The notes below the pieces were generated by a model, which saw nothing but the letters and a program-made list of their open reading frames with translations, did no database searches and was not told where the DNA came from. A DNA stretch of 46,471 nucleotides from Candidatus Harrysmithiimonas galli (lineage in GTDB: Bacteria; Bacillota; Bacilli; CAJFEE01), in the NCBI GenBank assembly GCA_904373265.1, contig CAJFEE010000021.1:1-46471 (forward strand). The letters are read 5' to 3'. The position numbers were made by a program, and so were the translations under genes. This document shows positions 1 to 46,471 of this stretch, piece by piece; within the stretch, counting starts at the first letter, position 1; each line of letters opens with the position of its first letter.

Positions 1-1
1 C

Positions 2-727
2 TTAGATACGCTAAAAGCGGGTGCAAGTCTTATCCCTGCGGCAAAAATTACGAAAGTTCCCAAAGTCGTAAAAGCGATAGGAAATGTTGGGAAGACCGGA
101 TTTAAGAAAGGAAAAGAAGGAGAAAAAACCGTTTGGAAGCGGTTTATACAGAAAGATCAACCAGAACCTAATAAGAATAAAGGAAATCAGTCAAAAACAG
201 GTAGTAAGAGTGGTACAACAACATCTAAACCTAATCAAGAAGAGGCATCAAAATCCAGTCAAGCAAAACAGACAAAAGCGAAGAATAAGGGGGGAAGTGG
301 AAATAAGGTAGAAACGGTTAGTGAGAGTGGTAAATATTCTATTACTGTTTCACAGGATAGACTCCAACACTCAGTATTAGGACAATTTAATAGCAATGGA
401 AGACTAATTAATGGAGAACATGGGCAAGCCAATATTGATTATCTAGACAAAAATAATATAGAATACAATATTGTTAAGGTGTACGATAATGGTGTAAGAG
501 TTGGGAATATCTCAAGTCATAAAAATAAGTTTAAGAGAACTGGAACAGTTCAAGCATAGTTTCCAAAAAGTTGGACAGAAATAGATATAAAAAATGCTGG
601 TGATTATATTTCAAATATTCCAGATGAAACATGGGTTTTTGGTGAGTATAATGGTGTACGGATAGGAATTATTAAGAATAATGGTAAAATAGGCATAATT
701 ATATCAGATAACTCTAGACAGCCATAG
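2..727 (+). pseudogene. EndoU-type polymorphic toxin, C-terminal part, with in-frame stop
   Basis: This frame is open from the left edge and ends at TAG 725-727, with one internal TAG at 557-559. The first ~30 residues (LDTLKAGASLIPAAKI...) look like the hydrophobic pre-toxin region that precedes toxin tips in LXG, Rhs or similar secreted proteins. A Lys/Ser/Thr/Gln-rich linker follows (about residues 45-105). The tip has the bacterial EndoU RNase pattern: a first histidine in GEHGQANI, NGVRVGN, a second histidine in SSHKNKFKRTGT, then FPKSWTEIDIKNAG and GEYNGVRIGIIK. The family usually has a Trp just before FPxxW, so the TAG there is best explained as TGG changed to TAG. The protein would therefore end after the presumed catalytic histidines, in mid-domain. 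The N-terminal delivery part lies outside the window. EndoU assignment is by motif recall; the stop is seen directly. Confidence 0.75.
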
Positions 728-749
728 AATGTATGTAAAGGAGAATGAT

Positions 750-1054
750 ATGATAGATAATAGGGTAGTTGAGAAGATTATAGAAGAAAGAAAAAAATGC
801 ATCCAGATGACCCACGTGTTGTGAAGAAATGGAATGAATTAACACAGATTTTTATTCAGAATGAAGAAAGCACCATAGCATATTTAAATAGTTGTTGTAA
901 AGAAAACGTAGATTGGATAAGTGAAATATTTGAAGATATTTCAGAACAACTACAGAGTTCTAGATTTATTGAATGTATAGAACAATTAGCTATCAAGTAT
1001 CCAGATTTAAATTTAGAGCAAGATATTTTGTATGCAAAAGAAGTATTAATATAG
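750..1054 (+). pseudogene. Cognate-type immunity protein, frameshifted at an A7 run
   Basis: An AGGAG Shine-Dalgarno and ATG 750 begin MIDNRVVEKIIEERKK, which then runs out of frame. The continuing frame, MHPDDPRVVKKWNELTQIF..., starts at 797 and ends at TAG 1052-1054. One extra A in the A7 run 791-797 would fuse the two into a single protein of about 101 residues. It is acidic, largely helical (NEESTIAYLNSCC, EIFEDISEQLQ) and lies 22 bases after the toxin stop, the usual position for the immunity gene of an EndoU toxin. I recall similar small proteins beside polymorphic toxins but cannot name the family. The frameshift may be a real mutation, phase variation, transcriptional slippage or a homopolymer sequencing error. 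Confidence 0.6.
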
Positions 1055-1142
1055 TATCCAGATAATTTGTTGGTTTATTTCCTGTGGGAATAAAAAAAGT
1101 TTGGTTAGCTGATGAAGTATATGGTGAAAATGTAAAGTTACT

Positions 1143-1176
1143 AGCCAGTAGACGTAAAAATCTACTGGCTTTTTTC
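1143..1176 (+). terminator. Rho-independent terminator after the first toxin/immunity unit
   Basis: A perfect 10-bp stem (AGCCAGTAGA, 1143-1152, with TCTACTGGCT, 1161-1170) has an 8-base loop and runs into six T. Confidence 0.85.
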
Positions 1177-1178
1177 AG

Positions 1179-1479
1179 GTTAAATGCAATGGTTTTATAT
1201 ATGGTGACATGTATTCTGAGGAAATAGAAGATACTATGGATAAAGTGTCAATATATGATTGGTTTGAAAGACTAACTAGAATTATTGAGAACCTTATGAC
1301 AAAAGAATATGTTGTGCTAAGTAATGTAGAATCATATAATAGATGGATTGAATTTATGAGAAAGAATGAAAAGGTGATTGTAAGCATTATTAAAGTAGAA
1401 AGAGCTAATGGTTCTCGGGATATAGAATTCAATCTAAAAAATATTGAATATGGAGAGTGAGCTAACCAAGAAGTTGATT
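1179..1479 (+). pseudogene. Immunity-protein remnant with TGA at a probable Trp codon
   Basis: The frame reads VKCNGFIYGDMYSEEIEDTMDK..., with YDWFERLTRIIENL, VLSNVESYNRWIEF and SRDIEFNLKNIEYGE, then TGA at 1458-1460, then continues in the same frame with ANQEVDFGQLKE. I recall this as a ~130-residue immunity family linked to polymorphic toxins, in which YGEW-NQ-F is continuous. The TGA therefore probably replaces a TGG. The start is missing: the frame is open upstream through the preceding terminator with no ribosome-binding site. The C-terminus merges into a toxin-like stretch after about 1479. Only an internal ORF from ATG 1209 could still be translated. Family membership is recalled; the stop and missing start are seen. 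Confidence 0.5.
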
Positions 1480-1695
1480 TCGGTCAATTGAAGGAAGCAG
1501 ACATTTCTGAACGAAAAATTATCAATATCAAACATTCAAGATATAGCAGGTAAGGTTACTTGTCAAAATAGGGATGAAATTATAAAAAGATAAACCAATG
1601 GTAGGTACCAAATTGAAGGAAAGGTAAATGATGTCCGCTATGTTGTAGGGTTTGAGAATGGAAGAATCGGGCAATTGTATCCGAGATATAAATGA
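1480..1695 (+). pseudogene. Second toxin C-terminal tip, degenerate
   Basis: After ADISERKIINI the reading frame shifts by one near 1530 and continues as IQDIAGKVTCQNRDEIIKR. A TAA at 1591-1593 follows, then TNGRYQIEGKVNDVRYVVGF and ENGRIGQLYPRYK, ending at TGA 1693-1695. The ending (beta-strand, GRY, V-VRYVVGF-NG-I-Q-YP) has the look of a small RNase-type polymorphic toxin tip, but I cannot assign a named family. At least one frameshift and one stop make it inactive. It overlaps the Shine-Dalgarno of the next immunity gene, the normal arrangement of a toxin/immunity cassette. Confidence 0.45.
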
Positions 1696-1708
1696 GGAGA
1701 TAAAATTA

Positions 1709-2220
1709 ATGATTAATATTGAAACATATATTAAAAAAAAGAATAAGATCATAATCTCTTTAGAGAATATTAATGAAATTTATTCGCAATACTTTGTACG
1801 ATGTGATGATGAAAGTTGCTTAGAATATATAGAAGATTTCTGTTATTTAGATGGTGTAATTACGATTTCTTGTGATGGGATGTATATATTGGATTTTAGC
1901 TATTGGGATTTGGTGGATCAGTTATGGTCATATTTAATAGACGCTATATATGAGATATCAGAAGGGAAAAAAATGTAAAATTTTATTTTCCAGATCAACC
2001 CATTGAGTTTAAAATACAAAAAATATCAAATCATATTTTATTATTAAGTGTTGACGAAAAAAAATTTACTGTTAATAGACAAGAGTTTATAACATCAATT
2101 TTGTCAAGTGCACAACATTTTTTTTCGATATTTAGTAAATGTAATGATGCATATTCGGCTATGCAAAGTAGAAGAGAATTAGAAAAAATAAAAGAAATTA
2201 AGGGTATGAATCTGATTTAA
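1709..2220 (+). pseudogene. Immunity-type protein, frameshifted at a second A7 run
   Basis: GAGGAG at 1694-1699 precedes ATG 1709 (MINIETYIKKKNKIIISLEN). The frame ends early at TAA 1976-1978. A second frame continues at once as VKFYFPDQPIEFKIQKIS... and ends at TAA 2218-2220 (MNLI). Adding one A to the A7 run at 1967-1973 restores a single protein of about 170 residues. The middle part (YWDLVDQLWSYLIDAIYE, then a YFPDQP strand) matches a pattern I remember from unnamed immunity proteins of polymorphic toxins. The C-terminal half has FITSILSSAQHFF and a charged helix. This is the second immunity gene in the array broken at an A7 tract, which matters when judging whether the breaks are real. 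Confidence 0.55.
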
Positions 2221-2271
2221 AAAGTAGAAACCAATGGAGATAGATTTTATATTATATTAAAATTAAGAAAT

Positions 2272-2319
2272 CAAACAGGGTTAGTTATCTATAATGTATA
2301 GGTAATAACCTTGTTTTTT
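2272..2319 (+). terminator. Rho-independent terminator after the second unit
   Basis: A long imperfect stem pairs GGTTAGTTATCTATA with TATAGGTAATAACC around loop ATG, with one bulged base and one G-T pair. Flanking AAACA/TGTTT pairing and a T-run follow. Confidence 0.7.
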
Positions 2320-2658
2320 ATTTTGTTTCAGAAAATGTAATTGATTTTGTGAAGCCAATATTTTTTCACATAATGGAAAGAAAACATGCAGTGGGAAAAT
2401 TCCAAAGTCAAAAGAGAGACCCTTTGCCTTAGATTTCCAGTGTAGATTTTAACATAAGAATTGGGATTTGCAGTACATGAAAAGAAGATAATTTTATTGT
2501 AAAACTTAATACAGGTGATAGAAATGGATATATATTTGAACAAAGCTCCAGTAATTCTATAGTACTTATATAGTAAGGGAAAATCTTTTTATACATGAAA
2601 AGTAGTTATGGATGAAAATGGAAATATAGTGACCGTATTCTCCAAAGGTAGGAGGTAA
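2320..2658 (+). pseudogene. Third toxin tail, heavily degenerate
   Basis: Several short in-frame stretches survive: SENVIDFVKPIFFHIMERK with HAVGKFQSQKRDPLP ending in TAG, and at the 3' end GKSFYT, a TGA, then KVVMDENGNIVTVFSKGRR ending at TAA 2656-2658. The last piece (V-V-DENGNIVTVF) is the common final beta-hairpin of many polymorphic toxin tips. Multiple stops separate the pieces. It is followed directly by a Shine-Dalgarno and a start codon, as in the two upstream cassettes. No family can be named. Confidence 0.4.
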
Positions 2659-2662
2659 AAAA

Positions 2663-3118
2663 ATGAACTTTTATATAGAAGATTCTATAGATGAAATAAA
2701 AATGTGATGATCATACATATAGAAATTGACGATGAACTATTGGAATATGTATATTCTTTAAAGAAGCAAACTCCATTTACTACTTTTTATGATATTGATC
2801 CCTATATACCTGTTAGCAAAGAGCTGGGCGCACAGATGCGGAGTCGATAACACGCAGATGAAAATGTGGTTATCGGCTTATTCTATTTGCTTGTCAAATA
2901 TGAATAGGCCGCTATATCGATAAATTTTTTTAAATCTACAAAGGAAATGGCAAAGCTAAGAAAAGCTGTCAAGTCTCAAGATGAACGCTTCACGCTTTCT
3001 ATCTATCCGGTCTCAGAGGCTATAAAACGGTTTTGATTTATATGGCTTTGCGGATGTGATAAACAGGGGTCATCACCCTTTGGAAATGGCGTTTTACTGT
3101 ATAACGGAATATAGATAG
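2663..3118 (+). pseudogene. Third immunity-type gene, multiply broken
   Basis: AGGAGG lies six bases before ATG 2663 (MNFYIEDSIDEIKM, stop 2705-2707). An overlapping ATG at 2707 opens MIIHIEIDDELLEYVYSLKK..., which ends near 2850 after FYDIDPYIPVSKELGAQ. Later pieces are FFKSTKEMAKLRKAVKSQDE, FTLSIYPVSEAIKRF and, in another frame, DLYGFADVINRGHHPLEMAF ending at TAG 3116-3118. The position after a toxin tail suggests an immunity gene, perhaps two fused by deletion. I do not recognise the family. At least three frame changes or stops are needed to read it through. Confidence 0.4.
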
Positions 3119-3165
3119 AAAAACAGAGAGCCAACACATTTTTGAAGTGTTAACTCTCTGTTTTT
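3119..3165 (+). terminator. Strong Rho-independent terminator closing the toxin array
   Basis: AAAAACAGAGAG (3119-3130) pairs with CTCTCTGTTTTT (3154-3165), with an inner AACAC/GTGTT pairing and a T-run. Confidence 0.85.
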
Positions 3166-3281
3166 GCTTGCAACTCGTCTATCAATGTTTGTGATAATTG
3201 GTTGTGGATAGTTCTTTATCACTGTTTCCCGTTGGAATTTGAAGTTTCCAAAAAGAGGTTTGGATAGAATCTAGTCTTATA

Positions 3282-3616
3282 TGGGATACATATTTTGACA
3301 AAATATGGTTAAATGTCGATTCAATCACTCGAAATCCGCACATTGGTTTCTATGAAAAATATGAAACAGAAAAAAATGGTCATCCAGCCACTTTATCTAT
3401 TTTCTCAACCAGTAAGGGAGTTGGTTTATATTTATCTGAAAATAAAAAAAAGCACAGGCAATGCATCGACTATATGTGCAGGAAAAAGGCTTTATACTGA
3501 CACAAGACTTAAAAGTTGGTGATCCATTGCTGGGCTTAAAAAAGGTATCGCCCAATCTTTCCCGATTGATTAGGTTGCTATCATTTTATAAAATTTTTGC
3601 TGATATGTCAATATAA
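3282..3616 (+). pseudogene. Unidentified coding remnant, frameshifted
   Basis: One frame reads DTYFDKIWLNVDSITRNPHI, then GFYEKYETEKNGHPATLSIF and STSKGVGLYLSENKKKHRQ. After a frame change near 3480 it continues as EKGFILTQDLKVGDPLLGLK and ends with LIRLLSFYKIFADMSI at TAA 3614-3616. The composition is protein-like and unlike the surrounding AT-rich spacer, so this looks like the C-terminal half of a former gene. I do not recognise the family. No start or ribosome-binding site is visible. Confidence 0.35.
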
Positions 3617-4539
3617 AACTAGATCATTTTTAAAATGTTTTGCTTCATATACATTAGGGGTTCTATGATTTAATGTTTTATTGAATTTTCTGTTGACTGT
3701 GCTTATACCGACAAGCATCTCATTTTATTTTTCGTTTTTCCTGTGCAAGGAATTTTCAGCTTCATAATGAATGAGTCTGAAAAATTTTATAAGTTATCTT
3801 AAAGATTGTATGGTCATGAGAGTATCCTTTAAAGCGGGAGAAATGTTCTATGTGGGAGAATGTATTTTATACATCCAAATTGTAATGTAAACAAACGAGT
3901 TTTTATGTAGAAAAGGAATAAGTTCTGTTTCTATTTTTATATCTTAAGAAAAACAATTTTTAACTTGAAATATTTTAACAAACCATGATAGTAAAGGTTT
4001 TAAAAATATTATCTGAATTTTTGTGTATATAAATTTAGGCAAGACATAGCTGGAATTTTTTGCATATTTTTGTGTCTTGATTTTCTTGTATTCTGATTTT
4101 GGAAGTTTTACAATTTCATAAGAATAAGATGTTTTGCTTTTTTGTGCAATGAATATATGTTTTTTTATCTGCTTGGTTTATAATCAAATTTTTTGCTATC
4201 AAAGAAATGTATTTTTTCCGATACTTTCATATATATTGGAGAGAATAAACTATGATTTGTAAACATATATCCTTTGTAAAAAGATTCATTTGCAAGATTT
4301 ATTTTAAGAACTATACGAGAATCAATGGATTTTCAATCAGAGGTTCTCTTTGTTTTATCATGTTTTCATAATCTATTTGAATGATTTTTGGGATGTGCTG
4401 TTTGCATGCAAAAATATATTATGTAAAAGTGCAAGGTTTTTCGAATTTGTAACCATGTAAAAAACATCGTAGTTAGGCAGGATAAGACCTTCTGGTGAAG
4501 GATTTGCGATAAGAAATAAGTGAAAAGGGGATTTATGTT
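3617..4539. other. Long AT-rich spacer, no gene seen
   Basis: About 920 bases of very AT-rich sequence with frequent stops on both strands. I looked for a SAM riboswitch or T-box ahead of the downstream regulator/metE pair and saw neither. Confidence 0.6.
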
Positions 4540-5451
4540 ATGCCAACTTTGCAGCAGTTAAAATATGTGGTCGCTGTGGCGGAAAAGGGTTCTATGAATG
4601 AGGCAGCAAAGCATTTATTTATTGCACAGCCGACTTTGTCTAGTGCCATTCGAGAGCTTGAAGCGGAAATCGGGCTGTCCATATTTTCTAGAACGAATAA
4701 AGGTGTTGTTGTTTCACAGGCGGGTATAGAATTTCTTGGTTATGCCCGTCAGGTGTTAGAGCAGATGAAATTATTAGAAGAGAAATATATTTCCGATACG
4801 CCTTCGCAAGTAAAATTTACAGTTTCCACACAGCATTACGCATTTGCCGTGAGTGCGTTTGTTGATTTGATTCAAGCCTATGGTGGCGATGAATATAAAT
4901 TTTGCTTAAAAGAAACCCGAACGTATGAAATTATTTCAGATGTGAAAAATTTAACCAGTGAAATTGGGATTTTGTATCTGAATGCTTTTAATGAAAAAGT
5001 TATTCGTAAGCTTTTAAAAGAAAGTAATGCGCTGTTTCATTCGCTGTTTATTGCTAAACCACATGTTTTTATTAGTCGAAATAACCCTCTTGCTGCAAAA
5101 CCAAAAGTGACGCTGAATGATTTGGAGATGTATCCGTATCTTTCTTATGAACAGGGAGATTATAATTCTTTGTATTTCTCAGAGGAAATTTTAAGCACAC
5201 TGGAGCATAAGAGATCAATTATTGTGAGTGACCGTGCGACTTTATTTAATCTTTTGATTGGGTTGAACGGTTATACGATTTGTACAGGTGTTATTAGTGA
5301 GACATTGAACGGAAAAGATATTGTTGCAGTTCCATTGGATGTTGATGAGGAAATTCATGTCGGCTATATCACACATCAAAATGTGCCCCTAGGCCGCATC
5401 AGTGAGGCGTATATTCAAAATCTAAGACGGCATGTGCAAGTTTTGTTATAG
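4540..5451 (+). CDS. LysR-family transcriptional regulator beside metE
   Basis: The protein has 303 residues. The N-terminal winged helix-turn-helix is clear: MPTLQQLKYVVAVAEKGSMN, then EAAKHLFIAQPTLSSAIREL at about residues 21-40, followed by the EAEIGLSIFSR wing and the linker helix. The remainder is the two-lobed LysR effector domain. An AAAAGGGG Shine-Dalgarno lies eight to nine bases upstream of ATG 4540. The gene ends 91 bases before metE on the same strand, so it probably controls methionine synthesis in the manner of MetR-type regulators, with homocysteine or O-acetylserine as likely effectors. That role is inferred from the neighbour alone. LysR genes are more often divergent from their target; here both run the same way and may be cotranscribed. 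Confidence 0.9.
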   Translation: MPTLQQLKYVVAVAEKGSMNEAAKHLFIAQPTLSSAIRELEAEIGLSIFSRTNKGVVVSQAGIEFLGYARQVLEQMKLLEEKYISDTPSQVKFTVSTQHYAFAVSAFVDLIQAYGGDEYKFCLKETRTYEIISDVKNLTSEIGILYLNAFNEKVIRKLLKESNALFHSLFIAKPHVFISRNNPLAAKPKVTLNDLEMYPYLSYEQGDYNSLYFSEEILSTLEHKRSIIVSDRATLFNLLIGLNGYTICTGVISETLNGKDIVAVPLDVDEEIHVGYITHQNVPLGRISEAYIQNLRRHVQVLL

Positions 5452-5542
5452 AAAAAAACTATATTTAACTGCATTTTATTCCTATTTTACGATAGCTAAA
5501 TTCCTCCGTATAATTACAAACAAAAAGCTTGGGGGATATGAA

Positions 5543-7819
5543 ATGATGAAAACGTCTGTAATCGGTTTTCCGCGTATTGGGAAGTTGCGGGAATTAAAAT
5601 TTGCAACGGAGAAATATTTTCGGTCAGAAATCAGCCAGGGCGAATTGCTTAAAACGGCAAAGGAATTACGAAAAGCCCATTGGTTGATGCAAAAATCAGC
5701 AGGGATTGACTGGATTCCTTCTGGGGATTTTTCTTTTTATGATCAGATGCTGGATATGTGTATGCTATTCAATGTGATTCCCTCCGAATATCAAGCACTT
5801 GGCTTAGATGCGTTGGATACCTATTTTGCGATGGCAAGAGGCTATCAAGGCAAAGACGGTGATGTGAAAGCATTGGCGATGAAAAAATGGATGAATACCA
5901 ACTATCATTATTTGGTACCTGAGTTTTCGGATGAAACAGAAATTCGTCTAGTCGGAACAGCTCCATTTGACATGTACCAAGAAGCAAAAGCAGATCAAAT
6001 TGAAACCAAGCCAGTGCTGATCGGTGCTTTTACCTTTTTGAAGCTGGCTAAATATCGTGGAAAAAAAGGTCCACAGGACTTTCTGCTTGCGATTGCCAAG
6101 GCGTATGGTGACATATTGGAACGATTCCATGAACAAGGTGTGCAATGGGTGCAGTTTGACGAGCCCATTTTGGTGACAGATTTATCGGCTGCAGATGTTT
6201 GGTTGTTTGTTACCCTTTATCAAAAAATTTTGGCACAGAAAGGAAGTGTACAAGTTTTATTGCAAACGTATTTTGGTGATGTTCGGGATGTTTATTCTGA
6301 AATAATCAAGCTAGACTTTGATGGGATTGGCTTGGATTTTTTGGAAGGCAAGCAAAATATGGCGCTTTTAAAGCAACAAGGATTTCCTAAAGAGAAAGTG
6401 TTGTTTGCTGGCTTGATCAATGGCAAAAATATTTGGCGGTGCAATTATAAGAAAGTGTTGGAACAGTTGAAAGGACTTCGTCAATATGTCGATTCAATTG
6501 TTCTTGGTACGTCTTGCTCACTTTTACATGTGCCATATACGTTGGAAAATGAAGAAAAGTTGCAAGCAGATATCCGTTTATATTTTTCCTTTGCCAAAGA
6601 GAAGCTAAAGGAGTTAGCAGAGCTCAAACAGCTTGCAAGTCTAGCTGATCCTTCTCAGGAACGTGCATGGATAGAAAATGAGAAAATTTTTGCTACATTG
6701 GCAAATTCACGTGATGCAAAGGTTCAGGCACAGGTTGCAGCATTAACGGAATCCGATTTTGTTCGACCAGTTTTACGTGCAACTCGCAAGCAAATTCAAC
6801 AAGAAAAACTGCAGTTGCCTCTTTTGCCAACCACGACCATCGGTTCTTTTCCCCAGACACAAGCGGTTAAGAAAAATCGAACCAAATACAGAAAAGGTGA
6901 GATTACAAAGGAGATGTATGATCAGGAAGTGTATCGCCTGATTGCCGACTGTATTCGTTTACAGGAAGAAATTGGTTTGGATGTGCTTGTACATGGAGAG
7001 TACGAGCGTAATGATATGGTTGAATTTTTCGGAGAAAATCTGGCTGGATATATTTTTACTGAAAAGGCATGGGTGCAATCCTATGGAACACGCTGTGTAA
7101 AGCCACCAATTATATTTGGGGATGTCAAACGCATCCGTCCGATTACAGTATCCTATTCTAAGTATGCACAAAGTTTAACGGATCAACCAGTAAAAGGTAT
7201 GCTGACTGGACCAGTAACGATTTTAAATTGGTCATTCTCACGTGAAGATATTTCGCAAAAGGAAATGGCGTTTCAAATTGCTCTGGCGATTCGAGATGAG
7301 GTTGCAGATTTGGTGGCTGCTGGGCTTAAAGTTATTCAGATTGATGAAGCAGCATTAAAGGAAAAGTTGCCGATTCGTAAAGAAGATTGGTATCGGGATT
7401 ATCTAGATTGGGCTATTTTGGCTTTCCGGCTATGTCATGCCCATACACCACCTGATATTCAGATTCATACACATATGTGTTATAGTGAGTTTGAGGCAAT
7501 CATTCAGGATATTGATAAGATGGATGCCGATGTGATTTCTTTTGAAGCTTCCCGTTCTAAGTTAGAAATTTTGGATGGACTTGTAAAAGAGCATTTTCAA
7601 ACGGCAGTTGGTCCGGGGGTGTATGACATTCATTCACCTCGTGTGCCAAGTACTGAGGAAATGGTACAAACATTGGAAAATATGCTTGAAAAACTTCCAG
7701 CCAAACAACTATGGGTCAATCCGGACTGTGGTTTGAAAACAAGAGGAATATCAGAAACGACAACTGCTTTGAAAAATCTGGTCACAGCGGCACAAACCGT
7801 CCGTAGCGCATTGAAATAG
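5543..7819 (+). CDS. metE: Cobalamin-independent methionine synthase MetE
   Basis: 5-methyltetrahydropteroyltriglutamate-homocysteine methyltransferase, 758 residues, the usual length. It makes methionine from homocysteine without B12. The N-terminal half starts MMKTSVIGFPRIGKLRELKF. The C-terminal catalytic half has the zinc site: H644 and C646 in HTHMCYSEF and C729 in NPDCGLKTR, with a glutamate near residue 667. PTTTIGSFPQT marks the start of the second barrel. I chose ATG 5543 because GGGGG lies seven bases upstream; the frame stays open back to 5432, inside the regulator gene, but that extension has no ribosome-binding site and no family match. No SAM riboswitch or T-box precedes it, so the adjacent LysR protein is the likely control. 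Confidence 0.96.
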   Translation: MMKTSVIGFPRIGKLRELKFATEKYFRSEISQGELLKTAKELRKAHWLMQKSAGIDWIPSGDFSFYDQMLDMCMLFNVIPSEYQALGLDALDTYFAMARGYQGKDGDVKALAMKKWMNTNYHYLVPEFSDETEIRLVGTAPFDMYQEAKADQIETKPVLIGAFTFLKLAKYRGKKGPQDFLLAIAKAYGDILERFHEQGVQWVQFDEPILVTDLSAADVWLFVTLYQKILAQKGSVQVLLQTYFGDVRDVYSEIIKLDFDGIGLDFLEGKQNMALLKQQGFPKEKVLFAGLINGKNIWRCNYKKVLEQLKGLRQYVDSIVLGTSCSLLHVPYTLENEEKLQADIRLYFSFAKEKLKELAELKQLASLADPSQERAWIENEKIFATLANSRDAKVQAQVAALTESDFVRPVLRATRKQIQQEKLQLPLLPTTTIGSFPQTQAVKKNRTKYRKGEITKEMYDQEVYRLIADCIRLQEEIGLDVLVHGEYERNDMVEFFGENLAGYIFTEKAWVQSYGTRCVKPPIIFGDVKRIRPITVSYSKYAQSLTDQPVKGMLTGPVTILNWSFSREDISQKEMAFQIALAIRDEVADLVAAGLKVIQIDEAALKEKLPIRKEDWYRDYLDWAILAFRLCHAHTPPDIQIHTHMCYSEFEAIIQDIDKMDADVISFEASRSKLEILDGLVKEHFQTAVGPGVYDIHSPRVPSTEEMVQTLENMLEKLPAKQLWVNPDCGLKTRGISETTTALKNLVTAAQTVRSALK

Positions 7820-7946
7820 ACAATAAAGTTGAAGTGCTTTGCCAAAATACATTTTGTATGTTTAGAACAAAGCTGTTTTTTAGTTAAATGATCTGGCTAT
7901 AAAGCTGAAAAAATGATCTATCGGAATTTCATAAAACAAAGGGTAT

Positions 7947-8003
7947 AAGAGGTTGCTTAGGCTTAAAGTATTATGTGCTATAGCCTAGCAGCTTCTTTTA
8001 TTT
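7947..8003 (+). terminator. Terminator of metE
   Basis: AAGAGGTTGC-TTAGGCT pairs with AGCCTAGCAGCTTCTT (7982-7997), including G-T pairs, across an 18-base loop. It ends in TTTTATTTA. It lies about 130 bases after the stop. Confidence 0.7.
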
Positions 8004-8980
8004 ATGCTTACCATGAAATTTTTTATATTATGTAAGTACTTTATAAATATTGTTCAAAATAAAACGAATTGAAGGAGTGGTGTGAAATGTAACAGCTTTT
8101 TTTATTGGCTTCTTTACTTGTCTTGCTCAGGTTTAAAAGCTCAAAAAAACGGGAGTGATGCAGAAAATGAAACGGGTATAAAAAGTTATTATGTCTATAT
8201 AGATACCGATATGTATATGTTAAATATTTGGTTGGCGCTGTTAACATATAGGGTTGAGAAAATGGTGATTGATGGTTTGTAAAGAGCATAACCGATGAAG
8301 CTCTAATTGCTATGGTTTGGTTAAGGCAACATGTTCCTTTTTTAATAACATTACGCAAAAAACCAGCAGCAAATTTTGTAGGTTTGACTAAAAATCCGTT
8401 TCCACTTGCGAAAATCAGAGGTTTTAAACAGTATGATCTTAACCATTTGGTGTAATCTGTTTTTGGTTGTAAAAATAAGTTTTAGGTAAACAAATTTAGA
8501 GGATAAAATGGATGGTTTGTTTTTGGTAGGAATGAGCCCTAGATGCAGCAGAAATCAGGTTGTCGGTTTTTTTCTTTTCCGTACAAAAAAAGAGAGGCGA
8601 GCTGTTCTTTTGTTTTATAATTTTGAGATGAAACGAATATATAGAGGTAAAGATTAAACGGCTTTTGGAAATGATTTGGAATTTAATGAAATGCGATGTG
8701 TGTATCGTTTTGTATTTTTATATTGCAAGAGGTGTATGGTACAAATACAAAGAGATTGGAGTCATAATGATCAAGATTTTCAGCATTTGATGTGTTTTTT
8801 GAATGATTCTAAGCTTGCTACGAAATATGGATATTGTCAGCGCTATTTTTTTGTAAAAGGTTTGTGAATCAAAAGGCTTTACGAAAGAAGGGTTTTCACT
8901 GACTTTTTTAAAAAAGAGATGTTGTTAGCTTCACTTCCTCTAGTTTTGCTCATTTTCAGAAATGGGTTGGCTGAAGGTTT
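8004..8980. other. Spacer with one possible coding fragment, no supported gene
   Basis: No gene with both a start and a ribosome-binding site is visible. One short frame ending at TAA 8453-8455 reads SITDEALIAMVWLRQHVPFL followed by ITLRKKPAANFVGLTKNPF. It looks protein-like and may be the tail of a lost gene; I do not recognise it. Other open frames here (8082-8282, 8676-8867 and 8041-8358 on the minus strand) have no recognisable features. Confidence 0.45.
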
Positions 8981-9009
8981 TTGCTTTTTTGCAGCAGTCC
9001 TTATACAAT
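8981..9009 (+). promoter_or_regulatory. Candidate sigma-A promoter for ywzB-ywmB-murA
   Basis: TTGCTT (8981-8986), a 17-base spacer and TACAAT (9004-9009) lie 54 bases before the ywzB start. It is the only good match upstream of this gene block. Confidence 0.5.
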
Positions 9010-9062
9010 AAAGGGAGGATTTTATGTGTAAAAACAGCAGATGATTGCAAGGAGATGATGTT

Positions 9063-9296
9063 TTGACAACCGTTGGTGTAGATGCAGTTATTGCCATTTT
9101 GGTTCATTTACTTTTGATTGCTATGACATGGTGGGTGCTGAGCGCCATGCCGATTGAAAAGCTTTTTCGCAAAGGGAAAACGCTGCAAATTCAAGTTTTT
9201 ATCATTTTTCTCACCATTGTGATTGCAAGCATTGTCAGTGAGTTTATTTTAACCTATTTATCTTATGCCAAAAATTTGAAATATTTATTCCCATAA
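9063..9296 (+). CDS. ywzB: Small membrane protein YwzB (DUF1146 family)
   Basis: A 77-residue protein with two membrane segments: VDAVIAILVHLLLIAMTWWV (about 6-25) and a second around IFLTIVIASIVSEFIL (50-65). The conserved family pattern is visible: H-LLIA-TWW, a short basic loop (FRKGKTLQ), and a C-terminal YL-Y...YLFP. I chose TTG 9063 because AAGGAG lies eight bases upstream. The frame extends to TTG 9045, but that has no Shine-Dalgarno. Function is unknown in the family. In Bacillus the gene sits between the atp operon and ywmB/murA, and here it likewise leads the ywmB-murA group. Confidence 0.8.
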   Translation: MTTVGVDAVIAILVHLLLIAMTWWVLSAMPIEKLFRKGKTLQIQVFIIFLTIVIASIVSEFILTYLSYAKNLKYLFP

Positions 9297-9387
9297 ATCG
9301 GGTATTGATAAAGCAATGAATCTATGAAACAGGTATAAAATCTCTTTTTCTGGTTCAGAATTGAACAAAGGGAAAGGAGATTTTATC

Positions 9388-10179
9388 ATGCGTAAAATAA
9401 TGTTTTTATGGTTTCAAATGATTTTTGTAGCTTTGTTGCTTGGAGGGGGATTCTGGTGGGGGATAATCAGTCGAGGTTTTGCAAATGATATGAACTTTAT
9501 CGAGCGTGTCAATGAGAGCTGGACTCAATTGAAATTTCAGGAAAAATTGTTCAAAAAGCAGGAAATTACGCCAGATAAAATAAATTGGCTCATAAAGGAA
9601 ACGGTATACCGGACTTCTTCTATGAAAGAGCAAGGTTATAAACTGCAAGAAATAAAAAAGCAGGCAGAGATTCAACTGAGTGCTGGAACGCTGCAATGGC
9701 AGTTTATAGATGGAGGAAATACAAGAAAATGGACTGCATATCAAACGGATCAAAATGAAACACATAGATATACTTTATTATTGTATCGTCAAAAGGAAAC
9801 GTATCAGATCGATCTCATTTATCAATATCAGTATACAAACAGAGGAGATTTATTATCGTCAGATCATATGGAGAAAATGATTTGTGCGACAAAAGGTCTC
9901 TTCAGTTCGGAATACATAATTTTTTCTTGTATTGAAGGGCATTCCAATGATAAACTAATAAAGTCTGTACAAAAAAAGACAGATCAAATGATGAAGGAAT
10001 TGGAAGCTCAACAAGTAGATTTTGTGGATGAAGGGACATTTGTCTCTATAGCTGCATACACTGATCATTGGGAAAGCACTTTTTCTTCAGCTGAGAAAAA
10101 GCTAAATATGCAACTTGCATTTCGCATTGGTGAAAGGGAAACGAAATGGTTTTTCGGTACACCGCTCCTACTTGAATGA
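9388..10179 (+). CDS. ywmB: YwmB-like secreted or membrane-anchored protein
   Basis: A 263-residue protein. An uncleaved signal-anchor or signal peptide lies at the N-terminus (MRKIMFLWFQMIFVALLLGG, hydrophobic core about 5-25). The rest is an extracellular mixed alpha/beta region with paired strands (WTAYQTDQNETHRYTLLLY, YQIDLIYQYQYTNRGDL). AAAGGAGA lies seven bases before ATG 9388. Size, topology and the position between ywzB and murA fit the YwmB family, whose fold is described as TATA-binding-protein-like and whose function is unknown. The sequence itself carries no short motif I could use for proof, so the name rests largely on context. Confidence 0.7.
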   Translation: MRKIMFLWFQMIFVALLLGGGFWWGIISRGFANDMNFIERVNESWTQLKFQEKLFKKQEITPDKINWLIKETVYRTSSMKEQGYKLQEIKKQAEIQLSAGTLQWQFIDGGNTRKWTAYQTDQNETHRYTLLLYRQKETYQIDLIYQYQYTNRGDLLSSDHMEKMICATKGLFSSEYIIFSCIEGHSNDKLIKSVQKKTDQMMKELEAQQVDFVDEGTFVSIAAYTDHWESTFSSAEKKLNMQLAFRIGERETKWFFGTPLLLE

Positions 10180-10231
10180 ATCAACATAAATGAGTAAAAA
10201 TTACAATGATCATAGTGCGGAGGGAAATGTT

Positions 10232-11545
10232 TTGGAAAAGATAATAGTCCGCGGAGGCAGCCGGCTTGTTGGAAATGTCCGAGTTGAAGGTGCCAAAAAT
10301 GCTGTTCTTCCAATTCTTGCTGCTTCTTTATTGGCAAGTTATGGTAAAAGTGAACTAACAGAAGTTCCAGCACTTGCTGATGTGCATACCATATTGGAAG
10401 TTTTGAAAAGTTTAAATGCCGATGTTCAGTTGATGTCGGATGAAAATAAAGTTACAATTGATGCTTCGGGTACATTACATCCAGAAGCACCGTTTGAATA
10501 TGTCAGAAAAATGCGAGCTTCGATTTTGGTAATGGGTCCACTTTTAGCCAGATGTGGTCATGCACGGGTCTCTCTGCCTGGCGGTTGTGCAATTGGTTCT
10601 CGTCCCATTGAGCAGCATATTCATGGATTTGAAAAAATGGGGGCAGTTGTAAAGATCGAAAATGGTTATGTCGAAGCGACAGTGGAGGGTCGTTTAAAAG
10701 GTACAACGATTTCTTTGGATACACCAAGTGTTGGTGCAACAGAGAATTTAATGATGGCGGCGGCTTTGGCAGTAGGGACAACTGTAATTAACAATGCAGC
10801 TTGTGAACCAGAAATTGAAGACTTGGCAGACTATATGAATGCGATGGGCGCACGTGTATATGGTGCGGGTACACCGACCATTCGGGTTGAAGGTGTGCCA
10901 AAAATGTCTGGTGCTATGCATGAAATTATTCCTGATCGCATTGAAGCAGGAACTTTTATGGTTGCAGCGGCAATTACTGGCGGCGATGTTTTTATTGAAA
11001 ATGCGATCGGCGCACATATGACAGCAGTTATTGAAAAATTACGGGAAATGGGTGTAACAGTGATTGCTGCGGATCGTGGCATTCGCATTATTGGTGCACA
11101 AGAACCGCTAAAACGTGTAGATATTCAGACTTCTCCACATCCAGGCTTTCCAACAGATATGCAGGCACAGTTTATGGCATTGGCACTGACCTGTGAGGGT
11201 GTGAGTGTAATTACAGAAACGGTATTTGAAAACCGTTTTATGCATGTTGGAGAATTTCAACGGATGAATGCACAAATTAAGGTAAATGATCGAATGGCGG
11301 TGGTGAAAGGACCGTGTGCGTTGCAAGGAGCCGAGGTTTCTTCCACAGATTTGCGTGCTGCTGCAGCATTGATTTTGGCGGGACTGGTTGCAAAAGGTCA
11401 TACACGTGTGACAGAACTGCGACATCTGGATCGGGGCTATGTCCGATTTCATGAGAAACTTGCAGAACTAGGAGCAGAGATTGAGCGAGTTTCTCATGAG
11501 GACGCAGAAGATGTTCAAATCACGAAAGCGGCACTATACCCATAA
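10232..11545 (+). CDS. murA: UDP-N-acetylglucosamine 1-carboxyvinyltransferase MurA
   Basis: MurA transfers enolpyruvate from PEP to UDP-GlcNAc, the first committed step of peptidoglycan synthesis, in the cytoplasm. It has 437 residues. It opens [20 protein letters not shown], with the K-N pair in EGAKNAV. The PEP-binding/fosfomycin-target cysteine is C119, in [17 protein letters not shown]. Conserved [17 protein letters not shown] and [18 protein letters not shown] close the protein. TTG 10232 is chosen because GGAGGG lies seven bases upstream; ATG 10190 in the same frame has no Shine-Dalgarno. The position between ywmB and spoIID matches the MurAA copy of Bacillus. Confidence 0.96.
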
Positions 11546-11574
11546 TAAGACCATTGAATATGAAATGATCGAAG

Positions 11575-11606
11575 AGCAGCGGGTAATAATCGAACTCGCT
11601 GCTTTT
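11575..11606 (+). terminator. Terminator after murA
   Basis: AGCAGCGGGT pairs with ACTCGCTGCT (one G-T pair), followed by TTTT. Confidence 0.7.
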
Positions 11607-12200
11607 ATGTGGAAAACAAGTATATAACCTAGGTCATTTTTAGGCATATGCTAGTTTTAGATAAAAAATACAGTTTGAATCTGAAGGATTTTATGATTTA
11701 GATAAGGATGGAAAGGAACTATTTTTGGTTCAGTATTTTTTACATATTGGTATGATGCTATCCATATGATTGTCAAATGGAATTTAGATAAAAGTCACTC
11801 AAATGAAAAACTGCACATAAAAATTGCTCTCTTCTTTTATGAAAAAGTTGCAGACTTATAGTTTCTCTTTTTAACTGAATGCCTTAGGCATGACAATGTT
11901 TTTTTACATGCTTATTTTATATTCTCTAATATTTTCTTTACATAAATAATAGAAGTGTTCTGGCATCCATCCCTTTACTTATGTTTTGTTCCAGTTTAGG
12001 TTTTGAACCGAAAAGTCTGATGTATGACTGAAATTTTTTGTTGTAAATTAAAATGTTCGTTGTAATGGGAGCAAGAATCTATCAGATTCAGGTATATTTT
12101 TCTGCACATTTTTATAGAATGAATAGAAAGAGAATCTATAGTCTTACATCGAGAAAAAGTAAAAAAAGAGAGATGGGATAAAGAGGAGGAAATAGGGGAT
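11607..12200. other. AT-rich spacer upstream of spoIID
   Basis: No gene seen on either strand. The spacer separates murA, which has its own terminator, from spoIID, which in other sporulators has its own mother-cell promoter. A weak SigE-like pair lies at 12121-12150 but is not convincing. Confidence 0.5.
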
Positions 12201-13247
12201 ATGAATCAAAAAATAAAGTTGTCCATCGGTCTTTCTGCCGTTTTGTGTGTTTTTTTTCTGTTGCTTTTGTTGCCTGCATTTATTGTTTTGCAAGGTCGGT
12301 CTCCTGAGTCGCCACCCAATGTGAAGATTTCTCAGCCAATTGAGTCGCAGATCAAAAAGGAAGAAGCAGCAGTTGAGGTAGATTCAGAACCGGAACAGGT
12401 TATTACGGTTTACCGTGCCAATCAGGAAACCGTTGAGAATGTGGATTTGAATGATTATGTATTTGGTGTGCTGGCTGGTGAAATGCCAGCATCGTTTGAA
12501 ATGGAAGCACTGAAGGCACAGGCAGTTGCTGCACGAACCTATATTGCACAACTTGTCAGCCAAAATGGTGGTAAGAGTGATTTGCCTGAAGGAGCAGATG
12601 TAACCGATACAGTGCAACATCAGGTGTACTACAGTAACGCCGAGTTAAAGAAACTTTGGGCTGCTGACTATCAGTGGAAGGCAGAGAAAATTCGGCAAGC
12701 TGTTGAAGAAACCGATAATTTGATTTTAACGTATGAAAATCGTCCGATTCACGCATTGTTCTTCTCAACAAGTAACGGTTATACCGAACATGCTGAATAT
12801 TATTGGAAAAATCCATTCCCATATTTGAAATCGGTAAAGAGCCCTTGGGATTTGGATTCGCCAAAATATTTGAAGGAACAGACGTTTACACTTGATGATT
12901 TTAATAAAAAACTGGAAGTTTCTGTAAAACCCGGACAAAAACTGTTAAGTTCTGTTAAGCGCACACCAGGTCAGGCTATTGCCTCTGTCAAAATTGGAGG
13001 AGTGGTTTTTACTGGACGGAAAGTGCGTGAGCAGCTCGGTCTTGCATCAGCAGATTTTTCCATGAAATGGCAAGGGAAGAAAATTGTGGTGACTACAAAA
13101 GGGTACGGGCATCAGGTGGGGATGAGTCAGTATGGTGCCAATGGAATGGCGAAGAATGGGAAAACGTTTGAAGAAATTTTGTTGTATTATTATCAAGGTG
13201 TGACCCTAGAGCCTGGCTTGTCATTTTTTGTCGATGGAAAAATATAA
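12201..13247 (+). CDS. spoIID: Stage II sporulation protein D (SpoIID)
   Basis: A 348-residue membrane-anchored peptidoglycan lytic transglycosylase needed for engulfment of the forespore; in Bacillus it works with SpoIIM and SpoIIP in the mother cell. The N-terminal anchor is LSAVLCVFFLLLLLPAFIVL (about 12-31). The SpoIID/LytB domain begins near residue 80 with DYVFGVLAGEMPASFEMEAL, which includes the catalytic-type Glu in GEMP, then KAQAVAARTYI. SSNGYTEHAEYYW-type and GYGHQVGMSQYGANGMA motifs follow toward the C-terminus. GGAGGAAA lies upstream of ATG 12201. Expression from SigE is expected from family knowledge. Confidence 0.95.
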   Translation: MNQKIKLSIGLSAVLCVFFLLLLLPAFIVLQGRSPESPPNVKISQPIESQIKKEEAAVEVDSEPEQVITVYRANQETVENVDLNDYVFGVLAGEMPASFEMEALKAQAVAARTYIAQLVSQNGGKSDLPEGADVTDTVQHQVYYSNAELKKLWAADYQWKAEKIRQAVEETDNLILTYENRPIHALFFSTSNGYTEHAEYYWKNPFPYLKSVKSPWDLDSPKYLKEQTFTLDDFNKKLEVSVKPGQKLLSSVKRTPGQAIASVKIGGVVFTGRKVREQLGLASADFSMKWQGKKIVVTTKGYGHQVGMSQYGANGMAKNGKTFEEILLYYYQGVTLEPGLSFFVDGKI

Positions 13248-13312
13248 AAAATGATAAAGAGAATGTTTATTTTCTTCTGAATTCGGCAACATTGTTTGTA
13301 GAGGTGATAAAA

Positions 13313-14005
13313 ATGAAGGAAGAAGGAAAAAAACAATCTCCTTTCAAGCAAAAAGTTGTAACATTTAAAAACAAACAATGGTTTTATCCAGCAATTTATG
13401 TCAGTGGTGCGGCGATTATTTTAATCGGTGCTATGCTGTTTCAGCTTGTGACAAAAGAGCCAGAAATTTCACAAAACTCCGGACAGGAGCAGACAAGAAC
13501 AGAGCAGCAAGGTGAGAAGGTAAAAGAAGTAGCTGTTGAGGATCAATTTGTACGTTTGCCAGTTGCAGATCAGGAGAAGGCAGTCATTGCCAAAAAGTTT
13601 TATGAGGCTTCTGCAGATGAGGCAGCTCGTCAGGCAGCATTGGTATCTTATCAAAATCAATATATGCCAAATACTGGGATTGATGTGGCAATGGAAGATG
13701 ACAGTACATTTGATGTAATTGCTTCATTAAGCGGAACAGTGATTTCTACCATAAAGGATCCTGTGCTTGGAAACTGTGTAACCGTTGAGCATAAAGATGG
13801 CATTACAACGATGTATCAGGCTTTAGGAAGTATTGTGGTTGAGCCGGGCACACCCGTTGTGCAAGGTCAGCTTCTTGGTACATCTGGAACGAACTTATTG
13901 AATCCGGATTTAAAGAGTTATGTACATTTTGAAGTACGCAAAGACGAGGTCGCCATCAATCCTGAAACGGCTTTAGAAGTTGCAATATCGGATCTGGTGA
14001 AGTGA
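13313..14005 (+). CDS. spoIIQ: SpoIIQ-like M23/LytM-domain protein with incomplete zinc site
   Basis: A 230-residue protein with a basic N-terminus, one membrane segment (YPAIYVSGAAIILIGAMLFQ, about 24-43), a Gln/Glu-rich linker and a C-terminal LytM/M23 domain. The domain strands are visible (GTVISTIKDPVLGNCVTVEH, GQLLGTSGTN, YVHFEVRKDEVAINPE). Zinc ligands are partly lost: the usual HxxxD start is NTGID, and the HxH motif reads YVH. B. subtilis SpoIIQ also has a degenerate site and acts as a zipper partner of SpoIIIAH across the forespore septum, which fits this gene's position just after spoIID. ATG 13313 follows GAGGTGA by five bases. Forespore expression is expected but no promoter was identified. 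Confidence 0.82.
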   Translation: MKEEGKKQSPFKQKVVTFKNKQWFYPAIYVSGAAIILIGAMLFQLVTKEPEISQNSGQEQTRTEQQGEKVKEVAVEDQFVRLPVADQEKAVIAKKFYEASADEAARQAALVSYQNQYMPNTGIDVAMEDDSTFDVIASLSGTVISTIKDPVLGNCVTVEHKDGITTMYQALGSIVVEPGTPVVQGQLLGTSGTNLLNPDLKSYVHFEVRKDEVAINPETALEVAISDLVK

Positions 14006-14014
14006 TTCATTTAT

Positions 14015-14058
14015 AAGCGTAATCCGTGAAAAGAAAAACGGGTTACGCTTGTTTTTTT
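14015..14058. terminator. Bidirectional terminator between the spoIIQ-like gene and the iron island
   Basis: AAGCGTAATCCGT pairs with ACGGGTTACGCTT (13 bp, one G-T pair) around an A-rich loop, followed by GTTTTTTT. It sits between convergent genes. Confidence 0.85.
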
Positions 14059-14078
14059 GTGAAAGATTTTCAGTGTAT

Positions 14079-14684
14079 TTATATTTTACCTTCAGCCAGC
14101 CATGGGAAAAAACCAAGTAAAAACCGTTCGGTTGCGGGCATAAAATAGGAGCCAAAGTGGTAATCTGGGTCAATTGTTGCAACAATCCATGTTCCTTTTG
14201 TGCTAACTTGGTCTACATAAAAAATGGCGCCTCCATCATCGGTAGCAATTAAAACTTCACAGCCTTCTATAGGCCAATAAACGCCGTGGTGATGCCAAGT
14301 TACGTCAGCCAGTGTAATATAGTGAAATAAATGATAATCTGGATTTACAAGATTTAAACCACTTTTGGCATCTTTTTCCAGCCACCACCAAAAGTTGGTT
14401 GGACGCTCCTCCCAATTTTGATTTGGAATCCATGTCCAAGGTTGAGGCCCAAATACGGCAACAATCCCTCCATTTTCTGCAAAGTTTATAATTTTTTCTT
14501 TGGATTGCAGCAGCAAATGTCCATTTAATTGAGAAGGTACATAAAGAACATCAAACTCATCCAGTGCGGTAGATGCCAATTCTGGCAAATAGATGTGTGA
14601 AGCAATATATTTTTTAAATCTTGGATCATAAAAAGTTTTATGATGTACAGAATTTCCACTGTATAAAATTGCAATCTTTCTCAA
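14079..14684 (-). CDS. Iron-island protein A1, unrecognised family (GATase-like fold?)
   Basis: A 201-residue protein without signal peptide or membrane segment, so probably cytoplasmic. It is clearly related to the protein at 16150-16746. Shared features are W-P-(5-7 residues)-WE, NF-WW-(E/K)KD, WHxHG (here WHHHG in ADVTWHHHGVYWP), a beta-strand IFYVDQVS, and DPxYHxG (DPDYHFG). The order of strands (FDVLYVPSQ, KIINFAENGGIVAVFG, GTWIVATIDPDYH) resembles the ThuA/class-I-glutamine-amidotransferase-like fold, but no nucleophile Cys is present at the usual place. Its start overlaps the stop of the upstream gene by four bases (translational coupling). The conserved histidines suggest a metal or ligand site; function is unknown to me. 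Confidence 0.75.
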   Translation of the reverse strand: MRKIAILYSGNSVHHKTFYDPRFKKYIASHIYLPELASTALDEFDVLYVPSQLNGHLLLQSKEKIINFAENGGIVAVFGPQPWTWIPNQNWEERPTNFWWWLEKDAKSGLNLVNPDYHLFHYITLADVTWHHHGVYWPIEGCEVLIATDDGGAIFYVDQVSTKGTWIVATIDPDYHFGSYFMPATERFLLGFFPWLAEGKI

Positions 14685-15313
14685 TTTGAAACACGCTCCT
14701 TTTGTCGTTGATCATATGCCGCTTGTACCCATGCGAATGTTTGCGTACTGATACGATCTGTTGTTTTATTGGCTTGCATATAGCTAAAAAGATCATTGCC
14801 AGCATGTAATAAAATAATACCGTTTGTTGTATTTTGATCAATATAAGTGACCACCTCATTTTCCCCCAAAGTTAAAAGAATTTCGGCTTGTTTGGGCGGT
14901 TGATAGAAGCCCCGAGCAAAGAAGCCTGCAACCCCTTTGTTATAGGTCATGTCATCTTCCTTTACTCCTTTAAAGATCATGTGATTTTTTTGAATGTGAA
15001 CAGCATAATCCTGAAAACTATTGATTTTTTTCGGAATGAACATAGATGCACCAGGTATCCAGTCCCGAAATAAATGACCACAGAAGATCAATATTTTCCC
15101 ATCATGTAAAAATTCAAGAATTTTATCCCTTTGTGTTTGCATATACTCCTGATCGATAAAACCAGGAATCGAAATACATCGATAACCTGACAAATCAGTT
15201 TTTGCAAATGAATATTGATCCACAATATCGAAATCCTTGGCATAAAAGGGATGTGTTCTTTTTTTCAGCCCAAAAGCATGTCCAGGATCCACATATAGAA
15301 TTGTTTTACACAC
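14681..15313 (-). CDS. Iron-island protein B1, unrecognised family
   Basis: A 210-residue cytoplasmic protein related to the one at 15524-16153. Shared features are ADLS-Y or TDLSGY before a beta-strand (CISIPGF), ILEFLHDGKILIF, W-PG (DWIPGASM), H-IF-G (NHMIFKGV), YxKGVxGFxxRG (YNKGVAGFFARG), P-(2)-AE-LLT, V-YID-(2)-T-G, and AG-DL-Y. The architecture looks like a remote version of the A proteins. GGGGAGA lies four to five bases before its ATG on the minus strand. It leads the leftward operon B1-A1, mirror image of the rightward B2-A2 operon. I cannot assign an enzyme activity. Confidence 0.75.
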   Translation of the reverse strand: MCKTILYVDPGHAFGLKKRTHPFYAKDFDIVDQYSFAKTDLSGYRCISIPGFIDQEYMQTQRDKILEFLHDGKILIFCGHLFRDWIPGASMFIPKKINSFQDYAVHIQKNHMIFKGVKEDDMTYNKGVAGFFARGFYQPPKQAEILLTLGENEVVTYIDQNTTNGIILLHAGNDLFSYMQANKTTDRISTQTFAWVQAAYDQRQKERVSN

Positions 15314-15337
15314 ATTATCATCTCCCCAAATTTTATT

Positions 15338-15353
15338 GTTACCTAAGAGTAAC
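15338..15353 (-). promoter_or_regulatory. 16-bp palindromic element in the leader of the leftward operon
   Basis: Read on the minus strand this is GTTACTCTTAGGTAAC, 25 bases before the start of B1. The same pattern, GTTACTTTAAGGTAAC, lies in the rightward leader. A further half-related palindrome centred on AAGCGCTT (15357-15364), flanked by GTAAC and GTTAAC, follows. It could be a repressor operator or an RNA hairpin. Confidence 0.5.
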
Positions 15354-15455
15354 TTTAAGCGCTTTTAGGTTAACATGCAGAAATATAATTTTTCAAGAAA
15401 TAATTAATCAATCTGGGAAATTTATGTATTTATCCGTAAATTTTCCAAAAAACAA

Positions 15456-15484
15456 TTGACAATGATAATCATTCTCATTAGAAT
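15456..15484 (+). promoter_or_regulatory. Sigma-A promoter of the iron-uptake operon
   Basis: TTGACA (15456-15461), an exact 17-base spacer and TAGAAT (15479-15484) precede the rightward operon. The spacer contains the Fur-type operator. Confidence 0.8.
15458..15476. promoter_or_regulatory. Fur-type operator
   Basis: GACAATGATAATCATTCTC matches the classic 19-bp Fur box GATAATGATAATCATTATC at 17 of 19 positions. It covers the -35 and spacer, so an iron-loaded Fur-family repressor would block polymerase. The leftward promoter is less clear, so control of that operon by this site is inferred. Confidence 0.85.
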
Positions 15485-15495
15485 AAGCGTATATA

Positions 15496-15511
15496 GTTAC
15501 TTTAAGGTAAC
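15496..15511 (+). promoter_or_regulatory. 16-bp palindromic element in the leader of the rightward operon
   Basis: GTTACTTTAAGGTAAC lies about five bases after the predicted transcription start and 18 bases before the first start codons. It is the counterpart of the element at 15338-15353. Confidence 0.5.
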
Positions 15512-15523
15512 TTATAAGGGGGG

Positions 15524-16153
15524 ATGATTTTGGGGTATATTGCGTATATCGGAACAGATATTCAGTTTACAAGATTAACAGACAAGGATCGGAGGCTCGG
15601 TTTAATATTTTTGCATGTGTATGATATACCTTATGCAGATTTATCCGCTTATGAAGGAATCATAATCACAAATTTTGTAGAGGAAGCTTTTCTTTTAGAA
15701 AATCAAACCATTTTGAAAAGATACTTAGATCAGGGAGGCGTTATTTTTTCACAGGTTGAGAACAGTTTGCCTTGGCTTCCCGGATGCGGAAAATGGGTTC
15801 GTTCGCCAATTCCGATCAAGGATCGTGAATTTCATTACACAGAACCTGTGCACCAATTATTTCAGGGTATTGATCTCTATGATTTAAATTATAAAAAAGG
15901 AGTTAAAGGATTTTTAACGAGAGGTTATTTTGATCGTATTCCGCTGAATGCAGAGGTGTTGTTAACAGATCAAGATAAACAGCCTGTTCTTTATATTGAC
16001 AGGCATACAACAAAGGGTGTGATTATTGCAGGAGCGGGCACAGCGCTTTATGGCTACGGTATACAGGAAAACAGTACAAAATATTTGTCTGAGCAAATTT
16101 TGAGCTATATCCGAGAACAAGCGCAAAAAAGTAGGAAGGGAGCAAAGAAATGA
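15524..16153 (+). CDS. Iron-island protein B2, unrecognised family
   Basis: A ~209-residue cytoplasmic protein, first gene of the Fur-box operon and paralogue of B1. Visible motifs: ADLSAYEGIIITNF, a helix then DQGGVIF, LPWLPGCGKW, H-LFQGIDLYDLNYKKGVKGF, LTRGYF, P-NAEVLLT, VLYIDRHTTKGVIIAGAGTA. The ATG at 15524 touches the GGGGGG Shine-Dalgarno, so TTG 15530 (six bases from it) may be the true start. The stop overlaps the next ATG by four bases. The motif set (W-PG, H-F-G, KGVxGF) is conserved between B1 and B2 although the proteins are otherwise quite different, which suggests a maintained function. Function unknown; a role in handling the imported iron chelate is inferred from position. Confidence 0.78.
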   Translation: MILGYIAYIGTDIQFTRLTDKDRRLGLIFLHVYDIPYADLSAYEGIIITNFVEEAFLLENQTILKRYLDQGGVIFSQVENSLPWLPGCGKWVRSPIPIKDREFHYTEPVHQLFQGIDLYDLNYKKGVKGFLTRGYFDRIPLNAEVLLTDQDKQPVLYIDRHTTKGVIIAGAGTALYGYGIQENSTKYLSEQILSYIREQAQKSRKGAKK

Positions 16154-16746
16154 AAGTTGCGATCATCACAAATCACTATAGCTTCCAGAATCGTTTTTTC
16201 GAATTGGAAGAATTCCAGTATATGTATGATGACATATTACCGATTCGTTTCTTACATCGCTATAATCTTCTGGAATATGACACCATTATCGTTCAGGAGC
16301 ATATTTCTGTATTTCATTTGAAGCGTTATCGTTCACGATTGATTCAGTTTCTTAAAAGCGGTAAGCGCTTGATTATTATGGGAGAAGTGATTGACGGTTG
16401 GCTTCCGCATATTGAATGGGAAACTTCAGAGGTGAATTTTAGCTGGTGGGTGAAAAAGGATGGCGATTTACCACTGATTCAAAGAAATTCGTCTCATGAA
16501 ATTTATCAATATATCCATTTTCCCGATTTAAAATGGCATTATCATGGAACTTTCCATCCGCCTCAAGGAGCAGTTTCTTTAGCTGAAACGCCAGAAGGAA
16601 AGAGTATTTTCTATATTGATCGTGTTTCTTATCGTGGAGAATTGATTGTCACTTCGGTAGATCCAACCTATCATATCGGGCTTGGATTTATTACCCAAGC
16701 CAAACCATTTTTACATGGACTTGCAAAATACATACATGCAAAGTAA
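16150..16746 (+). CDS. Iron-island protein A2, unrecognised family
   Basis: A 198-residue cytoplasmic protein, paralogue of A1, coupled by an ATGA overlap to B2 and preceded by GGAAGGGAG. It carries the same signature: WLPHIEWE, NFSWWVKKD, H-IYQYI, DLKWHYHGTFHPPQGA (WHxHG), SIFYIDRVSYRG, and DPTYHIG. The WHxHG and DPxYHxG histidines are the strongest candidates for a metal- or substrate-binding site. The fold again looks like a flavodoxin/ThuA-type alpha-beta sandwich (EYDTIIVQEH, LIQFLKSGKRLIIMGE). No family name comes to mind. It precedes the importer genes by about 165 bases with no terminator between, so all five rightward genes probably form one operon. Confidence 0.78.
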   Translation: MKVAIITNHYSFQNRFFELEEFQYMYDDILPIRFLHRYNLLEYDTIIVQEHISVFHLKRYRSRLIQFLKSGKRLIIMGEVIDGWLPHIEWETSEVNFSWWVKKDGDLPLIQRNSSHEIYQYIHFPDLKWHYHGTFHPPQGAVSLAETPEGKSIFYIDRVSYRGELIVTSVDPTYHIGLGFITQAKPFLHGLAKYIHAK

Positions 16747-16910
16747 ATCATTTATTTTCATTTTTGTTTTTTCAAGTTCATTCATATCGATCAAGCCAAT
16801 AAATATGGGTTCATCCATTGTTTTTTCTAAAGCAGAAATAAACAGTTTGATGCTTTTTGGAAAACAAAAAGAAAGATGATCTATTTCATCTAATGAAAAG
16901 GGGAGTTGTC

Positions 16911-18029
16911 ATGAAGAAAAAATTATATTATACACTTGCATGTACCGTGATGTCTACAGCATTTTTAACAGCATGTGGTACAGAAGATGGCACAAGTGAC
17001 AATGTCAAAGAAAAAGCTGAAACAAAAACCGTAACAGATCAATTGGATAGAAAGGTTGAGATTTCATCAGAAGTATCACGCGTCGTAACAGGTAGTATTT
17101 TGCCATTTTACTCAACATGGTTTGTCGCAACAAACTCAACCAAGGAGCTTGTTGGTATGCATCCTGAATCTGCAAGTGCTGCCCGGAATTCTGTCTTGGC
17201 TTCCATTTCACCAGAGGTATTAAATGCAAGTACGGATTTTTTACAAAATGGGGAAGTCAATATTGAAGAATTATTAAAGTTAGAACCAGATGTATATTTT
17301 GAATCTTCTGCAGATCAAACTACACTGGATAAGTTAACTGAGGCTGGGATTCCTACGGTTGCTATTAAGGCAAGGGATGCTGCAGAGGCAGAGCCGCTTG
17401 CGACCTTTAACAGTTGGCTTGAAGTGCTAAGACAAATTTCCAGTACCGATGAACGCGTCAATATGTTTTTGGAAAAAGGTAAGACCGTTCAAGCAGAACT
17501 AGATGTAAAGCTGAAACAATTAACAGAAAATGATAAGCCACGAGTGATGTTCTTATTCAGACATACAGATAACAGTATTACAGTCGCAGGTTCCAACTTT
17601 TTCAGTAGCCAATGGTTGGCTGCAACAGGTGCCATTAATGTCGCTGCAGAAATTGATGGAACAAAGGAAGTCAATATGGAGCAAATTTATCAGTGGGATC
17701 CTGATATTATTTATATTACAAATTTCACAAGTACACAGCCGGAGGATTTAAAAGAAAATAAAGTCACAGGGCAAGACTGGACTCAATTAACAGCTGTACA
17801 AGAAGGAAAGGTTTATAAAATCCCACTTGGAATCTATCGATGGTTCCCACCAAGTGGAGATGCTCCACTCATGCTAAAATGGCTGGCACAAAACAATCAT
17901 CCAGATTTGTTTACTTATGATATGAAAGAAGAAATCAAGCAATACTATCAAGAATTTTATAATTATACATTAACAGATGAAGAAGTGGAGAAAATTTTGC
18001 ACCCATCATCTGATGCGGCGATCCAATAA
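16911..18029 (+). CDS. Iron-chelate ABC transporter substrate-binding lipoprotein
   Basis: A 372-residue lipoprotein. A signal peptide ends in the lipobox LTAC with C22 as the lipidated cysteine, followed by an acidic linker. The mature part is a class III (Peripla_BP_2, BtuF/FecB-type) binding protein: a first lobe beginning KTVTDQLDRKVEISSEVSRV, VNIEELLKLEPDVYF, a long connecting helix, and a second lobe with VMFLFRHTDNSITVAGSNFF and EQIYQWDPDIIYI. AGGGGAG lies five to six bases before ATG 16911; the frame stays open to 16857 without a ribosome-binding site. Substrate is inferred as a siderophore or other ferric complex because of the Fur box and permease type; cobalamin or haem cannot be excluded. 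Confidence 0.9.
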   Translation: MKKKLYYTLACTVMSTAFLTACGTEDGTSDNVKEKAETKTVTDQLDRKVEISSEVSRVVTGSILPFYSTWFVATNSTKELVGMHPESASAARNSVLASISPEVLNASTDFLQNGEVNIEELLKLEPDVYFESSADQTTLDKLTEAGIPTVAIKARDAAEAEPLATFNSWLEVLRQISSTDERVNMFLEKGKTVQAELDVKLKQLTENDKPRVMFLFRHTDNSITVAGSNFFSSQWLAATGAINVAAEIDGTKEVNMEQIYQWDPDIIYITNFTSTQPEDLKENKVTGQDWTQLTAVQEGKVYKIPLGIYRWFPPSGDAPLMLKWLAQNNHPDLFTYDMKEEIKQYYQEFYNYTLTDEEVEKILHPSSDAAIQ

Positions 18030-18046
18030 GGAGAAATCACGAGAAA

Positions 18047-19054
18047 ATGAAAAAAAAATGGATTATTCTCTTATGGCTTCTTCCAGTGGTGCTTGCATTT
18101 TGCTCATTTTGTATTGGGAGATTTGAAATCACCATTGTAGATACGATAAAAATTTTGGCTTCTTCATTTTTACCATTTGACATTGAACAAACATGGACAA
18201 CCATGCAGGAGACGGTCGTTTTGCAAATTCGTCTACCTAGGATTATTCTGGCCTTACTAATTGGGGGTGGCTTGGCCATTTCTGGTGCGGCTTTTCAAGG
18301 AATGTTTGGCAACCCTTTGGTCAGTCCAGATATTCTCGGTGTATCCGCAGGTGCTGGATTTGGTGCCTCCCTTGCTATTTTATTATTTGGTCAAGGTTTT
18401 TTTGTTCAAATCATTGCATTAATGATGGGAATTGGAGCGATACTTCTTACCTATTTAATCAGTGGAGTCAAAAAAAATGCACCAATCGTGATGCTTGTTT
18501 TGGCAGGTGTAGTCACATCTGCACTTTTTCAAGCATTAATTTCGTTAACCAAATTTGTGGCAGATCCAGATGAAAAGCTTCCAGCCATTACCTATTGGTT
18601 AATGGGAAGTCTTGGTACAGCTAGTTATCGTGACATATATTTGGCAGCCCCGCTTATTTTAATCGGAATGATAATCTTGTATCTGCTTCGTTGGAGAATT
18701 AATTTGCTCACTTTGCCAGAGGATGAAGCAAAATCAATGGGTATTTCGGTTACAAGATTAAAATGGCTGGTTATTTTTTCTGCTACCTTAATTACGGCTG
18801 CTTCTGTAGCTGTAGCTGGGATTATTGGATGGGTTGGACTGATTATTCCGCATGTGGCGCGTATGATTGTGGGAAATAATAATCAATTTGTATTTCCGGT
18901 CTCCATCTCTATCGGTGCAGCATATCTTTTGTTTATTGACAATTTGGCACGGTCTGTCACATCTGTAGAAATTCCATTGTCCATTTTGACGGCCATTATC
19001 GGCGCACCCTTTTTTGCTTTCCTGCTTCATAGAACAAAAGGAGGATGGTCATGA
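18047..19054 (+). CDS. FecCD-family iron-chelate ABC transporter permease
   Basis: A 335-residue integral membrane protein of the BtuC/FecCD family with about ten membrane segments. Typical motifs are RLPRIILALLIGGGLAISGA, FQGMFGNPLVSPDILGVSAG near residues 75-95, LPEDEAKSMGIS before the coupling helix, and GIIGWVGLIIPHVARMIVG, the conserved ATPase-contact region. It begins 17 bases after the lipoprotein stop and overlaps the ATPase gene by four bases. Only one permease gene is present, so a homodimer is expected. Confidence 0.95.
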   Translation: MKKKWIILLWLLPVVLAFCSFCIGRFEITIVDTIKILASSFLPFDIEQTWTTMQETVVLQIRLPRIILALLIGGGLAISGAAFQGMFGNPLVSPDILGVSAGAGFGASLAILLFGQGFFVQIIALMMGIGAILLTYLISGVKKNAPIVMLVLAGVVTSALFQALISLTKFVADPDEKLPAITYWLMGSLGTASYRDIYLAAPLILIGMIILYLLRWRINLLTLPEDEAKSMGISVTRLKWLVIFSATLITAASVAVAGIIGWVGLIIPHVARMIVGNNNQFVFPVSISIGAAYLLFIDNLARSVTSVEIPLSILTAIIGAPFFAFLLHRTKGGWS

Positions 19055-19917
19055 ATATCACTGTAGAAAATGGAAACTTCAGCTATTCCAAAAAGAAAGA
19101 CAACGTATCTTTTCTTTATAAGGATGATATTAACTTTACATTAAATCAAGGAGAAATTTTAACCGTTTTGGGTCCGAATGGAGCGGGTAAAACTACGCTG
19201 TTAAAGTGCGTAGTTGGGCTTTTACGTTGGAAAAAAGGAAAAACTTTGGTTGATGGAGTGGATTTAATGACCGTTTCGTATAAAGATTTATGGCGGCGAA
19301 TTGGCTATGTTCCGCAAGCACATAAAATGGTGTTTGGTTTTACAGTAGAGGAATTGGTTGTTATGGGGCGTGCACCCTATATCAGTACATTGCGTCAACC
19401 ATCTAAAGAAGACAGACAAAAAGCGATGGAGGCACTTGAAACTGTTGGGATTGCACATTTGGCGCAAAAATCCTGCAATGAAATTAGTGGGGGAGAACGG
19501 CAACTGGCATTGATTGCTCGAACTTTGGTTTCAAATCCAGAGTTGTTGATTTTAGATGAGCCAGAGTCACATTTGGATGTACAAAAGCAAATTGTCATTT
19601 TACAAATTTTGAAGCGTTTAGCGAAAGAATATGGGATTGCTTGTATGATTAATACCCATTATCCGAATCATGCATTTTATTTGGCAGATCAAGTATTGAT
19701 TACAGCAAAAGATTTCCCGATGTTCATTGGAAATGTACAGGAGGCCATTACAGAAGAACGGATGCGTGCTTATTTTGGCATTGAGTTAAAAAAGGTTACT
19801 TACTCTGAAGCAAATTATTGTATTGAAACAATGATTCCGAAGGATTTAGGCATTGAGCCGACCTGTTCAGTTCATTGTTTTCGGAAGACGGATAGTCTTG
19901 CATCTGTAAACGAATAG
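19051..19917 (+). CDS. Iron-chelate ABC transporter ATP-binding protein
   Basis: A 288-residue FepC/BtuD-type ATPase. Walker A is GPNGAGKTTLLK, the Q-loop follows at YVPQAHKM, the signature is ISGGERQLALIARTL, Walker B is LLILDEPESHLDVQ, and the H-loop histidine is in MINTHYPNHAFYLADQ. ATG 19051 is preferred because AAAGGAGG then sits five bases upstream; the in-frame ATG 19045 is too close to it. It completes the binding protein-permease-ATPase set. The C-terminus has several cysteines in a short tail (PTCSVHCF), which is not usual for the family and may be worth noting in an iron system. Confidence 0.95.
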   Translation: MNITVENGNFSYSKKKDNVSFLYKDDINFTLNQGEILTVLGPNGAGKTTLLKCVVGLLRWKKGKTLVDGVDLMTVSYKDLWRRIGYVPQAHKMVFGFTVEELVVMGRAPYISTLRQPSKEDRQKAMEALETVGIAHLAQKSCNEISGGERQLALIARTLVSNPELLILDEPESHLDVQKQIVILQILKRLAKEYGIACMINTHYPNHAFYLADQVLITAKDFPMFIGNVQEAITEERMRAYFGIELKKVTYSEANYCIETMIPKDLGIEPTCSVHCFRKTDSLASVNE

Positions 19918-20145
19918 AAGATATATTTTTTATAATCATAAAACGTTTTTTATGATCTCAAAAAATTGTTGTACCAAGCAGTTTATGATTTTTATGAGAT
20001 AGATTTCTTTGCATTTTTCCATGGAAATATAAGAAAAACATGGACCATATAGGAATGAAAGAATGTATGGATGGCTTGAATAATAAAATTTAAAAGTTAC
20101 ATACATATAATTCATTGATCATAATATCACTTGTTTTGCTTATTG

Positions 20146-20178
20146 AACAAATTTTCCTTTTTGTTCAGTGTTTTTTAA
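20146..20178 (+). terminator. Probable terminator of the iron-uptake operon
   Basis: TGAACAAA pairs with TTTGTTCA, then GTG and TTTTTT. It lies 229 bases after the ATPase stop. Confidence 0.5.
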
Positions 20179-20248
20179 AATGGTGCAGGTTTTCATTAAG
20201 CAGAAGTCATGGGAAGATTGGAATTGCTTGTTTAAGACAGTCTAGATC

Positions 20249-20299
20249 AAAAAATCACAAGAAATGAACCGAATGAAAACGGTTGTCTTGTGATTTTTT
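20249..20299. terminator. Strong hairpin terminator with no obvious gene of its own
   Basis: AAAAAATCACAAGA (20249-20262) pairs perfectly with TCTTGTGATTTTTT (20286-20299), with an inner AACCG/CGGTT stem. A-rich and T-rich flanks make it bidirectional. It may back up the previous terminator or end a short untranslated transcript. Confidence 0.75.
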
Positions 20300-20498
20300 G
20301 CTTTGATTTTGGAGTAGAAAGTATAAAATTTGTATATGGTATGTGGATGCTACAGGATTTTTATCAGATAAAAAGTATGAAATGGCATTTGCATATCAAT
20401 CTGTTTGTTTATTTTATTTTTTGTTTTGTTTATAAGTTTTTTTGATTTCAGTGGTTTTGGAAGTTGTTTCAAAGCGACTGTTTTTTTGTTTTCGATAC

Positions 20499-20527
20499 GC
20501 ATAAGTTAAGCAAAATCTTCATAAATT
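20499..20527 (+). promoter_or_regulatory. Candidate SigE promoter of spoIIID
   Basis: GCATAAG (20499-20505), 14 bases, then CATAAATT (20520-20527) fit the SigE pattern (KMATATT, 14-15 bases, CATACANT) at most positions. spoIIID is a known SigE target in Bacillus. It would give a leader of about 165 bases. Confidence 0.4.
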
Positions 20528-20663
20528 GTTACAAACCTGACAAGGGATTGTGTGAGGTGAGAAATCGTATCAAAGCATGCCAATGATTTGTTGCGAGCGC
20601 CCCAATTTTTTTGAAGAAAAGTAACGTAAAAAGCATCCGGGAACAACTCAACGAGTCTCATTT

Positions 20664-20691
20664 CGCGCTCCTCAACAGAAATTAGGAGGCG
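20664..20691 (+). promoter_or_regulatory. Hairpin that pairs with the spoIIID Shine-Dalgarno
   Basis: CGC-CTCCT (20664-20672, one bulged G) can pair with AGGAGGCG (20684-20691) around an 11-base loop. The right arm is the ribosome-binding site for the TTG start at 20698. GC-rich pairing is notable in this AT-rich DNA. Confidence 0.45.
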
Positions 20692-20697
20692 AGGATA

Positions 20698-20958
20698 TTG
20701 CATGATTATATTAAAGAACGAACGTTAAAAATTGCACATTATATTTTAGAAACAAGAAAAACGGTTCGTGTCATTGCAAAAGAGTTTGGCGTATCGAAAT
20801 CTACGGTTCATAAAGATCTGACGGAACGACTACCAGACATCAACCCGGAGTTGGCAAATGCTGTGCAGGAAATCCTTGACTATCATAAGTCCATTCGTCA
20901 TCTGCGCGGTGGAGAGGCAACCAAGCAAAAATATCGTAAAGAAGAAGCCAACGTATAA
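20698..20958 (+). CDS. spoIIID: Sporulation transcription factor SpoIIID
   Basis: An 86-residue DNA-binding protein that activates or represses mother-cell genes after SigE. It begins (TTG) MHDYIKERTLKIAHYILETR. The helix-turn-helix is TVRVIAKEFGVSKSTVHKDL at residues about 23-42, followed by TERLPDINPEL and the basic C-terminal region YHKSIRHLRGGEATKQKYRK, which in Bacillus contacts the minor groove. AGGAGG sits eight bases before TTG 20698; the ATG at 20702 is out of frame. It is monocistronic, with its own terminator and a structured leader. Confidence 0.96.
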   Translation: MHDYIKERTLKIAHYILETRKTVRVIAKEFGVSKSTVHKDLTERLPDINPELANAVQEILDYHKSIRHLRGGEATKQKYRKEEANV

Positions 20959-21010
20959 AACAAAATTTCCTCTCTTAATTAGGAATGCATATGGGGATTT
21001 CAAAATGAGC

Positions 21011-21044
21011 TAAAAGCCGATTACATACAAGTAGTCGGTTTTTT
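21011..21044 (+). terminator. Terminator of spoIIID
   Basis: AAAAGCCGATTAC pairs with GTAGTCGGTTTTTT (G-T pairs allowed) around a 6-base loop, with a T-run. Confidence 0.8.
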
Positions 21045-21930
21045 GCTTAATAAAAGGAATATAAAGTTTATGATCTGCGAATATAACTGAGAATGGATAA
21101 AGTAGGCAAAAAACTTTTTCAGCTCGATTTTGCTCCATTTGACTGCATAAGGTGATACTTCATTCAAATAGATACAGAGTAGGGAAATAAAGTAAAGAAA
21201 AGTGATGAGGTGTCTTATCCATTTATCTCTATCAGAAACATCAAAGAAAGCCAATTTAAAGTCTTCTATCATTTATAATCAATCCATGGTGTATTTTGCT
21301 GCATCTCATATTTTACAGGATTGCAGGCTCTCTGAAGAGACAGTGCGTGAGGCATTGATTTGCCTTGTAAACCATTTTCATGAAATTGGTAAGATGAATG
21401 GTCTTTTAAATAAAACATTTTGTAGTTATGGCATTTGGAAACATTGCTTTAACCATAATAAGCCAGAGTTAAAGATTATAGCGATCAGTAGGTTTGGTTG
21501 TTTACTTAAGGGTTTATAGTATTGGATCAGGTGTTTTGATGGATCTTATGAAAATCGTTCAGAATATGATAGAACGTCAATGTCTGTACTTGCAACGTTT
21601 TTTAGATCGGTATATACTAAGCTGTTTACTTCAAAGTTAACAATATGGTTTGCATAAAGTACATTTTTCAATGGATATATCCGATTATTTTCAATTTACT
21701 TTTACTGGGTTTAATATAAGTTTTTACTTCTATGGATATTTGTTTTGGGTCAATGTAAAATACAGATAGAATTTATATGCGTTGTAATATATCCTTTTTT
21801 ATGGTTTGATTTTAATGGATAAACGATGTTCCAAGGTTTATGGTGTGAAAAAGAGACGATCGCTATTTGGTGTGTCTGTTTTGATTGATGCATCTTTTCT
21901 ATATAGGTGGAAAATAGACCAAGAACAGGT
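21045..21930. other. Spacer between spoIIID and mbl, one doubtful ORF
   Basis: The only sizeable frame is 21202-21519 on the plus strand (105 codons, containing MVYFAASHILQDCRLSEETV and REALICLVNHFHEIGKMNGL). It has no Shine-Dalgarno before GTG 21202 or ATG 21205, and I do not recognise it. It may be a remnant. The rest shows no gene. Confidence 0.4.
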
Positions 21931-22052
21931 AAAAATCCCGTGAGGCAAATTCACGGGAGTAAGGTAAAAGATAGACGAGTTTGGGTGAACTCGTATGATT
22001 GGGAGAATAAGATCAACTTACTTGACTGGTAGATCAAATAAGTTTTCACTTT
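21931..22052 (-). ncRNA. Candidate small RNA, about 120 nt, upstream of mbl
   Basis: On the minus strand three hairpins follow one another. The first is a 10-bp stem (ACTTATTTGA/TCAAGTAAGT, 22016-22043). The second is a perfect 7-bp stem ACGAGTT/AACTCGT with loop CACCCA (21975-21994). The third is a 7-bp GC-rich stem CCCGTGA/TCACGGG (21937-21957) followed by ATTTTT, a Rho-independent terminator on this strand only. A promoter-like pair lies just upstream. Single-stranded C-rich stretches (TTCTCCCAATC, loop CACCCA) could pair with Shine-Dalgarno sequences. No ORF fits inside. Existence and boundaries are inferred from structure. Confidence 0.5.
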
Positions 22053-22058
22053 AGGTTG

Positions 22059-22087
22059 TATCTATAATATAATCCGTAATTATGCAA
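22059..22087 (-). promoter_or_regulatory. Candidate promoter of the small RNA
   Basis: On the minus strand TTGCAT (22087-22082), 17 bases, TAGATA (22064-22059). Confidence 0.4.
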
Positions 22088-22331
22088 AAAATATGAACTT
22101 CACATTAAGGTTTGGCAACATTTGTAGACTTGTCAATGCTCTTCATGAGGTAGGAACAAATCGGCAAGGCATAAATTTTCTTCATCTTTATAGTTCACTT
22201 GATCTTATGGATAATAAAGGAAGGCATATAAATTCATTTACTTTATAAACATGGGTATGTTAATATATAGTGATGTAATGTAGATAAATTTATGTATATG
22301 ATATAGACAAAAATGAGGGGGATTTTTTTTC

Positions 22332-23330
22332 ATGTTTTCTAAAGATATCGGCATTGACTTGGGCACAGCCAATGTATTAATCCATGTAAAAGGCAAAGGT
22401 ATTGTATTAAATGAGCCTTCTGTTGTTGCTTTGGATCGTAGCAATGGTAGAGTATTGGCTGTGGGTGAGGAAGCACGTCGTATGATCGGTCGTACACCAG
22501 GTAATATTGCAGCCATTCGTCCGCTAAAAGATGGAGTAATTGCAGATTTTGATGTGACAGAACAGATGCTTAGATCATTTATCAATAAATTAAATGTAAA
22601 GGGCTTTTTATCTAAGCCGCGAATTTTGATTTGTTGCCCAACAAATATCACCTCAGTTGAAAAGAAAGCCATTCGGGAAGCAGCAGAAAAAAGCGGTGGA
22701 AAAACAGTTTATTTAGAAGAAGAGCCAAAGGTGGCAGCAGTTGGAGCTGGGATGGATATTTATCAGCCTTATGGGAATATGGTGATTGATATTGGTGGTG
22801 GTACAACGGATGTTGCAGTTATTTCCATGGGCGATATTGTGACAAGTTGCTCTGTAAAAATGGCTGGTGATAAATTCGATAACGAAATTTTAAATTATAT
22901 TAAACGGGAATATAAATTGTTGATCGGGGAAAGAACTGCGGAGGATATCAAGGTGAACGTTGGAACTGTTTTTGAACATAGTCGGCATGATACAATGGAA
23001 ATTCGTGGACGTGATCTGGTGACTGGGCTACCAAGAACAATTACCATTTCTTCAGAAGAAATTGAGCATGCGTTGCGTGAGCCGATTAACAGTATTGTTC
23101 AAGCCGCGAAATCTGTTCTTGAGCAAACACCACCAGAGTTGTCAGCGGATATTATTGACCGTGGTATTTTCCTAACCGGTGGAGGTGCTTTACTTCATGG
23201 TTTGGATACATTAATGATGGAACAATTAAAAGTCCCTGTATTTGTTGCAGAGGATCCGATGCGCTGTGTGGCAATTGGTACTGGCATTATGTTGGATAAT
23301 ATCGACCGGACACGCATGCGTTCCAAATAA
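22332..23330 (+). CDS. mbl: MreB-like cell-shape protein Mbl
   Basis: A 332-residue bacterial actin homologue that guides lateral-wall synthesis at the membrane. The actin-type ATP site is visible: phosphate 1 DIGIDLGTANVLIHVKGKGI, LEEEPKVAAVGAGM, phosphate 2 VIDIGGGTTDVAVISMGDIV, and adenosine motif FLTGGGALLHGLD. The N-terminus MFSKDIGIDLGTANVLIHVK and INKLNVKGFLSKPR match Mbl rather than MreB of Bacillus, as does the position after spoIIID. GAGGGGGA lies upstream of ATG 22332 with a T8 spacer. Confidence 0.93.
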   Translation: MFSKDIGIDLGTANVLIHVKGKGIVLNEPSVVALDRSNGRVLAVGEEARRMIGRTPGNIAAIRPLKDGVIADFDVTEQMLRSFINKLNVKGFLSKPRILICCPTNITSVEKKAIREAAEKSGGKTVYLEEEPKVAAVGAGMDIYQPYGNMVIDIGGGTTDVAVISMGDIVTSCSVKMAGDKFDNEILNYIKREYKLLIGERTAEDIKVNVGTVFEHSRHDTMEIRGRDLVTGLPRTITISSEEIEHALREPINSIVQAAKSVLEQTPPELSADIIDRGIFLTGGGALLHGLDTLMMEQLKVPVFVAEDPMRCVAIGTGIMLDNIDRTRMRSK

Positions 23331-23337
23331 TTGAGGG

Positions 23338-23383
23338 ACTCGTCTTTTTGGAAGCTTTCAGTAACCAAGGACGGGTTTTTTTT
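23338..23383 (+). terminator. Terminator of mbl
   Basis: ACTCGTC pairs with GACGGGT across a loop with inner GG/CC pairing, followed by eight T. Confidence 0.7.
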
Positions 23384-23444
23384 GCATATTCCTCTTTTTG
23401 TTTGCATATAAGTGAGTATATCTGTCAAAAAAAGAGGTGTTGGT

Positions 23445-23876
23445 GTGAAATATGTGAAAGCGGCCGATGATAAAGATATTGGACAAGTCCAAGCATTTTA
23501 TCGGCAAGGAAAATTGGAAGTAGAAGTCCAACAGGATGAAATGCGAAATAAATTTTTGTTAATTGATGATAAGAGCGTGTTGTACGGGGTTATGGGGTAT
23601 GAAGGTAAGGGTGTGCATGCTTTATTAAAAGAGTGTATCATTTCTCCTGAAGTACATTCCGTTGAATTGTATGCGTATTTTCAGGGTGTAATTGGTTATT
23701 TAAAGCAAAAAGGTTTTGAACAAATTTATATTTATACACCGCATCCCAATATGCAGACACTTTTTCAACAGTTGGATTTCCAGATAGTTGAGAAAGAGAT
23801 TCGAGCCTGTACAGCAAATTTTTGGAAAACTAAGCTAGATATTCATGCAGAAGGTATATGGTTTATTTGTGGATAA
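23445..23876 (+). CDS. GNAT-like acetyltransferase domain protein, weak match
   Basis: A 143-residue protein. It starts MKYVKAADDKDIGQVQAFYR, typical of a GNAT N-terminal strand and helix, then a strand pair (FLLIDDKSVLYGVMGYEGKG), a helix with VIGYLKQKGFEQIYIYTP and a late NMQTLFQQLDFQIVEKEIR like the GNAT C-terminal helix and strand. The acetyl-CoA loop (Q/R-xx-G-x-G/A) is not clear, so catalytic activity is uncertain. GTG 23445 is chosen because AGAGGTG is five bases upstream; the frame is open to 23412. Its last codons overlap the first DnaA box of the cluster. Confidence 0.6.
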   Translation: MKYVKAADDKDIGQVQAFYRQGKLEVEVQQDEMRNKFLLIDDKSVLYGVMGYEGKGVHALLKECIISPEVHSVELYAYFQGVIGYLKQKGFEQIYIYTPHPNMQTLFQQLDFQIVEKEIRACTANFWKTKLDIHAEGIWFICG

Positions 23877-24055
23877 AAAGTTGTATTTATCCACATTTTT
23901 ACAGAAGTTATTCACAAATTGTGTATAAATTACCAGTTTTTGTAGATTGAGTATGTGAAATGCTTGAAGTGAAACAAAGAAAAGAGGAAAAAAATGAAAC
24001 AGACAGAAGTAAGGATTGTGGAAAAATTATCCACAAATCAACAGACTTATCCACA
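23868..24055. promoter_or_regulatory. DnaA-box cluster at ywlC
   Basis: Perfect TTATCCACA boxes occur at 23887-23895, 24027-24035 and 24047-24055 on the plus strand and 23868-23876 on the minus strand. One-mismatch boxes occur at 23908-23916 (TTATTCACA), 23920-23928 (minus strand, TTATACACA) and 24018-24026 (minus strand, TTTTCCACA). Seven boxes in 188 bases is far more than chance for a 9-mer. The cluster spans the ywlC promoter region and its first codons. Confidence 0.8.
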
Positions 24056-25046
24056 ATTGGAACGTGCGGCGGCTCTGATTCAAGAGGGTGAAGTGGTGGC
24101 ATTTCCAACAGAAACGGTATATGGTTTGGGAGCAAATGCATTGAGCGCCAAGGCTGTTCGGAAAATATACAGAGCCAAAGGTAGACCCAGTGATAACCCC
24201 CTCATTGTACATATTTCATCTGTGGATATGTTGGGGACATTGGTTGATGCCATTCCAAAGTCAGCACAGAAATTAATGGATGTATTTTGGCCAGGACCAC
24301 TTACGATTGTTTTTCCGAAACAGGCAAATGTTCCGGACTGTGTAACTGGAGGATTGAGAACAGTAGGTATACGTATGCCAAATCATCCAATTGCTTTGGA
24401 TTTGATTCGGCAGGCTAAGGTACCCATTGCTGCACCAAGTGCAAATATATCAGGACGCCCGTCTCCGACTACAGTGCGGCATGTAATTGAAGATATGAAT
24501 GAGCGTATTCCATTGATTATTGATGGCGGAGATACCCAAGTCGGGCTGGAATCAACAGTGATTGACTGTAGCCGTTCGGTTCCGATTATTTTGCGCCCTG
24601 GGAAAATTACAAAGGAAGAAATAGAAGCGATTTTAGGTCAGACAATTGATGAAGCAATGGATCATAGTGGTTCTGATGTTTTGGCGCCCTGCGCTCCTGG
24701 TATGAAATATCGGCATTATGCACCTCAAGCAGAGGTAAAGCTGGTTGCACATTCTGAAAAGTTGGTACAAGAAGCCATATGGCAGCAAAAAAAAGCAGGG
24801 AAGTCTGTCGGCGTTTTGTCAACGAATGAAATTTGTCAAACTGTTCAAGCGGCAGATCGTGTTTTTTCTTTAGGTGCAGCTGGAGATTTGACCATGTGTT
24901 CGCAAAGGTTGTATGATGGTCTCAGAAACTTTGATGACTACCGAATTGATGTAATTTTGGTTACGACGGTTGAAGAAACAGGTGTTGGAAAAGCCATTAT
25001 GAATCGTCTGGCAAAGGCCAGTGAAGAAGTATCGGATTTACTTTAA
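23994..25046 (+). CDS. ywlC: L-threonylcarbamoyladenylate synthase (Sua5/YwlC)
   Basis: A 350-residue Sua5-type enzyme that makes threonylcarbamoyl-AMP from threonine, bicarbonate and ATP, the first step of tRNA t6A37 modification. The N-terminal YrdC domain has RAAALIQEGEVVAFPTETVY, GLGANALSAKAVRKIYRAKG, RPSDNPLIVHI, APSANISGRPSPT and the STVIDCS strand. A linker leads to the C-terminal Sua5 domain (APGMKYRHYAPQAEVKLVAH). AGAGGAAA precedes ATG 23994. The first 20 codons contain two perfect DnaA boxes, which forces an unusual N-terminal extension (KLSTNQQTYPQLERA) before the YrdC domain. Confidence 0.95.
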   Translation: MKQTEVRIVEKLSTNQQTYPQLERAAALIQEGEVVAFPTETVYGLGANALSAKAVRKIYRAKGRPSDNPLIVHISSVDMLGTLVDAIPKSAQKLMDVFWPGPLTIVFPKQANVPDCVTGGLRTVGIRMPNHPIALDLIRQAKVPIAAPSANISGRPSPTTVRHVIEDMNERIPLIIDGGDTQVGLESTVIDCSRSVPIILRPGKITKEEIEAILGQTIDEAMDHSGSDVLAPCAPGMKYRHYAPQAEVKLVAHSEKLVQEAIWQQKKAGKSVGVLSTNEICQTVQAADRVFSLGAAGDLTMCSQRLYDGLRNFDDYRIDVILVTTVEETGVGKAIMNRLAKASEEVSDLL

Positions 25047-25466
25047 ACAATTGCTGTTTTTGTAAGGCTATGCGGTTCATATAAATGTTTAGTTGGGTTT
25101 TGGGATAAAGACTTCCAAAAAGGATTTGATTCAAATTAAGATTTTTCCAGACTTTTGTAAGGGTGGGATACCTTATAAGGGAAAAGATTTAAGTAAGATT
25201 GGCGTTTGGTATAGAGTTAAAGTCCCACCTAACGAAAAGTGGTTCCAATGTCTAGAAATCATTTTTGCTTTTTATTCTAGCTCCAATGATAGGGCAAATC
25301 TTATGAAGATATATAAATCATTTGTAGATATAAATATCCACAGATATTTTTTTCAAAAAATGAAAATGCTTTCCTGATAGACTGAAATAAAATGGATATT
25401 TTCTCCTTCTAAAAATTGGTGTTTGTACATAAATTGTACAAGGATACAATATCAAGGAGGAGCACT
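25047..25466. other. Spacer upstream of mntP
   Basis: No gene supported. GGTGGGA near 25153 and TCCCACC near 25222 could pair over about 65 bases, but the manganese riboswitch (yybP-ykoY) consensus is not seen. A frame at 25093-25377 has no ribosome-binding site or recognisable content. Confidence 0.4.
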
Positions 25467-26036
25467 ATGATTTCGTCACAAATATTGAGCACATTCATGC
25501 CAATTTTTATGCTAGCCATTGCATTAAGTATGGATGCATTTTCAGTTAGTTTGGGAATGGGAACAATTGCCCTTCGCAAGCAACAAATCTTTCACATTGG
25601 ACTGGTGGTCGGTGTGTTTCATATTGTGATGCCATTGGTTGGTATTGCACTGGGACAATATTTGGCAGAGCGTATTGGGACGATTTCTTCTGTCATTGGC
25701 GGCTTGCTTTTGATGTTTATTGGTCTGCAAATTTTTTTCTCTTCCTTTACCGAACAGAAGGTAAAAAAGTTTGTTCCAATTGGTATCGGTCTGTATATGT
25801 TTGCTTTTGGTGTCAGTGTAGACAGTTTGACGATTGGTCTAGGATTGGGAATGTTTGGTACAAAGGTGATTGTAACTTTAGTTTTATTTGGTGCTTTTAG
25901 TTGTATGTTTACTTGGCTTGGTTTATGGTTGGGAAGAACTACTCATATGAAGTTGGGCTCGTGGACGAGTATTTTAGGCGGAGGAATTTTGATTGCCTTC
26001 TCTTTGCTTTTATTGTTCCATACATATTTTAAGTAA
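25467..26036 (+). CDS. mntP: Manganese efflux pump MntP
   Basis: A 189-residue membrane protein with six segments in two DUF204-type repeats. It exports Mn2+ across the cytoplasmic membrane. Each repeat shows its conserved acidic motif: ALSMDAFSVSLGMG (about 16-29) and AFGVSVDSLTIGLGLG (about 114-129). ATG 25467 follows AAGGAGGAG by five bases; the longer frame from 25416 is spurious. The gene lies between ywlC and ywlE, as ywlD does in Bacillus. No manganese riboswitch or clear MntR box was found upstream. Confidence 0.92.
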   Translation: MISSQILSTFMPIFMLAIALSMDAFSVSLGMGTIALRKQQIFHIGLVVGVFHIVMPLVGIALGQYLAERIGTISSVIGGLLLMFIGLQIFFSSFTEQKVKKFVPIGIGLYMFAFGVSVDSLTIGLGLGMFGTKVIVTLVLFGAFSCMFTWLGLWLGRTTHMKLGSWTSILGGGILIAFSLLLLFHTYFK

Positions 26037-26045
26037 AGCAATACT

Positions 26046-26092
26046 TCCTTTGAAATAAAAGCTATGACTTTGAAATTCAAAGGATATTTTTG
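26046..26092 (+). terminator. Probable terminator of mntP
   Basis: CCTTTGAA (26047-26054) pairs with TTCAAAGG (26076-26083), followed by ATATTTTT. Confidence 0.55.
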
Positions 26093-26425
26093 TATGGTTT
26101 AAAAGAGGGAACAGAACGAAAAGTGAAATAAATGATCACCAAAAATTTTTATGTTTTATCATATAAAGAAAAAGAAGATATAAAATAACTATATGGAAAC
26201 ATTGATATATCTAGAAGTTACAGACTTAAATCATGTTTCAGAAAAAATGTTTTATACATTACCATTTCATTACGATATTTTTTTGAGAAAAATAGACTTT
26301 CTTTTTAATATTTTATCTAGAATATTTTGTTTTTAAAAATTTTCTTAGAAATTTCTAATGGATAAAAGAGCATTTGTGTTGTATGCTATGATTAAGTAGA
26401 ATTAAATAGTTAAAGGGGTGAAATT
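26093..26425. other. AT-rich spacer upstream of ywlE
   Basis: About 330 bases without a gene on either strand. Confidence 0.5.
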
Positions 26426-26857
26426 TTGAATATTTTGTTTATTTGTACAGGGAATACATGCAGAAGTCCGATGGCAGAAGGAATTTTTAATTCGTTAAGC
26501 TCAACAGGTACAATGGCTCGTTCTGCTGGTATATGTACACAAAATGGATTGCCAGCTTCTAAATTTGCAGCAGAGCTCTGCCAGACGGTTGGTAAGCATG
26601 GACATCGATCGCAGCAAGTCAATGAAGAGTTGATTTCCTGGGCAGATTTGATTTTAACAATGACAGTGGAACATAAAGAATGGATGAAGCAGCGGTATAA
26701 ATTACTGCCGCCGATTGAAACGTTAAAAATATATGTTGGCGAAATGGATGAAAATATTTTAGATCCATTCGGCGGTGGAAAGAATATATATGAGACTGTT
26801 TTTCATGAGCTGGAGCGTACGATTCAATTATTAATAAAAAAAATCAATATAAAGTGA
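26426..26857 (+). CDS. ywlE: Low-molecular-weight phosphatase YwlE, probable protein-arginine phosphatase
   Basis: A 143-residue LMW-PTP fold enzyme. The P-loop is C7-TGNTCRS (MNILFICTGNTCRSPMAEG). The residue after Asn is Thr11, as in B. subtilis YwlE, where this threonine favours phosphoarginine over phosphotyrosine; classic LMW-PTPs have a bulky aliphatic residue there. The general-acid aspartate lies in ILDPFGGG near residue 113. The start is TTG 26426 with AAAGGGGTG upstream. It heads a likely operon with the chemotaxis-type gene, rpiB and ywlG. Whether the kinase McsB exists in this genome cannot be seen here. Confidence 0.88.
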   Translation: MNILFICTGNTCRSPMAEGIFNSLSSTGTMARSAGICTQNGLPASKFAAELCQTVGKHGHRSQQVNEELISWADLILTMTVEHKEWMKQRYKLLPPIETLKIYVGEMDENILDPFGGGKNIYETVFHELERTIQLLIKKINIK

Positions 26858-26866
26858 GGAAAAGCC

Positions 26867-28151
26867 ATGAAGAATCGAGGAATTCAAGCACAATTTACAT
26901 TATTTACAACAATTGTTGCAGTGATTACATATGTAACAAGTGGAATTTTTATTTTCCTTTTTTATGACATAGTTGGGGGTAAAGATGGGGATTTCTGAGC
27001 CAGTATGGATTATTGGCACTCTTTTGCTTGGAATCATTTGGTCTGGCATTCTTGCTTATATCGCTGGAATTTTAATTTCACGACAGTTAAAACAACTGGA
27101 GGCAGTTGCGCTGGAGCTTTCAAAAGGAGATTTGTCTGTTGATGTTCCAGAGCTAAGTGCTTCAAGTGAAATTTATTTGCTTTCTAAAACAGTTGGGACT
27201 TTGGAAAAAAATTTAAATCATACAGTCGGAGCTGTAGAGACCAGCATTTCGGAAACGAATAAACAGGTGGAAGCCATTCGGTTGTCTGTTTCAACTGTAC
27301 ATGAAATGAGCGAGCAGATGAGTAGAGCAATTGAAGATGTTGCCACAGGTGCCATTCAGTTGACAGAGGCATTTGATACGACCGATCAAATGATGGATCA
27401 TTTGATGCAAATGTCCCAGAAAGTTTATAATGAAGCAGCAGTTTCCAAGAAAACAGCAGATGATTTTGTGCTTTCAATTGAAAATAGTGTAGGCAATATT
27501 GTAGAATTAATCGGACATGTCAAATCACTTGGAGAGCGTACGGGTGAGGTTTTAAATGCCATTCAGCAACTGGAACAAAATGCAAATGAAGTTGGAGAAA
27601 TTATTGATCTGGTTGGAGATATTGCTGGTCAAACCAACTTGTTGGCTTTAAATGCATCTATTGAGGCAGAGCGTGCAGGTGAAAATGGGAAAGGCTTTGC
27701 TGTGGTTGCAACAGAAGTTCGACACTTGGCAGACAGCAGTGTAAAAGCTGTTCAAGATATAACAGATTTAATTCATAAAATGCAAGGCAATGTTTCGCAG
27801 GTTGTCAATCAAATTCGTATGCAGGAAAGTAGCATTTCCAATCAGGAGAAAATCAGTCAGGTGACTGAATCACAAATTGGTAATTTAAAAGAACATATGG
27901 AAAAGTTTGTAGAAGTGTTTGTGACAATTGAAAACCTGTGTCAGAAACAGATTGATCAGGTACAGATGGCGCTGGAGGATTCTAGAAAGGTAATGAGTAT
28001 TTCTGAAGAATCTACAGCGGCAACAGAAGAAGTGGCAGCTTCCACAAAAATTCAGGAGCAAGAGATGGACAGGTTGCGTGAAGAGGCAAGAGTTTTGGAA
28101 ATGCAAGCACAAAAACTATCTGAAGTAATTAAAGTATTTAAAAGAAAGTAG
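26867..28151 (+). CDS. Methyl-accepting chemotaxis-type transducer, N-terminus in another frame
   Basis: A cytoplasmic MA signalling domain fills most of the long frame that ends at 28151, with the hairpin tip [20 protein letters not shown] then [20 protein letters not shown]. Upstream is a membrane segment ([20 protein letters not shown]) and a HAMP-like region ([20 protein letters not shown]). The natural beginning, [20 protein letters not shown] with a first membrane segment, starts at ATG 26867 behind GAGGAAAA but ends at TGA 26996-26998. Removing one G from the G4 run 26987-26990 joins both into one protein of ~427 residues. Alternatively the long frame starts independently at ATG 26985. 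No extracellular sensor domain is present, so the signal may be sensed in the membrane or cytoplasm. Confidence 0.75.
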
Positions 28152-28193
28152 TCGGGTATCCTAATTTGGTTTTAGAAAGTAGGAGAAGTAAAA

Positions 28194-28655
28194 ATGAGAG
28201 TAGCCATCGCATCAGATCATGGTGGATTAAACTTAAAACAAGAAATTATTCGATTATTGGAAGAAAAAAAAGTGATATTTAAAGATTTTGGCGCAACAAG
28301 TGTTTGTGGAAGTGTAGACTATCCAGACTATGCTTTTTTGGTTGCGCAAAAGGTTGCAGATGGAGAATATGATCGGGGAATTTTAATTTGTGGAACGGGT
28401 ATTGGGATGAGCATCGCAGCGAATAAAGTTTCTGGGGTTCGTTGTGCGCTTGTTCATGATACGTTTAGCGCACGTGCGACACGTCAACATAATGATTCTA
28501 ACATACTTGCAATGGGTGAACGTGTGATTGGTTTTGGCTTGGCAAAGGATATTGTGGAAATTTGGTTATCTGAAGAATTTGAAGGGCAAAGGCACGAAAA
28601 CCGTGTCAATAAAATTAAACAATATGAAAGGCAAGTGACCAGATCTGATGGATGA
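28194..28655 (+). CDS. rpiB: Ribose-5-phosphate isomerase B (RpiB/YwlF)
   Basis: A 153-residue RpiB/LacAB-family sugar-phosphate isomerase of the pentose phosphate pathway. It starts MRVAIASDHGGLNLKQEIIR. The active-site segment is ILICGTGIGMSIAANKVSGV, then RCALVHDTFSARATRQHNDS, including the catalytic Cys and the phosphate-binding residues. AGGAGAAG precedes ATG 28194. It overlaps ywlG by eight bases and is probably cotranscribed with ywlE. Confidence 0.95.
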   Translation: MRVAIASDHGGLNLKQEIIRLLEEKKVIFKDFGATSVCGSVDYPDYAFLVAQKVADGEYDRGILICGTGIGMSIAANKVSGVRCALVHDTFSARATRQHNDSNILAMGERVIGFGLAKDIVEIWLSEEFEGQRHENRVNKIKQYERQVTRSDG

Positions 28656-29199
28656 ACTTGCACGCTTACAAGTAAGATGGCTACAAATTTTGGATGCCTT
28701 TGCTAGCAGTGTACATCCGCAAAAAAATAAAATTTTTGTCATCGGATGTTCCACTTCAGAAATCACAGGCCATACAATCGGAAAAGCTGGTTCCTTGGAA
28801 ATTGCTGAAATGATGTGCCAAGGCTTGCTTGCCTTTCGAGAAAAATATGGTGTGTTTATTGCTGTTCAATGTTGTGAACATTTAAATCGGGCATTGGTTG
28901 TTCCAAGGCAGTTGGCAGAACAGGAATGTTTGACAATTGTACAGGCCATTCCACAAAGATATGCTGGTGGTGCTTTGGGTACGGTATTTTTCGAAAAGGA
29001 GCAAGATGCTGTTCTTGTAGAAGCCATTCAGGCAGATTATGGGATGGATATTGGTTTGACGTTGATTGGAATGCATTTAAAGCCAGTCGCGATTCCGGTT
29101 CGGTTGCCATTTGATCGCTTGGGACAAGCAATTTTTACGGCTGCGAAAACACGACCCAAATATATTGGTGGTGCCCGGGCAGTTTATGATATAAAATAG
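28648..29199 (+). CDS. ywlG: Conserved protein YwlG (DUF436, TIGR01440 family)
   Basis: A 183-residue protein of unknown function. Family landmarks are FVIGCSTSEITGHTIGKAGS, then VAVQCCEHLNRALV-like sequence (here FIAVQCCEHLNRALVVPRQL), GGALGTVFF, and TLIGMHLKPVAIPVRLPFDR. The Cys-Cys-Glu-His motif looks like a possible metal or catalytic site. The start overlaps the end of rpiB, a translational coupling also seen in other Bacillota. Confidence 0.92.
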   Translation: MDELARLQVRWLQILDAFASSVHPQKNKIFVIGCSTSEITGHTIGKAGSLEIAEMMCQGLLAFREKYGVFIAVQCCEHLNRALVVPRQLAEQECLTIVQAIPQRYAGGALGTVFFEKEQDAVLVEAIQADYGMDIGLTLIGMHLKPVAIPVRLPFDRLGQAIFTAAKTRPKYIGGARAVYDIK

Positions 29200-29342
29200 T
29201 TTTTTATTGGTTTGGTAATGGAAAGTCTTTGAAATTGCCAGTCACGCATTTTGAAAGACAAGAACCAAACCGTCAATAAAGAAAGATGGATGATAAAAAT
29301 TTTCTATCATGGATTCTTGTATAAAGAAACATTTGAGGTTAC

Positions 29343-29403
29343 AAAATGCGCGCGTAAAAATGTTGATTCTCTTGGCGAAAAAGACATTTTACGCGCATTT
29401 TTT
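29343..29403. terminator. Strong terminator after ywlG
   Basis: AAAATGCGCGCGTAAAAATG pairs with CATTTTACGCGCATTTTTT across a 22-base loop. AT flanks make it work in either direction. Confidence 0.8.
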
Positions 29404-30332
29404 CATTGATTAGTTAGATAGAAGAAAAATGTCTGATAGAGTTTTACAAGTGTTTATAGACAGATCTCTAACGAATTTATGCGATCAAGAATTTTTTATT
29501 TCACTGTTATTGTATTGATCTGTCTACTGCGCTGTTTTTGTAATCGAATGATCAAAAAGCGTAACAAGGAAGTCATGAAAATATGAACATTCTTTTTCCA
29601 TAAAGCTACAGCAACTTCTTTTTGATATGTAGGAGAAAAATCTTTACATCCTAAAGGTTTCAGAGTGTACAGGCAAAGAAGGATAAGCATATTCTAGCTT
29701 TCAAAATCAGAGTTCTATTGCATAGCACCATCTTATTTTCCCTTTTTTGACAAAAGAAAAGTTTTGTCCGCTCTCGCTTAAGTTATTTTCTATTCATTCA
29801 CAAGAAGCGGTCATAGACCTTAAAAATGCCGATGTATGGTGAATTTTTCGTTAAGAGCTGGGATTTTTTGTAAAATCTTCGATTCTACTACTATATGTTG
29901 AATGAAGATTTTACTTATGAGGAAGTTGTTCCTAGCAGCTCCCTTTTTAAATTTCTGAGGATTGGGCGAATGAAAAAGAGTATGGTGAGTAAAATATTCA
30001 AAAAACAAGGATTGAAACCAAACGGAAATTCTTATTTGTAGCAATCAATATGCTGAAATGACAAAATTTATACAGTTAAAAATAAATAGATATCAAACTT
30101 CATGTGAAATTTTACACTGTTGTTTGTTTTTTTATGAATTCATTCTTTTATCTCAGCTTTTTTTGTTTCTGATATAATTCAGTTATTTTATTCTCATTTT
30201 CGATTATATACATAGTAAAAGCTGTCATTTTCTTGCTGGTTTCTCTATGATCAAGTGAATTGTTCACGATTTCATGAAATCTTACAGTTCTTAATTTGCC
30301 ATGCTGTTGTGAAATTGTGAAACAAAATAAAG
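29404..30332. other. Long spacer upstream of glyA
   Basis: No supported gene. A 48-codon frame at 29895-30041 (MLNEDFTYEEVVPSSSLFKF...) is slightly protein-like but has no ribosome-binding site. Confidence 0.45.
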
Positions 30333-30362
30333 TTGACGATTGGGATGGAAACAATTTACAAT
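30333..30362 (+). promoter_or_regulatory. Promoter of glyA
   Basis: TTGACG (30333-30338), 18 bases, TACAAT (30357-30362). The predicted leader is about 60 bases and holds a 7-bp hairpin ACCGTAT/ATACGGT at 30376-30396; no known riboswitch is recognised. Confidence 0.6.
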
Positions 30363-30431
30363 AAACGTTGAAGAGACCGTATTTTCATCATACGGTGACT
30401 GTAATCATTCCGAATTTGAGGAGGAAAAAAG

Positions 30432-31688
30432 ATGAGTCATGTTGGACAAGTAGATTTAAAGATACAAGATACAAAGGTGTCTGAGGCGATTGCACTGGAG
30501 TGTAAACGTCAGAATGAAAAAATTGAATTGATTGCTTCTGAAAATTTTGTTTCTAAGGCAGTCATGCAAGCGCAAGGTTCAGTACTAACGAATAAATATG
30601 CAGAAGGATATCCTGGACGTCGTTACTATGGTGGTTGTGAATATGTTGATATCGTTGAGGATCTTGCAAGAGACCGTGCAAAGCAATTATTTGGTGCAAA
30701 GCATGTCAATGTGCAGCCACATTCCGGAGCACAGGCAAATATGGCGGTTTATCATACGGTTTTAAAGCCAGGTGATACAGTGCTTGGCATGAATCTTTCA
30801 CATGGTGGGCATTTAACGCACGGCAGTCCAGTGAATTTCAGTGGCATTTTATATAATATGGTGGAGTACGGTGTGTCTAAAGAAACTGGTAAAATTGACT
30901 ATGAAGAAGTACGTCAAATTGCATTAAAGCATCAGCCGAAAATGATTGTTGCTGGTGCAAGTGCCTATCCGAGAAAAATTGATTTTGCAAAATTTAGAGA
31001 GATTGCGGATGAGGTTGGTGCATATTTATTTGTAGATATGGCGCATATTGCTGGTCTGGTAGCAGCAGGATTACATCAAAATCCAGTGCCATATGCACAT
31101 TTTGTTACAACAACAACGCATAAAACTTTGCGGGGTCCGCGTGGCGGGATGATTATGACGACAGAGGAATTTGCCAAAGCGATCGATAAGTCTGTATTCC
31201 CAGGCATTCAGGGTGGGCCATTGATGCATGTAATTGCGGCAAAAGCGGTTGCATTTGGAGAAGCGCTACAACCTGAATTTAAAGAATATGCTGCTCAGAT
31301 TATTCAGAACGCACAGGCGTTGGCAAAGAAATTACAAAAAGAAGGTGTAGACATCGTTTCGGGTGGTACAGACAATCATTTAATGTTGTTAAATGTCAAA
31401 TCTTTGGGCTTAACTGGAAAAGTTGCGGAAAAGGTTTTGGATGATATTGGTATTACTGTCAATAAAAATACCATTCCATTTGATACAGAAAGTCCGTTTG
31501 TTACAAGTGGTATTCGTATTGGTACAGCTGCGGTGACTTCAAGAGGATTTATGGAAACGGAAATGGAAACCATTGGGGAATTGATTGCAAAAGCATTGAA
31601 AAATCATGAAGACAAGACCATTTTGGCAGCATGTAGTCAGTCTGTTTTAGATTTAACGAAAAAATTCCCACTGTATGAGGTTCTGTAA
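30432..31688 (+). CDS. glyA: Serine hydroxymethyltransferase GlyA
   Basis: A 418-residue PLP enzyme that interconverts serine and glycine and feeds one-carbon units to folate. Hallmarks: [69 protein letters not shown], and the PLP lysine in [14 protein letters not shown]. The [14 protein letters not shown] motif closes the small domain. GAGGAGG lies upstream of ATG 30432. It has its own promoter and is followed by upp in the same direction, as in Bacillus. Confidence 0.97.
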
Positions 31689-31829
31689 ATCTATACGTGT
31701 AAAAATCAAACGATGATGTGAACTTAGATTTAAAGTAAAGATCCAGCAGTCGTGTTGTGTAGGAAATTTGCCGTTTTCATTTTTAAAATTTCAATTGTTT
31801 TAGAAGTTATCGTTAAAGGAGAAATTATT

Positions 31830-32462
31830 TTGAAAAAGATTTTTATTTTTCATCATCCGTTGATTGATCATAAACTCAGTATTTTACGTGACAAACGTAC
31901 AAAGACCCCACAATTTCAGATGTTGGTTAAAGAAATTACAAGCTTGATGACTTACGAGATAATGAAAGATCTTGTAACAGAGCAAACAAAAATTGAAACG
32001 CCAGTTTCCACCATGACAGCACATCGTTTAAGCAAGTGTCCGATTGTATTGCTTCCAATTTTACGTGCCGGATTGGGAATGGTAGATGGCATTCGTATGT
32101 TTGTACCTTTTGCCAAAGTTGGTCATATTGGTATGATCCGTGATGAGGAAACTTTACAACCAAGAACATATTATCATAAGTTGCCAGACGATATTTCTGA
32201 TGCACAAGTCTTCGTTTTAGATCCGATGTTGGCCACAGGCGGCTCAGTGGTTGCAGCAATTGACCATTTAAAGGCACAGAATGTTTCACAAATTACTTTT
32301 ATATGTTTGCTTGCTTCACCGGAGGGTTTGACATATTTCAGTACACAGCATCCAGATGTACAGATTTATACAGCGGCTATTGATGAAAAATTAAATGCGC
32401 AAGGATATATTGTTCCAGGGCTTGGAGATGCAGGAGATCGTTTGTTTGGAACAGAGTCATAA
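31830..32462 (+). CDS. upp: Uracil phosphoribosyltransferase Upp
   Basis: A 210-residue type I PRTase that salvages uracil to UMP. It starts MKKIFIFHHPLIDHKLSILR. The PRPP-binding segment is VLDPMLATGGSVVAAIDHLK and the uracil-binding end is GYIVPGLGDAGDRLFGTE. TTG 31830 is chosen because AAAGGAGA lies seven bases upstream; the frame extends to 31752 without a ribosome-binding site or family match. The gene lies in the standard glyA-upp order. Confidence 0.95.
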   Translation: MKKIFIFHHPLIDHKLSILRDKRTKTPQFQMLVKEITSLMTYEIMKDLVTEQTKIETPVSTMTAHRLSKCPIVLLPILRAGLGMVDGIRMFVPFAKVGHIGMIRDEETLQPRTYYHKLPDDISDAQVFVLDPMLATGGSVVAAIDHLKAQNVSQITFICLLASPEGLTYFSTQHPDVQIYTAAIDEKLNAQGYIVPGLGDAGDRLFGTES

Positions 32463-32472
32463 CAGATCATGA

Positions 32473-32522
32473 TAAAATGCTTCAGAGAGAACTTTTTAAA
32501 AGTATTCTCTGGAGCATTTTTT
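32473..32522 (+). terminator. Strong terminator of upp
   Basis: AAAATGCTTCAGAGA pairs with TCTCTGGAGCATTTT (long stem with one bulge and one G-T pair), then more T. Confidence 0.85.
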
Positions 32523-32719
32523 GTGGCTGTACAAGATTGGCCATCTGCTTTTACTGTCTTGCTATCGTGACTTCTGTTATTTGGCTTTATATTTTGAAAG
32601 AATCTGTAAGCGAAGAAGATTTTTTCAGTTGTTTTTTTGCTGTTTGTTTTTTATGTACAATTTCAGCTTGGGTGGTTTTGTGGGATTTGAAACGAAATGA
32701 TATATCGATTGATAAATGA
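32477..32719 (+). CDS. Possible small membrane protein, doubtful
   Basis: An 80-codon frame with two hydrophobic segments (LAICFYCLAIVTSVIWLYIL and CFFAVCFLCTISAWVVLWDL) separated by an acidic loop (KESVSEEDFF) and followed by a charged tail. It looks protein-like, but its ATG lies inside the left arm of the upp terminator and has no Shine-Dalgarno. It may be spurious or start internally. Not recognised. Confidence 0.25.
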   Translation: MLQRELFKSILWSIFCGCTRLAICFYCLAIVTSVIWLYILKESVSEEDFFSCFFAVCFLCTISAWVVLWDLKRNDISIDK

Positions 32720-33942
32720 TTTCAATTGAAGTAGATTCATCTAAATATTGCTATCTATTTGATAATTGTTATAGAAGTACATTCGCTTTATTTATTGTCT
32801 AATTGTTATTTTTGCCTGGATGTTGGGCTCAAAAATGCTGTTTACTACTAAAATACAGTGCAAATTTAATTTTTTTTAAAATCATTGGTTTTCATTAATA
32901 AAATTTATTTAGCTGAATCCTTATATACCAAAATATTGTAAATCAGGATATGTTTATATTTTTGGCGTAATCAAAAAGGCTCTGTTGCAATAGTTGATGG
33001 ATAGATAAAACGAGCTACAACTAGATTTGTAAAATTAAAATAGTATAGAAAATGTTATTAGATGATAAATGAAAATCTACAATAGATGGCATTGCCTAAG
33101 TAAAAAATTTATGAATGTTTGGTTTATGCTTAAAAACTAAGCACAATCATATAGAATCTAAATATTTTTTGATTCAAACTTTTCTATGTACAAACTTTAC
33201 AAAGATTGTAACAGTAATGAACTGGTTTATCTAAAATATTTGTAGATAGGATGAAAAAGCAGTATAAAAGAGAATGGTATAAATGATCACATATTAAAAA
33301 GATGTGAAAAATCGCAGTATACAACCTAGTAAAAGCTACTGCTTAAGGAAAAGATTTTTTGCACAAGGTAGTCAAAGCAGATCGTCAATATTTACAATTA
33401 CATTTATATGAAAAATCTGAATATGAAAGCAATGTTACAAAGCTTACATTTCGATCAATTTGTTGCTTGTAATGGCTGGGGAGTACGTATAGATTTTTTC
33501 AGAATATAAGCTGGAGGAAATGGGGAAATGGTTTATCAAGATAGGCAAAATTTTTGCAAGCACACCAATTTGTAATGCCAGTAGACATAAAAATTCTGAT
33601 ACAAAGAATTTATCTAGTAGAGTATGAAAGTGAAAATGATGCTGCTTGTCATGATAAAGATATAAACATAGCAATCCATATTTGTAACAAAAGTATGCTT
33701 GTTCTGGTATAAAATACTGACATATAAAAGCTGTAAGCATAAGGGGATGGCTCGTGTATGAAATATAGAAATGTTGTCAAATGAGAATTCTTCTGCTTTA
33801 CAGCATGATTGTAAGAGTATATTACAAGTCAGGAATTTATGAAGAGGGAATAGAAAATTTTCATAAATTCTTAAGTATATTTGTCGATAAATCGTCTATT
33901 TTATTTGCTATGCTTTTTGCAAGTGAAACTGAGGTGGATAAA
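32720..33942. other. Long AT-rich spacer, no gene seen
   Basis: About 1.2 kb with short frames only on both strands. The frame preceding the TVP38-like gene (33781-33942) lacks a ribosome-binding site and is treated as untranslated. Confidence 0.5.
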
Positions 33943-34524
33943 ATGGATATGCAAAGTTGGATTGTGGAATTAACTGATTTATATCAAAGTTTTGGTATAG
34001 TATTTGCTGTATTAATTTGTTTTTTGGAAGCATTTTTCCCTGTTCTCCCTTTGTCGGCTTTTATTGTTGCCAATTCGGCGGCATTTGGTTTTATCAATGG
34101 TTTCCTTTTGTCAGCAACGGGCTCTATATTGGGTACATGGCTGTTATATGGTTTGTTTCGTTTTTTTGGGAATCGAAGTTTTTTCAAAAAATGGACAACG
34201 CATGAAAAGGTGTTTACATATAGAATATGGATGGAAAAGCATGGGCTGATTCTGATTACTTTGTTTATGTTTTTTCCAGTTTTTCCCAATTCAATTATTA
34301 CCATTGTTGCAGGGGTGACTGGTTTGAATTTTAAACGTTTTGCACTTGCCTCCGCTGTTGGTATCAGCGCTTTGACTTTATTGTTTAGTGCAGTCGGTTT
34401 TGATTTGACAAAATTTATCACATCTCCAATTTTACTTCTTGTTGTTTTTGCAGTTTTGAGTTTGATTTATTTGCTTTCAATCTATTTGAAGAAGAAATTG
34501 CATAAACGAGAAGTCTCATTATAA
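33943..34524 (+). CDS. TVP38/TMEM64 (VTT-domain) membrane protein
   Basis: A 193-residue membrane protein. The VTT-type signature is visible: the re-entrant region FLEAFFPVLPLSAFIVANSA, AAFGFINGFLLSATGSILGT with the Gly-rich helix, and the second re-entrant FMFFPVFPNSIITIVAGVTG. Four to six membrane segments are likely, with a basic cytoplasmic tail (YLKKKLHKREVSL). GAGGTG lies six bases before ATG 33943, so I reject the longer frame from 33781. Bacterial members are linked to lipid scrambling or undecaprenyl-phosphate transport; a specific substrate cannot be given. Confidence 0.8.
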   Translation: MDMQSWIVELTDLYQSFGIVFAVLICFLEAFFPVLPLSAFIVANSAAFGFINGFLLSATGSILGTWLLYGLFRFFGNRSFFKKWTTHEKVFTYRIWMEKHGLILITLFMFFPVFPNSIITIVAGVTGLNFKRFALASAVGISALTLLFSAVGFDLTKFITSPILLLVVFAVLSLIYLLSIYLKKKLHKREVSL

Positions 34525-34547
34525 TAAAAATAAATGAATAAAATATT

Positions 34548-34586
34548 TTGCTGTGCATAACATTTTGGTGTTTCACAGCTTTTTTT
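34548..34586 (+). terminator. Terminator of the TVP38-like gene
   Basis: GCTGTG pairs with CACAGC over an 18-base loop, then seven T. Confidence 0.55.
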
Positions 34587-34734
34587 ATGTGGAAAATAAG
34601 ATTTCAAGTTTTATCAAATCAATGGTTTTTTCATAAAAATAAACAAAAAATTTTTATTTTTTTGATATAAACCGGTTTTTCTTTTTATATTTATCAATTT
34701 ACACAAATGTGTCAAATATTTGTCGAGAATGGCA

Positions 34735-34763
34735 TTGACGGCGTTCGGTGGTTATTGTATTCT
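34735..34763 (+). promoter_or_regulatory. Promoter of the atp operon
   Basis: TTGACG (34735-34740), 17 bases, TATTCT (34758-34763). The predicted leader is about 100 bases. Confidence 0.7.
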
Positions 34764-34870
34764 TTAAATTGTGCCATAATAAAACGCCTTTTAGATTTGA
34801 GCGAAACAGCAGTATCGTTTATCATGAATCAATTGCTTTTGTAGAATAATATAAAGAGGGAAAAGAACAG

Positions 34871-35110
34871 ATGAAACCGAAAAAACACTCTGAAGGGTTA
34901 TCCGCAATGATTCTGGTATCTATGATTTCTGGGGAGTTGGCTGGTAGTATTTTATTCGGTGTGTTTTGTGGAAATTTGCTCGATGAATTATTGAAAGTGG
35001 AGCCTATATTTCTTGTTTTAGGCATACTAAGTGGTCTTGTTTTAGGTGTGTATTCTGTTAAGACGACATTAGATTGGTTTTATAATCAGGAGAATCGAAA
35101 GAATGAATGA
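34871..35110 (+). CDS. atpZ: AtpZ-type small membrane protein of the ATP synthase operon
   Basis: A 79-residue protein with two membrane segments (ELAGSILFGVFCGNLLDELL and PIFLVLGILSGLVLGVYSVK) and a charged C-terminus. This is the AtpI/AtpZ small family, thought to help Mg2+/Ca2+ supply or c-ring assembly. In Bacillus-type operons atpZ precedes atpI when present. It overlaps atpI by eight bases. AGAGGGAAAAG lies upstream of ATG 34871. Confidence 0.8.
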   Translation: MKPKKHSEGLSAMILVSMISGELAGSILFGVFCGNLLDELLKVEPIFLVLGILSGLVLGVYSVKTTLDWFYNQENRKNE

Positions 35111-35483
35111 ACTTCAAATTCGAATAAAAAGATTAAGAAAAGTGATGCTTATTTTGGTGATATTGGATTTTTCTGGCTACTTTTTAACAGAGTATCAGGC
35201 AGTATTTGCCGGTCTTCTTTTCGGGATGGCATTTGGCTACTTGAATATCGGATTTATGGCGAGAAGAGTGAATCAAGTTGCACAAGAAGCTTTGTTGTAT
35301 GAAGAAGGAAAAAATTTTCGCATGCCATCAAGCAAGCCGTTTTTTCGTTTGGCATTGGCAGCAATTGTTATAGCGGTTGCATTTTTACAGGGAACAGAAA
35401 TCAATGTGATTGCACTGATTATCGGATTGATGACACATGTCGTTGTCATAATCATAGATGTTTTATTGTTTCAAACCAATTGA
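35103..35483 (+). CDS. atpI: ATP synthase protein I
   Basis: A 126-residue membrane protein with four hydrophobic segments (e.g. VMLILVILDFSGYFLTEYQA, LALAAIVIAVAFLQG, VIALIIGLMTHVVVIIIDVL). The size and place before atpB fit AtpI, an assembly helper for the c-ring in several bacteria. It overlaps atpZ and ends 27 bases before the atpB start. Confidence 0.85.
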   Translation: MNELQIRIKRLRKVMLILVILDFSGYFLTEYQAVFAGLLFGMAFGYLNIGFMARRVNQVAQEALLYEEGKNFRMPSSKPFFRLALAAIVIAVAFLQGTEINVIALIIGLMTHVVVIIIDVLLFQTN

Positions 35484-35489
35484 TAATGA

Positions 35490-36224
<735 letters not shown>

Positions 36225-36240
36225 GCATTATAAAAATTAA

Positions 36241-36492
<252 letters not shown>

Positions 36493-36499
36493 TGAAACG

Positions 36500-36567
36500 A
36501 TTGACATATAACAGGTAATGGATGCATTTCAGATTTTGTTATGCATCCATTGTCCATGCTTGTCAAT
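36500..36567 (+). promoter_or_regulatory. Nested stem-loop between atpE and atpF
   Basis: Outer arms ATTGACA (36500-36506) and TGTCAAT (36561-36567) and inner arms AATGGATGCAT (36517-36527) and ATGCATCCATT (36541-36551) are all perfectly complementary. No T-run follows, so it is not a terminator. It fills part of a 187-base gap, the longest in the operon. Confidence 0.7.
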
Positions 36568-36679
36568 CAAAAAACTACCTGCTTACTTGGAGTTTGAAAC
36601 GAACGCTTGGAAATGTATGATATATTTTTGAAAATGTATCCCTCTTTGATTAGAGAGACTTGAAGGGAGGAACTCTTGT

Positions 36680-37216
36680 ATGTTCAATGCAAATTTGTTC
36701 ATCCTGGGAGCGGCAGGCGCAGCAGGAGGCGTAGAATTTGGAACCATCCTTTTTCAATTGGTTATTTTCTTGGTTCTTTTATTCCTATTGAAAAAATATG
36801 CCTTTGGCCCAGTTATGAATATTTTAAAAGAGCGTGAGGAACATATCGCTGCAGAGCTAGATGCGGCTGAACAAAGCAATCAGGAGGCACGTGCACTATT
36901 AGAGGAGCAAAAGAAAGCAACCAAAGAGGCACATGCACAAATCCAGGAAATGCTTGAATCAGCGAAAAAACGTTCGGATGCACAAGCTGAGGAAATTGTT
37001 TTAACTGCGAAAAAAGAAGCACAGGCATTGAAGGATATGGCAGCAGCCGATATCGAACGCGAAAAGGAAAAAGCTGTCGAAGCGATTCAGGAGCAAATTG
37101 CGAAGTTCTCTGTTGAAATCGCAGCAAAAATTATGAAAAAAGAATTAAATGAAGCAGACCAAAAAGCTTTGGTGAAAAGTTTTATAAATGATATGCAAAA
37201 GGCAGGCGATCAGTAA
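36680..37216 (+). CDS. atpF: ATP synthase Fo subunit b
   Basis: A 178-residue stator subunit. One N-terminal membrane helix (TILFQLVIFLVLLFLLKKYA, about 22-41) is followed by a long charged coiled coil (EREEHIAAELDAAEQSNQEA onward) that reaches F1. GGGAGG lies nine bases before ATG 36680. The TAA overlaps the atpH ATG by one base. Confidence 0.95.
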   Translation: MFNANLFILGAAGAAGGVEFGTILFQLVIFLVLLFLLKKYAFGPVMNILKEREEHIAAELDAAEQSNQEARALLEEQKKATKEAHAQIQEMLESAKKRSDAQAEEIVLTAKKEAQALKDMAAADIEREKEKAVEAIQEQIAKFSVEIAAKIMKKELNEADQKALVKSFINDMQKAGDQ

Positions 37217-37761
37217 TGAATCATACAATTGTTGCACGCCGTTATGCCAGAGCCATTTATGATTTGGCAAAAGAAAAAAATGAACAGGCTGTAGTGGATG
37301 AACAGCTTCGATTTGTTTCTGAAGTTTTGTACTCAGATAATAAAATTATGAAAGTGATGGAGCATCCGAAAGTGTTAAAAGAAAAGAAAAAAGCCATCCT
37401 TTCTGAAATTGTAAAAGAGACCCCTGGTATGGTTTCAAATTTGCTTTATTTATTGGCAGAAAAAGGTCGTTTAAATATTTTTTCTGATTTAGCAAAACAA
37501 TACGCAAAATTAAAAAATGAAGAAGAAGGGATAATGGAAGCAACTGCATATACAGCGGTGCCATTATCTGAACAAGAAATTGCAGAGTTGAATAAAGTTT
37601 TTGCACCTCAATCTGGCAAAAAATCTTTACGCATTACATCTGTTGTAGATCCTGCAATTTTAGGAGGCGTCAAGCTTCAAATAGGAAATGTGATTTATGA
37701 CGGTACGTTACAATCTCAACTGCAAAAGCTGGAGCGCCGTCTAATCATGAATAGAATGTAG
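37216..37761 (+). CDS. atpH: ATP synthase F1 subunit delta
   Basis: A 181-residue delta subunit that joins the peripheral stalk to the top of F1. It starts MNHTIVARRYARAIYDLAKE. The C-terminal signature is VVDPAILGGVKLQIGNVIYD, then a helix with LQSQLQKLERRL. It is coupled to atpF by a TAATG overlap. Confidence 0.95.
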   Translation: MNHTIVARRYARAIYDLAKEKNEQAVVDEQLRFVSEVLYSDNKIMKVMEHPKVLKEKKKAILSEIVKETPGMVSNLLYLLAEKGRLNIFSDLAKQYAKLKNEEEGIMEATAYTAVPLSEQEIAELNKVFAPQSGKKSLRITSVVDPAILGGVKLQIGNVIYDGTLQSQLQKLERRLIMNRM

Positions 37762-39285
<1,524 letters not shown>

Positions 39286-39327
39286 TCCCAGCCCGTATTG
39301 TGAAAAAACGAAACAAAAAGGTGGTGA

Positions 39328-40200
<873 letters not shown>

Positions 40201-40278
40201 AACAGACTGTATAGGATGTTTTTACTTCTGTTATAGTTCCTTCTTTGCGATGAAAATAAAGTTCAAATGAAACTCTAA

Positions 40279-41706
<1,428 letters not shown>

Positions 41707-41725
41707 AATTTAGGAGGAAAGTGAA

Positions 41726-42121
41726 ATGAAGACCATTCATGTATCCATTGTGACACCCAGTGGTTCTATTTTTGAAGCAGATGCTGATCATGTAAATACA
41801 AGAACGACAGCCGGGGAAATTGGGATTTATCCAGAACATATTCCGCTAATTGCGCCACTTGAAATTACTATGGTTGAAGTTTCAACTGCTTCAGGTATAG
41901 AAAGACTTGCTGTAAATAGTGGTTTTTTAGAAGTTCAACCAGATTCAGTAACCATTATTTCGCAAGCTGCAGAGAAAGCTGAGAGCATTGATTTGGCACG
42001 TGCACAAGCTGCAAAAAGACGTGCGGAAGAACGATTGACGCAAAAGGATGTGGATGTCGAACGCGCTGAATTGGCGTTGCAGCGTGCTTTGAACCGTATC
42101 CATGTGTACCAAATTCAATAA
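41726..42121 (+). CDS. atpC: ATP synthase F1 subunit epsilon
   Basis: A 131-residue epsilon subunit. The N-terminal beta-sandwich starts MKTIHVSIVTPSGSIFEADA and has GEIGIYPEHIPLIAPL. The C-terminal helical hairpin (SIDLARAQAAKRRAEERLTQ, then RAELALQRALNRIHVYQ) can inhibit ATP hydrolysis in related enzymes. AGGAGGAAA precedes ATG 41726. Last gene of the operon. Confidence 0.96.
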   Translation: MKTIHVSIVTPSGSIFEADADHVNTRTTAGEIGIYPEHIPLIAPLEITMVEVSTASGIERLAVNSGFLEVQPDSVTIISQAAEKAESIDLARAQAAKRRAEERLTQKDVDVERAELALQRALNRIHVYQIQ

Positions 42122-42127
42122 TTGAAT

Positions 42128-42174
42128 AAAAAGCAATTTTATCCAAGAAGTGATTTGGATAAAGTTGCTTTTTT
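42128..42174 (+). terminator. Terminator of the atp operon
   Basis: AAAAGCAATTTTATCCAA pairs with TTGGATAAAGTTGCTTTT around an 8-base loop (one mismatch), then more T. Confidence 0.88.
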
Positions 42175-42419
42175 AGGTTTAGAAGCAAAATCGTATAAAA
42201 TCGGAGGTCTGTTTGAATCATTGATTTTGGATTTTTTTACAAAATAAAGCATAAAATTTCATTTGTTTGAGTACCGAAAAGGAATAAATGATTGGAATGG
42301 GTTTTTATTTTATTTATTATATTGATGAGAAAATTATTTTTATTTTTTATTAATATTTTATTTTAAATGATTATAAAAGGATGTTTATTACATTCAAATG
42401 AATGAGGAGGAGATGCAAA
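42175..42419. other. AT-rich spacer after the atp operon
   Basis: No gene seen. Confidence 0.5.
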
Positions 42420-42732
42420 TTGGAAAAATATCCCAATTATTTTTCCGTTTGTAAGAAAATAAATTTTGAATTTGAATGATCAAGAGAAGTTTTTTCAATT
42501 AAAGTGGTTTGCAGATGGGTTTTGTTTCAAGTGCCATATATTTTGTGCGATTCCCTACTCCATGCTGAATTTCGGTGTTTGGAATGGTTAAATTTCCATT
42601 GATATATATAATGATTCATATAAAGCTTTGGATTCTTTAGCTGGAAAGAAAAAGGAAGTGTATCTTTTACAGATTAGAAAAGGCTATACATATACCCATT
42701 CTTATGATGTAAAAGGAAAGGAAAGAAAATGA
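42420..42732 (+). pseudogene. Degenerate gene upstream of ybaK
   Basis: GAGGAGGAG (42404-42412) lies seven bases before TTG 42420, which starts MEKYPNYFSVCKKINFEFE and stops. Further pieces in shifted frames are DQEKFFQLKWFADGFCFKCH and, at the end, DSYKALDSLAGKKKEVYLLQ, then IRKGYTYTHSYDVKGKERK with a TGA that overlaps the ybaK ATG by four bases. A good ribosome-binding site at one end and a coupled stop at the other suggest a former gene. The W-(A/P)DGF-C-KC piece faintly recalls the zinc ribbon of IS1595-type transposases, but this is weak. Confidence 0.35.
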
Positions 42733-43163
42733 TTGTATACAAAAATCTTAAAGAAAAAAGATGGGGAAAGCAAAGAAAATATGAACACTCAGTTTTACGT
42801 GATATCCATTTAAAGGATATTCGAAAATCAGCTCGAAATATTTTGATACATCCTAATATATTTTTTCATACAGAATTTGAATTATTGGAAAGAATTGTTT
42901 TAGACCATGCCATAGAAGCTTATTTATATGGTGCTTCATTTGGAAAGTGGGGATATCTTGGAGAAGATTTTTTAACCATACAAAAGAGAATGAACGGAAA
43001 AGATAAATTTTTTGTGCAGACTTGCTTCAGTGATTTATCAGACAGACAGGTGAATCTGGACTCAAAAAAGCTTTATGCATGTGTAGAAGATTTTATTTTA
43101 AAATGGATTCGCTTAGGATTTCAAAACGGTACACGAAAATATAAGCTGCGTTTGATACGATAG
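42729..43163 (+). CDS. ybaK: YbaK-like protein (DUF2521 family)
   Basis: A 144-residue soluble protein of unknown function. The middle motif AIEAYLYGASFGKWGYLGED and the C-terminal FQNGTRKYKLRLIR, preceded by ACVEDFILKWIRLGF, match what I recall of Bacillus YbaK (IE-YL-GA-(4)-GY-GE and RRYKLRLH). The next two genes are cwlD and a salA-type ATPase, exactly the Bacillus ybaK-cwlD-ybaL order. AAAGGAAAG precedes ATG 42729. Confidence 0.8.
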   Translation: MIVYKNLKEKRWGKQRKYEHSVLRDIHLKDIRKSARNILIHPNIFFHTEFELLERIVLDHAIEAYLYGASFGKWGYLGEDFLTIQKRMNGKDKFFVQTCFSDLSDRQVNLDSKKLYACVEDFILKWIRLGFQNGTRKYKLRLIR

Positions 43164-43232
43164 CAATCATATTGTAGATTTGAACTTCATACGTATAGAT
43201 ATAAATGAGGACAGATCGTTTGGGGGCAAAGT

Positions 43233-43931
43233 ATGAAAAAATATAAGAAATATTTAATGATATTTTTGGGCTTGGTTTGTGTTTTTTTATTTTTGGGTCA
43301 TAAAGATCAATTGAAAGAATCCATTCAATCATGGGGATTGCCGTTGATACATACAACTGTTGTCCTGGATCCTGGACATGGTGGACCAGATGGTGGTGCA
43401 ATCCGTGGAGATTTGATGGAGAAGGATATGACATTGGCCATTTCTTTAAAAGTTCGGGATTATTTATCCGAACAAGGTGTAATGGTTGTAATGACACGTG
43501 AAACAGATCGTGATTTAGCTGCCAAAGGAACAGAAGGGCTTAGTAAAAGAAAGACAGAAGATTTGCATAAACGTTTGGAAATTATTAATGGAAGCCAGGC
43601 TGATTTATTTGTCAGTATTCATTTAAATGCATTGAACGAGACACAGTATCGGGGGGCGCAAACCTTTTATAATATGCAAAATAAGGAAAGTGAACAATTT
43701 GCAAAACAGATGCAAGCTTCATTTCAAAAAAATTTGGCCAATACAGAACGTGAGGCTCGACCCATTCAAAATGTTTATTTGATTAAAAATGCTAAGGTAC
43801 CTGGTGCACTGGCAGAAGTTGGATTTTTGTCTAATGAAAGTGAGCGTGCGCTACTAGCAGATCCAAGTTATCAGGAAAAAATTGCTTTATCCATTTGTGA
43901 AGCAATTGCTCTCTATCTGCAAAAACCATAA
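43233..43931 (+). CDS. cwlD: Spore-cortex N-acetylmuramoyl-L-alanine amidase CwlD
   Basis: A 232-residue amidase_3 enzyme that helps make muramic-delta-lactam in the spore cortex, together with the deacetylase PdaA. A short N-terminal membrane anchor (YLMIFLGLVCVFLFLG) precedes the domain. Zinc ligands and catalytic residues are visible: H in VVLDPGHGGPDGGA, E in MEKDMTL, H in LFVSIHLNALNE, and E in GALAEVGFLSNESE. GGGGGCAA lies before ATG 43233. The gene is 69 bases after ybaK and probably in the same operon. Confidence 0.92.
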   Translation: MKKYKKYLMIFLGLVCVFLFLGHKDQLKESIQSWGLPLIHTTVVLDPGHGGPDGGAIRGDLMEKDMTLAISLKVRDYLSEQGVMVVMTRETDRDLAAKGTEGLSKRKTEDLHKRLEIINGSQADLFVSIHLNALNETQYRGAQTFYNMQNKESEQFAKQMQASFQKNLANTEREARPIQNVYLIKNAKVPGALAEVGFLSNESERALLADPSYQEKIALSICEAIALYLQKP

Positions 43932-44263
43932 AAATCACATGCTGGCAGCTCCAGTTGAAGATATCGAACAAATGAGATTTTGATTGATTTTTGCCAAACG
44001 TTTCGCAAAAGGTTCAATCAAATAGAAAGGCCGTTATGGAGGATTTCATGTATTATTTCAGGTGTTTTTAGTGATTGAAATTTATAGATAAATAAGATTT
44101 TTACAAACTGGAAAAAGGAAAGCTGGTAATCGGAGGAAAAATAACTTTATGAAATACAAAGAATATATACTTTGGTATACATGGAAAAAAAATTTTATCA
44201 TTTGATTGCTGGATATAACCTGTTATACTAATTACGGTAAAAATAAATTGGGAGGACCTGAAA
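43932..44263. other. Spacer between cwlD and salA
   Basis: No gene. It contains the salA promoter listed separately. Confidence 0.5.
44202..44229 (+). promoter_or_regulatory. Candidate promoter of the salA-type gene
   Basis: TTGATT (44202-44207), 16 bases, TATACT (44224-44229), with AATTGGGAGGACC further on before ATG 44264. Confidence 0.5.
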
Positions 44264-45307
44264 ATGATAACAGAGCAAGTGCTTCGTACACATATTGCCC
44301 AGGTTACTGATCCTTTATTGGGTGTAACTTTGGCAGAAACTGAGGGAATTTTGGAGATTCGTATTAACGAAGAAAAGAATCATGTCAGTTTAAAAATTGG
44401 GATCGCTGAAACAGGTGGTGGCGAGCAGTTACATATGCAAAATCAGATCGTTGAAATTGTGAAGGGTCTAGGTGCCAATACAGTTGGTTTGCGTTTTGAA
44501 AAGCTACCAGATGCAACCATTGCGAAATTTGTATCCGAACAGGAAAATCCAATGCAAAATGCAACGGTTATTGCGATTGCTTCTGGGAAAGGAGGGGTTG
44601 GAAAGTCAACAATAACAGCAAACCTGGCGGTTGTTCTGGCAAAAAAAGGAAAAAAAGTTGGATTAATTGATTGTGATATTTATGGCTTTAGTATTCCGGA
44701 TATGATGGGGATTGAGCAAGGACTAAGAGTGGAAAATGAAAAAATTATTCCGGCTGAACGTTTTGGTGTGAAAGTGATGTCTATGGGTTTTTTTGTTGAG
44801 GATAATTCTCCAATTATTTGGAGGGGACCGATGCTTGGAAAAGCCATCAGTCAATTTTTTGAAGATGTTGCATGGGGCGAATTGGATTATTTATTGCTTG
44901 ATTTGCCTCCAGGAACCGGTGATGTGCAACTGGATTTACATAAGATGCTGCCAGATTTTAAAGAAATTGTTGTAACAACGCCGCATCCAACAGCAGCTTT
45001 TGTTGCGACACGTGCAGCAACCTTGGCTTTAAAAACAGAACATGAACTTATTGGAGTTATTGAAAATATGTCTTATTATGTCAGCAAAGAAACTGGCGTA
45101 AAGGAATATATTTTCGGAAAAGGCGGCGGAGAGATTTTGGCAAAAGAGGTTGGAACAGAACTTCTTGCACAAATTCCATTGGAGCAGCCGATTTATGAAG
45201 TTCATTCTTTAGAAAAATCACAAGAATTTGCACCTTCTATTTATAAAGAAAACGATCCGAATCTTAAATATTTTGAACAAATTGCTGATAAAATCTTAGC
45301 ACATTAA
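44264..45307 (+). CDS. salA: Mrp/NBP35-family P-loop ATPase, SalA (YbaL) type
   Basis: A 347-residue cytoplasmic ATPase. An N-terminal MIP18-like region of ~90 residues (VTDPLLGVTLAETEGILEIR) leads to the deviant Walker A ASGKGGVGKSTITANL, then LIDCDIYGFSIPDMMG and LLLDLPPGTGDVQLDL. The CxxC iron-sulfur motif of true Mrp proteins is absent: the segment IENMSYYVSKETGVKEYIFG has no cysteine. This matches B. subtilis SalA, a regulator, rather than an Fe-S carrier. The neighbourhood (ybaK, cwlD) supports that. Regulatory targets cannot be inferred here. Confidence 0.88.
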   Translation: MITEQVLRTHIAQVTDPLLGVTLAETEGILEIRINEEKNHVSLKIGIAETGGGEQLHMQNQIVEIVKGLGANTVGLRFEKLPDATIAKFVSEQENPMQNATVIAIASGKGGVGKSTITANLAVVLAKKGKKVGLIDCDIYGFSIPDMMGIEQGLRVENEKIIPAERFGVKVMSMGFFVEDNSPIIWRGPMLGKAISQFFEDVAWGELDYLLLDLPPGTGDVQLDLHKMLPDFKEIVVTTPHPTAAFVATRAATLALKTEHELIGVIENMSYYVSKETGVKEYIFGKGGGEILAKEVGTELLAQIPLEQPIYEVHSLEKSQEFAPSIYKENDPNLKYFEQIADKILAH

Positions 45308-45317
45308 ACGATTATTG

Positions 45318-45371
45318 AAAAAACAATCCGTTTAAAGAAAGACAGAGTCTTTGTTTTAAACGGATTGTTTT
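45318..45371. terminator. Bidirectional terminator between salA and the PdaB-like gene
   Basis: AAAACAATCCGTTTAAA pairs perfectly with TTTAAACGGATTGTTTT (17 bp), with an inner AAAGA/TCTTT stem. A-rich and T-rich flanks serve both convergent genes. Confidence 0.88.
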
Positions 45372-45392
45372 ATGTTATGTTAGACGATTGTT

Positions 45393-46154
45393 TTATTGAA
45401 TTTCTTTGGTTTGAAAGTGCAGATCGGTGATTAAATCTGTAATGTTACTAAATATATAGCCGCGTTTTTTTAGCTCAGGCAACATTTTTTCCAAATCAGA
45501 AAGCAATTTTATATTTGGAACAACTGGCTCAAAAACGAGAACGTCTCCTGTTTTGAATTGTGTTTCCAATTGTCGAAGCTGTTCACTGACTTTTAATGTA
45601 TGTTGTTCAGGTGGTATTATACTCCAATGAATAAAAGTGAGTCCTGACTGTTTTGCGATATCTAAAGCATCTTCTGTATAGTCGCCGTTTGGAAGTCGCA
45701 GCCATTTGGGAGAAGCAATGTTGCATGCTTTTAAACTGTTTTTCGCTTTTTCAAATTCTTTTGCGAGCTGTAGGCGTGTAGATGTATCATATTTCTTATT
45801 TTTATCCCCTAAAATTCCGATTTCGTATCCCATTTTTGCAATTTTTTCTATAATTTTTGGAGATTTTTCAATCACATCATTGGTTATAAAGAAAGTTGCA
45901 TTTTCAATTTGTTTATCTTTTAAAAGTGTAAGAAGCGGTGTGATATTTCCTCCCTCCATTGTAATATTAAAAGTTAAAGCAATCCGTTGATCATTCAAGT
46001 TTCCATGATAAAAGATTTGATTGTTTGTAAAATTTTTAATAGCCAGGACGGATGGATTCTGAAATGTATACAAAATAAGTGCGCAAAAAAATGCACTAAT
46101 GAGAGGAAATAAAAATTTTTTCACTCTTTTTACTGAAAAAACATATAATTTCAT
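45393..46154 (-). CDS. PdaB-like polysaccharide-deacetylase-fold protein, active site degenerate
   Basis: A 253-residue protein with an N-terminal membrane anchor (FLFPLISAFFCALILYTFQN) and a NodB-type fold outside. The fold is recognisable: IALTFNITMEGGNITPLLTL, IENATFFITNDVIEKSP, KMGYEIGILGDKNKKYDTST, PKWLRLPNGDYTEDALDIAK, FIHWSIIPPEQ. Key residues are lost: the TFD(D/I) motif reads TFN, and the zinc motif (H-S/T-x3-4-H, expected at EIGSHGY...) reads EIGILGDKNKKY with no histidine. Deacetylase activity is therefore unlikely. Bacillus has pdaB close to cwlD and ybaL, so this is probably the diverged counterpart, in opposite orientation. Confidence 0.8.
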   Translation of the reverse strand: MKLYVFSVKRVKKFLFPLISAFFCALILYTFQNPSVLAIKNFTNNQIFYHGNLNDQRIALTFNITMEGGNITPLLTLLKDKQIENATFFITNDVIEKSPKIIEKIAKMGYEIGILGDKNKKYDTSTRLQLAKEFEKAKNSLKACNIASPKWLRLPNGDYTEDALDIAKQSGLTFIHWSIIPPEQHTLKVSEQLRQLETQFKTGDVLVFEPVVPNIKLLSDLEKMLPELKKRGYIFSNITDLITDLHFQTKEIQ

Positions 46155-46282
46155 TTTTTATTCAACCCTTTATATATGATTTATAACATATTCTATGGTA
46201 CAAGTTTATGTTTTATGTCTTTTACAGTTCTGTAAAGAAACGGTTGAAATGGTAACAGAACATCCATACTTGTTATGTATAA

Positions 46283-46307
46283 AAAACCACAGTCAGTTTG
46301 TGGTTTT
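46283..46307 (-). terminator. Terminator-like hairpin near the right edge
   Basis: AAAACCACA pairs with TGTGGTTTT (9 bp, 7-base loop). On the minus strand it is followed by six T, on the plus strand by four, so a minus-strand transcript from beyond the window may end here. Confidence 0.55.
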
Positions 46308-46348
46308 AAATTGATAAAAATATTTTTCGTATTTTTCCTTTTAACCCA

Positions 46349-46378
46349 TTGACAGATGTTTTCAAAGTATGCTATTTT
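46349..46378 (+). promoter_or_regulatory. Candidate promoter toward the right edge
   Basis: TTGACA (46349-46354), 18 bases, TATTTT (46373-46378). A second TTGACA at 46444-46449 runs off the window before its -10, so the two could be tandem promoters of a gene to the right. Confidence 0.45.
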
Positions 46379-46471
46379 TATTCAGCGCCAAAAATAAATC
46401 AGCTACTTGAAATTGAGTTTAAATTATTTTTTAAAAAAAGTTGTTGACATTTGTTTTTGAATCGTGTAAAG

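Follow-up and report, generated by a model that had tools for sequence, protein, structure and literature searches.

Why does a dense group of DnaA boxes stand at the start of a t6A-synthesis gene, away from oriC, and has it been kept there for a purpose? The question is raised by the window analyzed here (the whole stretch of 46,471 nucleotides examined from Candidatus Harrysmithiimonas galli), in which the boxes straddle the start codon of ywlC, also named tsaC.

DnaA Boxes at the Start of ywlC

Within the 188 bp at 23868-24055 we located four exact DnaA boxes (TTATCCACA) and three boxes with one mismatch, each at the position given in the initial annotation, and used the Bacillus subtilis consensus TTATNCACA (PMC4447404) for looser matching. 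With seven boxes in 188 bp, the group counts as an extra-origin cluster under the definition of at least three DnaA boxes at an average spacing below 100 bp, as quoted in PMC7561715. The span likewise runs, as had been described, from the end of the upstream open reading frame into the first ywlC codons. Counted from the tsaC ATG, the outermost box is exact, on the - strand (23868-23876; -126), and overlaps the stop codon of the upstream frame. It is followed by a distal triplet comprising an exact box on the + strand (23887-23895; -107), the one-mismatch box TTATTCACA on the + strand (23908-23916; -86) and the one-mismatch box TTATACACA on the - strand (23920-23928; -74), the latter two still matching the B. 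subtilis consensus. The last three boxes lie inside tsaC: the weak one-mismatch box TTTTCCACA on the - strand (24017-24025; +23) in the codons V-E-K, an exact box on the + strand (24027-24035; +33) in L-S-T, and another exact box on the + strand (24047-24055; +53) in Y-P-Q.

The host gene is a genuine tsaC and the ortholog of ywlC; beginning with the ATG at 23994, it encodes an L-threonylcarbamoyladenylate synthase of 350 aa (23994-25046, + strand) which matches TIGR00057 over the cut-off (E=3e-69) as well as PF01300 and PF03481, the Sua5 C-terminal domain (Sua5_C) being present. The upstream open reading frame (23412-23876, + strand, 154 aa) occupies the place of B. subtilis ywlB; its earlier description as GNAT-like holds at best loosely, as the frame has an ArsN2 match below the cut-off only and no Pfam match. 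The intergenic gap upstream yielded no sigma-70-like promoter in the tsaC direction. Downstream, the order is ywlC, an MntP/YtaF-like gene, a gene for an LMW phosphatase, rpiB, a TIGR01440 gene, glyA, upp and the atp genes. This order, like the surroundings of the cluster generally, matches what we take to be the arrangement in B. subtilis, and we see no local rearrangement here, contrary to the rearranged chromosome supposed in the initial annotation. The DnaA of the host (L002) has a canonical box-binding domain (Bac_DnaA_C, E=7e-32) with the GRDHTTV motif, and DnaA presumably binds the cluster in this organism.

B. subtilis has eight high-affinity DnaA regions, and one of them, with nine sites and sub-micromolar binding, lies upstream of ywlC (PMC4447404). 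Moreover, ywlC is repressed by DnaA in that species (PMC4447404; PMC12112137), and a PywlC-lacZ reporter covering -240 to +73 drops in activity when DnaA doubles (PMC12112137). The initial annotation was right to name ywlC as an extra-origin DnaA site of B. subtilis. The cluster in the window resembles the B. subtilis one (region 6 of PMC4447404 and one of the six of Okumura 2012) in lying at the same gene, on the same side of it and next to a ywlB-type upstream neighbor, with seven sites against nine, the comparison covering gene, side, neighbor and number of sites; however, three of the boxes in the window are in tsaC codons.

Rarity in the Genome and Sister Clusters

To place the cluster in its genomic context, the genome (G000; 2,696,930 bp in 59 contigs) was scanned by pattern search, with a complete listing of exact TTATCCACA boxes, of which there are 59. 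By chance, 0.0041 exact boxes are expected in 188 bp, and the probability of at least four is 1.2e-11 for one such interval and 1.7e-7 genome-wide. At least four exact boxes within 250 bp occur at only three places, namely oriC, the gcp/tsaD junction and the ywlC site, so that comparable density at many unrelated loci, which the initial annotation had named as an outcome that would count against its proposal, is not observed. The oriC is bipartite, with boxes at C13:43339-43527 and a further pair at 44990-45038 that together flank dnaA; it lies with dnaA-dnaN on contig C13, whereas the ywlC site is on C21 and is thus outside oriC, as had been claimed.

The gcp/tsaD cluster (C6:75245-75416, equivalent to L001:5246-5417) holds four exact boxes and two TTATACACA boxes between the 3' ends of tsaD/gcp and a gene for an ABC-F ATPase, the same junction at which a B. 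subtilis cluster is listed as "downstream of gcp; downstream of ydiF" (PMC4447404 Table 1). Two exact and further one-mismatch boxes are found at C27:13690-13711 (L003:5691-5712, the cluster extending to 5733), between YyzF (PF14116) and an RlmH that among PDB entries matches YydA (1to0) best, and one exact and seven one-mismatch boxes occupy approximately 290 bp upstream of yqeG on C17 (L247). The yydA and yqeG/sda loci are also B. subtilis DnaA-box clusters (PMC4447404 Table 1), although the genome of the window has fewer perfect boxes at both, and only a single weak box is present at the trmE-jag junction. The ywlC site is thus one of several extra-origin clusters in the same genome, and with the gcp/tsaD, yyzF-yydA and yqeG sites found at the same gene junctions, four of the six non-origin clusters of B. 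subtilis have counterparts here, the search having covered these sites and trmE-jag. The yyzF-yydA (rlmH) cluster also occurs in most of the relatives sampled (L217-L246), often as a pair of - strand boxes 12-13 bp apart, and even in family f92, which is without the ywlC cluster.

Conservation Across the Class

To assess how widely the ywlC cluster is distributed, TsaC loci were collected from approximately 100 genomes of the GTDB class of the window and anchored on the peptide PTETVYGL, giving 90 genomes from 59 genera and 35 families, and TTATNCACA boxes were counted over the 310 bp that precede the anchor region. At least two boxes are present in 45 of the 90 genomes, representing 32 genera and 21 families; no locus reaches two with the reversed pattern, and downstream sequence yields 0.047 boxes per 310 bp. 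The long conservation that the initial annotation had guessed at is therefore borne out, with a geometry shared among these upstream regions, and several of the genomes carrying the cluster have a GC content above 0.55. In other classes of the phylum the cluster was found in none of 48 genomes. Within the class, approximately 40% of the families sampled are without it, including f86 (Staphylococcus-like), f102 (Streptococcus-like), f2, f92-f94 and several GC-rich families, as is genus g169 of f82, so the ywlC cluster is dispensable.

The sites in the window and in B. subtilis are linked by intermediates of the same layout, both through the spacings shared over many families and through one genome (f3 g5) which has the ywlC cluster and comes from a near relative of B. 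subtilis, its RlmH being nearly identical to YydA 1to0. Because of this near relative the sampled class is probably Bacilli; it also includes some very GC-rich families. A protein search for relatives among named genomes returned two distant matches only, a Peptococcaceae MAG (L007) and a member of Cyclobacteriaceae (L008). The window also encodes spoIID (12201-13247; TIGR02870 over the cut-off), so the host is likely a spore-former.

The distribution bears on whether the host gene matters at all, or whether any early-replicating DNA near the origin would serve equally well for titrating DnaA. Where the genome is complete, ywlC clusters are seen only at distances from dnaA within 16% of the chromosome, and the ywlC genes located at 18-50% have none; in B. 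subtilis, deletion of all six clusters leads to early initiation, which is partially relieved when one is put back, according to the summary of Okumura 2012 in PMC5295017. However, cluster-less ywlC genes near the origin also exist, the effect of distance is not significant (Mann-Whitney P=0.14 for ywlC and 0.08 for gcp) and is confounded with phylogeny and GC content, and pure titration predicts neither a fixed geometry nor the tracking of the same genes. Origin distance as a factor in cluster presence is only suggestive, and we regard titration indifferent to the host gene as a tenable reading that we nevertheless lean against.

Fixed Spacing and Dual Coding

The boxes recur at set distances. 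With > denoting a box on the + strand and < one on the - strand, the arrangement < 30 > occurs in eight families, > 12 < in seven and > 21 > in five, the box at 23887-23895 sharing its spacings with five families. The window reproduces the distal > 21 > 12 < triplet to the base, and its < 30 > pair is formed by the boxes at 24017 (the weak member) and 24047; the exact box at 24027-24035 is additional to the shared layout. Inside the gene, the boxes hold a fixed codon register relative to PTETVYGL, those at -88 and -76 being written T-GTG-GAT-AA (x-V-D-K/N) and that at -58 T-TAT-CCA-CA (x-Y-P-Q). The box at 24017-24025 is in register -88, where relatives have TGTGGATAA, encoding V-D-K/N, and the box at 24047-24055 is in register -58, common to many families; in the Enterococcus-like family f81 the pair is shifted to -79/-49 with the spacing still 30 bp.

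As this peptide recurs in register across families, the in-gene boxes might be a by-product of a conserved protein motif (V-D-K/N ... Y-P-Q), an explanation to which we give almost no credence. When the expected number of box-compatible genera is computed from codon usage in the rest of the same gene, the -88 box is found in 13 of 16 genera (1.5 expected), the -76 box in 6 of 8 (1.0 expected) and the -58 box in 9 of 12 (1.0 expected), codon choice thus standing approximately nine-fold above the codon-usage expectation. Similarly, TGTGGAT is the spelling used for V-D at 41 of 52 places in the leader, compared with 35 of 198 in the remainder of these genes, our preferred control (P=2e-16, although P values that treat genomes as independent are too small because the genomes are related, and the genus-collapsed test is fairer). 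At -58/-49 the residues vary (Tyr or Cys, then Pro, Ser, Thr or Ala) while the 9-mer mostly remains TTRTNCACA, and the NCA codon of the > box is A-ending in all but one case. Furthermore, boxes are present upstream of the gene as well, and the TsaC proteins of other classes are without the motif. As codon choice follows the boxes rather than codon usage while the residues drift, selection acts on the DNA site. A second control for V-D codons, drawn from neighboring open reading frames (12 of 34 and 5 of 10 box-written), was dropped, as several of these frames apparently lie in or across clusters, though L083, L094 and L095 resemble ordinary genes. Further exact boxes occur deeper in tsaC, recurring in-frame at +137 and +252 from PTETVYGL in families f95, f108, f82 and f81.

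Inverted boxes could alternatively act as RNA hairpins, one terminating the upstream gene and another folding in the tsaC mRNA leader. The first inverted pair, together with a T-run, does give a terminator-like call on the + strand (23868-23895; 10 pairs, 3 GC). However, relatives are without the layout of this pair, there is no Rfam match, and the N base on the right of the < 30 > pair is variable (C in 8 cases, and T, G and A in 2 each) while its left-hand partner is constant, which means that the pair does not covary; we consider hairpins very unlikely to account for the boxes. The pair and T-run at 23868-23895 nonetheless resemble a weak intrinsic terminator of the upstream gene.

The tsaD Cluster Across Classes

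The sister cluster downstream of tsaD, which in this genome is the last gene of tsaE-tsaB-rimI-tsaD, was surveyed in the same class and beyond it. Of the 56 genera and 33 families sampled within the class, 31 and 19, respectively, have at least two boxes; in other classes (L270-L299) the same holds for 18 of 30 loci, representing 17 of 27 families. Outside the class the region averages 2.23 boxes per 560 bp, compared with 0.045 in the flanks and none for the reversed pattern, and the boxes share a strong orientation bias (61 to 6). Two abutting boxes at a distance of exactly 9 bp recur in 12 families outside the class and 7 inside, and the genome of the window has such a pair too (TTATACACATTATCCACA at L001:5300-5317). 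Judged by these sequence comparisons, the tsaD cluster is older and more deeply conserved than the ywlC cluster.

That the most deeply conserved sister site comes after another t6A gene invites the proposal that the boxes serve mainly for regulation of tsaC by DnaA, coupling the DnaA level to translation capacity that depends on t6A, with titration as a by-product. The straddling of the ywlC start codon, the fixed reading-frame register and the repression of ywlC in B. subtilis are all consistent with this. Conversely, the cluster at tsaD comes after the gene, away from the promoter, the yydA and yqeG/sda clusters of B. subtilis are away from t6A genes, and clusters have been lost while tsaC or tsaD was retained; regulation as the main role is in our judgment rather doubtful. 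A broader conjecture, which we consider speculative and unlikely, is that DnaA and t6A synthesis have been coupled since early Bacillota, the tsaD cluster with its abutting tandem pair spanning the classes and the tsaC cluster being added in the class of the window, where its boxes settled into the coding frame of TsaC, so that initiation would be tied to translation capacity beyond the soaking up of DnaA.

Proposed Function and Implications

Collectively, the available evidence makes it probable that the cluster is orthologous to that at B. subtilis ywlC, predates many family splits, binds DnaA, draws on the free pool and represses ywlC. The simplest reading is that it may do both jobs, holding DnaA and shutting ywlC. 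In such a scheme, ATP-DnaA would load on the distal module (23887-23928) and on the proximal module (24017-24055) within the first tsaC codons, and a DnaA oligomer possibly joins the two across approximately 190 bp. The cluster would withdraw DnaA from the free pool and so damp initiation at oriC, jointly with the gcp/tsaD, yydA and yqeG clusters, and tsaC would be repressed when DnaA is plentiful.

The ywlC cluster is an already known type of site; the depth of its conservation, its dual coding and the link to t6A appear unreported. Our search of the open literature found no report of class-wide ywlC conservation (earlier mention is possible, for example in Okumura 2012), of a fixed reading-frame position of DnaA boxes in tsaC or of a phylum-wide tsaD cluster (for both of which earlier mention is also possible). 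Discussions of DnaA sites outside oriC in B. subtilis usually treat them as a trait of that species. The presence of the ywlC site in 21 of 35 families, its fixed geometry, its codon-embedded boxes and the occurrence of the tsaD site across classes indicate that selection favors these places, and raise the question of why two t6A genes host DnaA-box clusters. The defined positions offer a way to separate titration from gene regulation, by synonymous box-breaking changes in ywlC.

The datA locus of Escherichia coli is similarly a DnaA-box locus outside oriC that reduces initiation (PMC5295017). It differs in acting with IHF through hydrolysis of DnaA-ATP and has neither sequence nor positional homology to the ywlC locus. 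In E. coli K-12, we take datA to lie between glyY and queG (L300, 4392650-4396046; boxes at L300:3678-3927). This presumed datA region is two genes from tsaE, also a t6A gene, which is probably a coincidence.
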